From positions 193,544-257,543 of the forward strand of contig JAKSUV010000001.1 of assembly GCA_024408655.1 (NCBI GenBank): DNA of 64,000 nucleotides, given 5' to 3'. Made by a program: the position numbers and the translations under genes. The notes under the pieces are model-generated. The model searched no databases. It had not been told where the DNA came from and saw only the letters and a program-made list of their open reading frames with translations. Every line of letters starts with the position of its first letter. The first letter of the stretch is position 1. Source of the stretch: Bacilli bacterium (GTDB taxonomy: Bacteria; Bacillota_I; Bacilli_A; RFN20; CAG-826). Shown here one piece after another: positions 1 through 64,000 of the stretch.

Positions 1-684
1 ACCAAGAAGAAACGGAAATTCGTGTGCGCGGATGTTCACGATATCCCAGTTGTCGCCATTATTGATCCAATCATGATGTCGACGATGCCAAAAGGCTTAA
101 CCGCCGCCACGGGTATGGATGCTTTAACTCACGCGATTGAAGGTTATATTACTAAAGGCGCTTGGGAATTAAGTGATATGTTCCATCTTGAAGCCATTCG
201 TTTAATTAGCCAATATTTAAGAGCGGCCGTCAAGAATACGAAAGAAGGCCGTCGTGGTATGGCGTTAGGTCAATATATTGCCGGTATGGGCTTTAGCAAT
301 GTTGGCTTAGGAATCGTTCATAGTATGGCGCACGCTTTAGGAGCGGTTTACGATACTCCACACGGTGTCGCTAATGCGATCTTACTTCCAACCATTATGA
401 AATATAATGCACCGGCAACGGGTGAAAGATACCGCGAAATTGCCCGCGCGATGGGTGTTAAAAACGTCGATAAGATGAATAAAGCCCAATACCAAAAAGC
501 GGCGATTGATGCAGTCAGTAAATTAAGTAAAGATGTTGGCATTCCGACTAACTTAAAACAGATTGCGAAAGCAAAAGACTTAGACTTCTTAGCGTCTAAC
601 GCGATGAAGGATGCTTGTACACCAGGTAATCCACGGAAGCCAAGTAAAGCGGATATTATTAAACTTTATAAATCATTAATGTAA
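1..684 (+). CDS. fucO: lactaldehyde reductase (iron-containing alcohol dehydrogenase), 5' part missing
   Basis: The reading frame is open from base 1, so the gene begins upstream of the window; about 227 C-terminal residues are present of a family normally near 380. The visible part matches group III iron-dependent alcohol dehydrogenases of the FucO type: the metal-ligand helices ALTHAIEG, HSMAH and TPHGVAN with their histidines are all intact, as is the GMGFSNVGLG stretch. FucO reduces L-lactaldehyde, made by rhamnulose or fuculose phosphate aldolase, to 1,2-propanediol with NADH. It is followed 20 bases later by rhaD with a good Shine-Dalgarno sequence, so it sits in a rhamnose operon. The substrate assignment comes from this context and overall resemblance; another propanediol-type dehydrogenase is possible. 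Confidence 0.88.
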   Translation, partial: TKKKRKFVCADVHDIPVVAIIDPIMMSTMPKGLTAATGMDALTHAIEGYITKGAWELSDMFHLEAIRLISQYLRAAVKNTKEGRRGMALGQYIAGMGFSNVGLGIVHSMAHALGAVYDTPHGVANAILLPTIMKYNAPATGERYREIARAMGVKNVDKMNKAQYQKAAIDAVSKLSKDVGIPTNLKQIAKAKDLDFLASNAMKDACTPGNPRKPSKADIIKLYKSLM

Positions 685-704
685 TTGTCATTAAGGAGTA
701 ACTT

Positions 705-1535
705 ATGAAGAAATTTATTGATTCGCCTTTTGTGAAGGCGATGAGCGAAGTCACGGCGAATATGTACCGCCAAGGCTGGGACGAACGCAATGGTGGTAAT
801 ATCTCTTATCTTATTGATGATAAGTACATCAAACAATATTTCCCCAAAGAAAAAGTCATTCGGGATATTCCGATGACTTTTGCCGCTGACCCAATTGTGC
901 GGAACAAATGTTTCCTCGTCACTGGTACTGGTAAATATTTTAAAAACGTCATGAAAGATCCAGAGACTAACCTTGGTTTAGTTCGGATTGCGAAAAATGG
1001 TAAAGTTGCTCATTTATTATGGGGCTATAAAGGTGGAGGTAAATTCACAAGTGAATTCCCTGCCCACATTATGTGCCACACCGAACGCTTAAAAGTTAAT
1101 CCCAATAACCGGATTATTATGCATACTCACCCAACCTACACAATGTGTATGGGTGCCTCAACCCCAGTAAGCGAAAAAGAATTTACTAAACGTTTATGGA
1201 CGAGTAATACCGAAGCGATTGTTGTCTTCCCCGAAGGTATTGGTGTGCTTCCTTGTATGGTCTGTGGCACGAATCTCATTGGTGAAGAAACCGCGAAGAA
1301 GATGCGGAAGTTTAGAATCGTGAGTTGGACGAACCACGGTATCTATGGTTGTGGTAACGATATGGATGAAGCCTTTGGCTTAATCGAAACGGTGGAGAAG
1401 ACTGCGATGGTGTATATGATCTCGCTTGGTCACGTCGTCAATGTGATTCCACCAAAAGTGTTAGTTGGCTTATGTAAGCTTTGGCACTTACACCCCATGC
1501 ACGGAGTGTTTAAAGAACTCGATGTCATCAAATAA
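705..1535 (+). CDS. rhaD: rhamnulose-1-phosphate aldolase
   Basis: A 276-residue class II aldolase, the same length as E. coli RhaD (about 274). It cleaves L-rhamnulose 1-phosphate into dihydroxyacetone phosphate and L-lactaldehyde in the cytoplasm. Visible hallmarks are the phosphate-binding NGGNIS motif near residue 30, the zinc-binding HTHPT motif near residue 140 and the late WTNHGIYGCG histidine. The start follows AAGGAG at good spacing. It lies between fucO and rhaB, and the product lactaldehyde is the substrate of the gene before it. The last 14 bases overlap rhaB. I see no rhaA isomerase in the window; it could be upstream. Confidence 0.93.
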   Translation: MKKFIDSPFVKAMSEVTANMYRQGWDERNGGNISYLIDDKYIKQYFPKEKVIRDIPMTFAADPIVRNKCFLVTGTGKYFKNVMKDPETNLGLVRIAKNGKVAHLLWGYKGGGKFTSEFPAHIMCHTERLKVNPNNRIIMHTHPTYTMCMGASTPVSEKEFTKRLWTSNTEAIVVFPEGIGVLPCMVCGTNLIGEETAKKMRKFRIVSWTNHGIYGCGNDMDEAFGLIETVEKTAMVYMISLGHVVNVIPPKVLVGLCKLWHLHPMHGVFKELDVIK

Positions 1536-2802
1536 TTATATTGCGATTGATTTAGGCGCCACGAGTGGTCGCGTGATCGTTATTAGCGAAAATCACGTGG
1601 ACGAAATTTATCGTTTTAAAGATTATCTTAAAAACGAGAATAATTCTTTAGTGTGGGATGTTGACGCGATTTTTCAGTCTATCATCACTGGGCTTAAGCT
1701 CGCAGTCAAAAAATATCACACGATTAAATCTTTAGCGATTGATTCCTGGGGTGTTGACTACGCTTTATTAAAGGGTGATGAGTTAATTAAACCAGTTTAT
1801 GCCTACCGTGATGCACGGACACAAACCTCGGTTAAAGAAACACTAAAACTCATTAGTGAAGATGAGCTATATCAATTAACCGGTACCCAAAATAATCCAA
1901 TTAATACGATTCACCAATTAATGGATGATTTAAAGAAAGGTCGCCTAAAAGAAGCAACTGATTTCTTGTTTATTCCAGAATACTTTACTTACCGTCTAAC
2001 TGGTAAAAAAGTTCACGAACAAACGATGGCGTCCACCTCTGGCCTCTTAGATTTAAATACCCATGAATATCATATGGGTCTAATTAAGAAACTTAATTAT
2101 CCATCTCATTTATTTAAACCATTAGTGACACCTGGCTATGTGGTCGGTGGGCTAAAACCAGAAATCATTAAAGAGTTAGGTGTTGATATTGAAGTGAAGA
2201 TGTGTGCGAGCCATGACACCGCGAGTGTGTTTTACGAAATCGACGCACCAAGTGACGCGATGATTATTTCGAGTGGTACTTGGTCATTAATTGGCGTGAA
2301 ATTACCGCAAGGCAATAATTCAGCCTTAAGTATGAAATCAGGCTTCACTAATGAAACCACTAAAGGTGCAGTTTGTTTTTTAAAAAACATTATGGGTATG
2401 TGGTTATTTAACGAAGTATTAAGAAAACGACACGAATCCTATGATGAAGTAACTAAATTAGCCTTAGCGTCAATTTATAACGAAGTCTTTGATGTCAATG
2501 ATCCTAGCTTATTAGCGCCAGCTGATATGGCGGACGCCATTAATGCGCTTCTCAAACATAATCCGCCTCAACAAATCGGTGATCTCTACCGCACAATCTT
2601 CCGTTCCTTAGCCACGGCCTATCAAAAGGCCGCCGATGCCTTTGAAACGATTTTAAAGCAGAAATTTAACAAGATTTATATTGTTGGTGGAGGAGCGAAG
2701 AACCACGCGCTTAACACCTTTACCCAAGAAATAACAAAACGAGAAGTTGTTGCGCGACCCATTGAAGCTACCGCGATTGGTAACGTCAAAGCCCAACGGT
2801 AA
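1522..2802 (+). CDS. rhaB: L-rhamnulokinase, C-terminally short
   Basis: FGGY-family sugar kinase that phosphorylates L-rhamnulose. The N-terminal ATPase signature (YIAIDLGATSGR), SWGVDYALL, the ISSGTWSLIG region and the adenosine loop YIVGGGAKN are all present. The start chosen is ATG at 1522, because the family begins right at this glycine-rich strand; an upstream in-frame start would lie deep inside rhaD. The protein has 426 residues whereas RhaB is usually about 470-490. It stops directly after the conserved EATAIGN motif, reading GNVKAQR and then TAA, with a terminator five bases on. The final helices of domain II are therefore missing. It could be a natural short form or a recent truncation. 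Confidence 0.88.
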   Translation: MSSNNYIAIDLGATSGRVIVISENHVDEIYRFKDYLKNENNSLVWDVDAIFQSIITGLKLAVKKYHTIKSLAIDSWGVDYALLKGDELIKPVYAYRDARTQTSVKETLKLISEDELYQLTGTQNNPINTIHQLMDDLKKGRLKEATDFLFIPEYFTYRLTGKKVHEQTMASTSGLLDLNTHEYHMGLIKKLNYPSHLFKPLVTPGYVVGGLKPEIIKELGVDIEVKMCASHDTASVFYEIDAPSDAMIISSGTWSLIGVKLPQGNNSALSMKSGFTNETTKGAVCFLKNIMGMWLFNEVLRKRHESYDEVTKLALASIYNEVFDVNDPSLLAPADMADAINALLKHNPPQQIGDLYRTIFRSLATAYQKAADAFETILKQKFNKIYIVGGGAKNHALNTFTQEITKREVVARPIEATAIGNVKAQR

Positions 2803-2806
2803 ATAA

Positions 2807-2836
2807 AAACGAGCGGGATGTCCGCTCGTTTGTTTT
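2807..2836. terminator. bidirectional intrinsic terminator
   Basis: A 10-bp stem, AAACGAGCGG paired with CCGCTCGTTT, with a 5-base loop GATGT. It is followed by T-rich sequence on the plus strand, and the A-rich 5' arm gives a short T tract on the minus strand. It separates the convergent rhaB and sugar-binding protein genes. Confidence 0.85.
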
Positions 2837-2847
2837 AATAAATTAAA

Positions 2848-4236
2848 TTATAGCTTGGTCTTCCATTCAGCGATGTTACCTTCGTGGAATGGATATGGAT
2901 CAAGAGCAATAATCTTATAACCACCATCTGGCGTTCCATCTGATTTCAAAGTTGGGACCACGTATTTAGTAACAGGCGTATCCTCATTCATATGGTAATA
3001 TTTCCATGGAACAGTTTGATCTTTCCAGTCTTGTTTGTCAGCAATCGAATCTTCAAGTGCTTGGGCGGCGACATAGCCAAAGTCCACAACATCCCAAAGC
3101 ATCATATATGGGCAAATAGATTCGATTGGTGCCGGAGCATCAGGATTAGTATTATCAGGCATATAGGTCGCCATTTCGCTTGGCATTCCTAATCCAGTCA
3201 CTTTAGTTCTACTAGCTTGGCCTTTATCAGCTAGTTTTTTAAGCGCGTTGCCAGTCGCCATCATCGCCACGGATGTTGGAGCTACAATCACATCGACCGT
3301 GCCCGCTAAAGTATTAGCAATTTGTTCGCTCGTCTGCGCGTCATCCATTCCGTATTTCATGTTCGGTCTACGACTTTCTAGCGAAGTATTGGTTGGGTCA
3401 AATACTGCAACTGTATCATATTTAGGAAAATCTGCGGCTTTATCACCTATGTCATTATTTAATTCTTTAAAGAAGCAATCGGTCCACTCATTTTGCGATG
3501 GTGAGTCACTAGTGGAAGAGATAATACCGTATGTAACTTTTTCAATGTTATCGGTTTTTTTAGCTTCATTAAAGGCGTCAATAGCTCTATTCATTTTATC
3601 GTATAATTGGTCGTTTAAGTGACCAGTAGCATTAGGATCAGGGTCATCGTGATAATCAATTATTTCTCCTGTTGTTGGATCCTTTTCGGCCGGTTCATAA
3701 GTGGCGAAACTATCAACTTCTTCCCGGTAAGCTAGGTCGTTGCCTTTTTTATAGCGTTCCGTGCTTTTGAGTTTTTGACTAATACCAATTAAAGTAGCGG
3801 AACGCGCCATAAAGGTACCAACGACTTGGGGATCGCAGTGGTCAATATGGACGGAACGATATTTTGGGGAAATCGGTGAGTCAACTGAGACGACTTTAAT
3901 GCCTCTTTCTTCGACAGTCCATTTGAGGATGTTATCGTAACCGGTCACACCACTACTAGAGATGACCATACCTTTAACACCCATCATAGTGAGCGATTCA
4001 ATCATTTGCACTTGGTTTGCAACGGATTGTTCACTTGGACTCTTGTCCGCTCGAACGACATTGGGTTTATTTTTGGCATAATAAGCATCAAGTCCAGTCC
4101 ATAAGGCTTGACCATAGGAGTTACCACTTTGTTTATGCATAAAGCCCACGCCGCCTTTTAAGCGTGACCCGCACGAAGTACTCGCTAACGCCATCGGAAC
4201 GACAGCGAGCGCTAATAAAAACTTATTTTTGTGCAT
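2848..4236 (-). CDS. sugar ABC transporter substrate-binding lipoprotein (rhamnose-type)
   Basis: Periplasmic-binding-protein type 1 (Peripla_BP_4) lipoprotein, about 462 residues. The start is ATG at 4236, preceded by GGAGGAGAG; this gives a proper signal peptide (MHKNKFLLALAVVP) and a lipobox ending STSC. Binding-protein hallmarks include NSYGQALWTGLDAY, QVQMIESLTMMGVKGMVIS, and the VVSVDSP strand, resembling RhaS and LsrB receptors. It is longer than the usual 330 residues owing to an acidic insert around residues 160-230. The last gene of a four-gene minus-strand transporter operon, it overlaps the preceding permease by 14 bases. Rhamnose as ligand is inferred from the neighbouring rhamnose genes and the two-permease layout of RhaTPQS. 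Confidence 0.82.
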   Translation of the reverse strand: MHKNKFLLALAVVPMALASTSCGSRLKGGVGFMHKQSGNSYGQALWTGLDAYYAKNKPNVVRADKSPSEQSVANQVQMIESLTMMGVKGMVISSSGVTGYDNILKWTVEERGIKVVSVDSPISPKYRSVHIDHCDPQVVGTFMARSATLIGISQKLKSTERYKKGNDLAYREEVDSFATYEPAEKDPTTGEIIDYHDDPDPNATGHLNDQLYDKMNRAIDAFNEAKKTDNIEKVTYGIISSTSDSPSQNEWTDCFFKELNNDIGDKAADFPKYDTVAVFDPTNTSLESRRPNMKYGMDDAQTSEQIANTLAGTVDVIVAPTSVAMMATGNALKKLADKGQASRTKVTGLGMPSEMATYMPDNTNPDAPAPIESICPYMMLWDVVDFGYVAAQALEDSIADKQDWKDQTVPWKYYHMNEDTPVTKYVVPTLKSDGTPDGGYKIIALDPYPFHEGNIAEWKTKL

Positions 4237-5962
4237 GTCTTCTCTCCTCCGCTTTCTTGGCTTCAAGTAACAAAGTACGGTTATATGACTTAACCTTGTT
4301 CACACACCAGTTGTATTTCTTGATGTAATAGCGCGCCATGTAGTATTCGTATTTCGCGAAATAGAATTTCGTGAAGTTTAACTCACGGTCCGCTTTTTCA
4401 GATAAGTGGTATTTTTCTTGTAATTGATCAAGATAAGCACCGGTGAGACGGGTTTCAAATGACCAGTTACCAACATTAACCGCATCGACATAGGAAGCGG
4501 CATCGGCTTCTTTAGCGTATGGGATATTGCGTTTCTTGAAATTAACAATCGCTTGGGTATAAGCGTTCCGCACGATTTCTTTCCGTTTATTAGCGTTCAC
4601 CCGGATGAATAACTTCCGTGCCCGTTTCGCGGCTTTAATCGCATCAATCTTTAAATAATAACGGTCGAGGGTTAAATCGTAAATATCCTTAGCGTCGACG
4701 ACGGTTTGTTCATAGTCATCTCTTTCCTTCCGGTTCCAGAACGGAATCTTATGATATTTCCTTAAGATGGTACGGTACATCCGACGGGCTTTCATCACGT
4801 TTTCTTTTGGATAGTTATAGTCAATCATTTCACTGGTGATTTGGAAATCTTTTAAGAAAGCCATGAATTCTTTCTTATTCATTAACTTCTCACCACTGGT
4901 AATCTTGCGTTGAGCGCCTAAAACGTTTTGCACCATATCAACACCTTCAACAGTGCGGAGATTCTTTCGCTTAAAGAGTAACTTAAAGCGTAAGATTGTA
5001 TCTTTATTAATCCGTGGGATTAAGACCGCGATAATTAAGATTAAACCTGTCGCAATCTTTTGGGCATTAGTTTGGACTTCAAGAAGATCAAGCGCTTTTG
5101 ATAAGAAAGCCATAATGAAGGTCGCAATGACGGGGCCATAAAGTTTCCCCTTACCACCAAGCGTAGAAACGCCACCTAAGACCACAATCGCGATTACCTT
5201 TAATTCATAGCCCGTCGCCATCGTGTAAGTAATACCCGAGAGTCGACCAACAAAGATACAACCACTAAGCGCCGCGGTCATACCCATAATGACAAAGGCT
5301 AAGATCTTTGTTCGATCAACGCGGATACCCGAATAGTTAGCGGTCCGCTTATTATTACCAATAATGTATAATTGACGACCAAACTTAGTCCGGTGTAAAA
5401 CCACCATAAATAAGATGGCGAAGAGAATAAAGATAATTAAGGAGAGTGGTAAGAAGCCACCAACATCGGTCCAAGCAATATCACTAAAGAAAGTCGGGAA
5501 TGATTCAAGATAACCATTCTTTAAGGTCGCGTGAACAATACCACGGAAGAACATACTGGTCGCAATTGTCGCGATAACTGATGGCATTCTCGCTTTGGTC
5601 ACGAGTAAGCCGTTAATCGCGCCACAAGCGCCGCCGGCTAAGACACCAAAGAGAATAACAAAGAAAGTTGGCATTCCTGCGCCTGAGCAATAGCCCATAA
5701 CGGTACACGAAAGAATCATAATGGAAGCGACTGAGACGTCGATTTCACCAAGTATCAAGATGAACGTCATTCCTAAGACCATGATGGAGATTTCCATGCC
5801 AGAACGGATAATGGTTTGGAGTGAACCTTGGGCAAAATAAACTTGACCCACAAAGATCATTAATAGAAGGTTAATCGCGACCAGGATGTAAACAAGAATC
5901 ATCTCCCAGCTACGGAAGAAGGCTTTATTTAAACGTGGACGACGGGCAATTGATGAACTCAT
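4223..5962 (-). CDS. sugar ABC transporter permease with long C-terminal extension
   Basis: Residues 1 to about 325 form a BPD_transp_2 permease of the RbsC/RhaP/RhaQ type: multiple hydrophobic helices, the GEIDVSVASIM segment, and the VLGGVSTLGGKGK loop characteristic of the family. A further roughly 250 residues follow that I do not recognise. They are strongly basic and rich in Tyr, Lys, Arg and Asn, probably cytoplasmic and helical. Typical permeases of this family end near 320-340 residues. The start overlaps the stop of the preceding permease as ATGA. It would form the membrane channel as a heterodimer with the first permease, powered by the ATPase encoded at the head of the operon. Confidence 0.85.
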   Translation of the reverse strand: MSSSIARRPRLNKAFFRSWEMILVYILVAINLLLMIFVGQVYFAQGSLQTIIRSGMEISIMVLGMTFILILGEIDVSVASIMILSCTVMGYCSGAGMPTFFVILFGVLAGGACGAINGLLVTKARMPSVIATIATSMFFRGIVHATLKNGYLESFPTFFSDIAWTDVGGFLPLSLIIFILFAILFMVVLHRTKFGRQLYIIGNNKRTANYSGIRVDRTKILAFVIMGMTAALSGCIFVGRLSGITYTMATGYELKVIAIVVLGGVSTLGGKGKLYGPVIATFIMAFLSKALDLLEVQTNAQKIATGLILIIAVLIPRINKDTILRFKLLFKRKNLRTVEGVDMVQNVLGAQRKITSGEKLMNKKEFMAFLKDFQITSEMIDYNYPKENVMKARRMYRTILRKYHKIPFWNRKERDDYEQTVVDAKDIYDLTLDRYYLKIDAIKAAKRARKLFIRVNANKRKEIVRNAYTQAIVNFKKRNIPYAKEADAASYVDAVNVGNWSFETRLTGAYLDQLQEKYHLSEKADRELNFTKFYFAKYEYYMARYYIKKYNWCVNKVKSYNRTLLLEAKKAEERRHAQK

Positions 5963-7029
5963 AATCGTCTCCCTAGCGCCAGCACTTCTCTACGCGCTTT
6001 AATCGCATCGTTAGTAATGTTAATACCAACGGCAATTAAGATAATCACGCCTTTAAATAATTCTTCCCAAACGGCGAAACCTTCAATGACGTTCAGTAAA
6101 CGGGTTAAGAAGGTCATAAATAAAATACCAAGGAGTAAACAGTCAGCGCGACCTTTACCACCAGTATTACTTACGCCACCAATCACGCAAATCGCGATGG
6201 CGGTCATTTCGTAGTTCATACCAACTTCGGAGTTTACTTGTTGGAGTTTACTCGCGTATAAGACACCCGCTAAGCCCGCTAAGGCACCGCAAATGGTGTA
6301 GGCCATAATCTTAATGTTCGCCGGATTATTACCAGCCACTATGACTGATTCTTCGTTGGTACCAACGGCGTATAAACGACGACCAGGACGAGTATAAACA
6401 AGGAATAGACCCATAATGATAAGTAAGAAGAAAGCAATCCAAGAAACGGAATAAATGCCGAGTAAGGTAGAGTTACTTAACTTAGCAAAGTCTGGAACTT
6501 TAGCAAAGTCGGTTGGTTTAATCCAGTCACCACCAGTAATAACATAAGCAAGGCCACGATAAGCAAACATTGTACCTAAGGTGGCGATTAACGGGACGAC
6601 TTTTAATTTACCAATGAGGAAGCCGTTAATAAATCCACACGCGGCGCCGATAGCGATGGCAAGTAAGATCCAAATCGCAACCGGTACACCTGGATTATTA
6701 ACTGCTAATAATGAAGTCGTACAAGCGGTGACCGCTAAGGTTGAGCCAACGGAAATATCCATTCCACCAGTTAGGAGAACGCACATAATGCCAGTTGCGA
6801 GTAAGGCGTAGATAGCGTTATCACCTAAGGTCAAAGTAAAACCGTTCCATGAGAAGAAGGGGTTCTCAGCGTTCTTATCAAAGAAGGCTAATAAAACCAG
6901 GATAACAACAATGGTGCAGCCAAGACCAAAACCAGGATAGTTAATAATTCTCTTCCCGTTAGTTTTAGCGCCTTCTTTGGTAAAAGCGAATTTAAATTTT
7001 TGGCCGATATTCGTAAAAAACTGTTTCAT
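5959..7029 (-). CDS. sugar ABC transporter permease
   Basis: A 356-residue BPD_transp_2 permease. Family signatures visible are GGMDISVGSTLAVTA in the early membrane region, FINGFLIGKLKVVPLIATLGT, and the late CVIGGVSNTGGKG loop. It has about 8-10 hydrophobic segments. The gene ends with TGA inside an ATGA overlap with the next permease, so TGA is read as stop in this genome. The ATPase gene ends four bases upstream of it. Two permeases plus one double-domain ATPase and one binding protein matches rhamnose (RhaTPQS) and autoinducer-2 (LsrACDB) transporters rather than MglABC. The rhamnose catabolic genes next door favour rhamnose. Confidence 0.88.
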   Translation of the reverse strand: MKQFFTNIGQKFKFAFTKEGAKTNGKRIINYPGFGLGCTIVVILVLLAFFDKNAENPFFSWNGFTLTLGDNAIYALLATGIMCVLLTGGMDISVGSTLAVTACTTSLLAVNNPGVPVAIWILLAIAIGAACGFINGFLIGKLKVVPLIATLGTMFAYRGLAYVITGGDWIKPTDFAKVPDFAKLSNSTLLGIYSVSWIAFFLLIIMGLFLVYTRPGRRLYAVGTNEESVIVAGNNPANIKIMAYTICGALAGLAGVLYASKLQQVNSEVGMNYEMTAIAICVIGGVSNTGGKGRADCLLLGILFMTFLTRLLNVIEGFAVWEELFKGVIILIAVGINITNDAIKARREVLALGRRL

Positions 7030-7032
7030 AAA

Positions 7033-8523
7033 TTAACTCTTCACTGACGCCTCCATAATCTTTTCTTGTGTTGCGTCCTTCGTGAGCATTTCGGCCGCGA
7101 TATGCCCTGAGCGCATCACCACAATGCGGTCTGCCACGCCTAAGACTTCGGGCATTTCCGAAGAGATCATAATAATGGCATAACCTTGGGCGGCTAATTC
7201 ATTAATAATTTCGTAAATGGAGTTCTTCGCTAAAATATCGATACCTTTAGTTGGTTCATCAAGAATTAAAACTTTTAAATCACGGTTTAATAATTTAGCG
7301 AAAACCACTTTTTGTTGGTTACCACCAGAAAGTGAACTTGGGGGAGCAATCACGCTTTCGGCTTTAAGACGAAGATTTTGACAAATCCGTTCCGCCGCTT
7401 CAATCTCTTTCTCTTTATCCATAATAGTTAGAGTCTTTTCAAATTTATTTAGCGCCATCGCCGAGACGTTTTGGTAAATTGGTAAATCAAGTAATAATCC
7501 GGTTAATTGCCGGTCTTCTGGTAATAAACCAATGCCAAGTTCAAGCGCGTGCTTAGGATTTCTCACGTGGATTTCTTTACCTTCAAGGAATACTTTTCCA
7601 TGGTCAAAGTGGGTAATACCAAAGATGGCTTCACATACTTCACTTCGGCCACTACCAACTAGACCGGTTAACGCTAGAACTTCGCCTTTTTTCACATTAA
7701 AGTTAATATCCTTAAAGAAACCGGTGCGCGAGACGTGTTCAACCCGTAAGACTTCGTTACCGATATTAACATTCCGGGAAGGATATAAGTGTTTTAATTC
7801 CCGACCAACCATGGCTTTAATTAAATCGGCTTCTTTAATTTCCTTCATTTCGTAGGTGCCAATATAGGTCGCATCACGGAAAACCGTAACCCGGTCCGCT
7901 AAGCGATACATATCTTCAAACCGGTGAGTAATGAAAATCATTGAGACACCACGTTGTTTTAAAGTATCAAGAAGGGCATAGAGCTTTTCGCATTCAAATT
8001 TAGTTAAGGAGGCAGTTGGTTCGTCAAGAATTAAGATTTTGGCGTTTCTTGACAACGCTTTGGCAATTTCGACGATTTGTTGTTCGGCAACACCAAGTGA
8101 AGACATACTAGCATTGGGATCCACTTTCGAACCTAAACTTTCGAGTAATTTCTTCGATTCTCTTCTCATGGCGGCCCAATTGTAAGTGTGTAATTTCGTT
8201 AAAATCTCTTGTGACATAAAGATATTTTCGGCCACACTTAAGCTGGGGAAGTTGGCGGGGTGTTGATAAATACAAGCAATGCCCGCTTTACTAGATTGAA
8301 TAGTGTTAACAAAGTGAACTTCTTGTCCGCGATAAAAGATTTCGCCCGAATCAGGTTGTAAAACACCGGTAATAATTTTAATAAAGGTTGACTTACCAGC
8401 ACCGTTTTCACCCATTAAGCAATGGATTTCACCCGGCTTTAGTTTAAAACTCACGCTATTAAGCGCCCGGACTGTGCCGAAAGTCTTAACGATATTATGA
8501 AGTTCCAGGATGTAATTTTCCAT
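7033..8523 (-). CDS. sugar ABC transporter ATPase, two nucleotide-binding domains (rhamnose-type)
   Basis: A 496-residue tandem ABC ATPase of the RbsA/MglA/RhaT class. The N-terminal half has Walker A GENGAGKST, the Q-loop and Walker B LILDEPTAS. The C-terminal half has the usual degenerate Walker A GLVGSGRSE, signature LSGGNQQKV and Walker B VLILDEPTKG. It is the first gene of the minus-strand transporter operon. A perfect TATAAT lies seven bases before the ATG and there is no Shine-Dalgarno sequence, so the mRNA is probably leaderless. It supplies energy for uptake of the sugar, most likely rhamnose given the neighbouring catabolic genes. Confidence 0.92.
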   Translation of the reverse strand: MENYILELHNIVKTFGTVRALNSVSFKLKPGEIHCLMGENGAGKSTFIKIITGVLQPDSGEIFYRGQEVHFVNTIQSSKAGIACIYQHPANFPSLSVAENIFMSQEILTKLHTYNWAAMRRESKKLLESLGSKVDPNASMSSLGVAEQQIVEIAKALSRNAKILILDEPTASLTKFECEKLYALLDTLKQRGVSMIFITHRFEDMYRLADRVTVFRDATYIGTYEMKEIKEADLIKAMVGRELKHLYPSRNVNIGNEVLRVEHVSRTGFFKDINFNVKKGEVLALTGLVGSGRSEVCEAIFGITHFDHGKVFLEGKEIHVRNPKHALELGIGLLPEDRQLTGLLLDLPIYQNVSAMALNKFEKTLTIMDKEKEIEAAERICQNLRLKAESVIAPPSSLSGGNQQKVVFAKLLNRDLKVLILDEPTKGIDILAKNSIYEIINELAAQGYAIIMISSEMPEVLGVADRIVVMRSGHIAAEMLTKDATQEKIMEASVKS

Positions 8524-8530
8524 GAATAGT

Positions 8531-8536
8531 ATTATA
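8531..8536 (-). promoter_or_regulatory. -10 box of sugar transporter operon
   Basis: Reads TATAAT on the minus strand, with seven bases (ACTATTC) to the ATG at 8523. Expected transcription start is at or next to the start codon. No convincing -35 box is seen. Confidence 0.65.
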
Positions 8537-8583
8537 GTATCTTTTTATATATAAAAAAAGCATTTTTTTTGGCCAATTATATT

Positions 8584-8612
8584 TTGCATTAAAAAGATGT
8601 TTTATTTATAAT
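8584..8612 (+). promoter_or_regulatory. promoter of GH31 operon
   Basis: TTGCAT at 8584-8589 and TATAAT at 8607-8612 with a 17-base spacer, followed by a 32-base leader with GGAGG before the GH31 start. It is divergent from the transporter promoter in the same short intergenic region. Confidence 0.8.
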
Positions 8613-8644
8613 AAAAGCGAGTGTTTTTGTGTGGAGGAAAGTGC

Positions 8645-11587
8645 ATGTATAAAAGTCAAATATTTAGTCTGATTATTTTACCAGCAACAATTGGTCTAGC
8701 TTCAGGCATCCCTGGGCGTGGTTATTCTAGTATTATGGATGGGTATGGTCCTAAAAAAGCAGTGGCCTCAACCTACGAATTACATGATTCAAATCTCCGC
8801 GTTCAATTTTTAGACGAAAAAACCATTCGGTTTGAAAAAAAATATGTCGACCCCGATGATAAAAAGACAGCGTATTGGCTTGATGTTAATACTTTCCTAA
8901 TTCCCCAACGGCATCTTTATAACGGAGTTGATCCGACATTAGTGAAAGTTAACGAAAATTATCAAGCGCAAGGAAAAAACTATGATACTGAACTTGATTA
9001 TAATAACGGTGAAATTGTTATTCATTTAAACCGGCGTAATCAAAATTTCGCGAATATCGAAGTTCTTCGTAATGATAAGCAAGTCTATGACAGCAGTCAG
9101 GATGGTGAACATGGCCCAGATTACAAATTTAATACCGGTGATTTACCAGCGCCAGGTTCTTCTGAAGAAGGTAACGCTTTATCCTTAATTGATTATCCGC
9201 GCGTACTCATTCCTGACACTGGTTACACAACTTTATCAGCTGAACTTCATCCCCAATTCGCTAACAGTTGTGGGTACCAAATTCAAGATCAAAGAGACTT
9301 ATATGTCATGCTTTATGATGATGCGACGGATTTACGGGCGGTTTACAATAAACTCGCTGGTCCAGCCGATATGGTGCGCTTAGCGACTTTAGGTGCTTGG
9401 GATTCTCGTTATTACGCTTATAACGAACGGAGTGTCCAACTCGAAGTCGATAAGTATCATCAATATAATTTACCGCTTGATAACTTTGTGATTGATACCG
9501 ATTGGCGGTTTGCGGTCTCAGGAACTGGCTATAACGTTAATACCGATTTATTCCCAAATATGCCACGGACTTTAAAGAGTCTCCATGACCAAAACTTAGA
9601 AGTCGCTTTTAACGACCACCCTGAACCGGTTGGAAAAGACCTTGATGTGCTTCAAGTACCTGAAGTCGCTAACCGCAATTACAATTTACAAAAGATTTTG
9701 AATATGGGTCTTGATACCTGGTGGTATGACCGGAACTGGTCAACGAGTTTAATTTCTCCAACCCGGCGGAAAGTGGGCGAAGAGGAAGAAGATATTATTC
9801 GTCACGAAACATGGGGCCAATATCTCTTTAATGATATTACTCGTCAGTTCTATCAAGCGAAAGCTGGTGGCGGCAATAAATATCGTCGTCCGGTAACGAT
9901 GACTAACTTAGTGGATGTGCAAAACGGACGTTGGAATGGCACGAAAGATAGTGCGACGCATCGTTACTCTTTCCAATGGACAGGTGATACTGTCCCGGAA
10001 CAATTACCATCCGAGATTCAAAACGTCGTTCGTTCTGGTAATAACGCTATGCCTTATATGAGCAGCGATTTAGCGGGTCATACAGGGCAAGTTGCTAATA
10101 ACTATTATTATTCACGGTGGATTCAATATGGCGCCTTGTCACCTATCTTCCGAATTCACTGTACGAATAATTTACCTATCCATTGTCAACCATGGTATCG
10201 CTTAGTTAAGAATGATGTTGATGAAGCTGACCCAGAAATTATTCATCGTTTTAAACGTTCAATTGATATGCGATATCGTTTAATGCCATTATTCTATCAA
10301 TTAGCGAGAGAAAATTATGAGACTGGTTTACCAATCGCTCGCGCTCTTGCGTTTAATTATCCCGATGATGAGAAAGTTAAAGGAATGGAAAACGAATGGA
10401 TGATTGGTCCAAATATTTTATTCGCACCTCTTTCAATGGATAAAGATTTGCATCCTCTTGTGGCAGGAGATTCTGGCTTAACGGCCTCTTATTTAGATTG
10501 TCCACTTGGGGAAGATAAAGTTATCCCTGATCCCACTAATTCAGAGGTTTGTGATTGGACTGAGGCCAAAAAAATGACAATTCCGGCAGGAACACCAATT
10601 AATTTTGATGATATGGCAACTCGCCATCCTGATGATATTGGTAACGAGCATTATATGTTAAAACTCGAAGGTAGTTTTACGGCTGAAAGAGATTCAACAT
10701 TATCGGTGGCGTATGATGATGCCTTGCGCATTGAAAAGTTAGAAAAAACTGATGGGACATCTATCGGCACATGGAATAAAGATTGGGTAACTGGTTCAGA
10801 GCGTCGCAAAGACACCGGTCTTTCTCTTGAAGAAGGTGAAACGTATAATTTCACTGCTTATTATTATCAAAATACCGAAGGTGGCTCATTACGAATGAAC
10901 GAAAAGGCTAATCGATTACCTCCTCTTGAAGAAACAATTGAGTCAAAACAAGTTTATTTACCTGCGGGTACATGGTATGACCCATTCCATTCAAATAATC
11001 CAATTCGCGAAGGAGGTAAGACAGTTACTGTTGATTATGATGTTGACGAGACACCAATCTTTATTCGTTTAGGTAGTATGATTCCGTTAGTGGAAAATGC
11101 ACCAACGACCAAAGATATAAACTGGAATGACATCTATTATGATATTTATCCATCGACTGATTTAGATGCTTCAACTAGTTCGTATCTATATGAAGACGAT
11201 TATGATACGACGGGTTATAAAAATAACGAGTATCGGAAGAGTCCATATCAATATAAAGTTGAAAAAGTTGGCGACACTTATCAAGTAGTAATTGATTTAG
11301 GCGCCGCTAAGGGTCACTTTGATGGTGATGATGAGGTGATAAGTCGTGCTTATCATTTACAAATTCATAATGTGGATAATCAATTTAAAGATGAAAACAT
11401 TACACAAGTGACAATCGACGGCAAAGCCGCTTCTCACTCAACAATCCCAGCAACGAAAGACAAACAAATGCCGTTTGGTGTTAATGTAGCTTTTAATGAT
11501 GACATTACCACAATTGATGTGCCAGCTAGTTCGGTCCGCAAAGGTCACCAAATTGTGATTACTTATAATCTTAAGGAGGGTCGCTAA
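8645..11587 (+). CDS. secreted family 31 glycoside hydrolase with inserted PA14 domain
   Basis: About 980 residues. The start is ATG at 8645, preceded by GTGGAGGAAAG; the first ~20 residues form a signal peptide without a lipobox, so the enzyme is exported. The GH31 (alpha/beta)8 barrel is recognised from LGAWDSRYYAYNERS, FVIDTDWRF, the nucleophile strand WWYDRNW (Asp), MPYMSSDLAGHTG and YGALSPIFRIHC. A PA14-like sugar-binding insert lies around residues 660-760, where LKLEGSFTAERDSTL and FTAYYYQNTEGGSLRM are visible. C-terminal beta domains follow (PIFIRLGSMIPL). GH31 enzymes cleave alpha-glucosides, xylosides, galactosides or N-acetylgalactosaminides; the substrate cannot be read here. The next gene, two bases on, is a carbohydrate-binding-type lipoprotein. 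Confidence 0.86.
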   Translation: MYKSQIFSLIILPATIGLASGIPGRGYSSIMDGYGPKKAVASTYELHDSNLRVQFLDEKTIRFEKKYVDPDDKKTAYWLDVNTFLIPQRHLYNGVDPTLVKVNENYQAQGKNYDTELDYNNGEIVIHLNRRNQNFANIEVLRNDKQVYDSSQDGEHGPDYKFNTGDLPAPGSSEEGNALSLIDYPRVLIPDTGYTTLSAELHPQFANSCGYQIQDQRDLYVMLYDDATDLRAVYNKLAGPADMVRLATLGAWDSRYYAYNERSVQLEVDKYHQYNLPLDNFVIDTDWRFAVSGTGYNVNTDLFPNMPRTLKSLHDQNLEVAFNDHPEPVGKDLDVLQVPEVANRNYNLQKILNMGLDTWWYDRNWSTSLISPTRRKVGEEEEDIIRHETWGQYLFNDITRQFYQAKAGGGNKYRRPVTMTNLVDVQNGRWNGTKDSATHRYSFQWTGDTVPEQLPSEIQNVVRSGNNAMPYMSSDLAGHTGQVANNYYYSRWIQYGALSPIFRIHCTNNLPIHCQPWYRLVKNDVDEADPEIIHRFKRSIDMRYRLMPLFYQLARENYETGLPIARALAFNYPDDEKVKGMENEWMIGPNILFAPLSMDKDLHPLVAGDSGLTASYLDCPLGEDKVIPDPTNSEVCDWTEAKKMTIPAGTPINFDDMATRHPDDIGNEHYMLKLEGSFTAERDSTLSVAYDDALRIEKLEKTDGTSIGTWNKDWVTGSERRKDTGLSLEEGETYNFTAYYYQNTEGGSLRMNEKANRLPPLEETIESKQVYLPAGTWYDPFHSNNPIREGGKTVTVDYDVDETPIFIRLGSMIPLVENAPTTKDINWNDIYYDIYPSTDLDASTSSYLYEDDYDTTGYKNNEYRKSPYQYKVEKVGDTYQVVIDLGAAKGHFDGDDEVISRAYHLQIHNVDNQFKDENITQVTIDGKAASHSTIPATKDKQMPFGVNVAFNDDITTIDVPASSVRKGHQIVITYNLKEGR

Positions 11588-11589
11588 TT

Positions 11590-13728
11590 ATGAAAAAACA
11601 ATTATTAGTTTTTGCCATTGCTCTACCTTTATTAGGTAGTTGCAATAGTGGTCCTCATATTGAAATTACTAATCCAATTTCTATATTAGAGACACACGCG
11701 ACTCATCAATTAAAATGTAAAAAAGTAGGCATTGGAGATGATGTTCCGCTTATTTATACTTCAAGCGATGCAACCGTTGCTAGCGTTGATGACGGAGGTT
11801 TAATTACTGGAGTCGCAATTGGTAAAGCGACTATCACTGTCGCCTCTTCAAAAGACGCCAAAATTGCTACTTCCTTTAATCTAACTATTGCGGATGCATA
11901 TGTAAAAGGCGTTGTAAAAGATGCAAAAGGTAACCCCTTAAAAGATGTCTATGTTTCTGATCAAACTTCTTCGCGCGAAACCTATACTAATGGCAAGGGT
12001 GAATACGAGATCCAGGTCGAGCATGATGCAGTTATCTATTTTGAGAAAGATGGATATTTAACTAAACAATCAGTCCTTGATTTTAATGTGACTAATGGCA
12101 CCCATTCTTTGAATGTTACATTAGAGCCTAAATCGGTTGGAAAGTGGATTAATATTAGTGGTAAAGTAACGGAATTGGGTGATCAGCCCATTGCTTATGA
12201 ACAAGAAGGCGCCGTGACATTAAGTATTAAACAAGGTGATAAATTTTCAACCGCTTCTACTAACGAAAGTGGTGAGTACGCGTTTAGTAAGAAAATTTTA
12301 GTTGGATCCGAAGTTACCATCACTGCCTATAATAGTTTTCATAATCCATATGCTAAAACTTTTGAAGTGACGGGCGATGCTTTAGAGGCAAATCTTGATT
12401 TAGATCGTTATCAAGAAGATTTGATTTTCTTACAAGGTGATAAGGAAATGACATACCGTGATAACGCGATGATTATTGGACATGTTTACTGCAAGACGAT
12501 GGATAAAGAAGACGGCATCTGGTTTGATTTTAACGCTAACTTTGATGCCTTTAATGATAAAAATAAGTTTACGATTTGTGTGGATGCAGGTATTGCCACT
12601 CCATCAATACCAAATCATGGTGAACAAGGTGCTACGGAGGATTCAAACGATTTCGATATTTCGTTTAATAAAAACGGCTTTGTTGGGGAGCAACAACACT
12701 ATGGTGGCGCTTTTAATGATACATATAAAGATAAAACTAAATTTACTTGCGATAGTCCATACCATATGGAAGTATTCATTCCATATAAATATCCAGGGAT
12801 GGCAAAAGGAGATGTTTTTGGTATTTATTTCCAAGGCGAAGATGTTAATCTTGGTCAACCGTTAGGTAAGTGCCGGATTTTTGGTCACACAATGAGTAAG
12901 GCCAATGAATTATCTTATATTCGGATAAATGAGAAAAATGAAGCCTTTGCTTCAACGGATAATTCTGATGATGCACCGTTAAAGGTCAATTTCGACTTTA
13001 TTGGTCCGGATTATGAGGCATTAACTTGGGACACTAAACCCAGTGCCGGCAATTGGCGGTTCGCTCATGTGGAAGGCAAAGAAGAGGAAACTATTTTAGG
13101 TAAAGTTGGTTATAACCTTAACCATGGCTATTATTTTAAAGTAGCTAAACGCGGCACAGCGGGTGACCCTGCTAACGACACCGGCATTTATTTCTTAGCG
13201 AAAATGATTAACTCTGATATGAATACTTATTTCTTAGAAGATAGTCTTATTGCCAACGTTTTCTTAGACGCTAATCCTGGTAGCGATTATAGCAAAAAGG
13301 ATATTGACCCTGATATCAATCGTTTCGGAATGGTTTCAAACTACGAAGTCAAGCGTTCGTGGCCAAAAGATGACACAACGCCATTTGACAAAGAAACTAA
13401 TTACTTAGATGAGAAAGTCTATAAGCTTGGAATACGTTATTACACCAATCGCGATTTTGCGATGCTCTACGTTCCTTATGAGGCAATTGCGACTTGGAGC
13501 GGAAATGAATATAAATATGATGATTTTGCTTATGATTCTCCTTTTGGTATTGCCCCAAATCTTAATTATAAAAAGACTGATTGGTATCATTGGGAGGGCA
13601 ATAATCCGACTGGATATAAGCCAGGTGAAGGCGATCATGACCAAACCGCGTGGCCACATTTTGAAAACCGTAAATCTTATATTCATCTTAATCCAGCGAC
13701 ATTAGAAGTTATACCAGTTAATGCATAA
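11590..13728 (+). CDS. surface lipoprotein with Big2, carboxypeptidase-regulatory-like and CBM9-like domains
   Basis: A 712-residue lipoprotein with signal MKKQLLVFAIALPLLGSC. Residues ~30-100 resemble a bacterial Ig-like (Big2) domain (SSDATVASVDDGGLITGV). Two carboxypeptidase-regulatory-like folds follow (VKGVVKDAKGNPLKDVYV; ISGKVTELGDQ). The C-terminal ~430 residues contain repeated beta-rich segments such as GIWFDFNANFDAFNDKNKF that resemble family 9 carbohydrate-binding or DOMON-like domains. It follows the GH31 enzyme by two bases and overlaps miaB by eight, so all three are cotranscribed. A role in binding the glycan cut by the GH31 enzyme at the cell surface is inferred. No catalytic motif is seen. 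Confidence 0.7.
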   Translation: MKKQLLVFAIALPLLGSCNSGPHIEITNPISILETHATHQLKCKKVGIGDDVPLIYTSSDATVASVDDGGLITGVAIGKATITVASSKDAKIATSFNLTIADAYVKGVVKDAKGNPLKDVYVSDQTSSRETYTNGKGEYEIQVEHDAVIYFEKDGYLTKQSVLDFNVTNGTHSLNVTLEPKSVGKWINISGKVTELGDQPIAYEQEGAVTLSIKQGDKFSTASTNESGEYAFSKKILVGSEVTITAYNSFHNPYAKTFEVTGDALEANLDLDRYQEDLIFLQGDKEMTYRDNAMIIGHVYCKTMDKEDGIWFDFNANFDAFNDKNKFTICVDAGIATPSIPNHGEQGATEDSNDFDISFNKNGFVGEQQHYGGAFNDTYKDKTKFTCDSPYHMEVFIPYKYPGMAKGDVFGIYFQGEDVNLGQPLGKCRIFGHTMSKANELSYIRINEKNEAFASTDNSDDAPLKVNFDFIGPDYEALTWDTKPSAGNWRFAHVEGKEEETILGKVGYNLNHGYYFKVAKRGTAGDPANDTGIYFLAKMINSDMNTYFLEDSLIANVFLDANPGSDYSKKDIDPDINRFGMVSNYEVKRSWPKDDTTPFDKETNYLDEKVYKLGIRYYTNRDFAMLYVPYEAIATWSGNEYKYDDFAYDSPFGIAPNLNYKKTDWYHWEGNNPTGYKPGEGDHDQTAWPHFENRKSYIHLNPATLEVIPVNA

Positions 13729-15151
13729 AGCTATTATTTATTCTTTGCCATCACTAAAGATGGCGCGTTTACATCGTGACGCGAAGGCTTTTTATGATGA
13801 AATTAAGATCACTAGTTTTTTAAAACGTTACGCAAAAGGCAAACATTATTATATTTATACGCATGGTTGCCAAGCGAATCACCGCGATAGTGAGCACTAT
13901 GCGGGTATTTTAACTAAGATTGGTTTTAAGAAAACCGAGGATATTAAGCAAGCCGATTTAGTTTTAATTAACACCTGTGCAGTGCGAGAAAACGCGGAAA
14001 ATAAAGCGTTAGGGGAAATTGGTAATTTAAAAGGATTAAAGGCAAAGAAACATCTCACCTTAATTGTTACTGGTTGCATGGTAATGGAAGAAAAGTTAAC
14101 GAACGAAATTCTTAAAACTTATCCCCAAGTTGATATCCTTCTAGGAACGGATGATATTGTTCATTTACCTAATGCGTTAGAAGAACATTTAAAAACGCAT
14201 AACCGGATTGTAGAAATCCATAGTGATGCCTTTAATATTCATGAACGTTTACCAAGTCTTAGAGCGTCTAAATTTAAAGCGTTTGTGAATATCACTTATG
14301 GGTGCGATAATTTTTGCACTTATTGTATTGTTCCTTATACGCGTGGTCGCCAGAGAAGCCGTGATATGAAGGACATTTTAGCGGAATGCCAGACCTTAGT
14401 AAAAGCGGGTTATCAAGAGATTACTTTATTAGGGCAAAACGTTGATAGTTATGGTTTAGATTTAAAAAGAAAAATTCGGTTCGCGACGCTTTTAGATGAA
14501 GTCGCAAAACTAGATATGCCGCGTCTCTCTTTTTTAACGAGTCACCCACATGATTTTTCCCTCGATATTATTAAGGTGATGAAACACCATAAAAACATCA
14601 TGCCCTATCTTCATTTACCAGTTCAAGCGGGTGATGATAAGATCCTTAAAATCATGGGGCGAAAATATACAAGTAAAGAGTATTTAAACATTATTAAAGC
14701 GGTTAAAAAAGCCATGCCAAAAATCGCGATATCGACTGATATTATTGTAGGTTTTCCTAACGAAACGGAAGCGCAATTTCGTAACACTTTAAAACTTGTT
14801 AAAGCAGCGAAATATGATTCCGCTTTTACTTTTATTTATAGTCCAAGAAGCGGAACGCCCGCGGCGAAAATGAAAGACAATGTTTCTTACCAAGATAAAG
14901 TGAAAAGATTTAAACAATTAAACGAACTATTAAAACAACAAATGAGTAAAAATAATGAGTCACTAATTAATCATGTTTTCCCCGTACTTGTCGATGATGT
15001 TTCTAAGACCAACAAAACAATGTTAACGGGTCGTTTAGCGAATAATAAAATTGTCAATTTTAAAGGCAATAAAAAATTAGTTGGCCAAATCGTTAACGTC
15101 AAAATTAACGAAGAGCATATTTATTTCTTAATGGGATCGTTAGTGAAGTAA
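13721..15151 (+). CDS. miaB: tRNA-2-methylthio-N6-dimethylallyladenosine synthase
   Basis: Radical-SAM methylthiotransferase that adds the 2-methylthio group to i6A37 in tRNA. The N-terminal UPF0004 domain has its three cluster cysteines (THGCQANHRDSE, NTCAVRENAENK, VTGCM). The radical-SAM CxxxCxxC motif reads CDNFCTYCIVPYTRGR. A C-terminal TRAM domain follows. The 476-residue length is normal. The start at 13721 overlaps the preceding lipoprotein gene by eight bases; a start at 13760 would also keep all domains. MiaB acts after MiaA, whose gene lies just beyond ilvA as part of a fusion protein. The 3' end overlaps the convergent ilvA by 31 bases. Confidence 0.95.
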   Translation: MHKAIIYSLPSLKMARLHRDAKAFYDEIKITSFLKRYAKGKHYYIYTHGCQANHRDSEHYAGILTKIGFKKTEDIKQADLVLINTCAVRENAENKALGEIGNLKGLKAKKHLTLIVTGCMVMEEKLTNEILKTYPQVDILLGTDDIVHLPNALEEHLKTHNRIVEIHSDAFNIHERLPSLRASKFKAFVNITYGCDNFCTYCIVPYTRGRQRSRDMKDILAECQTLVKAGYQEITLLGQNVDSYGLDLKRKIRFATLLDEVAKLDMPRLSFLTSHPHDFSLDIIKVMKHHKNIMPYLHLPVQAGDDKILKIMGRKYTSKEYLNIIKAVKKAMPKIAISTDIIVGFPNETEAQFRNTLKLVKAAKYDSAFTFIYSPRSGTPAAKMKDNVSYQDKVKRFKQLNELLKQQMSKNNESLINHVFPVLVDDVSKTNKTMLTGRLANNKIVNFKGNKKLVGQIVNVKINEEHIYFLMGSLVK

Positions 15152-16407
15152 ACCTTTCGACCTTTTGGACTTACATATAAATAGAAGTCACCCGACTCTT
15201 TTTCAGTCACAATTTGGTAGCCATGTTCTTGTAGGGTTTTAATTACTTTCTGTTTATGTTTCGCGTCCGCGATTTCGCAAAGGATAGTCAGTTGAGTTTC
15301 CCCAATTGAACCAAAGGCGCTCGACGTATCAACGCGTAAATTTAAGATATTAATATTAGTTTTCATTAAGAGTTGATAGAAAGAGTTAATGGTGCGGGTA
15401 TCACTTGGTAGTAACACAAATAATTTCACCCGGCGGTTATGACTATACATCGCTTTTTCGAGGAGTGTATTAATAAAGGTAAAGTCAATATTACCGCCAC
15501 TTAAAACACACACAACTTTTTTATGAGTGGTGTTAATTTTGCCGTTTAAAATCGCCGCAACGGTGGTGGCACCCGCCCCTTCAACCACGAGCTTATTGCG
15601 TTCCATTAAAAAGAAAATAGCGTCCGCGATTTCTTGTTCACTCACCGTGATTACATCATCAACATAGCGATAAATTAACGGTAGTGTTAAATCGCCAGGA
15701 TTCTTGACTGAGATACCTTCGGCAATGGTTTTAGAAGTCTTAGTGACAACTTTCGCTTTCTTTTTAAAACTTAGTTGAATCGCGTTCGCGTTTTCGGCTT
15801 GAACACCAATTACCTTCACTTTCGGATTAGTGAGTTTAATTGCCGTGGCGACACCGGAAAGTAGACCACCGCCGCCAGCGGGGACTACCACAATATCAAC
15901 ATCTTTTAAGTCTTCTAAGATTTCTAAGCCGACTGTTCCTTGACCTGCAATTACATCTAAATCATCATAAGGGTGAACATAAACTGCTTTTTCTTTTTTC
16001 ACAATGGCTTGGCTTGTTTCATAGGCTTCGTCAAAACATGATCCAGATAAAACAATATTGGCCCCATAACCCCGTGTCGCGTTAATTTTTGCAATCGGCG
16101 TCATTTCGGGCATCACGACAATTGGTTTAATTTTAAATTTCGTGGCGGCATAGGCAACCCCTTGAGCGTGATTACCAGCGCTCGCGGTCACAACCGTATG
16201 ACATTTTTTATTCGCCGCTAATTTAGCAATTTTATTCGTGGCGCCCCGAATTTTAAATGAACCAGTCTTTTGGAGATTCTCGCATTTTAAATAGATCTTG
16301 CCCTCACTAATTAAAGACAAAGTATTGGAAATATTTAGTGGGGTACGATGAATAATTGGCTTGATTCTTTTTTGGGCCTCTTGGAAGTCTTTTAGTGTAA
16401 TTTTCAT
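15121..16407 (-). CDS. ilvA: threonine ammonia-lyase with C-terminal ACT domain
   Basis: PLP-dependent fold type II enzyme, 428 residues, deaminating threonine to 2-oxobutyrate. The PLP lysine lies in TGSFKIRGA near residue 52, and the phosphate-binding glycine loop in VPAGGGGLLSG. The last ~90 residues (VKLFVLLPSDTRTINSFY onwards) form an ACT-like regulatory domain, as in the catabolic/medium-length enzymes (E. coli biosynthetic IlvA is ~510). No other isoleucine genes are near, so a catabolic role is as likely as a biosynthetic one. TATAAT stands six bases before the ATG and there is no Shine-Dalgarno sequence, suggesting a leaderless mRNA. Confidence 0.9.
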   Translation of the reverse strand: MKITLKDFQEAQKRIKPIIHRTPLNISNTLSLISEGKIYLKCENLQKTGSFKIRGATNKIAKLAANKKCHTVVTASAGNHAQGVAYAATKFKIKPIVVMPEMTPIAKINATRGYGANIVLSGSCFDEAYETSQAIVKKEKAVYVHPYDDLDVIAGQGTVGLEILEDLKDVDIVVVPAGGGGLLSGVATAIKLTNPKVKVIGVQAENANAIQLSFKKKAKVVTKTSKTIAEGISVKNPGDLTLPLIYRYVDDVITVSEQEIADAIFFLMERNKLVVEGAGATTVAAILNGKINTTHKKVVCVLSGGNIDFTFINTLLEKAMYSHNRRVKLFVLLPSDTRTINSFYQLLMKTNINILNLRVDTSSAFGSIGETQLTILCEIADAKHKQKVIKTLQEHGYQIVTEKESGDFYLYVSPKGRKVYFTNDPIKK

Positions 16408-16413
16408 ATCTAT

Positions 16414-16419
16414 ATTATA
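16414..16419 (-). promoter_or_regulatory. -10 box of ilvA
   Basis: TATAAT on the minus strand, six bases (ATAGAT) from the ATG at 16407; leaderless geometry. It faces the miaA-tcdA promoter across about 35 bases. Confidence 0.6.
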
Positions 16420-16427
16420 TATGTAAA

Positions 16428-16436
16428 TGTTATGAT
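16428..16436 (+). promoter_or_regulatory. extended -10 box of miaA-tcdA fusion gene
   Basis: TGTTATGAT is an extended -10 element (TGN plus TATGAT). Seven bases follow to the ATG at 16444. This spacing matches other leaderless-looking genes in the window and favours 16444 over 16432 as the start codon. Confidence 0.55.
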
Positions 16437-16443
16437 ATTAACA

Positions 16444-18024
16444 ATGATAATTGTTATTAGTGGTCCAACTTGCACCAATAAAAGCCAAATTGCCATTACC
16501 GTTGCCAAAGCGTTTGATGCCGAAATTATTAACGCGGACGCTTTCCAGGTTTATCAAGAATTAAACATCGGAACCGCCAAACCCACCTATGAACAATTAA
16601 AGCAAGTCAAGCATCATCTATATTCTTATTTAAAACCCACCGCGAAGTTTTCAATTTATGATTACCAAAAAACCGCCCGTTTACTTATTAATAAATTATT
16701 AAAACAAAAGAAGAATATCGTGTTAGTGGGTGGGTCTGGTTTATATATTCGTTCGGTCTTATACGATTATGCATTTCCGGATGAACCAAAACGCGTAAAC
16801 CTTGATAAATTCGCGAAATTAAGTAACGAAGAATTACATAAAAAGTTAAAGAAAGTTGATCCAATATCCGCTAAAAAGATTCATCCGAACAATCGTCGTC
16901 GGGTCTTACGCGCGTTAGAAATCTATTACGCTTACGGGAAGAGTAAGACTGCGCTAGAAAAAGAGCAATCGCATCAAATGATTTATGAGGATGTTCATAT
17001 TTATGCGACGGATCTAAATAAGGATATTCTTTATGAACGGATTAATAATCGCGTCGTGAGAATGATGAACGCGGGTTTAGTGAAAGAAGCGCTTCATCTT
17101 GCTCATAAATACGGGAGTCACCTTCAAGCGTTAAAGGCGATCGGCTATAAAGAAATCATTGAAAATAAGAACGAGAGCACGAAAAGCATTACCGAATTAA
17201 TTCAAAAAAATACCCGCCGCTATGCGAAACGACAATTAACCTTTATCCGTCACCAGTTTGAAGATGTGAAATGGATTAAAAGCGCGAAAGATATCATTAA
17301 TGATTTAACTAACGATGATATTCATGCCCGGACGAAAGCCCTTATTGGAAAAGCAAATCTTGAACGTTTAAAGAAAACAAGTGTGGCCATTTTTGGCATT
17401 GGCGGAGTAGGCGGCACCGCGGCGGAAGCGTTAGTAAGAAGTGGTATTGCGCATCTCTATTTAATTGATTATGACCAAGTGAACGCTTCGAATTTAAACC
17501 GCCAAATCTTATTTACAAAAGACGATTTAAAGAAAGACAAAGTGAAAGTAGCGAAGAAAAGATTTAACCAAATTAACCCCGATGTTAAAGTGCATATTTA
17601 TAAACTATTCTTAAACGAAAAGAATATTAAGGATTTGCCACTCGCGAAATTTGATTATGTCCTTGATGCGATTGATGCTCTACCAAGTAAAGTAGCGTTA
17701 ATTAAATGTTTACTAAAAAAGAAAATTCCCTTTGTTTCATCATTAGGAATGGGGAATCGCCTTAATCCATCTAAATTAGTTATCACCACCTTAGATCAAA
17801 CGCATGATGATCCACTAGCGAAGAAATTAAGAAGTGAATTAAAGCGGAACAAAATTGATTTAAAAAAAGTGAAAGTGGTCGCGTCAAACGAAATCCCGAT
17901 GAAGGATAAGCCAATCGTGACATCGATGATGTTTGTCCCATCGACCGCTGGACTTTTACTCGCGGGCTACGTAATTGAGAGTATACTTAAAAAGGAGATA
18001 AAATATGGAACTCAAAAAAATTAA
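16444..18024 (+). CDS. fusion of tRNA dimethylallyltransferase (MiaA) and tRNA t6A dehydratase (TcdA/YrvM)
   Basis: One uninterrupted 526-residue frame. Residues 1-~290 are MiaA: P-loop GPTCTNKS, INADAFQVYQELNIGTAKP, VGGSGLYIRSVLYDY, RRVLRALEIYY, and the terminal AKRQLTFIRHQF. It transfers dimethylallyl to A37 of UNN-reading tRNAs. From ~295 on is an E1-like/ThiF-fold TcdA: the short IGKANLERL lead-in, ATP-binding GIGGVGG, DYDQVNASNLNRQ, VLDAIDALPSK, DDPLAKKLR and FVPSTAGLLLAGYVI. TcdA cyclises t6A37 to ct6A37 in ANN-reading tRNAs. Both halves have full length and their key motifs, so the protein looks bifunctional. The start at 16444 fits the -10 spacing and the MiaA N-terminus. The gene overlaps fhs by 20 bases. 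Confidence 0.9.
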   Translation: MIIVISGPTCTNKSQIAITVAKAFDAEIINADAFQVYQELNIGTAKPTYEQLKQVKHHLYSYLKPTAKFSIYDYQKTARLLINKLLKQKKNIVLVGGSGLYIRSVLYDYAFPDEPKRVNLDKFAKLSNEELHKKLKKVDPISAKKIHPNNRRRVLRALEIYYAYGKSKTALEKEQSHQMIYEDVHIYATDLNKDILYERINNRVVRMMNAGLVKEALHLAHKYGSHLQALKAIGYKEIIENKNESTKSITELIQKNTRRYAKRQLTFIRHQFEDVKWIKSAKDIINDLTNDDIHARTKALIGKANLERLKKTSVAIFGIGGVGGTAAEALVRSGIAHLYLIDYDQVNASNLNRQILFTKDDLKKDKVKVAKKRFNQINPDVKVHIYKLFLNEKNIKDLPLAKFDYVLDAIDALPSKVALIKCLLKKKIPFVSSLGMGNRLNPSKLVITTLDQTHDDPLAKKLRSELKRNKIDLKKVKVVASNEIPMKDKPIVTSMMFVPSTAGLLLAGYVIESILKKEIKYGTQKN

Positions 18025-19621
18025 CGAAATTAGTAAGATGGCGGGGATCCCTCAACAGTATGTTGAGCCCTATGGTTTTTATAAAGCCAAAATTAATATG
18101 GATTATTACCAAAAACTTAAAGCGAAACCGAGTGGCAAATTAGTGTTAGTCACCGCGATTACACCCACGAAAGCGGGTGAAGGAAAAACCACGACTTCCA
18201 TCGCCTTAACTGAAGGCTTTGGGAAGATCAAACAAAAGGCAATGCTTTGTTTACGTGAGCCCTCTTTAGGACCCGTGTTTGGGATTAAAGGTGGAGCGAC
18301 GGGTGGCGGTTTAGCAAGTGTTGGCCCAACCGAAGAAATTAACCTTCACTTTACGGGTGATATGCACGCGTTAACTTCTTCGATTAATTTAATTAGTGCG
18401 ATTATTGATAACCACATTTTCCAAGGTAACGAATTAAAGATTGATCCCAAACGGATTGTCTGGACAAGAGCCCTTGATATGAATGACCGGGCGCTTCGTC
18501 ACATTACCGTTGCACAAGGCGAAAAGAATGGTGTCATTCGTGATGATCACTTTGTGATTACTGTTGCGAGTGAACTCATGGCGATTTTATGTTTAGCCAA
18601 AGACGAAAAAGATTTCTTAAAACGGATTAATAATATCTTGGTTGCTTATAACACGAAGGGTGAACCAGTCTACTTAAAACAATTAAAGATTTCGCACGCT
18701 ATTATGAAATTAATGCGTGACGCTCTTAAACCAAACTTAGTCCAAACTTACGAAAATAATCCCACCTTTATTCATGGTGGACCGTTTGCGAATATCGCTC
18801 ATGGTTGTAACTCAATTATGGCTTTAAAGCTTGCCACGAAGATGGCGCCCATCACGGTCACCGAGGCTGGCTTCGGTGCTGACTTAGGTGCAGAGAAATT
18901 TTTAGACATTTGTGCTCGTGAAGCGGGTTTAAAAGTGGATGCAGTGGTGATGGTGGCGACGATTCGGGCTTTAAAGATGCACGGTGGTTTAGCGTTAGAA
19001 AACATTACAAAAGAAGATTTAAAAGCACTCGAAAAAGGTGTCGCTAATTTAAAGCGTCACTTAGAGAATATGGAAAAGTATGGTGTCCCCATTGTGGTCG
19101 CAATTAACCACTTTGCTAACGACCACCAAAGTGAAGTGAAATGGTTAACTAAGTGGTGTGAAAAAGAAGGTTATGTCGTGAGCTTCTTAGATGGCTTTAT
19201 TAAAGGTGGCAAAGGTTCCGTTGATTTAGCGAAGAAAGTGGTGAAGACACTCAAAACAAAGAAGAGTAAATATCACCCCCTTTATGCTTTAAATCAACCA
19301 ATCAAGACGAAGATTGCCACTATCTGTAAAGAGATTTATCGGGCAGGTAAAATTGTTTACACTCCGTTAGCGGAAAAACAAATTAAACAATACGAAAAGT
19401 TAGGTTATCAGAATGCCTATATTTGTATGGCGAAGACCCCACAATCAATTACCGATGATCCAAACGTCTTAAACGCGCCAACTGGCTTTACGATTACGAT
19501 TCGCGAAGTGAACTTAAGTGCGGGCGCTAACTTCATCGTACCCTTAACGGGTAAGATTATGACTTTACCCGGTTTACCAAAAGTTCCCGCCGCGGTTAAG
19601 ATGGAAGAAAAACTTTATTAA
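18005..19621 (+). CDS. fhs: formate-tetrahydrofolate ligase
   Basis: ATP-dependent ligase making 10-formyl-tetrahydrofolate from formate. The 538-residue protein (family ~550) shows the P-loop TPTKAGEGKTTT, the LREPSLGPVFGIKGGA segment, RALDMNDRALR, and the C-terminal GFTITIREVNLSAGANF region. AAGGAG precedes the start, which lies inside the end of the miaA-tcdA gene. The stop TAA shares its last base with the ATG of the next small gene. It feeds purine synthesis and formyl-Met-tRNA in an organism that may generate formate from pyruvate. Confidence 0.96.
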   Translation: MELKKINEISKMAGIPQQYVEPYGFYKAKINMDYYQKLKAKPSGKLVLVTAITPTKAGEGKTTTSIALTEGFGKIKQKAMLCLREPSLGPVFGIKGGATGGGLASVGPTEEINLHFTGDMHALTSSINLISAIIDNHIFQGNELKIDPKRIVWTRALDMNDRALRHITVAQGEKNGVIRDDHFVITVASELMAILCLAKDEKDFLKRINNILVAYNTKGEPVYLKQLKISHAIMKLMRDALKPNLVQTYENNPTFIHGGPFANIAHGCNSIMALKLATKMAPITVTEAGFGADLGAEKFLDICAREAGLKVDAVVMVATIRALKMHGGLALENITKEDLKALEKGVANLKRHLENMEKYGVPIVVAINHFANDHQSEVKWLTKWCEKEGYVVSFLDGFIKGGKGSVDLAKKVVKTLKTKKSKYHPLYALNQPIKTKIATICKEIYRAGKIVYTPLAEKQIKQYEKLGYQNAYICMAKTPQSITDDPNVLNAPTGFTITIREVNLSAGANFIVPLTGKIMTLPGLPKVPAAVKMEEKLY

Positions 19622-19812
19622 TGAATTACCAATTAGGCGATATTGTTGTTTTAAAAAAAGAACATCCGTGTGCCCACCGGACGAAAGAATTTGCAGTCGT
19701 CCGTTTAGGCGCGGATATTCGGATTAAATGTTTAGGCTGTGGTCGGACCTTACTCCTTGAACGAGCAGAGCTTGATGAGCGGGTAAGTAAAATTATTAAA
19801 AAACCAAATTAA
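19621..19812 (+). CDS. DUF951 (YyzM-type) small protein
   Basis: A 63-residue protein matching the DUF951 pattern: an N-terminal VVLKKEHPCA, then RLGADIRIKCLGCGRTLLLERAEL. The cysteines at HPC and CLGC could bind metal. The function of the family is unknown; it is widespread in Firmicutes. Translation is coupled to fhs by a TAATG overlap. Confidence 0.85.
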   Translation: MNYQLGDIVVLKKEHPCAHRTKEFAVVRLGADIRIKCLGCGRTLLLERAELDERVSKIIKKPN

Positions 19813-19814
19813 TT

Positions 19815-21224
19815 TTAGGCTGGGAAGAAGCCAGTCGTATAGAAAATCATAAAGATGCCAAAGTAAATTAATAAAGAGCAAACGTCAACAATCGTCGTGA
19901 CAAAGGGTTGACTAGTTAAGGCCGGGTCTTTTTTTAGTCTTACCGCGAGGAATGGTAAAGCGCAGGCGACAAACTTTGATAAGACAATCGCCGAGAATAA
20001 CGCTAACGAGACAATCGCGGATACTAATATTTTTTGGGAAATGACTAAGTCCGTGTGAATTAAACCCGGGATAGAAAATTCAATCATAAACACACAGAAA
20101 GCAAATGACGCCACAATTAAACCAGTAATTGCCGCGGTTTTAATTTCTTTCCAGACGACTTTCGGGAAGTCTTTTACTTCAAACTCCCGTAACGCTAAAG
20201 CGCGAATGATAAGACCGCAAGTTTGTCCGCCCGCATTGCCGCCTGTGTCCATTAACACTGGAATAAAGAAAATTAAGGCAGGGACGATTGCTAGTTTTTC
20301 TTGGAATTGCGACAACACTAATTCCGAGAACACGCCGATAATAATTAAAACAATTAACCATGGGGCGCATTTAAGGGCCATCCGCCAAGGTTTAGTCTCA
20401 ACATATTCGTCTTTAAGTGGCACAACGCCGCTTTGTAAGGCGATATCTTCGCTCGTTTCTTTTTCCATGACGTCCATGATATCGTCAACGGTGATAACGC
20501 CAACCATCTTTAAATCATTATTAACCACCGCTAGAGCGTTAATATCGTATTTCTTGAATTTGGCGGCGACTTCTTCTTGGTCGGTATCCACTTTCGTATA
20601 TAAGAATTCTTGGTTCCGGATTTCGTAAAGGGTTTGTTCAGGTTTAGCGAAAATCAAATCGTCTAAGTCGCATGTACCGACAAGATTCCGTTTATCATCG
20701 CGTAAGAAAATGGTGTAAACTGTTTCGGCTTTTCGCCCAGCTTCACGAATCGCTTTAATCGCATCGCCCACTTTTACATCACTATGGAAGGTAAGATACT
20801 CAGTGGTCATGATGCTTGCTGCGGTATCTTCTTTATAATTAAGTAATTTATTCACTGATTCACGGCGATCTTTTGGACATAAAGATAACGCCCGACTTAC
20901 TAAGTTGGCGGGCATGTCTTCTAAGACGTCAACGATATCGTCGGTGTAGCTCTTATTAATAAGTTCGACGAGTTCAGCGTCGCTAAAGACGTGGAGTAAG
21001 GCTTCTTGGGTATCATCATCTAGTTCAGTAAAGAAGTCAGCGGTTAATTCACTTTTGACCGTTTTAAAGATAAACGCGAGTTTCACCGGATCATCAACTT
21101 GGTCAGCAAATTCTGCTAAGTCGACGGTGGGGACTTTATTAAAAAGTTCCCGCATGTGTTTGACGTCGCGTTTCTCTAAGGCATCAAAAAATTCGCCTTC
21201 TTTCTTCTTAAGCCACTTTGTCAT
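19815..21224 (-). CDS. mgtE: MgtE family magnesium transporter
   Basis: Residues 1-~130 form the helical MgtE_N superhelix, ~135-255 a CBS pair (TTEYLTFHSDVKVGDAI; VVNNDLKMVGVITVDDIMDVM), and ~285-470 five hydrophobic helices with the signature MDTGGNAGGQTCGLIIRAL that lines the Mg2+ pore. The length of 469 residues is typical. Mg2+ binding to the cytoplasmic domains closes the channel in known homologues. The start may be GTG at 21227 or ATG at 21224; both have only a weak AGGT upstream. It is convergent with the DUF951 gene, with two bases between them. Confidence 0.95.
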   Translation of the reverse strand: MTKWLKKKEGEFFDALEKRDVKHMRELFNKVPTVDLAEFADQVDDPVKLAFIFKTVKSELTADFFTELDDDTQEALLHVFSDAELVELINKSYTDDIVDVLEDMPANLVSRALSLCPKDRRESVNKLLNYKEDTAASIMTTEYLTFHSDVKVGDAIKAIREAGRKAETVYTIFLRDDKRNLVGTCDLDDLIFAKPEQTLYEIRNQEFLYTKVDTDQEEVAAKFKKYDINALAVVNNDLKMVGVITVDDIMDVMEKETSEDIALQSGVVPLKDEYVETKPWRMALKCAPWLIVLIIIGVFSELVLSQFQEKLAIVPALIFFIPVLMDTGGNAGGQTCGLIIRALALREFEVKDFPKVVWKEIKTAAITGLIVASFAFCVFMIEFSIPGLIHTDLVISQKILVSAIVSLALFSAIVLSKFVACALPFLAVRLKKDPALTSQPFVTTIVDVCSLLIYFGIFMIFYTTGFFPA

Positions 21225-21304
21225 CACTACCTATTTTGCCTATTTTATTGTTTTTAGGCAACTAAAAAATGTTCTTCAGTACCGCTTTCTTAAATGTGAA
21301 GATA

Positions 21305-21333
21305 TTGCGACTAGTTCTTTTTTTATGTATAGT
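21305..21333 (+). promoter_or_regulatory. promoter of InlB-repeat lipoprotein
   Basis: TTGCGA at 21305-21310, a 17-base spacer and TATAGT at 21328-21333. A GGAAGG Shine-Dalgarno sequence follows before the ATG at 21359. Confidence 0.75.
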
Positions 21334-21358
21334 GAAAATGGATGGAAGGTTTTCATTT

Positions 21359-23506
21359 ATGAAAAAGGTTGCCTTATTGTTCACATCCTTAATGAGCGTT
21401 GGCCTTTTAGCGAACTGTACTCCAGATGAATGCAAAGTGACTTTTGATACTGGCGAAGGTGGTTGCGTAATTGCGCCACAAGTCGTGAAATATGAAAAAT
21501 TTGCCACCGAACCAGAGGGTGACATCACTCGCGAATCGACTGCGCAATATGATTACACGTTTATCGAGTGGCAATTAGATGGGGAAAAATATGAGTTTAA
21601 TACTCCCGTTACCCGTGACATTACTTTAGTGGCTAAATGGAAAGAGACCTTACGTAAATATACCGTTTATTTTTTACATGGTGGTATGGAGCCAATTGAT
21701 CCACAAACGGTTGAATATGGTAAATGCGCTACTGATCCAGGCACGCCAACCCATAGAGATAGCCCTTTTCATGAATACACATTTAATGAATGGCAATTGA
21801 ATGGAACAAAATATAACTTTGATACCCCAGTTACCCAAGACATTGTCTTAAAGGCCGATTGGAATTGTACAAAAACTAAATACTTTGTTTCCTTTCTCAC
21901 GGATGGTGGCACCACAATTAATCCGTTAGAGGTTGAATATGGCGCAGTAATTAATAAGCCAGCTGACCCAGAAAAGCAAGATTATAAATATAAATATAAG
22001 TTTCAAGGTTGGCACAAAATTCTTGATGACGGCCGAATGGATGAAAACGAATTTAACTTTAATACACCCATTCAGGGAGATACCTTTTTAAAAGCCACCT
22101 ATACGATAGACGAAACATTGACGTATCACGTTAGCGCCGATGACACTGAAAGATTAAAATTTACCACAATGGATGGCTGGGCCGTATCTTATGTTGAAGT
22201 TCAGGCTGGTTCTGAGTTTCAGTTCAAAATGAAGGCGGTTAATTCTTCTAGTAGTAACGACATAAGATATAGCGTTCCTGACAGTATCGATTTAAAAATC
22301 CGCAATCGGTCGTTTATTGGTAAAGGTTATACAATTGATTATGATGATGAGTTTCGTAGTAGCGCGACTGTAACCATCAAAACAGGGGTTATTGATGGTG
22401 ATGTCACCATCACAGGAGAAGTTAATATATCGTCTTATTATACAGTCAAAGGCAACGCTTTTGGTTGTTCCTTTAATGCTGAGCCATACGTCGAGCAAGG
22501 ACAAAATTCTATCATTCAATTTGTACAAAATGGTGTTTTACCTTGCCCTTCGAAAAACGAAATATTGATTAAGGTTGATGCCACTCCTGGTTCCACTTGG
22601 GTCCCACTTTCTACAAGAGAAGATCTTTGCGAATATAACGAAACTACCCACGAGCTATTGATTAAAGCTAGCTCAGTACCAGTATGGTCGAGTTTCGAAT
22701 TTTTAGCGTATTCATCTGGTCAAACTTGTTTTGAAGCGTTACCGTGGAATTTTATCAGGGAAATTGCCTACACATTTATCCCCTATACAGGTGAATCTCC
22801 ACAATATTTTAAGGTTGGTGATACTAAAAATATTTGTTTAAAAGAAAATGGCCATGCGCAATCCTTTACTCATCAAGTCCGAATTATTGGTATCAACTGC
22901 GATTTATTAAGCGACGGGACTCGCAACGCGCCACTTACCTTGGAATTTGTTAACTTAATTACGAATGGTGATGGTAGACCAACCCTTATAAAACGTAATC
23001 CTAATAACTACAATTGTTCTTTTGAAGATGGACCATTAAATGTTTCGCTTACTAATCGCGGAGATCCTTCTTCTATCGCCAGTAGAATTCCTGATGATTT
23101 ATATGGTAATTTATCAGTGGTTCAGAAAAGAGTTGGAATCGGTAAGAGCTATTCTACTGATGTTCCCTACTCGACCCGCTTGTTCCCGCTTGCTGTTGAC
23201 GAAATCTCAAGAGTTCCTAAAGAACAGTATTATCATCCTCCATCTGGCGAAGGGGGGCGTTATGAATATTATAGTTGGGATGATGACCTCAATAGACGAA
23301 CCAAATATCCGGCGACAGTATCTTCTGCGGCTAATAATTTACATGAGGATTGTGAACAACGTTATTGGCTCCGTTCACCTACGAAGGGTGAAGATGAACT
23401 GGCTTTTTCTATTACCGATATAAATGAATCAGGTTGGGATCCGGGTGATTTAATAGTTTCATTCGCCTCTGACCAGTGTGCTGTTGCCCCAGCTTTCTGT
23501 ATTTAA
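21359..23506 (+). CDS. lipoprotein with InlB-type repeats and C-terminal DUF6273-like domain
   Basis: About 715 residues. ATG at 21359 follows GGAAGG and opens a signal peptide (MKKVALLFTSLMSVGLLANC, lipobox LANC). Three Listeria-Bacteroides repeats of ~65 residues follow; each has a beta strand, a central W (EWQLDGEKYEFNTPV, EWQLNGTKYNFDTPV, GWHKIL) and a terminal LxAxW/LKATY. A middle section has no recognised fold. The last ~230 residues resemble DUF6273, ending in YWLRSPTKG and AVAPAFCI; this domain occurs in many surface proteins of gut Firmicutes. Probably a cell-surface adhesin or matrix protein. It stands alone under its own promoter. Confidence 0.78.
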   Translation: MKKVALLFTSLMSVGLLANCTPDECKVTFDTGEGGCVIAPQVVKYEKFATEPEGDITRESTAQYDYTFIEWQLDGEKYEFNTPVTRDITLVAKWKETLRKYTVYFLHGGMEPIDPQTVEYGKCATDPGTPTHRDSPFHEYTFNEWQLNGTKYNFDTPVTQDIVLKADWNCTKTKYFVSFLTDGGTTINPLEVEYGAVINKPADPEKQDYKYKYKFQGWHKILDDGRMDENEFNFNTPIQGDTFLKATYTIDETLTYHVSADDTERLKFTTMDGWAVSYVEVQAGSEFQFKMKAVNSSSSNDIRYSVPDSIDLKIRNRSFIGKGYTIDYDDEFRSSATVTIKTGVIDGDVTITGEVNISSYYTVKGNAFGCSFNAEPYVEQGQNSIIQFVQNGVLPCPSKNEILIKVDATPGSTWVPLSTREDLCEYNETTHELLIKASSVPVWSSFEFLAYSSGQTCFEALPWNFIREIAYTFIPYTGESPQYFKVGDTKNICLKENGHAQSFTHQVRIIGINCDLLSDGTRNAPLTLEFVNLITNGDGRPTLIKRNPNNYNCSFEDGPLNVSLTNRGDPSSIASRIPDDLYGNLSVVQKRVGIGKSYSTDVPYSTRLFPLAVDEISRVPKEQYYHPPSGEGGRYEYYSWDDDLNRRTKYPATVSSAANNLHEDCEQRYWLRSPTKGEDELAFSITDINESGWDPGDLIVSFASDQCAVAPAFCI

Positions 23507-23617
23507 ATTAACAAATAGAAATTAAGTAATTGCGTATTTTCAGCGTAAAAATGCTTTCCGGGTTTTTTTATCGTAAATAATATGTTATATTATTAAAGAG
23601 TTTTTTAACTTAAGATT

Positions 23618-23980
23618 ATGACAATCGAAAAGATTTCCTCAACCGGAGGAATTGACATTTCAACTAACGCGATTGCCTCAGTGGTGGGAAGCGCCGCGAT
23701 TGAGTGCTATGGCGTGGTCGGTTTGAGTGCTCGGCACGGTCTACGTGATAACGTGGATAATCTTTTAGGTCGCGAAAATTTCCAACAAGGTGTCACGTGC
23801 GAAAAAGATAAGAAGAAAGGTTACATTGTTAATGTTTATATCATTGTCGCTAACGACACGAAAATTACCGAAATTGCCAACGAACTCCAAAAGAAAATTA
23901 AATACGTATTAGAAAAGACTTTTGGGATTAAATTTAATAAAGTGAACATTTATGTTCAAGGGGTACGGGAGATTAACTAA
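23618..23980 (+). CDS. Asp23/Gls24 family envelope stress protein (YloU-type)
   Basis: A 120-residue Asp23/Gls24 protein with the expected GGIDISTNAIASVVGSAA start, CYGVVGLSARHG and VNVYIIVANDTKITEIA segments. It lies two bases before the fakA-like gene; yloU-yloV is a conserved pair in Firmicutes. The exact function of YloU is unsettled; links to envelope stress and fatty acid use are reported for relatives. There is no strong Shine-Dalgarno sequence before the ATG; a TATATT at 23586-23591 could serve as -10. Confidence 0.88.
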   Translation: MTIEKISSTGGIDISTNAIASVVGSAAIECYGVVGLSARHGLRDNVDNLLGRENFQQGVTCEKDKKKGYIVNVYIIVANDTKITEIANELQKKIKYVLEKTFGIKFNKVNIYVQGVREIN

Positions 23981-23982
23981 TT

Positions 23983-25578
23983 ATGCGGACAATCTCAGGT
24001 CAACTTCTTAAAAGCATGTTCATTAGCGCTTCGAATAACCTTTTTAACCATTACCCCGAGATTGACGCTTTAAACGTGTTCCCCGTGCCGGATGGTGATA
24101 CGGGGATGAATATGAACCTCACCATGAGTTCGGGGGCGAAAGAAATCGTGAACCGGAATGATCAAGACGTAGCGAGCATCGCGAAATGCTTCTCCCGTGG
24201 TTTACTCATGGGTGCTCGTGGTAACTCAGGCGTAATCACTTCCCAAATCTTCCGTGGTTTTGCCCGTTCCTTAGAAAACAAACAAGAAATTAATGTTTAT
24301 GATTTAGCCGACGCTTTTATCGCGGGTAAAGATGCTTCTTATAAAGCCGTTATGCGGCCGGTTGAAGGTACCATCTTAACCGTGATTCGTGAAGTAAGCG
24401 ACGTCTTATATCGTGATGCCCAAGATAATTCCAGTATGGAAGAATGCTTCGATATCATTATGAAAGAAGCACGGGCGAGTTTAGCCAGAACCCCAGAACT
24501 ATTACCGGTCTTAAAAGAAGTTGGAGTGGTGGACTCGGGTGGTGCGGGTTTAGTCGCCATCCTTGAAGGCATGGATAAAGCCTTACGTGGCGAATTTATC
24601 GAAAAGAATAGCGAAGGACAAACCATCGTTGAAGAAAAAGAAAATGCGAAGCGCGATGGTTATACGATGACTTTACTTTTCCATATTTATAAAGACGGGA
24701 GTAAGAAACAATTTATTCAACGCCACTTTAACGATTTCGCTAATCACCACGGTTATGATTTAGTGGTGAGTAGTGAAAAAGATGACCGGATTACAATTAA
24801 ATTAGGCTCTCTTTTCCCAGGTACAATCCTTGCTTATTTACAACAATTTGGTGAATTTGAACAAATCGAAATTAAACCGTTTGATAGCAAGAAAGTGGAT
24901 AAGAACGCACCCCGCAAAAAGAGTGCCATTATCGCTGTAAGTGCGGGTCCAGGTCTCGATAAGCTATTTAAGGAAGCGGGAGTCGATTATATTGTGAAAG
25001 GCGGACAAACTATGAACCCGTCAATTCAAGATTTTGTCACCGCGATTAAGAGTCTTAACGCCCATAACATTTTTATCTTGCCGAATAACTCCAACATCGT
25101 CATGGCCGCCAACCAAGCAAGTGAAGTCGTAAGTGATGATTATGATGTAAGAGTCATTCCCACCAAGACCATTCCACAAGGCTTAGTTTCCGTGATGGTC
25201 TTTTCACCAGATGAAAACCCACAGACGAACGCTAACAATATGAAAGCGGCGCTTAAAAATGTGATGTCCGGTTCCGTGACTTATGCGGTTAAAGATACCG
25301 ATATTGAAGGGGTCCACGTGATTAAAGACTATTACATGGGTTTACGCGATAAAGCGATTATTACTTGTGTCAAAGATAAACTAGAAGCGTTACGCAATTT
25401 ACTAGCGAATATGATTAAGAAAGATTCTTCAATTGTGACCCTCATTTGTGGCGAAGACGTTAAAGAAAATGAAATGAAGAATTTACAAAAAGAATTAGGG
25501 ACCGCTTATCCGAATATTCAATTTAATATCGTTAGTGGTGAGCAACCAATTTATTCGTTTATTATTGGAGTTGAATAA
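23983..25578 (+). CDS. fakA: fatty acid kinase subunit FakA (DAK2/DegV-linked, YloV)
   Basis: A 531-residue protein with an N-terminal DhaL/DAK2 kinase domain: NVFPVPDGDTGMNMNLT holds the Mg-ATP aspartates, with GARGNSGVITSQIF and VVDSGGAGL. The middle and C-terminal FakA domains follow (AVSAGPGLDKLFKEAGVD, LPNNSNIVMAANQA). FakA phosphorylates exogenous fatty acids carried by a FakB (DegV) protein; no FakB gene is in the window. It lies two bases after yloU and 19 bases before an aminotransferase with a strong ribosome site, so all three are probably cotranscribed. Confidence 0.92.
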   Translation: MRTISGQLLKSMFISASNNLFNHYPEIDALNVFPVPDGDTGMNMNLTMSSGAKEIVNRNDQDVASIAKCFSRGLLMGARGNSGVITSQIFRGFARSLENKQEINVYDLADAFIAGKDASYKAVMRPVEGTILTVIREVSDVLYRDAQDNSSMEECFDIIMKEARASLARTPELLPVLKEVGVVDSGGAGLVAILEGMDKALRGEFIEKNSEGQTIVEEKENAKRDGYTMTLLFHIYKDGSKKQFIQRHFNDFANHHGYDLVVSSEKDDRITIKLGSLFPGTILAYLQQFGEFEQIEIKPFDSKKVDKNAPRKKSAIIAVSAGPGLDKLFKEAGVDYIVKGGQTMNPSIQDFVTAIKSLNAHNIFILPNNSNIVMAANQASEVVSDDYDVRVIPTKTIPQGLVSVMVFSPDENPQTNANNMKAALKNVMSGSVTYAVKDTDIEGVHVIKDYYMGLRDKAIITCVKDKLEALRNLLANMIKKDSSIVTLICGEDVKENEMKNLQKELGTAYPNIQFNIVSGEQPIYSFIIGVE

Positions 25579-25597
25579 TATTCAAAAGGAGGAAAAT

Positions 25598-26878
25598 ATG
25601 AAAAACTACCATAAGATGAGCAAGAGTGAGTTAACCAAAGAATTAGCCGCTCTTAACAAACAAAAGGATGCTTATAAAAAGAAGCAACTAAAACTGAACA
25701 TGACACGCGGTAAACCCGCTCCGGCGCAACTAGATCTTGCGCTTGGCATGAACAAAGTCTTAATCAAAAAAGAAGACTATATTTCAAAAGATAAAATCGA
25801 TTGCCGTAACTATGGTGATATGACTGGCATTTATGAATGCAAGAAATTATTAGGTGACATGTGCGGGGCGAAACCTGAACAAGTAATTGTCGCCGGTAAT
25901 TCATCTTTACGGATTATGTATGATGTTGTAGCGCACGCGATGATTAAAGGTGTGTGCGGTAATAAACCATTTATGAAACAAGGCGAAGTCAAATGGCTTT
26001 GTGTTGTTCCTGGCTATGACCGTCACTTTGCGATTATGGAATATTTCGGCATCAAAATGATTAATGTTCCATTATTAAAAGATGGTCCGGATATGGCGTT
26101 AGTCGAGAAGCTCGTAAAAGATCCACAAGTGAAAGGTATTTGGTGCGTTCCTAAGTACGCTAATCCAAGCGGCACTAGTTATGGTCCAAAGGCGATTAAA
26201 CGCTTAGCCGCCCTTAAACCGGCCGCGAAAGATTTCCGGATTTATTGGGATAATGCTTATACTGTTCATCATCTCTATCCAAATAAACGCGATAACATTT
26301 TAAATATCTTAGATGAAGCAAAGAAAGCGCATAACGAAGATATCGTTTATGTCTTTGCCTCTACGAGTAAAATTAGCTTTGCGGGGGCGGGAGTTGCTTG
26401 TGTAGCGGCATCAGAGAAAAACCTTGAAGACTTAAAGAAAAACTTCACGGTCGAAACCGTTGGCTTTGATAAAGTGAACCAAATCCGTCACGTGAAATTC
26501 TTTAAGAACATTAAAGGCATTGAAGCGCATATGAAAAAGCATGCGAACATCATGCGGCCAAAATTTGAAATGGTCTTAAAAGTTTTAGACAAAGAAGTTG
26601 GTCCAATGAAGATTGCGACCTATACGCGTCCATACGGTGGTTATTTCATTTCGCTTAACACGCTTGATGGTTGTGCAACCCGGGTGCACGCTCTTTGTAA
26701 AGAAATGGGCGTGAGTTTAACCGCCGCGGGTGCAGCCTATCCATATCACAAAGATCCACATGATTCTCATCTCCGGATTGCCCCTTCTTATCCAAGCATT
26801 CAAGAGATTAAACCGGCAACCGAAATTCTGGCGTTAGCCATCAAGATTGCCAGCGTTGAAAAAGCTCTTAAAAAGTAA
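25598..26878 (+). CDS. aspartate aminotransferase (MocR-like, subgroup Ic)
   Basis: About 426 residues. ATG at 25598 is chosen because AAAGGAGG lies immediately upstream; an earlier in-frame start would lie inside fakA. Sequence features match the PF12897 aminotransferases: LNMTRGKPAPAQLDLALGMNKVL, CRNYGDMTGIYECKKLLGD, VIVAGNSSLRIMYDVVAHA, the KYANPSGTSYGP segment, and the PLP lysine in FASTSKISFAGAG. Members characterised in actinobacteria transaminate aspartate. A terminator follows. Confidence 0.88.
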   Translation: MKNYHKMSKSELTKELAALNKQKDAYKKKQLKLNMTRGKPAPAQLDLALGMNKVLIKKEDYISKDKIDCRNYGDMTGIYECKKLLGDMCGAKPEQVIVAGNSSLRIMYDVVAHAMIKGVCGNKPFMKQGEVKWLCVVPGYDRHFAIMEYFGIKMINVPLLKDGPDMALVEKLVKDPQVKGIWCVPKYANPSGTSYGPKAIKRLAALKPAAKDFRIYWDNAYTVHHLYPNKRDNILNILDEAKKAHNEDIVYVFASTSKISFAGAGVACVAASEKNLEDLKKNFTVETVGFDKVNQIRHVKFFKNIKGIEAHMKKHANIMRPKFEMVLKVLDKEVGPMKIATYTRPYGGYFISLNTLDGCATRVHALCKEMGVSLTAAGAAYPYHKDPHDSHLRIAPSYPSIQEIKPATEILALAIKIASVEKALKK

Positions 26879-26901
26879 TTTATATTACTTAGTAAAAAAA
26901 T

Positions 26902-26926
26902 CCGGTGCATTTGCATCGGGTTTTTG
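26902..26926 (+). terminator. intrinsic terminator after aminotransferase
   Basis: CCGGTGCA pairs with TGCATCGG (one G-T pair) across a two-base loop, followed by GTTTTTG. It ends the yloU-fakA-aminotransferase unit. Confidence 0.82.
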
Positions 26927-26962
26927 TTATGATATTTTCCTGATTAAGTTTTTGTCGAGAAT

Positions 26963-28060
26963 ATGTTGTACAAAGATTTCAAACAATTAGCCCCATATTT
27001 TCACACCATAACCTACAGTGATTACGAGGATGATTTTTATCACGAAACCACTGAACGGATTACCAAAGGTTTTGGTTGTTCGATTTTACGGAAAGGTGAT
27101 CTCTTTGGTCGTAACTATGATTATTACTATACGGATATGCCAACGTTCCTCGTGAAGATGAAACGGAACCGTTGGCATTTTAAATCAATTGGTATCGCTA
27201 ACCACGTTGGCTTAACCGAAGAAGAAGCTTTAAAGTACGAAGCGGATACGTCCGCGATTGATATTCACTCGATTGCCATTATCCCGAACTTTACTATGGA
27301 CGGGATTAACGAAAAAGGTGTAGCGTGCGCGATTAACATCGTTTCACTTGAAGATATTGGTGGTTTACCCACCAGCACAAATCCTGGTAAGCCACGGCTT
27401 AATATGATGTTTGTGGTGCGCTTTGTTTTAGATAACGCCGAAAGCGCAGACCACGCGGTAAGTCTACTTAACGAACTCGATTTATATTTAGTCGGGAACC
27501 GGAAATACAATGTTCACTACATGATTTCTGATCCCAATAAGACTTATGTCGTGGAAGTTTTAAATGAACATGGTCGCTTCGTTTTACGTTCACGGGAAAA
27601 GAAGATGGATGATCAGATTATGACTAACTTCTATCTTAATATGACACCGGAAGAGGTGAAGGCAACCGGATCTCCCACCAACTATAATAACAACGCGATT
27701 GGCGTTGAACGTTATCGCTATTTAAAAGAAAGATATTTCACTTGCACCGATTTAGAATCCTTAGCAAGTCTTCTTCATAATGTCCGTTATAGCATTGCGT
27801 ATAATAATCCATATCAACCCGCTTGGCCAAGTGAAGACTTTACCCAAGTTGATATTCAAGCGGAGAATTTTGAACGTTACTACACAATCTATCGCCAAAC
27901 CCGTAACGTCCTTGATCACCATAAACGGCGGTTAGGAACTGACTTCGATGTTTGGATTACTGTTCATAGTGCGATTTATGATCTTCGCCACAAGAAAGTA
28001 CATATTGTGGTGCAAGAAAACTTTAACCAGTCTTTCACTTTCTCACTCAATGATTTTTAA
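26963..28060 (+). CDS. Ntn-hydrolase of the linear amide C-N hydrolase / acyl-coenzyme A:6-APA type
   Basis: A 365-residue protein. The motif FGCSIL (Cys39), followed by GDLFGRNYDYY, matches the catalytic cysteine and downstream GRNxD of the choloylglycine hydrolase/C45/acid-ceramidase superfamily. The INEKGVACAINIVS segment and the FxxRxxLDNAESADHAVSLL helix also fit. Activity would require removal of the first 38 residues to expose Cys39, as in acid-ceramidase-like members; no signal peptide is evident, so the enzyme looks cytoplasmic. Substrate unknown (an amide such as an N-acyl amino acid, bile salt or peptide antibiotic). It is a single gene after a terminator. Confidence 0.72.
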   Translation: MLYKDFKQLAPYFHTITYSDYEDDFYHETTERITKGFGCSILRKGDLFGRNYDYYYTDMPTFLVKMKRNRWHFKSIGIANHVGLTEEEALKYEADTSAIDIHSIAIIPNFTMDGINEKGVACAINIVSLEDIGGLPTSTNPGKPRLNMMFVVRFVLDNAESADHAVSLLNELDLYLVGNRKYNVHYMISDPNKTYVVEVLNEHGRFVLRSREKKMDDQIMTNFYLNMTPEEVKATGSPTNYNNNAIGVERYRYLKERYFTCTDLESLASLLHNVRYSIAYNNPYQPAWPSEDFTQVDIQAENFERYYTIYRQTRNVLDHHKRRLGTDFDVWITVHSAIYDLRHKKVHIVVQENFNQSFTFSLNDF

Positions 28061-28065
28061 TATGT

Positions 28066-28086
28066 TTATCAAGTTCATCTTGATAA
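28066..28086. repeat. inverted repeat abutting the cstA promoter
   Basis: TTATCAAG and CTTGATAA, 8-bp arms, five-base loop, ending right before the -35 box TTGAAG. There is no T tract after it, so an operator is as likely as a terminator. Confidence 0.5.
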
Positions 28087-28115
28087 TTGAAGTCAAAACT
28101 ATTCGGGAATATAAT
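28087..28115 (+). promoter_or_regulatory. promoter of cstA-like gene
   Basis: TTGAAG at 28087-28092, 17-base spacer, TATAAT at 28110-28115. Only 12 bases separate the -10 from the ATG, so the leader would be about five bases. Confidence 0.78.
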
Positions 28116-28127
28116 ATTTATTAAAGT

Positions 28128-30425
28128 ATGATTTCTTTGTTACTTTGTTTCCTGGTGTTATTTAGCGGATATGCGTTTTATTCCCGCTTTATTAGCCGTG
28201 CGTTTAAACCAGATTCTAGAAAGACACCCGCCATCGCGATTAACGATGGGGTTGACTGTGTCCCGATGAGTAAGCCGCGGCTATTTTTAGTGCAACTATT
28301 AAACATCGCGGGCACCGGGCCAATCTTTGGTCCCATTATGGGTGCTTTATTTGGTCCGGTGGTGTTCCTTTGGATTATCTTTGGTACTTTACTTGGTGGA
28401 GCGGTTCATGACTTTATGACCGGGATGATTTCTTCCCGGAATGATGGGGCTTCTATCGCTGAATTATCTGGCGCCTATGTTGGTCGTTGGCTGAAGTATT
28501 TCATGCGGGCTTTCTCCGTCGTATTACTAATTTTATGTGGCGCTGTCTTTTTATTAACACCGGCGCAGTTACTATCCACGTTAACGCCTTTAGATTATCG
28601 CTTCTGGATTATCATTATTATTCTTTATTATTTCTTAGCCACGATGCTACCAATTGACCGGATTATTGGTAAACTTTATCCGCTTTTTGGTGTTTTACTT
28701 TTATTAATGGCCTTCTGTATGTTTGTGGGTCTATTTACAAGTGGTAATGCTCAAAATATGCCAGAATTCTGGGTTGTCTTAACCCGTTCTCATCCTGATG
28801 GCTTACCAATGTGGCCATGCATGTTTGTGACTGTCGCGTGTGGCGCCATTAGTGGCTTCCACGCCACCCAATCACCGATTGCTGCTAAGTGCTTAAAGAG
28901 CGAAAGACAGGGTCGTCAAATCTTCTATGGTGGGATGGTCGCGGAAGCGGTCATTGCCTTAATTTGGGCGGCGGTTGGCATTGCCTGTTATACGCCTGGT
29001 GAATTATGGCATTTCTTTGAACCAGGTGGCGGTGGCGCTGGTGCGGTTGTCTTAGATTCTTCCAAAATGTTACTTGGTACCTTTGGTGGTATCTTAGCGA
29101 TTATTGGTGTTATTGTTTGCCCAATTACGAGTGGGGATACGGCTTTCCGGAGCGCACGGTTAATTGTGGCGGAGTCCTTCCATCTTGATCAAAAGAAAAT
29201 CTTTAACCGTTTGATTTTAACGATTCCTGTGGTTGGCGCTGGTGTTGGTTTAGCGATTGGTTTAGGCGATAACTTTGATGTGTTATGGCGTTATTTTGCC
29301 GCGGCGAACCAAACCTTAGCGATGATTACTTTATGGGTTGCAAGCTTCTATATGTTAAAAAAGAACCAATATAAGAATGTTGATTTATTCGTGGCAATTC
29401 CTGCGGCGTTTATGGTGGCGGGTTCAATGACTTATATTTGCGTCGCCAAGGAATGCTTTAATGCGCCACTACTAGTTGGTTATATTGTTGGTTCATGTTT
29501 AGCAGTTGCTTCTTTCATCGCTTATCTAATCTATCGTTATTTATATATTAAGAAACACGTTGAGTTAAAAGCGCGTCCTCATATGGCGAAGCATTTAAAA
29601 GAAGAGAAAATCAAATCAGAAAAATTAATCCATGACTTTAAAATGGAACTCTTATTAAAGAAATATTATGTTGTCCAAGAAAGAGATTTCGATAATCTGA
29701 TTTTAAAAGCTTTACTCGCATATAAAAACGAATACGAATTCTTACAAGAGTTACGGGTGGCTTCAAGTGTCGAAGAGATTTTAAAGCTCCAAGAAGAAAT
29801 CGTCGCCAGTAAAAAACGTGATCCCAGATGGTGGAAGCGGATTTTAAATTTCTGCTACGTGCCAGTTTTACGTCACCGTTTATTACGGAAACGGTTCACT
29901 GCTCGCTTTAAGAAACGGAAGCCAATGAATATTGGTTTATATTATCAAACCTTTAAATATAATATGAAGTACGCGTTAAAGTATGGGGTGATTTATACCG
30001 CTAAACGGGGTGATTGGACTAACTTTGTGACAGTCTTCCCGAATAATTTTCAACGAATTGAACATGATACTTTCTTCGCTTTACCAATGAAGAGTTACGC
30101 TTTCGCCCTTGGTAAATCATTTGAATTAACCCGGGCCATTGAATTTGATGATGTCCGGCGCTTCCATCTCCCGGATGATATTCATGAACATTATTGGTAT
30201 ATTTATGAATTCGCCCGTCATGCGGATGAAAAAGTGAATAACGATTTAATGAAAGTGTTAACTGATTTTATGGACGAACATCATTTAAAACTTTACGTGG
30301 ATACCCTTTATAACGCGAACCAAACTTTCTTTAAAAACTTTAACTTTGAAGCGGTTGTGAATGAGACCATTGACTACGCCCAAGTTCCTCATACGGTCTA
30401 TATTAGAACACCGCAAAAAGGATAA
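28128..30425 (+). CDS. cstA: CstA family transporter with long cytoplasmic C-terminal extension
   Basis: Residues 1-~480 are a carbon-starvation CstA membrane protein: YSRFISRAF near the N-terminus, the DGVDCVPMSKPRLF loop, LLNIAGTGPIFGPIMGALFGP, SGFHATQSPIAAKCL, and CPITSGDTAFRSARLIVA. CstA proteins import pyruvate or peptides during starvation. About 285 further residues follow that are not part of ordinary CstA. The last ~110 of them (YWYIYEFARHADEKVNNDL, LYVDTLYNANQTFFKNFNF) resemble the end of a GNAT acetyltransferase fold, though the acyl-CoA loop is not evident. No Shine-Dalgarno sequence precedes the ATG. Transported substrate not determinable. Confidence 0.87.
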   Translation: MISLLLCFLVLFSGYAFYSRFISRAFKPDSRKTPAIAINDGVDCVPMSKPRLFLVQLLNIAGTGPIFGPIMGALFGPVVFLWIIFGTLLGGAVHDFMTGMISSRNDGASIAELSGAYVGRWLKYFMRAFSVVLLILCGAVFLLTPAQLLSTLTPLDYRFWIIIIILYYFLATMLPIDRIIGKLYPLFGVLLLLMAFCMFVGLFTSGNAQNMPEFWVVLTRSHPDGLPMWPCMFVTVACGAISGFHATQSPIAAKCLKSERQGRQIFYGGMVAEAVIALIWAAVGIACYTPGELWHFFEPGGGGAGAVVLDSSKMLLGTFGGILAIIGVIVCPITSGDTAFRSARLIVAESFHLDQKKIFNRLILTIPVVGAGVGLAIGLGDNFDVLWRYFAAANQTLAMITLWVASFYMLKKNQYKNVDLFVAIPAAFMVAGSMTYICVAKECFNAPLLVGYIVGSCLAVASFIAYLIYRYLYIKKHVELKARPHMAKHLKEEKIKSEKLIHDFKMELLLKKYYVVQERDFDNLILKALLAYKNEYEFLQELRVASSVEEILKLQEEIVASKKRDPRWWKRILNFCYVPVLRHRLLRKRFTARFKKRKPMNIGLYYQTFKYNMKYALKYGVIYTAKRGDWTNFVTVFPNNFQRIEHDTFFALPMKSYAFALGKSFELTRAIEFDDVRRFHLPDDIHEHYWYIYEFARHADEKVNNDLMKVLTDFMDEHHLKLYVDTLYNANQTFFKNFNFEAVVNETIDYAQVPHTVYIRTPQKG

Positions 30426-30461
30426 GCTTGTTTTATTTATAAACTATCGCCCATCACTACA

Positions 30462-30490
30462 TTGACGGGGGGGGGGATTCGTGATAGATT
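30462..30490 (+). promoter_or_regulatory. promoter with G10 tract in the spacer (candidate phase-variable promoter)
   Basis: TTGACG (30462-30467) is a five-of-six -35 match. It is followed after exactly 17 bases by TAGATT (30485-30490), preceded by TGA as an extended -10. Ten G residues (30467-30476) run from the end of the -35 into the spacer. Gain or loss of a G would change the spacing. The first start codon (GTG 30497) lies six bases after the -10. Confidence 0.6.
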
Positions 30491-30496
30491 TAACTT

Positions 30497-31135
30497 GTGA
30501 AAACTGTTCAAGAATGCATACAAGATTTTTTAAGTAAGATTGCTGAAGGCGTTTATGTTTTAGAATCTGAGGCCGATCTTGTTCTAAAATTTGTTGTTTT
30601 TCTAAGGGAAAATTTTAAGGATGATATAAATCGTTATGTGTTAGAGAAACCATTTTGCGAGTTGATCGACTGTAAGTGCAGCAATGAATGCCAAATCTTC
30701 AATAAGAAAAGTGGAAGAAAGCGAGCGTTAGATCTATATTATAATCATGATAAGCAAACTTGCATTTTTGAGTTCAAATATCATCGGAAAGGTAGCGTAT
30801 CTACATCTACTGATGCTAGTGAAATTTTATTGGATTTAAAAAGATTAAGCTTATTGAACAAGGATGAAGAGACAAAAAAATATTTTATTTATGTTACTGA
30901 CGAGATTATGAATGATTATTTTATAAATAGGACCAGAAAAGATTATTTCGATTTCTATAATAATGGTGATGGAAAATTTATTACGGAAGTTAATTGTTGT
31001 GAAGACAAGGCTCTAAAAAGAGTTTTTAAAGACAATAGTAAAAAGATTAGATTAAAACGCATTAAAATAAATCTTAATTCTAATAACACGAACGATATAT
31101 ATTATGTGAGGGCGTATGAAGTTTTTTCGAACTAA
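30497..31135 (+). CDS. PD-(D/E)XK nuclease-like protein of unknown role
   Basis: A 212-residue protein I do not recognise as a named family. It shows the skeleton of a PD-(D/E)XK fold: an early acidic helix (ESEADLVLKF, residues 23-32), an Asp in a strand (RALDLYY, D79), and EFK (E92, K94) 13 residues on, in CIFEFKYH. Four cysteines (54, 59, 61, 65) between them could hold a metal. The start is GTG at 30497, six bases after the -10, so the mRNA would be leaderless; no ribosome site is seen. Codon use is AT-rich (ATA, AGA, TTT) unlike the flanking cstA and hyd genes, a sign of transfer. It overlaps the following lipoprotein gene by 20 bases, so the two are cotranscribed. Confidence 0.55.
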   Translation: MKTVQECIQDFLSKIAEGVYVLESEADLVLKFVVFLRENFKDDINRYVLEKPFCELIDCKCSNECQIFNKKSGRKRALDLYYNHDKQTCIFEFKYHRKGSVSTSTDASEILLDLKRLSLLNKDEETKKYFIYVTDEIMNDYFINRTRKDYFDFYNNGDGKFITEVNCCEDKALKRVFKDNSKKIRLKRIKINLNSNNTNDIYYVRAYEVFSN

Positions 31136-33596
31136 AACGTTTCTTACATTACTACCATTCATTGCTACTATTTTTGGTTGCAATAATTCGTTCGATGAGG
31201 GACCTTTTACAATTACTTGGCAAAATGATGATGGAACTGTATTAGAAGTTGATTATGATGTGCCACGTGGCACTACCCCTACATATGAAGGAGATACACC
31301 TAGAAAAGATCCGACGCAACAATATACATATACATTTTGTGGGTGGTCACCATCAGTTGGCGTTGCTGAAAAAGATGAAACATATGTTGCAAAATATACT
31401 TCAACATTAAACAAATGCGATGTGATATTTAATTCGGATGGTGGATCATATACCCCAGAAACACAGCATATAGATTATGGATATTATGCTACGCCGCCTG
31501 CTCCCCCAACTAAATATTCTTTTGATTTTACTGGATGGTATGAAGAAGGCGCTACTAAACCTTTTGATTTTTCAAAAACGAAAATTATAGATACAGTCAG
31601 ATTAAAAGCGAAGTGGAAAACCGCAGTATATTGTGTCACCTTCCATTCTAATTGTGGCAAAGATTCTAAGGCCGATGTAGAACATGGTAATAAAGTCACT
31701 CCTCCTACAATTACCAATACCGGTTATGATTTGGACGGATGGTATACAGATCCTACGTTTAGTGAAGGAAGCGAATTCGATTTTTCAACCGGAATAACTC
31801 AAAAAACTGATTTGTATGCCAAGTGGACATTAAAAGATTGCACAGTCAAATTTAACGCAGGCGAAAATGCAGTTATAACTGGCACATCGTCAGAATCTTA
31901 CACTACGCCTGTATTTAAATACGGCAAAACTTGGAAAGAGCTGAATGATAAGACTGGAACAAAAACTGGATATACTTTTAAGCATTGGTCTTTAGAAAAT
32001 TCAGAGACGGGCGAAGCGATATCTGAATCGTATAAACCCGAAGGCAATATAAATGTTTACGCTGTCTATACCATTAATACATATACGGTTTCATTTGTTT
32101 CGCGTGGTGGAAATCAGATAAAAGAAAAGACAGTTAAGCATGGTGATTATATTGATGAACCCATTCCAACATATGGCAATCACGATTTCCAGGGATGGTA
32201 TATAAGTGATACTTATCAAGGCAGCGCTTTTAATTTTGACACTACCCCTATAACTAGTGATTTAACGTTATATGCTAAATGGGACGAATACGATATTACA
32301 TTTGATGGGAATGGCGGATATTTTGACGATACTAAAACAACAACTTCAAAAACAATCAGCGTTGCTTGTGGTGAAACTCCGATAATTGCCAATCCTAAAC
32401 GAGATTCAACTGCAGAATTAGATTACACATTTGACGGTTGGGACAAAGAATTAGAAGTTGTATATGAACCTAATACTTACCAAGCACAATGGGAATCTAG
32501 TGATAGGGAATATACTTTTGAATTTAACGGAACGAGTTGTAGTGCTGACGGATATTCTTCAACTTATCACTACAATGACGATATCGCTTTTACTATTACT
32601 CCTGTTGCGGGAGATTATGTTTTAAGTAAAACAATTTCGGTATCGATTGACGGAGCGGAAACCACAACTGATAAATATTCTTATGATTATATTACCGGCG
32701 CCTTCTCAATGAAATGCATTGGCAATATATCAATAACAGTAACTGCATCACAAGACACTAATTGTACAACGTTATCCTATACAAGGAGCAAAGACGATTA
32801 TAATACAGTGCAATTTGCATACGAAGGAACATTAGATCATGTTAATTGGGGCGATGGCACATATGACACAAATAGTAGCCATGTATTTTCTGAGAACAAG
32901 GATTATACCATTTATATATTTGGCAGTTTAACATCTATTGATTTTCATAAAGGGTCATCTACACTTGCTAAAGGAAATCAATACATCACTTCAATCAAGT
33001 TATCTAGTACGATTAATCATTTTAAGGTCACGAAAGGCGACCCATTTAGTAGTTTTGCGTTTATGGGTAGGTTAACATCTATAACTTTATCTAATTCAAT
33101 CGAAGATAATGACGCTCAAGGTGTGTTTAGAACTACTGGTTTAACTTCAATCGTTTTGCCTATAAATGAAAAATTTACAAAAATTAATCCAGTATATTTT
33201 GCGAATTGCTCAAAGCTAAAAGAAGTGACCGTTTCTAATTACATTACCGTTTTTGATTATAGTGCTTTTGAAGGTTGCAAAACGCTTGATACAATTTCTT
33301 TCCCATCCAATTTAACAACTATTGGGTATAGAGCGTTTTATCAGTGCACTGCATTACCAACACCCACATTGCCCAATTCGTTGACTACAATTGGCCATAA
33401 CGCTTTTGAAGATTGTCAATCATTTACAGGTTCTTTAACTATCCCCGCTAGTGTTGTAAACGTTGGAAGTCAAGCGTTTATTCGTTGCGATAATTTATTA
33501 TCCATTAATGTTCCGTTCCGTGAAGGCGAAAAGCCGGCTGAGTGGGCCGATGATTGGAACGATGGATATAGCGGAACAATTAATTATTTAGAATAA
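31116..33596 (+). CDS. large surface lipoprotein: InlB-type repeats plus BspA-like leucine-rich repeats
   Basis: An 826-residue lipoprotein (lipobox IFGC near residue 22). GAGGG lies four bases before the ATG. About six Listeria-Bacteroides repeats occupy residues ~30-460, marked by FTGWYEEGATKPFDF, LDGWYTDPTFSEGSEFDF, FQGWYISDTYQGSAFNF and recurring LYAKW. A linker of ~130 residues follows, then BspA-type LRR_5 repeats from ~600 (TSIKLSSTINHF, KEVTVSNYITVFDYSAFEGC, LPNSLTTIGHNAFEDC). This is the architecture of adhesins and immune-exposed proteins of gut bacteria. It is AT-rich like its upstream partner. It lies downstream of the G-tract promoter, so its expression may switch on and off. Confidence 0.82.
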   Translation: MKFFRTKTFLTLLPFIATIFGCNNSFDEGPFTITWQNDDGTVLEVDYDVPRGTTPTYEGDTPRKDPTQQYTYTFCGWSPSVGVAEKDETYVAKYTSTLNKCDVIFNSDGGSYTPETQHIDYGYYATPPAPPTKYSFDFTGWYEEGATKPFDFSKTKIIDTVRLKAKWKTAVYCVTFHSNCGKDSKADVEHGNKVTPPTITNTGYDLDGWYTDPTFSEGSEFDFSTGITQKTDLYAKWTLKDCTVKFNAGENAVITGTSSESYTTPVFKYGKTWKELNDKTGTKTGYTFKHWSLENSETGEAISESYKPEGNINVYAVYTINTYTVSFVSRGGNQIKEKTVKHGDYIDEPIPTYGNHDFQGWYISDTYQGSAFNFDTTPITSDLTLYAKWDEYDITFDGNGGYFDDTKTTTSKTISVACGETPIIANPKRDSTAELDYTFDGWDKELEVVYEPNTYQAQWESSDREYTFEFNGTSCSADGYSSTYHYNDDIAFTITPVAGDYVLSKTISVSIDGAETTTDKYSYDYITGAFSMKCIGNISITVTASQDTNCTTLSYTRSKDDYNTVQFAYEGTLDHVNWGDGTYDTNSSHVFSENKDYTIYIFGSLTSIDFHKGSSTLAKGNQYITSIKLSSTINHFKVTKGDPFSSFAFMGRLTSITLSNSIEDNDAQGVFRTTGLTSIVLPINEKFTKINPVYFANCSKLKEVTVSNYITVFDYSAFEGCKTLDTISFPSNLTTIGYRAFYQCTALPTPTLPNSLTTIGHNAFEDCQSFTGSLTIPASVVNVGSQAFIRCDNLLSINVPFREGEKPAEWADDWNDGYSGTINYLE

Positions 33597-33619
33597 TATT
33601 GATATTCATTAATTTTATA

Positions 33620-33648
33620 TTGAGAAATGACCTTTTTATTATTATAAT
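33620..33648 (+). promoter_or_regulatory. promoter of hydCBA operon
   Basis: TTGAGA at 33620-33625, 17-base spacer, TATAAT at 33643-33648, then a leader with GGAGGT before the ATG at 33681. Confidence 0.82.
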
Positions 33649-33680
33649 AATAAGGCATTAAAAATAACTGGAGGTTATGT

Positions 33681-34160
33681 ATGGCAGTTCAAAGTATTGC
33701 GAAAGAGCGCATTATTGAAATATGCGAAACTTACAAGAAGGAACCGACTCCTTTAATGATGATCTTATCCGACATCCAAAAGGAATTTGGTTATATTCCA
33801 CTTGAAGTACAAGAGATTGTGAGTGAACAAATTGGTTTACCTGTTGCCGAAATCTATGGCGTGGTGACTTTCTATTCGTTCTTCTCGCTTGAACCAAAAG
33901 GTAAATACGTCATTGGTGTCTGCTTAGGTACCGCTTGTTACGTCAAAGGTTCACAAGCCTTAATTGATAAGGTCCTTGAAGTCTTAAAACTCCAAAAGGC
34001 GGGGCAAACTACTCCCGATGGTTTATTTACGGTTGATGCTTTACGCTGCATCGGTGCGTGCGCTTTAGCCCCCACGATGAAAATCAATGATCAAGTGTAT
34101 CCCAAATTAAAAGTGAGTGATATTCCTAACATTATTAAAGAATATCAAGCGCGTGGTTAA
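33681..34160 (+). CDS. hydC: bifurcating [FeFe] hydrogenase subunit HydC (NuoE-like)
   Basis: A 159-residue thioredoxin-like [2Fe-2S] protein. The four cluster cysteines appear as GVCLGTACYVKG (two, C-x4-C) and later RCIGACALAPT (C-x3-C). The N-terminal helical part (LMMILSDIQKEFGYIPLEVQEIVSEQIGL) is typical of NuoE and HydC. It is the first gene of a three-gene hydCBA operon and starts after GGAGGT. It would pass electrons between HydB's flavin site and the catalytic subunit. Confidence 0.94.
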   Translation: MAVQSIAKERIIEICETYKKEPTPLMMILSDIQKEFGYIPLEVQEIVSEQIGLPVAEIYGVVTFYSFFSLEPKGKYVIGVCLGTACYVKGSQALIDKVLEVLKLQKAGQTTPDGLFTVDALRCIGACALAPTMKINDQVYPKLKVSDIPNIIKEYQARG

Positions 34161-34174
34161 TAAGGAGATTAGTT

Positions 34175-36046
34175 ATGGCCAAAATTAGAACGCAAGAAGA
34201 ATTAGCAGCCCGCATTGGTAAATGCGAAAGTTGCTTAAAGGCAAAATTCACCGGTGAAGGTGGAAAACGGGCGATTGTCATCTGCGGTGGCACAGGTTGC
34301 TTAAGTAACAAATCCGCCGAAATTAAAGCCGCGTTTGAACAAAAACTTAAAGAAAAGGGCTTAGACAAAAAGATTTCAATTAACTTTGTCGGTTGCTTTG
34401 GTTTCTGCTCTCAAGGACCATTCGTGAAAATCTTCCCCGAAGATACTTTATACCGGATGGTGAAAGTAAGTGATGTTGACCGCATTGTTGAAAATGATAT
34501 TATTGGTGGCAAAGTTGTCGAAGATTTAGTCTACGTTGATCCTAACACCAAAGTAAAATATCCAAAGCAAGACGAAATTCCTTTCTACGCGAAACAAAAA
34601 CGGGTAGCACTCCATGGTAGTAGTATGATTAACCCCGAAGATATCGATGAAGCGCTTGGCTATGATTCCTTTAAAGGTTTAGCCAAAGCCTTAACCATGA
34701 AACCACAAGAAGTCATCGATATGATTTTAAAATCGGGTTTACGGGGCCGCGGTGGTGCGGGCTTCCCAACTGGAAGAAAGTGGCAATTCGCTCATGACCA
34801 AGTCAATAACACGAAATATGTTGTGTGTAATGGTGATGAAGGTGACCCCGGTGCGTTTATGGACCGGAGTATGCTTGAAGCCAACCCCTTTAACGTCATC
34901 GAAGGAATGATGATTGCGGGTTACGCGATCGGTGCGAAAGAAGGTTACTTCTATGTGCGTGCCGAATATCCAATCGCGGTTAACCGTTTAAAGATTGCGA
35001 TTAAGAAATTAAACGAAGTCGGTTTATTAGGCCGCCACATTTTAGGAACTGATTTTAGCTTCCAAGCCCATATCCGTCTTGGCGCTGGTGCCTTCGTGTG
35101 TGGTGAAGAAACCGCTCTCCTTAATTCGATTGAAGGTAAAAGAGGTATGCCTCGTCCTCGTCCACCATTCCCCGCGATTAAAGGCTTATGGCAAAAACCA
35201 ACCATTATTAATAACGTTGAAACCCTCGCGAACGTCCCTTATATCTTAAGAGTCGGCGCGGATGAATACGCGAAAGTTGGTACCGAAAAGAGTAAAGGTA
35301 CGAAAGTGTTCGCCCTTGGTGGTAAAGTCAATAACGTTGGCTTAGTCGAAGTCCCAATGGGCTTAACCTTAAAAGAACTAGTTTATGATATCGGTGGTGG
35401 TGTCCCCAATGGTAAACAATTTAAAGCCATTCAAACCGGCGGTCCTAGCGGTGGTTGTTTAACCGTGAAGAACCTTGATACCCCAATTGATTACGATAAC
35501 TTAATCGCCCAAGGCTCCATGATGGGTAGCGGTGGTGCGATTGTCATGGACGAAGATAACTGCATGGTGAACATCGCTAAATTCTATATGGAATTTATTA
35601 CCGATGAAAGCTGTGGTAAGTGCACCCCGTGCCGTGTTGGTACTAAACGGATCTTAGAAATCTTAACCAAGATTACGAAAGGTCAAGGCACGATGGAAGA
35701 TTTAACTTACTTACAAGAGTTAGCCTTCGCGACGAAAAACGGCGCGCTTTGTGGTTTAGGTCAAACCGCGGCGAACCCAGTCTTAAGTACCATGAAGAAC
35801 TTCTATGATGAATACGTTGCGCACGTTCGTGATAAGAAGTGCCCAGCGCATGAATGTAAGGATTTAATGGAATACTACATTGATCCAGAAAAGTGCAAGA
35901 AGTGCTCGGCTTGCGCTCGTGGTTGCCCAGTGGGTGCCATTAGTGGAGTCGTTGGTAAAGAAGCGTTTAAGATTGACACCAAGAAGTGCATTAAGTGCGG
36001 GTCTTGTATCTCCACTTGTCGCTTCGGGGCCATTAGTAAACGGTAA
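34175..36046 (+). CDS. hydB: bifurcating [FeFe] hydrogenase subunit HydB (NuoF-like, NADH/FMN)
   Basis: A 623-residue flavoprotein. In order: an N-terminal thioredoxin-like [2Fe-2S] domain (CGGTGCLSNKS, VGCFGFC); the NuoF FMN/NADH domain (GLRGRGGAGFPTGRKW, CNGDEGDPGAFMDRS, GAGAFVCGEETALLNSIEG); an SLBB domain; the NuoF 4Fe-4S motif ESCGKCTPCRVGTKR; and two C-terminal ferredoxin clusters (CKKCSACARGCP, CIKCGSCISTC). The C-terminal ferredoxin domain is typical of electron-bifurcating HydB. It oxidises or reduces NAD(H) and splits electrons between NADH and ferredoxin. AAGGAG precedes the start. Confidence 0.95.
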   Translation: MAKIRTQEELAARIGKCESCLKAKFTGEGGKRAIVICGGTGCLSNKSAEIKAAFEQKLKEKGLDKKISINFVGCFGFCSQGPFVKIFPEDTLYRMVKVSDVDRIVENDIIGGKVVEDLVYVDPNTKVKYPKQDEIPFYAKQKRVALHGSSMINPEDIDEALGYDSFKGLAKALTMKPQEVIDMILKSGLRGRGGAGFPTGRKWQFAHDQVNNTKYVVCNGDEGDPGAFMDRSMLEANPFNVIEGMMIAGYAIGAKEGYFYVRAEYPIAVNRLKIAIKKLNEVGLLGRHILGTDFSFQAHIRLGAGAFVCGEETALLNSIEGKRGMPRPRPPFPAIKGLWQKPTIINNVETLANVPYILRVGADEYAKVGTEKSKGTKVFALGGKVNNVGLVEVPMGLTLKELVYDIGGGVPNGKQFKAIQTGGPSGGCLTVKNLDTPIDYDNLIAQGSMMGSGGAIVMDEDNCMVNIAKFYMEFITDESCGKCTPCRVGTKRILEILTKITKGQGTMEDLTYLQELAFATKNGALCGLGQTAANPVLSTMKNFYDEYVAHVRDKKCPAHECKDLMEYYIDPEKCKKCSACARGCPVGAISGVVGKEAFKIDTKKCIKCGSCISTCRFGAISKR

Positions 36047-36057
36047 GGAGAATAGTT

Positions 36058-37839
36058 ATGGCAAAGAAAATGTTAAACATCAAAATCGAAGATCATCCTT
36101 ATCAAGTCGAAGAAGGATTAACGATTATGGAAGCCGCCCAAAAGTGCGGTTATAATATCCCCCATCTTTGTACCTTTGAAGGTGGACGTTGTAGCCGTGG
36201 TAGCTGCCGGGTGTGCTTAGTCGAAGTGACCGGTGCACGTGGCTTAGTCGCTAGCTGCGTCTATCCGATTAACGAAGGAATGGATATCCATATTAACTCC
36301 CAAAAAGCACTTGGTGCTCGTCGGACTTCGGTGGAACTCTTATTAAGTAATCATAATAAGAACTGCCAACAATGCGTGAAAAACGGTAATTGTGAATTAT
36401 TATTAGCCGCCCAAATGACCGGTGCTCGTGATGATATGTATCAAGGCGAACAAACCGAAAATACGGTTGATGAAATTGCTCCTGGGATTACCCGTGACAC
36501 CAGTAAATGTGTCCTTTGTGGTCGGTGCGTGGAGACTTGTAAAGCTCTCCAAGGTATTGGCGTCTTAGGTTTCCAAAAACGGGGCTTTAAGACCATCGTT
36601 GGTCCGGCCTTTAACCGTTCGTTTGCGGATTCACCTTGTATGCAATGCGGACAATGTGTGCTTGTTTGCCCAACCGGTGCGCTCTTAGAAAAGAGTGAAA
36701 TCGAAAAGGTTGACGAAGCCATGAAAGCCGGCAAGAAAGTAATTGTCCAAACTGCGCCAGCAGTCCGGGCGACGATTGCCGAAGAATTTGGTGAAAAGAT
36801 TGGTACGACCGGCACTGGTAAAATGGTGGCCGCGCTCCATCGTTTAGGCTTCTATCGTGTCTTTGACACGAACTTTGCGGCCGACTTAACCATTATGGAA
36901 GAAGGCACTGAATTACTTAACCGGATTAAAAATGGTGGTGTTTTACCACAAATTACTTCTTGTTCACCTGGCTGGATTAATTACATGGAATATTTCTATA
37001 GTGATTTAATCCCCCACGTTTCAACTTGTAAATCACCACACGAAATGGAAGGGGCGATTATTAAGTCTTACTTTGCCGAAAAGCACGGCTTAAAACCAGA
37101 AGAGATCTTTGTGGTGAGCATTATGCCTTGTACGGCGAAGAAATACGAAAGAACAAGAAAAGCGAACGCCGCTGTTAATGGGTTACCAGATGTTGATGCC
37201 GTCTTAACGGTACGTGAATTAGGTCGGATGATTCGTCGGGCGGGTATTAATTGGCAAAAATTACCTGAAGAAGAATTTGATAACGACTTACTTGGTCAAT
37301 ATACCGGCGCTGGTGTCATCTTTGGTGTCACTGGTGGCGTGATGGAGGCCGCTCTTAGAACGGCTTACCACGTCTTAACTGGTAAAGAAGCGGGCTTCTT
37401 AGACTTTAAAGCCGTTCGTGGCCTAAAGGATGTAAAGGAAGCCGAGATCGATATTAACGGCACCAAATTAAAAGTCGCCGTTACCTCAGGCATGGCGAAC
37501 GCCAAACCATTACTTGATGATATCCGTGCGGGTAAATCACCTTACGCCTTTATCGAAATTATGGGTTGCCCGGGTGGTTGTATCAATGGTGGTGGTCAAC
37601 CATATGTAACTTCGTGTTTCTTACCACACGAGAAAGATAATATCCGTGATACTTACCGGAAGAAAAGAAGCGCGGTGCTTTATAGCGAAGACGAAAGATT
37701 AGCGATTCGTCAAAGCCATAATAACCCCGACATCCAAAAACTTTACCAAGACTTCCTTGGTGAACCTTGTGGCGAGAAATCACATCATCTTCTCCACACA
37801 ACCTACGAAGCGAAACGTGTTCGCTTCCCCAAGAAGTAA
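36058..37839 (+). CDS. hydA: [FeFe] hydrogenase catalytic subunit HydA
   Basis: 593 residues. N-terminal [2Fe-2S] domain (CTFEGGRCSRGSCRVC), His-ligated cluster (HNKNCQQCVKNGNC), two [4Fe-4S] clusters (CVLCGRCVETC, CMQCGQCVLVC), then the H-cluster domain and a small-subunit-like tail (RSAVLYSEDERL). L2 MPCTAKKYE (C358) and L3 MGCPGGCINGGG (C504, C508) are canonical. L1 reads TSCSPGW (C302, S303) rather than the textbook TSCCPGW. It reduces protons or oxidises H2 in a HydABC complex, disposing of fermentation electrons. No maturases (HydEFG) are in the window. A perfect hairpin terminator follows the stop. Confidence 0.95.
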   Translation: MAKKMLNIKIEDHPYQVEEGLTIMEAAQKCGYNIPHLCTFEGGRCSRGSCRVCLVEVTGARGLVASCVYPINEGMDIHINSQKALGARRTSVELLLSNHNKNCQQCVKNGNCELLLAAQMTGARDDMYQGEQTENTVDEIAPGITRDTSKCVLCGRCVETCKALQGIGVLGFQKRGFKTIVGPAFNRSFADSPCMQCGQCVLVCPTGALLEKSEIEKVDEAMKAGKKVIVQTAPAVRATIAEEFGEKIGTTGTGKMVAALHRLGFYRVFDTNFAADLTIMEEGTELLNRIKNGGVLPQITSCSPGWINYMEYFYSDLIPHVSTCKSPHEMEGAIIKSYFAEKHGLKPEEIFVVSIMPCTAKKYERTRKANAAVNGLPDVDAVLTVRELGRMIRRAGINWQKLPEEEFDNDLLGQYTGAGVIFGVTGGVMEAALRTAYHVLTGKEAGFLDFKAVRGLKDVKEAEIDINGTKLKVAVTSGMANAKPLLDDIRAGKSPYAFIEIMGCPGGCINGGGQPYVTSCFLPHEKDNIRDTYRKKRSAVLYSEDERLAIRQSHNNPDIQKLYQDFLGEPCGEKSHHLLHTTYEAKRVRFPKK

Positions 37840-37853
37840 AACAATTAATTATG

Positions 37854-37883
37854 AATAAGGTGGCAATTGCCACCTTATTTTTT
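37854..37883 (+). terminator. intrinsic terminator of hydCBA
   Basis: A perfect 26-base palindrome (37854-37879; half-site AATAAGGTGGCAA) followed by a run of six T. The centre AATT would open as the loop. Confidence 0.88.
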
Positions 37884-37892
37884 ATCTAATCG

Positions 37893-37901
37893 TGTTATAA
37901 T
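37893..37901 (+). promoter_or_regulatory. extended -10 promoter of carboxylesterase
   Basis: TGTTATAAT: perfect TATAAT with TGN in front; AAAAGGAA follows as ribosome site before ATG 37927. No clear -35. Confidence 0.65.
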
Positions 37902-37926
37902 GAGGACTAGAAAAGGAATTTTAAAT

Positions 37927-39717
37927 ATGGAAAATAAGGAAAAAATTGTTTCACTCTATCGCACTCCTAGTGAATGGAAAGCGCGTTATCAATTAGAGAC
38001 TTACGCCCCGAATAAGGAGATTAAAGGCGAGTATGATAAGTCGCTAGCTGCGCATTGTCAAAATGGTATTTTTGTTGGTCGCTTAGTTGAACATAATATT
38101 AAAGTTTGGAAAGGGATTCCGTTTGCGAAAATCCCGGGACGGTTTGAACAATCAACTAATCCTGACGCTTCTAACCAGGTGATGGAAGCCTATCATTCAG
38201 GTAAATCCTGTTTACAACCGTTAATGAATGGGGAACAAGCTTCGCATTACGAAATGAGCGAAGACGAATGTTTAACCTTAAATATTTACGCGAATAATAA
38301 TGAAATTAAAAATAAACCCGTGATGGTGTATATCCATGGCGGTGGTTGGATTAATGGTGGGAACTGTGATCCCCTTTATGATGGTCGTAACTTTGTTTAC
38401 TATAATCCCGATATCCTTGTCGTAAATATTACTTATCGGGTGGGCTTTTTAGGACAAATTAATTTAACGCCATTACTTAAACCCGGTGAAGAATTACCTA
38501 ATAAATATAAGTGCTCTACCAATAACGGCATCTTAGACCAAATCCAAGCATTACGCTGGATCAAAGATAACATTGCCGCGTTTAATGGTGATCCTAATAA
38601 TGTCACAATTTGTGGTGAGTCAGCGGGTGGAGGTTCAGTATCAAACTTAGTGATGCTTCAATCAAGTCACTTTGGTCAATGGATTAAAGATGGTGAACGC
38701 CTTTTTAAGAACGCGATTTCAATGAGCGGCGGCATTAATCAATATATTAATGTCGAGTCTTCAAAACGTTTAGCAACGAAGATGCAAGAGCCTTGGAAAG
38801 ACGATGGTTCGGGTGGCTTTGGGATTCATTCAATTAGTGAATTAGTAGATCCAAAAATCATTCCGTTTACGCGTTTAAAGAAGTGGTGGGAAAATCAAGC
38901 GAACCAAACATTAATTAATTACTGTACACTTGATGGAATAGTTTTACCTTTAGATGCCTATCAAGTTTACACCAAATATGTTGGTAGTGATATCACCGTT
39001 CTTCAAGGTGCGACCACGAATGAATTCGCCTATTATCACACCGTACTTCCGTTTGATTTAATTGGCACTACCTTTGATGGTATTTGCCATTCTTTAAGAC
39101 GCTATATCACCGGTGATCACCATGATATTCCCGCGCAATATTTAAAACCCTTTACACCAAGTGATGAATTTAATAAGGCGTTTAAAAATTACCAAGTCGC
39201 GTTAGAAAAACTTGGCTTTAATAGTGAAGAGGCGGTGCGTGAACTTGGTAATGATTTAACGCTTCAAGGTATTAACTATTATTTAGCGGATATGCAAACC
39301 CGTAATCATGGGGTTAATTACATTTATGCGTTTGATAAGTCTTATGATGGTGAGTATGCGGTGTTAAAAGCCGCCCATGCCGTTGATTGCTTCTATCTCT
39401 TCGGTAACTTTGAAGGCACGGGTGGTAAGGGTGATGAAGTTGAAGTGGAATTAGCTAGAGACTTTGAAGCTTCGATTGCGGCGTTTTGTCGGACTGGTGA
39501 TCCATCCACCGCAAAACATCCATGGAAACGTTATGATAATACGACTCGTCCATGCATGCTTATTAATGAACGTGAATATGTTATTAAAGATGGTTATCAA
39601 GCGGATCGTTATAAATATTTTGTGGATATGTTAAATAGTAATGAACGCGCCCGTTATGTTCCCGCTTGGAGCGATGCGTTCATGATTGCAAACGTCTATT
39701 ATCCGAAGAAAAAATAA
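37927..39717 (+). CDS. type B carboxylesterase
   Basis: A 596-residue alpha/beta hydrolase of the carboxylesterase type B (COesterase) family. It shows FAKIPGRFEQS near the N-terminus, the SEDECLTLNIYA signature, the oxyanion HGGGW, and the nucleophile elbow GESAGGGSVSNLV. The late TNEFAYY and KAAHAVDCFYLFG stretches carry the acid and His. No signal peptide is seen, so it is probably cytoplasmic. ATG 37927 follows AAAAGGAA at good spacing; earlier in-frame starts lie within the terminator/promoter region. Natural substrate unknown (esters of short acids, drugs or acetylated sugars). Confidence 0.88.
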   Translation: MENKEKIVSLYRTPSEWKARYQLETYAPNKEIKGEYDKSLAAHCQNGIFVGRLVEHNIKVWKGIPFAKIPGRFEQSTNPDASNQVMEAYHSGKSCLQPLMNGEQASHYEMSEDECLTLNIYANNNEIKNKPVMVYIHGGGWINGGNCDPLYDGRNFVYYNPDILVVNITYRVGFLGQINLTPLLKPGEELPNKYKCSTNNGILDQIQALRWIKDNIAAFNGDPNNVTICGESAGGGSVSNLVMLQSSHFGQWIKDGERLFKNAISMSGGINQYINVESSKRLATKMQEPWKDDGSGGFGIHSISELVDPKIIPFTRLKKWWENQANQTLINYCTLDGIVLPLDAYQVYTKYVGSDITVLQGATTNEFAYYHTVLPFDLIGTTFDGICHSLRRYITGDHHDIPAQYLKPFTPSDEFNKAFKNYQVALEKLGFNSEEAVRELGNDLTLQGINYYLADMQTRNHGVNYIYAFDKSYDGEYAVLKAAHAVDCFYLFGNFEGTGGKGDEVEVELARDFEASIAAFCRTGDPSTAKHPWKRYDNTTRPCMLINEREYVIKDGYQADRYKYFVDMLNSNERARYVPAWSDAFMIANVYYPKKK

Positions 39718-39757
39718 ATCATCTTTTATTCACTAGTTTTATTATTTAATTTCGTAA

Positions 39758-39806
39758 CCGCAAAAAAATTGATTTTTAAAAGTTTTGCGGATAGAATGTA
39801 TATAAT
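39758..39806 (+). promoter_or_regulatory. inverted repeat and -10 box upstream of DUF4143 ATPase
   Basis: CCGCAAAA (39758-39765) and TTTTGCGG (39783-39790) are perfect 8-bp arms. TATAAT at 39801-39806 lies three bases before the ATG. The repeat covers the -35 region, so it may be an operator or a terminator of the esterase. Confidence 0.5.
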
Positions 39807-39809
39807 CTT

Positions 39810-41003
39810 ATGATTAAAAGAGATGAATATTTAAGAAAATTAATTGTTTATAAGGATAAAGAGCTTATAAAAATTATCACTGGAATGCGAAGGTCAGGTA
39901 AATCTTTTTTGCTTAATAAAATTTATTATAATTACCTAATTAATTCCGGCGTTAAACAAAATCACATAATTAGGGTTAATCTAGAATCACATTCTCTAAG
40001 AGCGCTTAGAAATGAAAATAAGCTATATGATTATATTGTTTCTTGTATTCACGATGATAAAAAATATTATGTTTTTATTGATGAAATCCAACTTGTTGAT
40101 AATTTTGAGGATGTTTTAAATGGGTTGACTAACGACCACAACGTTGATTTATATATTACGGGCTCTAATTCTAAACTACTTTCTACTGAAATAAACACTA
40201 AATTACGTGGTAGGGGAATTGAAATTAAGATATTCCCTTTGTCATTCAAGGAATTTTATTCATATTACGGTGGCGATAAGGAATCTGCATTTAAAGAATA
40301 TGTTCGTTATGGTGGGCTTCCTTATTTAACTCAATTAAAAAATGAGGCAGAAAAGATTGAATATTTGAAGATGATTAATGAAACGATTGCCTATAAAGAT
40401 ATTATCGAGCGTTTCAATATTAGAAACATTGGACTTTTCGATTCGTTAATTAATTTAATTTATTCGCAAATTGGATCGGTTGTTTCGCCTAATAAAATTG
40501 CCAATACGCTCAAATCAAATAACTATAAAACCATAAATCACGAAACAGTGTCCAATTATTTAAAATATCTTAGTGATGGATTTTTGTTTTATAAGGTTAA
40601 TCGATATGATATCAAAGGGAAAGAATATTTAAAAACACTATATAAGTACTACGCAGTAGACATCGGATTAAGAAATCAAAGAATGAATTTTAACCAAATG
40701 GAAGTCGGTCACATAATCGAAAATATTATTTATTTTGAATTGCTTCGTCGGGGCTATATGGTAAATATTGGAAAGAATGAAAATAAAGAAATAGATTTTG
40801 TGGTAAAGCATGATAAAACTATTTCATATATTCAAATTGCCTCATCTATTGAAGACCCGAATACTTTAAAGCGCGAAGTCAATGCGCTTAAAGGTTTAGA
40901 TGACGGATATGAAAAAATAATAATTACTATGGACAAAACTATATTTGGTCACCTTGATAACGGATACAAAGTGATTAATATTTTTGATTTTTTGTTGGAA
41001 TAG
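39810..41003 (+). CDS. AAA ATPase with C-terminal DUF4143
   Basis: A 397-residue ATPase of the PF13173-DUF4143 type. Walker A GMRRSGKS near residue 26; Walker B YVFIDEIQLV; sensor ITGSNSKLLS; the family motif FPLSFKEFYSYY and GGLPYL; and a DUF4143 tail with IENIIYFELLRRGY and a nuclease-like strand EIDFVVKHDKTISYIQIA. Such proteins are common accessory genes of unknown role. Codon use is AT-rich relative to the neighbouring housekeeping operon. The -10 lies nearly against the start and no ribosome site is seen. Confidence 0.85.
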   Translation: MIKRDEYLRKLIVYKDKELIKIITGMRRSGKSFLLNKIYYNYLINSGVKQNHIIRVNLESHSLRALRNENKLYDYIVSCIHDDKKYYVFIDEIQLVDNFEDVLNGLTNDHNVDLYITGSNSKLLSTEINTKLRGRGIEIKIFPLSFKEFYSYYGGDKESAFKEYVRYGGLPYLTQLKNEAEKIEYLKMINETIAYKDIIERFNIRNIGLFDSLINLIYSQIGSVVSPNKIANTLKSNNYKTINHETVSNYLKYLSDGFLFYKVNRYDIKGKEYLKTLYKYYAVDIGLRNQRMNFNQMEVGHIIENIIYFELLRRGYMVNIGKNENKEIDFVVKHDKTISYIQIASSIEDPNTLKREVNALKGLDDGYEKIIITMDKTIFGHLDNGYKVINIFDFLLE

Positions 41004-41005
41004 TT

Positions 41006-41035
41006 TTGCTTGCTCTTTCTTTTTTATTGTATAAT
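41006..41035 (+). promoter_or_regulatory. promoter of uppS-polC operon
   Basis: TTGCTT at 41006-41011, 18-base spacer, TATAAT at 41030-41035. The ATG follows ten bases later, giving a leader of only a few bases. The -35 starts just after the stop of the ATPase gene. Confidence 0.7.
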
Positions 41036-41045
41036 AAAAAAGATT

Positions 41046-41759
41046 ATGAAGAAGTCAGCTTTTAAATTAAGTAAACCTTTAAAGCACATTGCTTTTATTA
41101 TGGACGGGAATGGTCGGTGGGCAAAAGCGCATCATAAACCACGCACATATGGTCATCGGGTAGCGATTAGTCAACTGATGGATTTAATGGAAGAGTGTAG
41201 TCGTCTTGGTATTAAGGGCGCGTCCTTGTTTGCTTTCTCGACCGAGAACTGGAAACGTCCGAAAACCGAAGTACGGTTATTATTTAAATATCTCGAACAA
41301 TTCTTAAAACGGGAATTACCGCGTTTAATGAAAGATAAGATGAAACTTTATATTTCGGGTGATTATCATCGCTTACCTTCATCAACAGTGGCTGCGATTG
41401 ATAAAGCGGTTAAAGCCACTAGTGCTAACCAGGGAATGAAATTAAACATTTGTCTTAATTACGGGGGCGAAGATGATATTGTTCACGCGGTGAACACGAT
41501 TATTAAACAAAAGATAAAACAAATTGATAGTAAGACGTTTGCAAAATATCTATACGCTCATGAACTAGGACCAATTGATTTATTAATTCGGACGAGTGGT
41601 GAATGTCGGATATCGAATTTCATGCTTTATCAGTTAGCCTATAGCGAATTAATTTTCGACCCCACGCCTTTTCCAGATTTTCATATTGAAAATCTTCACC
41701 AATGTTTAGTAGAATATAGTTCCCGAGAAAGAAGATACGGAGGCTTAAAACATGCCTAA
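41046..41759 (+). CDS. uppS: undecaprenyl diphosphate synthase (isoprenyl transferase)
   Basis: 237 residues from ATG 41046 (MKKSAF); the family motif IAFIMDGNGRWA with its catalytic Asp comes at residue ~14. Others are GHRVA, SLFAFSTENWKRP, NYGGEDDI and RTSGECRISNFMLYQ. It condenses isopentenyl diphosphate onto farnesyl diphosphate to make the lipid carrier for peptidoglycan and wall polymers, so the organism has, or had, a cell wall. It overlaps cdsA by eight bases. Confidence 0.95.
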   Translation: MKKSAFKLSKPLKHIAFIMDGNGRWAKAHHKPRTYGHRVAISQLMDLMEECSRLGIKGASLFAFSTENWKRPKTEVRLLFKYLEQFLKRELPRLMKDKMKLYISGDYHRLPSSTVAAIDKAVKATSANQGMKLNICLNYGGEDDIVHAVNTIIKQKIKQIDSKTFAKYLYAHELGPIDLLIRTSGECRISNFMLYQLAYSELIFDPTPFPDFHIENLHQCLVEYSSRERRYGGLKHA

Positions 41760-42783
41760 TAATTCAAAAAAGCCCTTAATCAAAACGAATGAATTATCGA
41801 CTGATACCAAAGCGAGTATGAAGAAACGGATTATCATCGGTGCTTTAGTAGCGATGGTGGTCGTTCCTTGCGTTTTCGTTGGTTGGTGGTTTTATTTAGC
41901 GTTAATTGTTTTCGTGATTGGCGTGGCTACTTACGAAATTGCGAGTCTTCCTTCCCGGCGTTTATCTTTCTTACTCTGGGCGACGGTCTTTGTCACAATG
42001 TACGCACTGATTTTCTGGGTAGTTATTAAGCACGGTTTAATTAATGAATTTAAAGATTTCGATATTAATATGGCCTTTGGCACTATCTGGCTTTCGCCCA
42101 TTGCCCTAGCGGTGATGATTATGATGTATTTCTTAGTTATTGTCTTTAAACCAAAGTTCACCGTGATGGATGCCTGTTACCTTATTGCGGTCACCCTTTT
42201 ACTAGCATTAGGTTTTCAAGCGGTTTTATATATCCGTTATATACCGTTTAATCTTTTTGCGGAACCAGATGTATCAATAGCGGTAGATGTGAGCAGTAAT
42301 TACTTTAAGTATTGTCAATCGGCCTTACTCTTATTTTATTTACTCATCGCTATTTGCTTTAACGATATGGGCGCTTATTTTGTGGGTGTCTTATTTGGTA
42401 AACACAAAATTAATCCCCGGATTTCGCCGAAGAAAACTTGGGAAGGTTTCGCTGGTGGAATTATTGTTTCCTTAATTCTTTCAATGGCGATGGCGCTTGT
42501 GTGTGCGGCGTGTCATTCACCCCTTCTTCCTTTCTTCACCCTTGATCGTTGGTATTGGATTTTCCTTTGTAGCGTGGTTTTACCACTCGTTGGTGATTTA
42601 GGTGACTTTGCCTTTAGCGCCATTAAACGCCAATTTAATAAAAAAGATTATTCGCATATCTTAGGTCCGCATGGTGGCGTCTTAGACCGAATTGATTCCG
42701 CGCTTTTTGGCGCTTTAGCGTTAACGATCCTCGTCGCGTTTATTTCGAATAACTGGAGTTTCTTAGAGTGGGGCGTCATTTAA
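41752..42783 (+). CDS. cdsA: phosphatidate cytidylyltransferase
   Basis: A 343-residue membrane protein with about eight hydrophobic helices and the CdsA C-terminal signature: INPRISPKKTWEGFAGG, DLGDFAFSAIKRQF, LGPHGGVLDRIDSALF. It makes CDP-diacylglycerol from CTP and phosphatidate for phospholipid synthesis. It has a longer N-terminal arm than most (~40 polar residues before the first helix). It overlaps both uppS and dxr. Confidence 0.95.
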   Translation: MPNNSKKPLIKTNELSTDTKASMKKRIIIGALVAMVVVPCVFVGWWFYLALIVFVIGVATYEIASLPSRRLSFLLWATVFVTMYALIFWVVIKHGLINEFKDFDINMAFGTIWLSPIALAVMIMMYFLVIVFKPKFTVMDACYLIAVTLLLALGFQAVLYIRYIPFNLFAEPDVSIAVDVSSNYFKYCQSALLLFYLLIAICFNDMGAYFVGVLFGKHKINPRISPKKTWEGFAGGIIVSLILSMAMALVCAACHSPLLPFFTLDRWYWIFLCSVVLPLVGDLGDFAFSAIKRQFNKKDYSHILGPHGGVLDRIDSALFGALALTILVAFISNNWSFLEWGVI

Positions 42784-43928
42784 TCATTTATGGCATTAGC
42801 GGTAATATCGGCGAGCAGGCGCTCGCCGTTTTAAGCCGTCATGATTTATATGATTTAGTGGGGTTCTCAGTTGGTCATAATGTTAAAGTTATTCCTGATA
42901 TTCTTAAAAAACATCCAACTGTTAAAGCGATCTACGCGATTAGTGATGAAGCACTAACGCCGTATAAGAAACAATATCCTCAGATTAAGTTTTATTCTGG
43001 TCAAGAAGGACTAATGACTTTATTAACTGAGACGAAAGCGGATATGTTATTAAACGCGTTAGTTGGGTTTGTGGGCCTAGCGCCAACCTTACAGGCGATT
43101 AGTTTAAATATGGATATCGCCTTAGCGAATAAAGAAAGTTTAGTCGTGGGTGGTGAATTAGTGATGCACGCTCTTAAACATTCAAAGAGCACGATTTATC
43201 CAGTTGATAGTGAACACTCCGCGATTTATAAATGCTTACAAATGGCAAAACGTAAAGAAGTAAGCGATATTATCCTTACCGCGAGTGGCGGCGCATTCCG
43301 TCATTTATCCCGCGCTGATTTAGCTAACGTCACACCCGCGATGGCACTTAAACATCCGACTTGGCGGATGGGCGAAAAAGTGACCATTGATAGTGCTAGC
43401 ATGTTAAACAAGGGCTTTGAAATTATCGAAGCTTATTACTTATTTAATATGTCGCTTAATCACATCCAAGTCTTAATGCATGATGAATCCTATGTTCATT
43501 CTTTATTACGTTTAAAAGATGGCACTTATTTAGCGGAAGTTACTCCTCCTAGTATGGAAGGACCCATCCGTTACGCCTTAATGCGTTCTACTTTACCCGA
43601 GAACGTGATTAAAGCTAAAACAATTAATGAATTTGGCCATTTCCATTTCCATGATTTTGATCCGAGTCGCTACCCAATGGTTGGTTATGCAATTAAGGCG
43701 ATTAAGATGGGTGGCATCATGCCGTGTGTGTTAAACGCGGTGGATGAAGTGGCGGTGGATTTATTTTTAAAGAATATGATTTCTTTCTTAGATATTGAAC
43801 GGATTGTTGCTTTAGCCTTAAAAACTTTTAAAAATAAAAAACATCCGGATTATGAGATGTTAGTACAAGCCGATCACGACGCGAGAGAATGGGCGAAGAC
43901 CGCTAGCTTATTGGAGGGTTCCTTATAA
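42768..43928 (+). CDS. dxr: 1-deoxy-D-xylulose 5-phosphate reductoisomerase
   Basis: A 386-residue NADPH enzyme of the methylerythritol phosphate pathway, making isoprenoid precursors used by UppS. Nucleotide loop GISGNIGEQAL (commonly GSTGSIG), NKESLVVGGE, the metal and substrate motif PVDSEHSAIYKCL, LTASGGAFRHL, and MGEKVTIDSASMLNKGFE. The start is GTG at 42768, inside the end of cdsA, which places the dinucleotide-binding strand right at the N-terminus. It overlaps rseP as TAATG. Confidence 0.95.
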   Translation: MGRHLIIYGISGNIGEQALAVLSRHDLYDLVGFSVGHNVKVIPDILKKHPTVKAIYAISDEALTPYKKQYPQIKFYSGQEGLMTLLTETKADMLLNALVGFVGLAPTLQAISLNMDIALANKESLVVGGELVMHALKHSKSTIYPVDSEHSAIYKCLQMAKRKEVSDIILTASGGAFRHLSRADLANVTPAMALKHPTWRMGEKVTIDSASMLNKGFEIIEAYYLFNMSLNHIQVLMHDESYVHSLLRLKDGTYLAEVTPPSMEGPIRYALMRSTLPENVIKAKTINEFGHFHFHDFDPSRYPMVGYAIKAIKMGGIMPCVLNAVDEVAVDLFLKNMISFLDIERIVALALKTFKNKKHPDYEMLVQADHDAREWAKTASLLEGSL

Positions 43929-45394
43929 TGGCGTGGTGGGAGTGGCTCGTTGGCATCTTACTCTTTATTGTTGCGTTAGGCGTCCTCATTGGTATTCATG
44001 AGTTAGGGCATCTAGGTGCGGCCAAACTTTTTAATGTTTATTGTTTTAATTATTCGATTGGTTTTGGTCCCCAGATTTGGCACAGTAAACGGAGTGCAAA
44101 ACACGAAACTGTTTGGAGCTTACGCGCGATTCCTTTAGGGGGATTTGTCGCGATGTATGGCGAAGGGATGGCGGATGATACGGTTGGTTATATTCCCCCT
44201 AACCGGAGTCTAGAAGGTGTTGCTCGTTATAAACGTGCGATTATCGTGAGCGCGGGTGTCACTTTAAACTTTATTTTAGGTTTTATCTTAATCTTTATTC
44301 ATAACGCTGCTTTCCCGCATATCTTCTTTGATATGTCGCACCAAGTTGATAATTGGACCAGTAGCATTGTTACTACGGTCGATAAATCATATATACAAAT
44401 CCAAGATGGTGACGCACTTGCGTTAGTCCAAGAACCACTCCAAACGGTTGCAGTGGAAGGTGGACAAACCACGTGTTTTGTTCTTGATGATGCAGTAAGT
44501 TTTGGTGGTAATAATTATGTTTTGGTCATGAAGAACGCGGTGACTACCACAAAAGTTGACCCTGATTTAACCACTTCGCTTGGTTTATATGTTGCTCAAC
44601 CAGTTAATACTGTCATTGATAAATATTGCAAAGAGAAAGTTGATAATAACGCTCTATTAACTGTATTAGCGATTAATAATGGAAAACTTAACGATGAAGA
44701 ATGGCTAAATAAGGAAAAAGCGAGAATTAGTAAATTAAGTGATAATCAAAAGAAAGAGGAGTATCGCGCTGCTTTAGGAGTCTATTATGCGGGAGGCAAA
44801 ATCAACAATACCGTTGATCCAGATTCGCCGTATTTACTCAATAAAGATTCTAAGAAGGAGATTAAAGCTAAGCTGCAATTTAAATCTTTACAAGATGAAA
44901 AACTTGAGCTTATTCCCGTTGAAATTACTTTAAAGTTAAACAAAGATCAAAATGGTTGGGATCCGATTGGGATTGCCCTTAAACGGACTATCGTGCGTTA
45001 TAACGCTGGACAAAGTTTTTCGGCTACGTGGGATGAGTGGTGTCAATCGAATTCCACCATCTTTGTCGCGTTAGGAAAAATCTTTACGGGTGATATTTCT
45101 AGTCTTGGCGGGCCACTCGCGATTGCGTCAATGAGTAGCCGGGTACTCGCTAACTTTGGCTTTGAACGTTATCTCTATATGTGGGGAATGATTTCTTGTA
45201 ACCTCGCGATTATTAACCTTTTACCCTTCCCGGGATTAGATGGTTGGACACTCGTGGTGATTGCCTATGAAGGAGTGACTAAGAAACAAATTCCTACCAA
45301 GGTGAAAGGTATTCTCTCGTTAGTGGGTTTACTCTTCTTGATGTTACTCGCGGTAGTGATTTTATTTAAAGATATCTTTGGGTTAATTGTATGA
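43928..45394 (+). CDS. rseP: site-2 membrane metalloprotease, RseP/RasP-type, with unusual central insert
   Basis: A 488-residue S2P-family protease: the zinc motif HELGH (residues 24-28) sits in the first membrane helix, and NLLPFPGLDGW provides the second metal site late in the protein. Homologues cut transmembrane anti-sigma factors and remnant signal peptides. RasP-type proteins are usually ~420 residues with a PDZ domain in the middle. Here residues ~140-360 form a larger polar region in which I cannot find a PDZ signature. The stop is TGA within an ATGA overlap with polC. Confidence 0.9.
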   Translation: MAWWEWLVGILLFIVALGVLIGIHELGHLGAAKLFNVYCFNYSIGFGPQIWHSKRSAKHETVWSLRAIPLGGFVAMYGEGMADDTVGYIPPNRSLEGVARYKRAIIVSAGVTLNFILGFILIFIHNAAFPHIFFDMSHQVDNWTSSIVTTVDKSYIQIQDGDALALVQEPLQTVAVEGGQTTCFVLDDAVSFGGNNYVLVMKNAVTTTKVDPDLTTSLGLYVAQPVNTVIDKYCKEKVDNNALLTVLAINNGKLNDEEWLNKEKARISKLSDNQKKEEYRAALGVYYAGGKINNTVDPDSPYLLNKDSKKEIKAKLQFKSLQDEKLELIPVEITLKLNKDQNGWDPIGIALKRTIVRYNAGQSFSATWDEWCQSNSTIFVALGKIFTGDISSLGGPLAIASMSSRVLANFGFERYLYMWGMISCNLAIINLLPFPGLDGWTLVVIAYEGVTKKQIPTKVKGILSLVGLLFLMLLAVVILFKDIFGLIV

Positions 45395-48300
45395 ACGAGA
45401 AGATGACGCGCTTTTTAACATCTATTAACCTTAATCCGAGTGATTTTGATTTAGAGTTTGATGCGCTTTATCGTGATTCGTTTGCGAAGAATATGTGGGT
45501 GATGATGATTGCTAAATCCACCCCCTGGACCTATCCTTCTTTAAGAACTTTCTTAGATGCATTAAAGAACATTAATTATCCTTATAAGATGAGTTTTTCT
45601 TATCGCACTCATCCTCGCTTTAAAGATATTGAAGCATTATTCTTAGATTGGCACTTAGATGTGCATCATTTTCCTTTTAAGGGCAAACTAAAATTAGACG
45701 AAAACATTTTAACTTTTACCTATCTAAATAAAGAAGAAAGAGACCGTAATCTACCTATCGTAAATGATTTTATGGATTTATTAACTTTCTTTTCTTATGG
45801 CTTAAAAGCGGAAACTTTACCTAACGAAATTACTGGGCGCGTTAAGAGTCTAGAAGAGACCATTAACGAAAAACATCATGAACTAGATGAATCTGATAAA
45901 GCGAGTCAAGACGAAGAACACGCGGCTAAAGTCAAAGCGGCGGAAAATCTTTATCTAGATGAACTCGAACACAATTTAAAACTTATGCACGAAGAACGCG
46001 ACAAGAAACGGATGTTTAAGCGGGGCGATTACGAAGTCTACGAAGATTTCTTTAAGATTCCGAAAGATAAGAAAACCAATGTTGATATTGATGGAGAAGT
46101 CTATGAGGCCGCGATTCGCACCACCAAGATGGGGAAGAAGATGCTCGTTGGTGGGATTGGTAATAAAATCAGTGCGATCTCTTTCCGGGCGATGGAAAAT
46201 AAGACCACTTGTCAAATCGAAAAGATGCAGTTAATCGATAAAAATTGTAACGTTGTGAAAGGTAAACGTACCTTCACAAAAGTCCGAATTCGTGGTTGCG
46301 CAGCGATGGATGAACGGAGTCACGAAATGAGTGTGATGGTTCATTATCTTGATATCTTACCCGATGAGATTAAACGGAGTGATGACGCGAAAGAAAAGCG
46401 CGTTGAACTTCATTTACACACGAATATGTCCCAAATGGATGGCGTCGCTGGTGTAGAAGATTATATTAAGCTCGCCAAAGCCATGGGGCATAAAGCCATT
46501 GCGGTTACCGATCACGGTGTCGTTCAAGCTTTCCCTTACGCCCAAAAAGCGGCAAAGAATGATATTAAAGTGTTATACGGTTGTGAGATGTATCTAGTTG
46601 ACCGGAAACTTAATTACATCTTTAATGATTCTGATGTCCCTTTACGGGGTGCAACCTATGTATGCCTTGACTTAGAAACCACGGGTTTAAGCGCCCGCTA
46701 TGACCGCGTGATTGAATTTGGGGCGGTGAAAGTCCAAAACGATTTACCACTTGGTCAAATGGATTTATTAATTAATCCTGAATGTCCGTTAAGCGAATCG
46801 ACGAAGAACTTAACGCACATTGATGAAACAATGGTGAAAGGTCAGCCGACCTTTAAAGAACTCTGGCCCAAGATTAAAGACTTTATCGGTGATGCGATTA
46901 TCGTCACGCATAACACCGCGTTTGATATTTCGTTTTTAAATGGTGAACTTGAGCGGATGGGGCTACCACCGATTCAAAATCCGGTGATTGATACCTTATC
47001 ATTATCGCGTTATCTATTCCCCGACGCGAAAGCCCATAACCTCGGTGCCTTATCTCGTCGTCTTGAATTAGATATTTATGATGATGATAAAGCCCACCGC
47101 GCAGATTTTGACGCGAAAGTTTTAAGTGATGTTTGGAGTTCCTTATTAACAAAGTTTATTGAGAAAAATCCCAAGATGCTTCACCGCGACTTAGGTGAAT
47201 TTATGACCACGAACGATATGTTTAAACATATGCGGCCTAGTCATTGTGTGGTTTTAGCGAAAAACGCACAAGGTTTAAAAGATTTATTTAATTTAGTCAC
47301 CAAATCTCATCTTGAATATTTAGCGGAAGTCCCCAAGATTCCGCGGGACGAAATTAGTAAGGTCCGGCAAAACTTAATTATTGGTAGTGCCTGTTTTAAT
47401 GGGGAAGTATTTGAGCACGCGCATACCCGCTTAAAAAATATTTTATTAAAGACGATGAAGTTTTATGACTACATCGAGATTCAACCTTTAAGTTGTTACT
47501 ATCCTTTAATCTATAAATATAAATATTCGCGGATTGAATATAGTAATGATGAGAATGGACCAAGAGCGTATCGCTATGCTTCACCAATGCCTGAGTTAAA
47601 AAACGAAGAAGAGATTAAGCGGACGATTAAAGACATTATGGATGCAGCGGATGAACTTGGCTTACCCGTTTGCGCAACCGGGGACGTTCATTATTTAAAT
47701 CCTGAAGACAAAGTCTTCCGGGAAGTTTATATTGCGACGGATGGCATTAATCACCGAGCGCATCCGTTGTGCACTAATCCACGCGGATATGTGAAAAACC
47801 ATGACTATCATCCAGCGGGCGAACAATACTTCCATTCGACTGACGAAATGCTTGAAGAATTTAAATATTTAGGTGAAGCGAAAGCCAAAGAAATCGTGAT
47901 CACTAATCCTAATAAAATCGCAGCGATGTGTGAAGTGGTAAAGCCAGTGAAAGACCGGCTTTATACTCCCCATATTGATAACGCGGATAACCAATTACGG
48001 GAACTTGCTTATTCAAAAGCGAAAGAATTATATGGTGATCCCTTACCCAAGATGATTAGTGAGCGTCTTGAACTTGAATTATCACGGATTATTGGTGATA
48101 AGGAAAGCTATGCGGTGAACTATCTCTTAGCGCGCGAGATCGTCAAGAAAGCTAATGACGATGGTTATTTTGTTGGTAGCCGTGGTTCAGTTGGTTCATC
48201 TTTTATTGCGACTTTACTTGGCGTCACCGAAGTTAATCCATTGCCACCACATTATTATTGTTCGCATTGTAAGAAAATCATTTGGAACGAAGATCCAAAA

Positions 48301-49884
48301 TATATTTCTGGGATTGATTTACCCGCGAAGAAGTGTCCGGATTGCGGGCATGAATTAGCAAGAGACGGCCAAAATATTCCGTTTGAAACCTTCCTTGGCT
48401 TTGATGAGAAGTCGACGAAGATTCCGGATATTGATTTAAATTTCGCGAGTGTCTATCAAAGCCGGGCGCACGATTATTTAAGAGAACGCTTTGGCCGTGA
48501 CCACGTCTTCCGCGCTGGGACGATTGGGACATATAAAGATAAGATGGCCTTTGGTTGCGTGAAAGATTATTTTATTCGAAGCATGCATAAAGATTTAAGT
48601 GAAGTTTCAAAAGCCTATCAGTCATATTTAGCAAGTAAATGTACGGGTGTTAAGAAGACAACTGGTCAACATCCAGGTGGCATTATTCTTATCCCCAAAG
48701 AATTTAATGTGCATGACTTTACACCGATTCAACACCCCGCGGATGATATCGATGCAAACTGGGAAACGACGCATTTTGAATTCTCAACCATTCATGACAC
48801 GGTACTTAAACTTGATTTACTTGGTCATAAAGATCCACTGGCGCTCAAGATGATGGGAGAATTAACGGGGGTTGATTTCACCAAGATTCCTTTAGGCGAT
48901 CAACGAGTTTTGTCATTATTTACTTCGCCTGATGAACTTCATCTATCGGATAATTATCTTAAATTTAAAACGGGGACAATGGGGGTACCCGAATTTGGTA
49001 CACCCTTTGTGCAAGAAGTGCTTCAAACTGCGAAGCCTCATACCTTTAATGACTTATTAGTGGTCTCAGGCATTACGCACGGTACGGACGTGTGGCTAAA
49101 TAACGCGGAAACCTTACTCCAAAATAAAACTGCTAAATCGTTAGAGGATATTATTGGGTGCCGGGATGATATTATGATTTATTTAATGCGGCACGGGGTC
49201 CCCAATGACATCGCCTTTAAAGTCATGGAAGATGTCCGGAAAGGTCGGGGTGTCAAACAAGAATATCTTGAAGTGATGAAGATGAATGATGTCCCTGATT
49301 TCTATATTGATTCGTGTCAAAAGATTAAATATCTTTTCCCCCGGGCCCACGCAACGGCTTACGTTACGCAAGCGGTGCGGGTTGGTTATTTTAAAATCTA
49401 TCATCCACTAGCCTTCTACGCGGTTTATTTCTCAACGCGTTCCGCTCAATACGATATTGATGCTATGGTGAAAGGAAAAGAGGGTATTATTGCCCGTCTA
49501 AATGAATTAAGTAATAAGCGTGAAACGGAAAAACTTTCGACGAAAGAAGAAGATATTATTGATACACTCAAGATGGCACTTGAGATGGCGGAACGGGGTT
49601 ACCGTTTTGTTCATATTGATGTGAATAAATCAAAAGCGAGTGAGTTTGTGATTGATGAAGAGCATCAAGCCTTAATCCCACCCTTTATCGTCTTAGATGG
49701 TTTAGGTGACGCGGCAGCGGAAGGGATTGTCAAAGCCCGCGAAAAGAAGGGCTTTACGAGTATCGAAGACTTCGCGGATCGTTCGCCCGTGAGTAAGAAA
49801 CACCTGGAGCGGTTAAAGGCGATGGGGGCGTTTGGTGAAATGCGCGAAAATGAGCAATTAAGTTTATTTGATTTTTCTTATTAA
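45391..49884 (+). CDS. polC: DNA polymerase III alpha subunit, Gram-positive type
   Basis: A 1497-residue replicative polymerase. Domains in order: N-terminal region, OB-fold, a PHP domain (HLHTNMSQMDG; KAIAVTDHGVVQAF) interrupted by a DEDD 3'-5' exonuclease (CLDLETTGLSARYDRVIEFG; THNTAFDISFLN), a zinc finger (CSHCKK and CPDCGHE), the catalytic palm with PDIDLNFASVYQ, and a fingers/HhH C-terminus (FTSIEDFADRSPVSKKHLERLKAMGAF). PolC rather than DnaE as a proofreading polymerase marks Firmicutes and Mollicutes relatives. In Bacillus, proS normally sits between rasP and polC; here it is absent. Confidence 0.98.
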   Translation: MNEKMTRFLTSINLNPSDFDLEFDALYRDSFAKNMWVMMIAKSTPWTYPSLRTFLDALKNINYPYKMSFSYRTHPRFKDIEALFLDWHLDVHHFPFKGKLKLDENILTFTYLNKEERDRNLPIVNDFMDLLTFFSYGLKAETLPNEITGRVKSLEETINEKHHELDESDKASQDEEHAAKVKAAENLYLDELEHNLKLMHEERDKKRMFKRGDYEVYEDFFKIPKDKKTNVDIDGEVYEAAIRTTKMGKKMLVGGIGNKISAISFRAMENKTTCQIEKMQLIDKNCNVVKGKRTFTKVRIRGCAAMDERSHEMSVMVHYLDILPDEIKRSDDAKEKRVELHLHTNMSQMDGVAGVEDYIKLAKAMGHKAIAVTDHGVVQAFPYAQKAAKNDIKVLYGCEMYLVDRKLNYIFNDSDVPLRGATYVCLDLETTGLSARYDRVIEFGAVKVQNDLPLGQMDLLINPECPLSESTKNLTHIDETMVKGQPTFKELWPKIKDFIGDAIIVTHNTAFDISFLNGELERMGLPPIQNPVIDTLSLSRYLFPDAKAHNLGALSRRLELDIYDDDKAHRADFDAKVLSDVWSSLLTKFIEKNPKMLHRDLGEFMTTNDMFKHMRPSHCVVLAKNAQGLKDLFNLVTKSHLEYLAEVPKIPRDEISKVRQNLIIGSACFNGEVFEHAHTRLKNILLKTMKFYDYIEIQPLSCYYPLIYKYKYSRIEYSNDENGPRAYRYASPMPELKNEEEIKRTIKDIMDAADELGLPVCATGDVHYLNPEDKVFREVYIATDGINHRAHPLCTNPRGYVKNHDYHPAGEQYFHSTDEMLEEFKYLGEAKAKEIVITNPNKIAAMCEVVKPVKDRLYTPHIDNADNQLRELAYSKAKELYGDPLPKMISERLELELSRIIGDKESYAVNYLLAREIVKKANDDGYFVGSRGSVGSSFIATLLGVTEVNPLPPHYYCSHCKKIIWNEDPKYISGIDLPAKKCPDCGHELARDGQNIPFETFLGFDEKSTKIPDIDLNFASVYQSRAHDYLRERFGRDHVFRAGTIGTYKDKMAFGCVKDYFIRSMHKDLSEVSKAYQSYLASKCTGVKKTTGQHPGGIILIPKEFNVHDFTPIQHPADDIDANWETTHFEFSTIHDTVLKLDLLGHKDPLALKMMGELTGVDFTKIPLGDQRVLSLFTSPDELHLSDNYLKFKTGTMGVPEFGTPFVQEVLQTAKPHTFNDLLVVSGITHGTDVWLNNAETLLQNKTAKSLEDIIGCRDDIMIYLMRHGVPNDIAFKVMEDVRKGRGVKQEYLEVMKMNDVPDFYIDSCQKIKYLFPRAHATAYVTQAVRVGYFKIYHPLAFYAVYFSTRSAQYDIDAMVKGKEGIIARLNELSNKRETEKLSTKEEDIIDTLKMALEMAERGYRFVHIDVNKSKASEFVIDEEHQALIPPFIVLDGLGDAAAEGIVKAREKKGFTSIEDFADRSPVSKKHLERLKAMGAFGEMRENEQLSLFDFSY

Positions 49885-49905
49885 TTAACGATAATAAATA
49901 CTAGT

Positions 49906-49982
49906 CGGGACATAGCACAGTTTGGTAGTGCGCTTGGTTCGGGACCAAGAGGTCGTGGGTTCGAATCCCACTGTTCCGACCA
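49906..49982 (+). tRNA. tRNA-Pro (anticodon CGG), CCA encoded
   Basis: Full cloverleaf: acceptor CGGGACA/TGTTCCG, D-arm GCAC/GTGC, anticodon stem CTTGG/CCAAG with loop TTCGGGA (CGG at 49940-49942), T-arm GTGGG/CCCAC with GTTCGAAT, discriminator A at 49979 and CCA at 49980-49982. C1-G72 and G37 fit tRNA-Pro. Its last 15 bases recur imperfectly at 51531-51545. Confidence 0.95.
49968..49982 (+). repeat. direct repeat, left copy (candidate attachment site at tRNA-Pro 3' end)
   Basis: CCACTGTTCCGACCA, the last 15 bases of tRNA-Pro; matched 14 of 15 by 51531-51545. Confidence 0.5.
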
Positions 49983-49998
49983 TTTTTAATAAAATTAT

Positions 49999-50039
49999 TT
50001 ATACAACCTTATTGTGTTTTTAATTAAAAGTTGTATAAT
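49999..50039 (+). promoter_or_regulatory. promoter flanked by TTATACAAC/GTTGTATAA inverted repeat
   Basis: TTATACAAC (49999-50007) and GTTGTATAA (50030-50038) are perfect 9-bp arms, 22 bases apart. TTGTGT (50012-50017) and TATAAT (50034-50039) form a promoter with a 16-base spacer, the -10 lying within the right arm. The ATG follows six bases later. Confidence 0.6.
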
Positions 50040-50045
50040 AACGGC

Positions 50046-50357
50046 ATGAGTGTTATTTCTAATGTTCTCAAAGAAGAAGTCGCTAGACTAAAAGAAAATG
50101 TTAGTATCTACGAAAGATCACTAAGATCTTTACCACGTGGCAGTATTTATATCGCTAAGATTAATAATTCTTCGTTTGTATATCGAAAATTTAAAGAGAA
50201 CGGTAGAGTAATTTCTGTTTATATTGGCAAAGTCAATTCGCCTAAGTCAAATGAAGCAATTAATCAAGCAAATGAATATAAAAGAATAAAGAATAATTTA
50301 AGAGTCGCTAAAATAGAATTAAGAAAATTGGAGCGAGTATACCATATTTATAATTGA
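50046..50357 (+). CDS. small protein homologous to the N-terminal domain of the adjacent Fic protein
   Basis: A 103-residue protein from ATG 50046, chosen for its six-base distance to TATAAT. It starts with a helix, then LRSLPRGSIYIAKINNSSFVYRKF, a short beta section (ENGRVISVYIGKV) and two basic helices. The same layout (LLPYDGTPEIKT, KKYLYIRKR, TYVDVY, basic helices) opens the Fic protein encoded 97 bases on, so this looks like a free-standing copy of that accessory domain. A regulator or antitoxin-like partner is inferred from position and size only. AT-rich codon use. Confidence 0.6.
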   Translation: MSVISNVLKEEVARLKENVSIYERSLRSLPRGSIYIAKINNSSFVYRKFKENGRVISVYIGKVNSPKSNEAINQANEYKRIKNNLRVAKIELRKLERVYHIYN

Positions 50358-50404
50358 TATTAAAAAAATACAACAATGATGTTCTATTTATTTTTTGCTT
50401 GTAT

Positions 50405-50447
50405 TTAGGGAACAAATGATATAGTATGTAAAAGAAAAGTTCCCTAA
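50405..50447 (+). promoter_or_regulatory. promoter enclosed by TTAGGGAAC/GTTCCCTAA inverted repeat (candidate operator)
   Basis: TTAGGGAAC (50405-50413) and GTTCCCTAA (50439-50447), perfect 9-bp arms 25 bases apart, enclose the extended -10 TGATATAGT (50417-50425). It shares the TTANNNAAC half-site shape with the repeat before the preceding gene. Confidence 0.62.
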
Positions 50448-50454
50448 GAAGTTT

Positions 50455-51390
50455 ATGAAAAATTATAATACAATTCAAGATTTATTAAGAAATAAAACTG
50501 ATCTCGAGACTAGATTAAAGCTTTTGCCGTATGACGGAACTCCTGAAATAAAGACGATTGGCGCAAAAAAATATCTTTATATCCGAAAAAGAGTTTTCGA
50601 TAAAGTTAAATCAACTTATGTTGATGTTTATAGCGATGATCTATACAACCTTTTAGTGCGCAACAACAAAGTAGCGCGTGAATTAAGGAAACAAATTAGA
50701 TTAATTGATCGGCAGTTAGCGGAGTTAGACTACTCATCTACTGAATTAAGTAGTAAAGCGAAATTATGTATTGATTTTGCGAGAAAAAACCGCAACGTTA
50801 TTATTTATGATCAAGCCATCCTAGAAGGCATTGCCACTACTTTTCCCGACACCGAAGAAATTATTGAAAATGGAAGAATTAAAAACGCTTCGACAAATGA
50901 TGTTCAAAAATTATTAAATCTGAAACACGCATGGGAATTTATTCTTGACGAAAACGTTTTACAATCGCCAAGTGATTATTATTTATCTTCTTATGTGGCT
51001 AAATTAGTCAATGAAGGATTTTATCAAGAAGGCGGAAGAATCAGAGGAGTACCAGTTAAGATTGGCGGGACTTCCTACATTCCACCACTTCCAATTGAAC
51101 AATTGGTCAAAGAAGAATTTAACAAAATCTTAAGCCAAAAAATCGGCGCGATTGATATAGCGATTGAACTTTGCTTATACATCATGAAAACACAAGTATA
51201 TAATGACGGAAATAAAAGAACCGCGGTAATTGTTGCTAATCATTATTTAATAGCACAAGGGATTGGTCTATTGATAATCGACGCCAAAAATGTATCTAAA
51301 TTTAAAAAACTCTTAATTAATTTTTATGAAGGCACTGATGTAGTTAGTATAAAAAAATTTCTCCATACTTGTGTCATGACTATCAAATAA
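50455..51390 (+). CDS. Fic-domain protein with altered catalytic motif
   Basis: A 311-residue protein. Residues 1-~90 form the accessory domain shared with the small upstream gene. Then comes an inhibitory-helix-like segment AILEGIATTFPDTEEIIENG (E124) and a Fic core with RIRGVPVKIGGTSYIPPLP (flap) and QVYNDGNKRTA at 247-257. Canonical Fic motif is HPFxDGNxR; the catalytic His is Gln here and Pro-Phe is Val-Tyr, while DGNKR is intact. Classical AMP transfer may therefore be lost or altered. The gene lies in an AT-rich island downstream of tRNA-Pro. A toxin-antitoxin or regulatory role is inferred. Confidence 0.78.
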   Translation: MKNYNTIQDLLRNKTDLETRLKLLPYDGTPEIKTIGAKKYLYIRKRVFDKVKSTYVDVYSDDLYNLLVRNNKVARELRKQIRLIDRQLAELDYSSTELSSKAKLCIDFARKNRNVIIYDQAILEGIATTFPDTEEIIENGRIKNASTNDVQKLLNLKHAWEFILDENVLQSPSDYYLSSYVAKLVNEGFYQEGGRIRGVPVKIGGTSYIPPLPIEQLVKEEFNKILSQKIGAIDIAIELCLYIMKTQVYNDGNKRTAVIVANHYLIAQGIGLLIIDAKNVSKFKKLLINFYEGTDVVSIKKFLHTCVMTIK

Positions 51391-51599
51391 ATTATTAAAG
51401 TCTATCAAATTATCAAGGAAAGCAATTTGCAAAAAATGCAAACTCCTAATTTTTGACAATGCTTTAGTCGCCCAACCTAAACCATTATTGCTAAGATAGT
51501 CGCTAGTCTTTTAAGCAAATAGATTAAGGTCCACTGTTCTGACCACTTTTTTGTTTAAAAGGTATATAATCTTTATTATTCAGGTTAGGAAGAAAAACA
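51391..51599. other. 209-base intergenic region at the right edge of the Fic island
   Basis: It holds a weak hairpin TTTGCA/TGCAAA (51426-51442) followed by a T-rich stretch, which may terminate the fic gene. The partial tRNA-Pro repeat is at 51531-51545, and a TATAAT at 51565-51570 serves the next gene. No coding frame of note is seen. Confidence 0.5.
51531..51545 (+). repeat. direct repeat, right copy of tRNA-Pro 3' end
   Basis: CCACTGTTCTGACCA, differing at one base from the 3' end of tRNA-Pro at 49968-49982; bounds the two-gene Fic island. No cloverleaf can be formed around it. Confidence 0.55.
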
Positions 51600-52502
51600 A
51601 TGAACAAATTTTTAAAACGTAATTTATTAGGCATGCCAATGATTTGTGCTATAGGTATTTTAGGCGTCATGCTAATTTCTATCCTAGTCGGATCATTTTT
51701 AGATTTTGATATCGATGCTGCTTTATATAATAAAACCGTTATCGGTGATCATTTTGCGACTTATGGGTCAATTATTTCCTATTGTTTATATCCAGCAGCG
51801 GGCATGTGTTTATTTAAAGCTTTTAAAAAGAAAGGCGGGAATTATACTTTCTTAGCTTGGGTATTATTAGTAATTTCTGTGTTCGTAGCCGCTTATTCTT
51901 CCGATAATTATAACGGTGACAAATTAAGAAAAGTTCTTGGTGATTTTACCGGTGCATGGTTTGTTAGTGTCTTAATTTGGGTTCTTATTTATGCCTGGGT
52001 GCCAGTCGCTTGTTATTTTATCATTGACGACACTCATCCCGAACGTTTAATTATGGTAGGCGCAACGATTTTAGTGGCAGGTGTGATTAGCGATTGGGCT
52101 AACTCGTGGCTGAAACTACTAGCCTCACGGCCACGCTATTATTATTTACTTGAACAACATCCGGGTCATGAAAGAGAGTTTTTCCGCAATTGGTGGGAAT
52201 GGCTTCCATATACCGCTGGTAAGGAAGATGGCCTCAAGAGTTGGCCTAGTATCAATATGACGATTGCGACGATGGCGTTTATGTATCCTGCATTAGTTAG
52301 TAATTTTAAGAAATCTAGCAAGATGGTTGAATATATTGTCTTCGGTCTTGCTTGTGCGTATGTCATCCTTTATGGTTATAACCGTATCCACATGGGTAAA
52401 CATTCTTTAACCGATGTTGCCTTCGGTGCTTTATTTACCTATATTGTCTTTGCGTTTGTCTATCAAGGATTTGATTTGTCCTTGAAAAGAGCAAATAAGT
52501 AA
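51600..52502 (+). CDS. PAP2-like membrane phosphatase family protein
   Basis: A 300-residue protein with about six hydrophobic helices. PAP2 landmarks are recognisable: KLLASRPR (KxxxxxxRP), WPSINMT in place of the PSGH motif, and YNRIHMGKHSLTDVAFG (RxxxxxHxxxD). The His of motif 2 is replaced, so activity may be altered, although motifs 1 and 3 are preserved. Active members dephosphorylate undecaprenyl pyrophosphate or phosphatidate outside the membrane. GGAAGA precedes the ATG, and TATAAT at 51565-51570 is the likely -10. Confidence 0.75.
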   Translation: MNKFLKRNLLGMPMICAIGILGVMLISILVGSFLDFDIDAALYNKTVIGDHFATYGSIISYCLYPAAGMCLFKAFKKKGGNYTFLAWVLLVISVFVAAYSSDNYNGDKLRKVLGDFTGAWFVSVLIWVLIYAWVPVACYFIIDDTHPERLIMVGATILVAGVISDWANSWLKLLASRPRYYYLLEQHPGHEREFFRNWWEWLPYTAGKEDGLKSWPSINMTIATMAFMYPALVSNFKKSSKMVEYIVFGLACAYVILYGYNRIHMGKHSLTDVAFGALFTYIVFAFVYQGFDLSLKRANK

Positions 52503-52589
52503 CGAACGATACTAATTTAAAATTAGCTGTTTTGGCTGTTTTTTTGATATGTAATAAAAGCGGTGTTAATAACAAGATTAAACGTTTCG

Positions 52590-53543
52590 CTATTTAACCT
52601 CCGAATCTGGTGGATATATAGGTTGAATTGTACCATAAGTAAAGTTCATTGTGCCGTATATTGTATGTGTATCCTCAGAAAAATACTCATAGGCAAAAAA
52701 AGTCAAACGGTTTTTATAAAATGCTAGCGCATAGGTGTAAGGTTTAGAAGCGAATGTACCAGTAAAAAAGTATCCGTGTCTTTCTTGATCATATGAGTCT
52801 TTAATGGTGTCATAAGTAATCTCGCGCGCATCTAATTGTTGTTTAACACTAAAGTTTGTTGGTTTTAAGAATTCATCTGCTTCAGCGGATTTTTCTTCGC
52901 TCCATTCTTTCCAACCTTCGCGCGTTTTTTTAACATATTCATCTTCATTCATTTTTTTAACATAACTTTCTTCGGCGGGGTAAACAATATTTCCCGTGGC
53001 GTCTATTCTTCTAGAAAACTTATGATAGATAGTTGGTGAAATATAATCTTCAAGATATTGTAAGGATGCAATTGAGCCACTCGAAACCACCCCTGATTCA
53101 TATGAACGTTGCGCGTATTCAATCTCGGGGTCAGCCATAGTCACTGCTTGGATAAATGTCTGCTCGTTGACATGGAAGTAGTTATCACTATTATCTTTAT
53201 AAGCTGTAACTGTAATATCATCAACGATCGGTAGAGATAAAGTAGCGCTTTCTTTATCATCATTAAACTTATATTCGTAGTCTTTACCTTTTTCGCCTAC
53301 TCTTTCGCCAATTAAAACCGTTAAATCGTCTGGGAAGGGTAAATCAGCGGTGGGTGGGACATAGCCTTCTTGAAGTTTTAAGGTAAGAGTAACTGGCTTC
53401 TTTTCGTCTTTTTGATAATGGCGCTCATTATTTAATAATAGGTAGTCACTATTAAAGACAAACGAACAAATGGTGTTATTTTGACAACCAAATAATGATG
53501 GGGTAGCGAGTACCGCTAATAATAAATAAACTTTTCCTTTCAT
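52590..53543 (-). CDS. lipoprotein of unknown function
   Basis: About 317 residues. ATG at 53543 follows GTGAGGTT and opens a signal peptide MKGKVYLLLAVLATPSLFGC with lipobox LFGC. An N-terminal beta-rich segment (~25-130: LNNERHYQKDEKKPVTLTL, SLPIVDDITVTAYKDN) resembles the lead-in of other lipoproteins here. The rest is mixed and polar without a recognised domain. It follows the amino-acid transporter genes on the same strand by about 60 bases but has its own ribosome site and a TATAAT at 53570-53565. Probably surface-exposed. Confidence 0.68.
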   Translation of the reverse strand: MKGKVYLLLAVLATPSLFGCQNNTICSFVFNSDYLLLNNERHYQKDEKKPVTLTLKLQEGYVPPTADLPFPDDLTVLIGERVGEKGKDYEYKFNDDKESATLSLPIVDDITVTAYKDNSDNYFHVNEQTFIQAVTMADPEIEYAQRSYESGVVSSGSIASLQYLEDYISPTIYHKFSRRIDATGNIVYPAEESYVKKMNEDEYVKKTREGWKEWSEEKSAEADEFLKPTNFSVKQQLDAREITYDTIKDSYDQERHGYFFTGTFASKPYTYALAFYKNRLTFFAYEYFSEDTHTIYGTMNFTYGTIQPIYPPDSEVK

Positions 53544-53606
53544 AAATATAACCTCACTAAGAAAATTATATAACAAAAGTAAGGAGTTATAATTACGTTA
53601 TTGGAA

Positions 53607-54707
53607 TTAACTTAACTTTTGGGTTAATTTAAATTCAACATCGCTTTTATATTGACTAGCGCTACTGACGCTTGCTAATTTCTTAATTACTTTCGTGGTT
53701 GCATTCGTCTCGTCTAATAGTTCGGCTAATTTATTAGCATCCACACCATCATAGTTATAACGAAGGAGCATTTTCTTGGCTTTCTTATCGTATTTCACCG
53801 CAATCCGGATAATAAATTTTCTTTCGGTAGCTTTAAGTAAGATCGAGTTAAATGTTTCATCAAGTAATTGGACCATCGTGGTAATCGTTTTCTTACCAAT
53901 ATAGTTCGCGTTTAAGAAGGAAAGCATTGATTTATTAATGGTCTTATAGTCATAAGAACGATCCATAATTTGGTAATCCCAACTTTGGGTATGGAAAATA
54001 AATTCTTTGGTCCGTTCGTTCTTGGGGTGTTCAAAGATTTGATTAGGTGTCCCTTCTTCACATACCATTCCATCATCCACAAAAACCACCCGGGTTGAGA
54101 CTTTCTTGGCGAAGTCTTTTTCGTGGGTAACGATAAGAATGGTGATACCGGTTTTCGCTAAACTAGTAATCACATTTAAAACTTCTAAGACTAGTGAGGA
54201 GTCAAGGGCGCTTGTCGGTTCATCAAAAAGAATTACTTCTGGATCCATCGCAAGCGTCCGCGCAATCGCAATCCGTTGTTTTTGCCCACCGCTTAATTCA
54301 TCAGGATAGGCAAAGCGTTTATCATATAAGTCCACTTGGCGTAATAATTTAACCGCTTTATCGTAAGCTTCTTGGCGGCTCCGTTTTAATAACGTAGTTT
54401 GTGGCTTCATGACGTTTTCAATCACCGAATAATGGTTAAAGAGGTTAAAGTTTTGAAACACCATTCCAACCTTCCGGCGGTAGAGCGCTTTTTTAAAGCG
54501 CCGGGCCAGAATATTTTGTCCCTTATAAAGGATTTCTCCACCGGTAGGTGTTTCCAGTAGATTAATACAACGGAGTAAAGTTGATTTACCCGTACCCGAT
54601 GGACCAATAATTGAAATAACCTCTCCTTGGTTAATCTTAAGATTAATATCCCTTAATGGAGTGTATTGGCCATACTTCTTATTTAAATGTTTAATCTCAA
54701 TTATCAT
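53607..54707 (-). CDS. polar amino acid ABC transporter ATPase with C-terminal extension
   Basis: Residues 1-~240 are a GlnQ/HisP-type ATPase: Walker [25 protein letters not shown], signature [17 protein letters not shown], Walker [14 protein letters not shown], and the [12 protein letters not shown]-loop. About 125 residues are added at the C-terminus (normal GlnQ is ~240). I do not recognise them with certainty; the pattern [24 protein letters not shown]...YNYDG and the later GxxxI-like helix vaguely recall a GHKL/anti-sigma ATPase fold. The start overlaps the end of the binding-protein/permease gene by 11 bases. It supplies energy for amino-acid uptake. Confidence 0.9.
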
Positions 54708-57102
54708 CGGTCTTTATCCCTCGTATAATTCGTTTTTGACTCCGGTGTTTTGGATCGGTGGAGAAGTTAATGCGGTTGACAATAAATTCGAAGAGTAGCG
54801 CAAAGAGAATATAAATAATTGCCACCGCAATTAACGGGAAGAAGGCTTCGAAGGTTTGGTTACGAATAATATCAGCGATCTTAGTTAAATCTTGAACCGC
54901 GACATAACCAACGATTGAAGTTGATTTAATTAAAGAAGTAATCGCGGACTTATAACCAGGTAAAGACTGTTTCGCCGCTTGGGGTAAGATAATCTTCATA
55001 AAGGTGGTCCGCCGTTTATAACCTAACGCGGTCGCGGCTTCTTCTTGTCCTTTATCAACCGTCGCTACGCCTTGTCCTAGTAAGGAGAAGACGGAACAAG
55101 CAAAGAGGAGCGAGAAGACAACCATCGAGACAATTAATCCTTCAATTTGGACATTCCTAAAGATAACGTAGAAGAAGATCATAAGCGTAACAACTTCAGG
55201 GAGTCCAGTTAATAGCCACGACACCGCGCCTAAGAGCTTATCAAGTAGCTTTAAGTTCGTCGCTCTTAATAATAAGAAGAGTAAGAAACCAATGATTGTA
55301 CCACCCGCAATTGAGGCAATCACAATTAAGAAGGTATTAAGAATACCTTGTAAGAATAACTTATACCGTCCTTCTTCAATAAAGGTGGAATAGAAAGCAT
55401 CAACAATCTTTTGCCAAAAACTACGGTTATCGGAGAAGGTCTTGTTTAAGACCACACCAATTACTTTGCTTTCTGAAGTGGAGGTAGAGAAAACAATGCC
55501 GCTAGTAGTAACACCGGTTAAAGAACCGCCGCCAATAGAAAGTCCTGTATCGTCGGTTGTCACTTTACTAATGACGGTATCAAACCCAGCTTCTTTTTCC
55601 TCCTTGATGTTATAGCCACACTTCTTAGCAAATAACCTAAGCAAATCAATTTCATATCCAGAGAATTCTTTTTTTTCAGGACTATAGTAATCGTATGGTA
55701 AAGAATCTGCCGGTGTGTAATAAATAAGTTGTTCACCATTAGGGTTATATGGTAAAGGCTCGGCTTGTGGTAGATTTTTCGCATTATCTAGACTCAGCCA
55801 TTTATGTTGTAAAGCCTTTATTTCTTCTTGATACTTTGAATCTTTAAAGAATGCGTTAAATTCATCACAAATTTTTCTACCGGTTGCGTTGCTATTAAAT
55901 GCAAATGATGTTTCGGCAGTAATCTCTTCAGGAAAACTATCAAATAGTGTCTTGAAATCATTGCCAAGTAGGCTGGCTTCAACTTCGGTAGTGAAGAAGG
56001 CATCAATTTTATTAGAACGAGCCGCGGCAATACAATCGGTGGTCGAGTTATATACATAGTATTGAGCGTTAGGTAATTCATTTTTCACGTCATTAGCGAA
56101 TAATGAGTTAGGTTTAATGCCAATCCGTCGATTGTAATCATTTAATTGACTAAGACTATGAATTTGATCATCAGGAGTTTTGACCACAAAACGCACGCCA
56201 TTAGTATCAAGGATAGGGTTCGAAGAAAAAATACATTCCTCATCGGATTTATGCCGTATCCAAGAATCACGATGTGGAATACAACCAATTAGTAGAGAAC
56301 GATCTTGAAAGTCTGTATTCCAAATTTTTTGCCTAAAGTCAAAAATTTTGTCATCTTTCGTTTGACCCGATACAGTGGAGTATTCCGTCGAATCAAGAGC
56401 GTACACGGGTTCTCCATCTCGGTGATTTTCGTTATGATAGTTAATAGCGTTTATTAGCAAATCATATTCAAAACCAGTTAAATTGTCGCCTTCGTCTTTA
56501 TAACACATAGGCGGACATTCGGGGTCATAGTAGACTTTTAACTTAATTGGGTTAGGCCCAGCATCTTTTATGTCAGTTAGTGTTTTAGTGCTATTAACAT
56601 CAAACCATTTCGTTTTCAATGATTGAATAGTTTGACTTTTGTTGAGATAATCAATCGCGCTATTTAAATGATTTTCAAGGTCATAAGGTTCTGAATAAGA
56701 AGTAGGGCGACAGAAAGCAAGGGCATATCCAAAATCGCTGTCACCATATGAATGAATTAATTGATTGAGGCTAGTTATATTTGGCGAATTATTGATGAGA
56801 TATTCAGCAATTGGATAATCAGCAATAAAACCATCCAGTTTTCCATTTTTTACATCCTCGATGGCGGCCTGATGGCCTCTTTCATCGTTATCGTATTCAT
56901 GCCAATGAGGGAAAACAAATTGTCTTGATTTTTGGGCTGCTTCTTTATCGGATTTATCAAAAAAACCAATTTCAGCGTCGTGGTAGTCAGATATTTCATT
57001 TTTTGTTTCTGTTCGTGTGCAACTAGTGAGCCCAAATAAAATAGGCACAGCGGCAAATATTGATAAAAGGAAGAATGCACTTTTTTTCTTGGCCTTTTTC
57101 AT
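54697..57102 (-). CDS. polar amino acid ABC transporter: split plus complete binding domains fused to permease
   Basis: About 801 residues. A lipoprotein-type signal (lipobox LTSC) leads into three SBP_bac_3-type segments and a HisM-type permease. Residues ~42-170 look like only the second lobe plus tail of a binding protein ([27 protein letters not shown]...LKTKWF). Residues ~188-452 form a complete binding protein ([37 protein letters not shown]). Residues ~467-563 look like only a first lobe ([30 protein letters not shown]). The permease (~585-785) has the [25 protein letters not shown] coupling loop. Start ATG 57102 has GTGAG close upstream; GTG 57108 is an alternative. Confidence 0.85.
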
Positions 57103-57193
57103 ACTCACATTATTTTAAAATAAAAGACGATAAATGTAAATTTTAAATATTTTATTTAAAAAATAATAGTATTTTGATACATAATATTAGATT

Positions 57194-57202
57194 TGCTATA
57201 AT
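57194..57202 (+). promoter_or_regulatory. extended -10 promoter of LRR lipoprotein
   Basis: TGCTATAAT, six bases (CAAAAC) before the GTG start at 57209; leaderless geometry. Confidence 0.65.
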
Positions 57203-57208
57203 CAAAAC

Positions 57209-58009
57209 GTGAAAAAAATTGTTACAGTTATTTCCTTTCTTCCGTGTTTTTTGTTTGCTTTTTCTTGTGGCAATGGGCAAGATCCCGGACCAATCGATTG
57301 CAAAGATTTATGTTTTACCGCCGTTTGTGATTATAGCGATGGCGTGAGCATAGGATGGAAAACTAATAGTGACAATCTTACTTCACAATTAGAAAAGACT
57401 ATTCAAATTTCTGTTGATGGGCGTGATTGGCATACTTGGGATGGCGATCCTGACACTACTGATTTTATGTTTCCGATGAAAGCGGGCGAAAAGTTTTATA
57501 TCCGCAATACCAGCAAAACTCTCTCGCTATCGCAAGACGAATATTTTTATTTTGAATTTAAAGAACAAGGACATAATGATAGATTTTGGGATATTAGTGG
57601 AGATATCCGTAGTTTAATTAATTACGCTGATGAAATTCCAGAATACAGCTTTTGTAATCTTTTTGGATTCGAATATACAGCCGGTGAAGGATTTAATGTT
57701 CGCGATGCTTCACAATTGTTACTTCCAACGGATAAACTTTCTAAGGGATGTTACCAAGCAATGTTTTATGGTTGTTACGATTTAACTAAAGCGCCTTCAT
57801 TGCCCGCCACTAAATTGGCAGACTATTGCTACAATAATATGTTCTATGGTTGCAGATCACTTAAAGTTAACGAAAACGGAACAGGCACAGAGATTTTTAC
57901 TTGTCCTTCTACTGACAATCTCACCGATCCGGTAACAGATATGTTTACTGGCACTACTGGTGATTTTACCAGCACGCCGACCACAGGTAATACATATAAT
58001 TATTATTAA
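57209..58009 (+). CDS. lipoprotein with C-terminal Cys-rich leucine-rich-type repeats
   Basis: A 266-residue lipoprotein starting at GTG 57209 (signal ends FAFSC). The middle is beta-rich (TIQISVDGRDWHTWDGDPDT). Residues ~190-230 carry two copies of a CYxxMFYGCxxL repeat (CYQAMFYGCYDLTKAP; CYNNMFYGCRSLKVN) as found in BspA/DUF285-like surface proteins of gut bacteria, but with few repeats. The tail is Thr-rich. Probably cell-surface displayed; ligand unknown. There is no Shine-Dalgarno sequence and the -10 is six bases away. Confidence 0.72.
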   Translation: MKKIVTVISFLPCFLFAFSCGNGQDPGPIDCKDLCFTAVCDYSDGVSIGWKTNSDNLTSQLEKTIQISVDGRDWHTWDGDPDTTDFMFPMKAGEKFYIRNTSKTLSLSQDEYFYFEFKEQGHNDRFWDISGDIRSLINYADEIPEYSFCNLFGFEYTAGEGFNVRDASQLLLPTDKLSKGCYQAMFYGCYDLTKAPSLPATKLADYCYNNMFYGCRSLKVNENGTGTEIFTCPSTDNLTDPVTDMFTGTTGDFTSTPTTGNTYNYY

Positions 58010-58012
58010 TAA

Positions 58013-58036
58013 CAAAAACCAACTAGTTGTTTTTTA
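58013..58036. terminator. probable bidirectional terminator
   Basis: CAACTAGTTG palindrome (58020-58029) flanked by A5 on the left and T6 on the right, between the convergent lipoprotein and aldehyde dehydrogenase genes. The stem core is AT-rich, so it is a moderate candidate. Confidence 0.55.
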
Positions 58037-58048
58037 TTAGTAATTAAC

Positions 58049-59455
58049 TTACTTAATAAAACGTTTTAAGAAGTCTTTCTTCTTTTTGCTATATGGATGT
58101 TGTCGCATTGGTAAATTTAATTTTGTTTTACCAAATAAAACGGTGGATGGGTGAGTGAATTCTCTAAAGCCCCAAACACCATGATAGCAACCCATACCCG
58201 AATGACCAGTGCCACCAAAAGGCGCACCTTTAACCACCATATGCATAATGACTTCGTTCACACAGCCACCGCCATATTGTTGAGTGGACATGGTTTTTCT
58301 TGCCCAGCTCATATCCTTCGTAAATAAATATAAGGCTAAGCCATGTTCACGACGGGCAATCGTATTTAATAATTGATCAACTTCGTTATCTTTATAAGTG
58401 ACGATTGGAAGTAAGGGTGAGAAGAGTTCGTGATTCACAATCTTTTCATCAATCTTCACTGGATAGATAATCGTGGGGCTATATTTACAAGTTTCGGGAT
58501 CCCCTTCGCCACCAAAGACAATGCGGTCACGATATTCTTCCGCTTCTTTGGCGCAATAATCATAAGCGCCCCGCGTAATTAACTTCGCGTATTCCGGATT
58601 TTTAAACGCTTGCTCACCAATTTGACTAATAAACGCTTGCTTTAAGACTTTAATAAATTTATCGGCAACTTCTTCCGCCACGGCAATTTGGTTAATGTTG
58701 ATACAAATTTGGCCGCTGTTACAAATCTTAAAGAAGGCAATCTTCTTCGCCGCATCTAATAAATCAGCGTCTTTCCGAATAATACACCAGTTCCCGGTTT
58801 CGCCACCTAACTCTAAAGTAACCGGAGTTAAATTCTTCGCGGCACACTCCATCACGTGAACGCCAATGCGTGGAGAGCCAGTATAGAAAATCTTATCGAA
58901 GCGTTCGTTTAAGCAGAAATCAGCGACATCGTGACCACCATCAACGACACTGATGTAGTGATCAGGAAAAGTCGCGGCAATAATCTTTTGTAAACAAGCG
59001 GTTGAGGCCTTTGATTTACTTGAACATTTAATGACCGCGGTATTACCACCCGCAATCGCGGGGATTAAAACACCAACGGATAATAAGAAGGGGAAGTTAA
59101 ATGGTGCCACGATTAAAGAGACACCATAAGGCATCTTATAGATTTTGGTCATGGTGGAAGGGAAACACGCAATCCCAGAACGTAAGCGTTCGGGGCGTGC
59201 CCATTTCTTTAGTCCACGAATTGTTTCGTTTAATTCGAGGATGACTGGTCCAATATCACATAAGTAGGCTTCCGTATCACAACGCCCTAAATCTTCGTGT
59301 AAGGCTTGTTCAATTTCACTTTGATATTTAATGAGCATATTTTTTAACTTGAGTAATTGCGCTTTCCGAAATGCGATACTTAAGGTTTTACCCGTTAAAA
59401 AATATTCTCTTTGTTTTGTGACTAGCGCGTGAACGCTTTCTTTACTCCATTCCAT
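58049..59455 (-). CDS. aldehyde dehydrogenase (YwdH/fatty-aldehyde type)
   Basis: A 468-residue NAD(P)-dependent aldehyde dehydrogenase. Landmarks: VIVAPFNFPFLLSVG (PWNFP-like), IKCSSKSKAS, FYTGSPRIGVHV, the glutamate motif TLELGGE, and the catalytic cysteine in FFKICNSGQICI. The C-terminal GGGCVNEVIMHMV, GGTGHSGMGCYHG and EFTHPSTVLF match the class 3-like, membrane-associated group lacking the N-terminal extension. AGAGGT precedes the ATG. Single gene; aldehyde substrate not determinable. Confidence 0.92.
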   Translation of the reverse strand: MEWSKESVHALVTKQREYFLTGKTLSIAFRKAQLLKLKNMLIKYQSEIEQALHEDLGRCDTEAYLCDIGPVILELNETIRGLKKWARPERLRSGIACFPSTMTKIYKMPYGVSLIVAPFNFPFLLSVGVLIPAIAGGNTAVIKCSSKSKASTACLQKIIAATFPDHYISVVDGGHDVADFCLNERFDKIFYTGSPRIGVHVMECAAKNLTPVTLELGGETGNWCIIRKDADLLDAAKKIAFFKICNSGQICININQIAVAEEVADKFIKVLKQAFISQIGEQAFKNPEYAKLITRGAYDYCAKEAEEYRDRIVFGGEGDPETCKYSPTIIYPVKIDEKIVNHELFSPLLPIVTYKDNEVDQLLNTIARREHGLALYLFTKDMSWARKTMSTQQYGGGCVNEVIMHMVVKGAPFGGTGHSGMGCYHGVWGFREFTHPSTVLFGKTKLNLPMRQHPYSKKKKDFLKRFIK

Positions 59456-59499
59456 AAAAAAATACCTCTTGTTTAATTATACTGATAAGTAACACTAAA

Positions 59500-59527
59500 T
59501 AAAAGAAAAAGCACTGTTTACAGTGCT
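59500..59527 (-). terminator. terminator of tRNA-Gly
   Basis: On the minus strand, AGCACTG and CAGTGCT pair across a four-base loop, followed by TTTTTCTTTT, 12 bases after the tRNA-Gly CCA end. Confidence 0.85.
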
Positions 59528-59538
59528 ATAATGCTAAT

Positions 59539-59612
59539 TGGAGCAGGTGACGGGAATCGGACCCGCATAACTACCTTGGCAAGGTAGTGTTCTACCACTG
59601 AACTACACCTGC
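59539..59612 (-). tRNA. tRNA-Gly (anticodon GCC), CCA encoded
   Basis: Read on the minus strand: acceptor GCAGGTG/CACCTGC, D-arm with TTCAGTGGTAGAA, anticodon loop TTGCCAA (GCC), stem CTACC/GGTAG, T-loop GTCCGATTC, discriminator T, then CCA at 59541-59539. It has its own promoter and terminator. Confidence 0.95.
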
Positions 59613-59629
59613 AAATTGAGTGCCGTATT

Positions 59630-59658
59630 ATTATAAATAAACTAAAATCAGTATTCAA
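59630..59658 (-). promoter_or_regulatory. promoter of tRNA-Gly
   Basis: Minus strand TTGAAT (59658-59653), 17-base spacer, TATAAT (59635-59630), 17 bases before the mature tRNA 5' end. It overlaps the region upstream of gltX on the other strand. Confidence 0.8.
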
Positions 59659-59660
59659 GT

Positions 59661-59666
59661 TAAAAT
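59661..59666 (+). promoter_or_regulatory. -10 box of gltX
   Basis: TAAAAT, six bases before ATG 59673. No Shine-Dalgarno sequence and no clear -35; leaderless geometry as elsewhere in the window. Confidence 0.45.
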
Positions 59667-59672
59667 AAATGT

Positions 59673-61337
59673 ATGGACAAACTAGTTGAATTAGCGGAAT
59701 TAATGTTTCCTGAGATTAAAGAAACGATTGGGGATTTAGAAGCCAAGTACCCGCCCCGGAATTTAATTCCGTCCGCGGAAGTGACCCGTTTTGCGCCTTC
59801 CCCAACCGGCTATCTTCATACCGGAAGTCTATTTACTTCGCTTGTTAGTTATTCATTAGCGAAATCAACGAAAGGTGTCTTTTTTCTTCGCTTAGAAGAT
59901 ACCGACACTAAACGCGAAATTAAAGGTGCGGGGGAAATGCTTCTCCGTGAATTAAAGAATTTTAAGATTGTGCCCGATGAAGGTTATGCGGGTGATGATG
60001 TTGATAAAGGGATCTTAGGTCCTTACATGCAATCCCGCCGGGCCAAGATTTATAAAATTGTCATTAAAGAATTAGTGAAAAAAGGTTTAGCCTATCCTTG
60101 TTTCTGTACGCCTGAAGAATTAGAAGAAATTCGTGAGGTCCAAGAAGCGAGTAAACAAATCCCGGGTTATTATGGTAGCTATGCTAAATGTCGCTATTTA
60201 ACTCCGGATGAAGCTATTAATCTAGTTAAAAGTGGGAAACCTTATGTTGTCCGGTTTAAAAGTCATGGTAACCACAATAATAAGATTCGGGTGCATGACG
60301 AAATTCGGGGTGATATTGATATCGCCGAGAACGATATTGATGTCGTCATCTTAAAAAGCGATGGTCTACCTACTTATCACTTCGCGCACGTCGTCGATGA
60401 TCACTTTATGGGTACGACCACGGTCACTAGAGGTGAAGAATGGATATCATCTTTACCAATTCATGTCGAAATGTTTAAGGCACTTAATTGGCGGTTACCT
60501 AAATACGCGCATCTCCCCTTAATCCAAAAACTTGATAATGGCAATAAACGGAAATTAAGTAAACGGAAAGATCCAGAAGCAGCGGTGAACTTCTTCTTTG
60601 AACAAGGTTATCCCGTGGAAGGCGTATTAATTTACTTAATGAGTATCGCTAATTCTAACTTTGAACAATGGACGCTTGAAAATAAGTCATTTGATTTAAG
60701 TAAATTTAAATTCTCCTTAAGTAAGATGAGCCTTGATGGTGCCTTATTTGATTTAAATAAATTAGCCTATTTTGCGAAAGAATTCTTAGCTACTCTCTCC
60801 GCGCAAGAGATGAGTAAGCGGGCATTAGAGTACGCGAATAAATATCAACCCGCTTTAGCGGATTTAATTAAACGCGATGAAGCCTATTTCACTAAAATTA
60901 TGAATATTGAACGTGATAAAGAAAACCCAAGAAAAGACTATGCGAAGTTCTCGGATATTTATCCGATTGTTCGTTTCTTCTATGATGATGAATATCAAAA
61001 GATCATTCAAAACGGTTACCCATTTAATCCGAATATTAAGCGTGAACTAATTGCTCAAGTTCTCACCGACTTTATTAAGAGTAATGATTATTCGTTAAAC
61101 GAAGCGGATTGGTTTAACAGTCTTAAAGCATTAGGCGCTAAATATGGCTTTGCCGCGAACCGAAAAGATTATAAAGCGAATCCTAGTCAATATGTTGGGA
61201 TGGTGAGTGATGTCGCGGAAATGCTTCGGATTGCCTTAACAGGCAATAAAAATTCACCGAACCTTTATTACATCCTCCATATTTTAAGTAAAGAAACTAT
61301 CGAAAATAGAATTAAAAAAGCAATTGGCGTAAAATAA
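59673..61337 (+). CDS. gltX: glutamyl-tRNA synthetase (variant with N-terminal extension)
   Basis: A 554-residue class I synthetase charging tRNA-Glu. HIGH-type motif in RFAPSPTGYLHTGSLF near residue 50, FLRLEDTDTKRE, GLPTYHFAHVVDDHFMG, RGEEWISSLPIH, and KRKLSKRKD as the KMSKS equivalent. It has ~38 residues before the first motif (LAELMFPEIKETIGDLEAKYPPRNL), whereas standard GltX begins at RFAPSPTG, and is longer than the usual ~480. A related long form exists in some Clostridia, from memory. A tRNA-Glu gene follows eight bases after the stop. Confidence 0.93.
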   Translation: MDKLVELAELMFPEIKETIGDLEAKYPPRNLIPSAEVTRFAPSPTGYLHTGSLFTSLVSYSLAKSTKGVFFLRLEDTDTKREIKGAGEMLLRELKNFKIVPDEGYAGDDVDKGILGPYMQSRRAKIYKIVIKELVKKGLAYPCFCTPEELEEIREVQEASKQIPGYYGSYAKCRYLTPDEAINLVKSGKPYVVRFKSHGNHNNKIRVHDEIRGDIDIAENDIDVVILKSDGLPTYHFAHVVDDHFMGTTTVTRGEEWISSLPIHVEMFKALNWRLPKYAHLPLIQKLDNGNKRKLSKRKDPEAAVNFFFEQGYPVEGVLIYLMSIANSNFEQWTLENKSFDLSKFKFSLSKMSLDGALFDLNKLAYFAKEFLATLSAQEMSKRALEYANKYQPALADLIKRDEAYFTKIMNIERDKENPRKDYAKFSDIYPIVRFFYDDEYQKIIQNGYPFNPNIKRELIAQVLTDFIKSNDYSLNEADWFNSLKALGAKYGFAANRKDYKANPSQYVGMVSDVAEMLRIALTGNKNSPNLYYILHILSKETIENRIKKAIGVK

Positions 61338-61345
61338 TATCACCC

Positions 61346-61421
61346 GGTCCCATGGTCAAGCGGTTCAAGACGCAACCCTCTCAAGGTTGAATCACGGGTT
61401 CGATTCCCGTTGGGATCACCA
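61346..61421 (+). tRNA. tRNA-Glu (anticodon CTC), CCA encoded
   Basis: Acceptor GGTCCCA/TGGGATC, D-arm TGGTCAAGCGGTTCAAGA, anticodon stem CAACC/GGTTG with loop CTCTCAA (CTC at 61380-61382), T-arm ACGGG/CCCGT with GTTCGATT, discriminator A, then CCA at 61419-61421. Placed directly after the synthetase that charges it, without a terminator on either side. Confidence 0.95.
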
Positions 61422-61433
61422 ACTTATCAATTT

Positions 61434-62519
61434 ATGAAGAAAAGAGAAATTTCACCATCGGTCACTCGTCAATTACAAATTTTAAGTGACCACTACGACA
61501 TCGATGAAGAGCACAAAATTATCACCGTGGTGTTTTTCTTTGAGGACATTAGTGAAGTCCTTAATCCTCATTTAGCGGAAAATAAACTACCGCAGTTTAA
61601 CCACGAATTCGTTGAAGAGATTAACGATATTCTTGATACTTTCCCGCTTGGCTATAAAGCAGATATTAAGATTAACGCGGATAACTTACGAGGCTATAAG
61701 CCAGAAGACTTATTAACTTCGTTACGTCATTCACTTGAACTTTATCGCTATGTGAGTAAGCGCGAAGGGGCGAAAAATTTCGTGCTCGCGATGATTATGA
61801 TGGGCATTGGTATCTTCGCTCTCTTTATGATGGTGCTCTCCGAACAACATCAGTGGTTTGAAGACGAAACGATTCGGACGCTGGTGACTGAGATTATTGA
61901 TATTATTGCCTGGGTCTTTGTTTGGGAAGCCGTGACAATGATTATGTTAAACCCAAGCGAATACCGTTCAATTTCCGTCAAACTAATTACGAAAATTAAC
62001 ACCATTAGTGTAACCTCTTTACGAAAGCACGCGGAGATTACCGCTGCGGATATGCTTGATCACTATGTGGATGATAAATCATATATTAAAGCGGGTAACT
62101 CTTGCTTATTAATTGGTGGTGTAGCGCTAGCCGCCCTCGCCATTCCAAACGCAATTCGCTCAATGATTAACGCCTACCATGGTGAGTACGGAACTGGAAC
62201 CGATCTAGCTTTCGCTATGTCACTAGCGGTTATCTTTGCGTTACTTTGTTTAGCCTCTGGCATCATCGCGATTATGAGTTACTTAACGGGTAAACGTCGT
62301 TATTACATTACCGCGCGAATCTTAATTCCTTTAACTTTAGCGTTTAACATTGCGATTGTGGTTTCTTTAGCCTATTGGATTGCCCGTGGTGTTTATTCTT
62401 ATTCAATTATCATTACGCGGTGTTTTGAATTAGTCTTGTCACTCCTTTGCGGAATCGGTTTAATCTTAAAAAGACGTAGTAAACCTCATGCCACAAATAA
62501 CGAAAATCCCTTATCGTAA
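61434..62519 (+). CDS. integral membrane protein of unknown function
   Basis: 361 residues from ATG 61434; an earlier in-frame ATG would lie within tRNA-Glu. A cytoplasmic N-terminal ~115 residues (EEHKIITVVFFFEDISEVLNP, LPLGYKADIKINAD-like) precedes about seven hydrophobic segments, including MIMMGIGIFALFMMVL, LIGGVALAALAIPNAI and LAVIFALLCLASGIIAIM. The motif VWEAVTMIMLNPSEYR lies between helices. I recognise no family. It is followed by an overlapping hydrolase gene (32 bases). Its mRNA could be made by processing of the tRNA-Glu transcript. Confidence 0.7.
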   Translation: MKKREISPSVTRQLQILSDHYDIDEEHKIITVVFFFEDISEVLNPHLAENKLPQFNHEFVEEINDILDTFPLGYKADIKINADNLRGYKPEDLLTSLRHSLELYRYVSKREGAKNFVLAMIMMGIGIFALFMMVLSEQHQWFEDETIRTLVTEIIDIIAWVFVWEAVTMIMLNPSEYRSISVKLITKINTISVTSLRKHAEITAADMLDHYVDDKSYIKAGNSCLLIGGVALAALAIPNAIRSMINAYHGEYGTGTDLAFAMSLAVIFALLCLASGIIAIMSYLTGKRRYYITARILIPLTLAFNIAIVVSLAYWIARGVYSYSIIITRCFELVLSLLCGIGLILKRRSKPHATNNENPLS

Positions 62520-63363
62520 ATACCACACTTGTGTGTATATTTATGGTTCCTTATCAAGTAAACGACCAGTCGTTATTATTTTACATGGTGGACCAGGTGG
62601 TAACACCGCGATTTATCGTCCGTTAACTGATTTAGTTAAATATGGTTATACCGTAGTACTTTATGATCAACTTGGCTGTGGAAAGTCTAGTAGCATTCGT
62701 GGACATGAAGAACTTTATACGATGGCTACCTATGTCAATGAATTAAATCACTTATTAAAGTATTTAAAAATTAAGAATTATTATCTCATTGGTCACTCAT
62801 GGGGCGGGATGCTTGCTTTATCCTATATTCATCAATATCAACCAACAGGTTTAAAGAAATTAGTGCTCTTCTCTTCTTTATATTCTACGAAGGCGTGGAA
62901 CGAAACTAACCTTGAACGTTGTTTATCTTTATTAAAAGGAGAAGACAAAAAATATTGGTTAAATTGTTACAAGAATCAATCATTTAGTTCACAAAAGGCC
63001 CGGCGGATTTTTAAAGAAAAACTTTTACCACATTATAAAAATAAGACGAATACTTCGCCTTATCCATACCGTAAATACCCGCATTATGATGGTAAGTTTA
63101 TTTACCGAAAGATGTGGGGGAGCAATGATATGTTTGGTTTCGGCACTCTTTTAAATTGGGACGAAAGTAAAACTTTAAAACAAATTAAAGTACCCACGCT
63201 CATTCTTTGTGGGCGTTACGATCAATCGCGCTTAAGCATGAATCAAAAGATGCAGCGCGCGATTAAAGGTAGTCAGTTAGTTTATTTAACTAAATCTGCG
63301 CACTGCGGCTACTTTAATGAATATCATAAGAGTTTAAGCGCGATTAGTAAGTTTTTCGCTTAA
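62488..63363 (+). CDS. proline iminopeptidase-like alpha/beta hydrolase
   Basis: A 291-residue S33-family hydrolase. Oxyanion motif HGGPGGNTA near residue 33, LYDQLGCGKSS, the nucleophile elbow GHSWGGMLAL (Ser ~105), Asp in LILCGRYDQSRL, and His in KSAHCGYFNEY complete the triad. Members remove N-terminal proline or other residues from peptides; some act on other esters or amides. No signal peptide. It overlaps the membrane protein gene by 32 bases, so the two are translated together. Confidence 0.87.
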   Translation: MPQITKIPYRKYHTCVYIYGSLSSKRPVVIILHGGPGGNTAIYRPLTDLVKYGYTVVLYDQLGCGKSSSIRGHEELYTMATYVNELNHLLKYLKIKNYYLIGHSWGGMLALSYIHQYQPTGLKKLVLFSSLYSTKAWNETNLERCLSLLKGEDKKYWLNCYKNQSFSSQKARRIFKEKLLPHYKNKTNTSPYPYRKYPHYDGKFIYRKMWGSNDMFGFGTLLNWDESKTLKQIKVPTLILCGRYDQSRLSMNQKMQRAIKGSQLVYLTKSAHCGYFNEYHKSLSAISKFFA

Positions 63364-63425
63364 TTTTCTTTACTTTATCTTGAGCGGAGAGTAAATTATA
63401 GTAGTTAATAAAAAGGGGTACATAT

Positions 63426-64000
63426 ATGGCAAAAAATGTGAAGTTTTATGACGGCCATACCGTCCAAGAATGGCAGAAGAAATACCAAAAGCAAATCGCG
63501 AAAGGTAAGATTAAAGTTTTCGAACGCGAAGAAGATTTATTAAACTACGCGAAGTATTGGAAAATTGATGGCAAGTATTACCAAATTCCGATGGCGTTTG
63601 AGTGGTACGCAAAGTCACTTAGAAAGTCCAAAGGTTTAACAATTGCTTTAACGGTAACTTCAACTTTAGCTACCTTCTTTTTATGCGCTGCCCTTATTCA
63701 ATCACAAATTAAATGGGAAGAGGATCAAGGCTTCACAGTTAGTTTATACGCTGGTGATGGCGTATTCAAAGAAGGTTCTAAATCAACTAAATCCAAGGTT
63801 ATTCATGGTGTTAAAAAAGGAACCAAATTAAACGAAATTAAAGATTATGCCATTCCGTGGAAGGAGCATTCAGAAACAGAAGAATATGGTTTTTCTGAAT
63901 GGCATATTGATGACGAAGACGAAGCGGTATTTCCTAAAGATAAAGCGATTGACAGCAATGTGTCTTTAAAAGCAAATTACGAGATGGTGCCTAGTGATCC
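63426..64000 (+). CDS. membrane-anchored InlB-repeat protein, 3' part missing
   Basis: The open frame starts at ATG 63426 after AAAAGGGG and runs off the window (191 residues seen). The N-terminal ~70 residues are basic and cytoplasmic-looking (FYDGHTVQEWQKKYQKQI). A single membrane helix follows (LTIALTVTSTLATFFLCAAL). The outside part has a Listeria-Bacteroides-type repeat (GVKKGTKLNEIKDYAIPW, FSEWHIDDED, SNVSLKANYEM). It is probably a surface protein anchored by the helix rather than by lipid. TATAGT at 63397-63402 may be its -10. Confidence 0.72.
   Translation, partial: MAKNVKFYDGHTVQEWQKKYQKQIAKGKIKVFEREEDLLNYAKYWKIDGKYYQIPMAFEWYAKSLRKSKGLTIALTVTSTLATFFLCAALIQSQIKWEEDQGFTVSLYAGDGVFKEGSKSTKSKVIHGVKKGTKLNEIKDYAIPWKEHSETEEYGFSEWHIDDEDEAVFPKDKAIDSNVSLKANYEMVPSD

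Follow-up and report, generated by a model that had tools for sequence, protein, structure and literature searches.

Does a run of ten G residues, set between the hexamers of a predicted promoter, switch the genes behind it on and off by slippage? We address this question for a locus in a 64,000-nt stretch of DNA from a Bacilli bacterium (hereafter the window, whose features are given by window position and all lie on the + strand). A preliminary description had proposed that the tract is a candidate phase switch ahead of two genes, one nuclease-like and the other for a surface lipoprotein.

A G10 tract in a predicted promoter spacer

The tract lies in an intergenic gap of 71 nt (30426–30496), where direct reading of positions 30462–30490 gives TTGAC-G10-ATTCGTGATAGATT. 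The predicted −35 hexamer, TTGACG (30462–30467), matches TTGACA at five of six positions and is followed without interruption by the tract, which comprises exactly ten G (30467–30476). Because the first of these also ends the −35 hexamer, nine of the ten lie in the spacer; the spacer (30468–30484) is 17 nt long and nine of its bases are G. An extended −10 element, TG-A-TAGATT (30482–30490), has its TG at 30482–30483 and its hexamer, with a match of 4/6, at 30485–30490. The hexamer, the G10 run and the 17-base spacing named in the preliminary description are all present as stated. The site has a poly-G run of at least eight residues between sense-strand −35 and −10 elements, with one G overlapping the −35. 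Folding of the RNA around the tract was no better than that of shuffled sequences, and we rejected a hairpin there on this ground.

The first gene of the operon encodes a 212-residue protein and starts at a GTG (30497–31135). We saw no Shine–Dalgarno sequence before this GTG. If TAGATT is the correct −10, the predicted transcription start falls at or beside the GTG (about 30497), and the message would be leaderless. The start codon is credible, since a 233-residue homologue from a related genome (L315) has its start at nearly the same position. The position of the start also bears on a translational form of phase variation, in which the first gene would extend upstream to include the tract and slippage would shift its reading frame. 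Coding poly-G switches of this kind exist, for example in the pilus genes of Bifidobacterium breve (PMC9187656). There, as proposed here, slippage controls surface structures of a non-pathogenic gut bacterium, but the B. breve tracts are intragenic and lie inside the coding sequence. In the window, a TAA (30491–30493) that is in frame with the GTG sits after the tract, so the first gene cannot be reached from any frame that passes through it. Together with the similar start of the L315 homologue, this excludes the translational explanation for practical purposes.

The two genes of the operon

The 212-residue protein has the residues D79 and E92xK94, and the intact L315 homologue has D79, E92 and K94 in common with it. 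We found no family match in Pfam, NCBIfam or PADLOC and no relative in the PDB, and a single-sequence structure model (pLDDT 35) was uninformative and does not establish the fold. The protein is compatible with a PD-(D/E)XK nuclease, a label taken solely from the D…ExK motif. The PD-(D/E)XK-like assignment of the preliminary description survives as a conserved motif and finds no counterpart among family profiles. The protein is predicted to be cytosolic and has no export signal. Two homologues were found among 395 genomes of the class (in G151 and G154), both from one other genus of the family. We considered whether the nuclease and lipoprotein genes form a conserved unit and rejected the idea, as both of these homologues adjoin other genes. 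The relative in G151 (L314) is broken by two stop codons and is apparently decaying. We rejected a viral origin, as neither the sequence of this locus nor a relative of the 212-residue protein was found in viral contigs.

The second gene (31116–33596) starts at an ATG, overlaps the first by 20 bases and encodes a probable lipoprotein of 826 residues with the signal …FIATIFGC. The protein contains five Listeria–Bacteroides repeats (PF09479; 1e-43, 147.2 bits against a Pfam cut-off of 27) and a BspA-type LRR_5 region (PF13306; 1e-39, 135.5 bits against a cut-off of 27.7), in agreement with the earlier view of a BspA-type lipoprotein gene overlapping a nuclease-like gene. Stretches of the Listeria–Bacteroides repeat type are numerous elsewhere in the source genome. 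One contig (G000 contig C6, 20000–33000) has a cluster of large Listeria–Bacteroides/LRR proteins that resemble the lipoprotein of the window, with open reading frames of up to 1,511 residues; the relaxed poly-G promoter pattern described below had no match in this cluster.

An insert between cstA and nuoE

The operon is flanked on the left by a gene for a CstA-type carbon starvation protein (PF02554; 28128–30425) and on the right by a gene for a NuoE-type subunit (33681–34160), which was identified from sequence and serves as a synteny anchor. In the congener G003, CstA and NuoE are 95% identical to those of the window and nuoE follows about 90 bases after cstA; the congeners G004 and G001 likewise have cstA directly before nuoE. 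Relative to these three genomes, the window carries about 3.2 kb of extra DNA at the junction (approximately 30426–33610). The insert leaves intact the nuoE promoter (TTGAGA-17-TATAAT, 33620–33648), which is conserved in congeners. G+C content falls to about 34–35.7% between 30 and 34 kb, compared with 38–45% in most neighbouring kilobases. As the extra DNA is AT-rich and absent from the congeners, both genes arrived as, or within, one insert, with the tract at its left end. We conclude from these comparisons that the two-gene operon is a lineage-specific and recently acquired insert. The suggestion that the AT-rich operon was transferred as a unit is borne out by the dip in G+C and by its absence from three congeners.

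In a further congener (G002, L113 3342–8703), two large surface-type open reading frames (685 and 1,082 residues) with a shared N-terminus lie upstream of nuoE. Surface genes may insert repeatedly in the region upstream of nuoE. Matches of 40-mers between L113 and L270 were set aside as probably due to runs of N common to both, since parts of L113 are masked (N).

Rarity of the tract and of the promoter match

The window has no second run of at least seven G on either strand, and the 913-kb assembly has one further run of at least eight G. The latter (C5:78008, L004) was rejected as a promoter: it has no promoter hexamers, and an opposite-strand gene ends 22 nt before it. Markov models fitted to the window predict 0.004–0.02 G10 runs per window and 0.06–0.29 per genome. 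A chance origin of the run is unlikely but not impossible; the earlier statement that ten G are unlikely by chance holds to that extent.

The promoter match is 9/12, and 19 such sites occur in 6.5 kb compared with 23 in shuffled sequence. We conclude that a bare promoter match is no better than chance in AT-rich DNA and that the window taken alone argues weakly for a switch. When the pattern was relaxed to TTGA-N{2,16}-G6-N{0,10}-TANNNT and sought throughout the source genome, the window site was the sole match and the reversed control gave none.

These counts bear on the reading that the G10 tract is a chance homopolymer in an insertion scar, that the operon is read through from cstA or some other promoter and that the length of the tract is irrelevant. 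The equal abundance of promoter-like sites in shuffles and the expected number of G10 runs per genome speak for it. So does our search of the 71-nt gap after cstA, in which no terminator was found, so that read-through from cstA into the insert is possible. Against it, the only run of its size in the window falls within this short gap, on the sense strand and in a 17-nt hexamer spacing.

The length of the tract might instead be a sequencing or assembly error. The source assembly is a draft in 10 contigs that is 67% complete, and homopolymer lengths are error-prone. However, similar tracts of G9–G11 occur in many independent assemblies, including those of the isolates Blautia luti, Coprococcus comes and Streptobacillus notomytis, and a wrong length would still leave a tract. 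We consider such an error very improbable.

A class of poly-G promoters in the family

Among 88 runs of at least eight G in 57 genomes of the family, a good promoter spacer was found around 24 in the sense orientation, compared with 5 in the antisense orientation and 4.6 expected from shuffled flanks (Fisher p = 1.7e-4). In the common family form, the G-tract runs directly into the −10 hexamer. Across 224 family genomes, the pattern TTGA-N{6,16}-G8-TANNNT occurred 45 times, in 32 of the genomes, compared with no match for the reversed pattern and one for its poly-C analogue. The poly-C comparison is the stronger control, because the reversed pattern ignores how common real promoters are. Where sense-strand tracts adjoin the −10, 45 are of G and one is of C, and a C precedes the tract in 29 of 43. 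We conclude that promoters with a sense-strand G-run in the spacer recur in the family ahead of exported proteins, which upholds the link between such runs and surface-type proteins drawn in the preliminary description.

The window differs from the common form in that its tract lies against the −35. This layout gave 12 distinct matches compared with 2 (p about 0.01 when the window is excluded), and several of these promoters precede exported proteins (L318–L321 and L323). It is a minority form that is nevertheless over-represented in the family. This over-representation, and the exported products behind such promoters, count further against a chance homopolymer. In favour of that reading is the genus itself: the strict form, with the tract abutting the −10, had no match in the source genome and none in four congeners. 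On balance, we regard a chance homopolymer as unlikely, though by a good deal the most credible of the competitors to a switch.

Several individual loci illustrate the range of the class. Four loci in three genera (L318, L319, L320 and L321) belong to an exported family whose GAGFSxWxF-type signal looks SipW-like on inspection, and have the G-tract near the −35. At L148, in the same family of bacteria, a BspA-type LRR lipoprotein lies behind a poly-G promoter, with a terminator-like hairpin in between; the promoter counts for a switch in the window and the hairpin against it. One genome (G040) has similar promoters with poly-C tracts of 10 (L022) and 9 (L078) directly after TTGACG or TTGACA, a rare poly-C counterpart of the tract beside the −35. 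In another (G166), two poly-G promoters (L185 and L140) lie ahead of membrane proteins; the gene at L185 encodes an MBOAT acyltransferase (PF03062), and a switch of surface modification is possible there.

Tract length among related promoters

Homologous promoters can differ in the length of the tract. We found pairs with tracts of 10 and 9 (L191/L192 and L126/L127), 10 and 8 (L150/L187), 9 and 8 (L100/L186) and 9 and 11 (L199/L217), as well as pairs of equal length, such as L145/L147 (both 10). In the promoters compared, the hexamers are conserved and the flanks are 70–90% identical, and the differences distinguish species or paralogues rather than individual cells. Over the family, poly-G promoters have tracts of 8–16 and spacers of 13–22 nt. 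The spread of the spacers is wider than expected for promoters held at one working distance and is what a mix of states would give.

The same data weigh on the alternative that the promoter is real and its G-run serves as a structural spacer, fixed at about ten residues, that does not switch. Pairs of equal length, and a strong bias of G over C that is not predicted by slippage alone, are compatible with a fixed spacer. The range of tracts and spacers and the homologous promoters of unequal length are not what it leads one to expect, and poly-G runs of similar size vary in species that have been studied (PMC3639595, PMC7864442). We therefore think a fixed spacer improbable.

Poly-G promoters beyond the family

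A scan for TTGAC-N{5,11}-G9-TATAAT with one genome per species returned at least 120 loci. Among the matches listed, most are in metagenome-assembled genomes (MAGs) of Bacilli and Clostridia, and others are in Saccharibacteria, Selenomonadaceae, Treponema, Helicobacter, Streptobacillus, Blautia, Coprococcus and Streptococcus. Exported products, called by a simple test for a signal and lipobox, lie behind 63 of 98 poly-G promoters among the matches listed, compared with 163 of 932 (17%) other open reading frames at these loci (odds ratio 8.5, p about 1e-21). Paralogues within a genome may lie behind separate poly-G promoters, as in Streptobacillus notomytis (L213 and L270) and in one MAG (L250, L275 and L278). 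Two Streptococcus genomes (L304 and L289) encode proteins with YSIRK-like signals behind a poly-G promoter; the L304 protein has an LPxTG-like anchor (LPETG) as well. We discounted a dip at 17 nt in the spacers of the named loci, since the scan demanded nine G and a spacer of at most 19 nt, which clips the distribution. In the open papers, a partial coverage of the literature, we found no description of the breadth of this promoter class in uncultured Bacillota.

A candidate switch and its precedents

Bordetella fim promoters contain a poly-C homopolymer and depend on an activator, and the homopolymer controls a surface structure. The preliminary description had offered them as a precedent, aptly as regards a promoter-region homopolymer tied to a surface structure. 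With their poly-C tracts and their activator dependence, they match the window less closely than do the poly-G tracts of porA and tp0126.

An 11G strain of Neisseria meningitidis had 9G and 10G variants that were able to escape a PorA-specific antibody (PMC3639595). As in the window, the porA promoter has a poly-G tract (9–11) between the −35 and −10 elements of a surface-protein promoter, where its length alters their spacing (PMC3639595). For porA, however, length variation and its effect were measured, whereas the window is known from sequence alone and comes from another phylum; moreover, the tract of the window overlaps the last base of the −35, and a cytosolic gene comes first in its operon. 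In Treponema pallidum, transcription from the tp0126 promoter, which also has poly-G between its −35 and −10, was best at a spacing of 17 nt, the value found in the window (PMC7864442). Both tp0126 and tprL have promoter poly-G tracts ahead of candidate outer-membrane proteins (PMC7864442). For tprL, variation in vivo and an effect on a reporter were shown; the genes and organism of both Treponema examples are unrelated to those of the window. The homopolymer of N. meningitidis opc encompasses the −35 (PMC7864442), much as the tract of the window overlaps it, but is poly-C rather than poly-G.

On this basis, we give an even chance to the interpretation that the G10 tract is a promoter-spacer poly-G phase switch like those of porA and tp0126. 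The two-gene insert would be driven by a sigma-70-type promoter, with the G10 run as an element of its spacer that is prone to slippage. Ten G residues would set the −35 and −10 elements 17 nt apart, the optimal (ON) state; if slipped-strand mispairing added or removed one or two G, the spacing would leave its optimum and transcription would be reduced or stopped. Only a fraction of the population would consequently express the nuclease-like protein and the BspA-type surface lipoprotein. We infer promoter activity, variation of the tract at this locus and an effect of its length on expression. A slippage on/off switch is made probable by the G-runs that relatives repeatedly carry in the promoters of exported proteins. 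The proposal of a candidate phase switch gains from this recurrent class and from the lineage-specific insert, and is weakened by the minority layout, the weak −10 and the cytosolic first gene. That the source genome has no second example, and that its congeners lack the strict form, adds to the weight against it.

The mechanism is already known, and the locus would be a new member. A broader view, to which we assign slightly less than an even chance, is that the window belongs to a large and previously undescribed set of poly-G promoter-spacer switches for exported proteins in many uncultured Bacilli and Clostridia. Members of the set would strongly prefer non-template-strand G by the −10, and the −35-side tract of the window would be a minority form. 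Promoter-spacer poly-G switches have so far been documented in a few pathogens. If the family-wide pattern reflects real switching, slippage-based surface variation would be common in little-studied Bacillota and in other bacteria, and the surface proteins that such bacteria express would be unpredictable from a single assembly.
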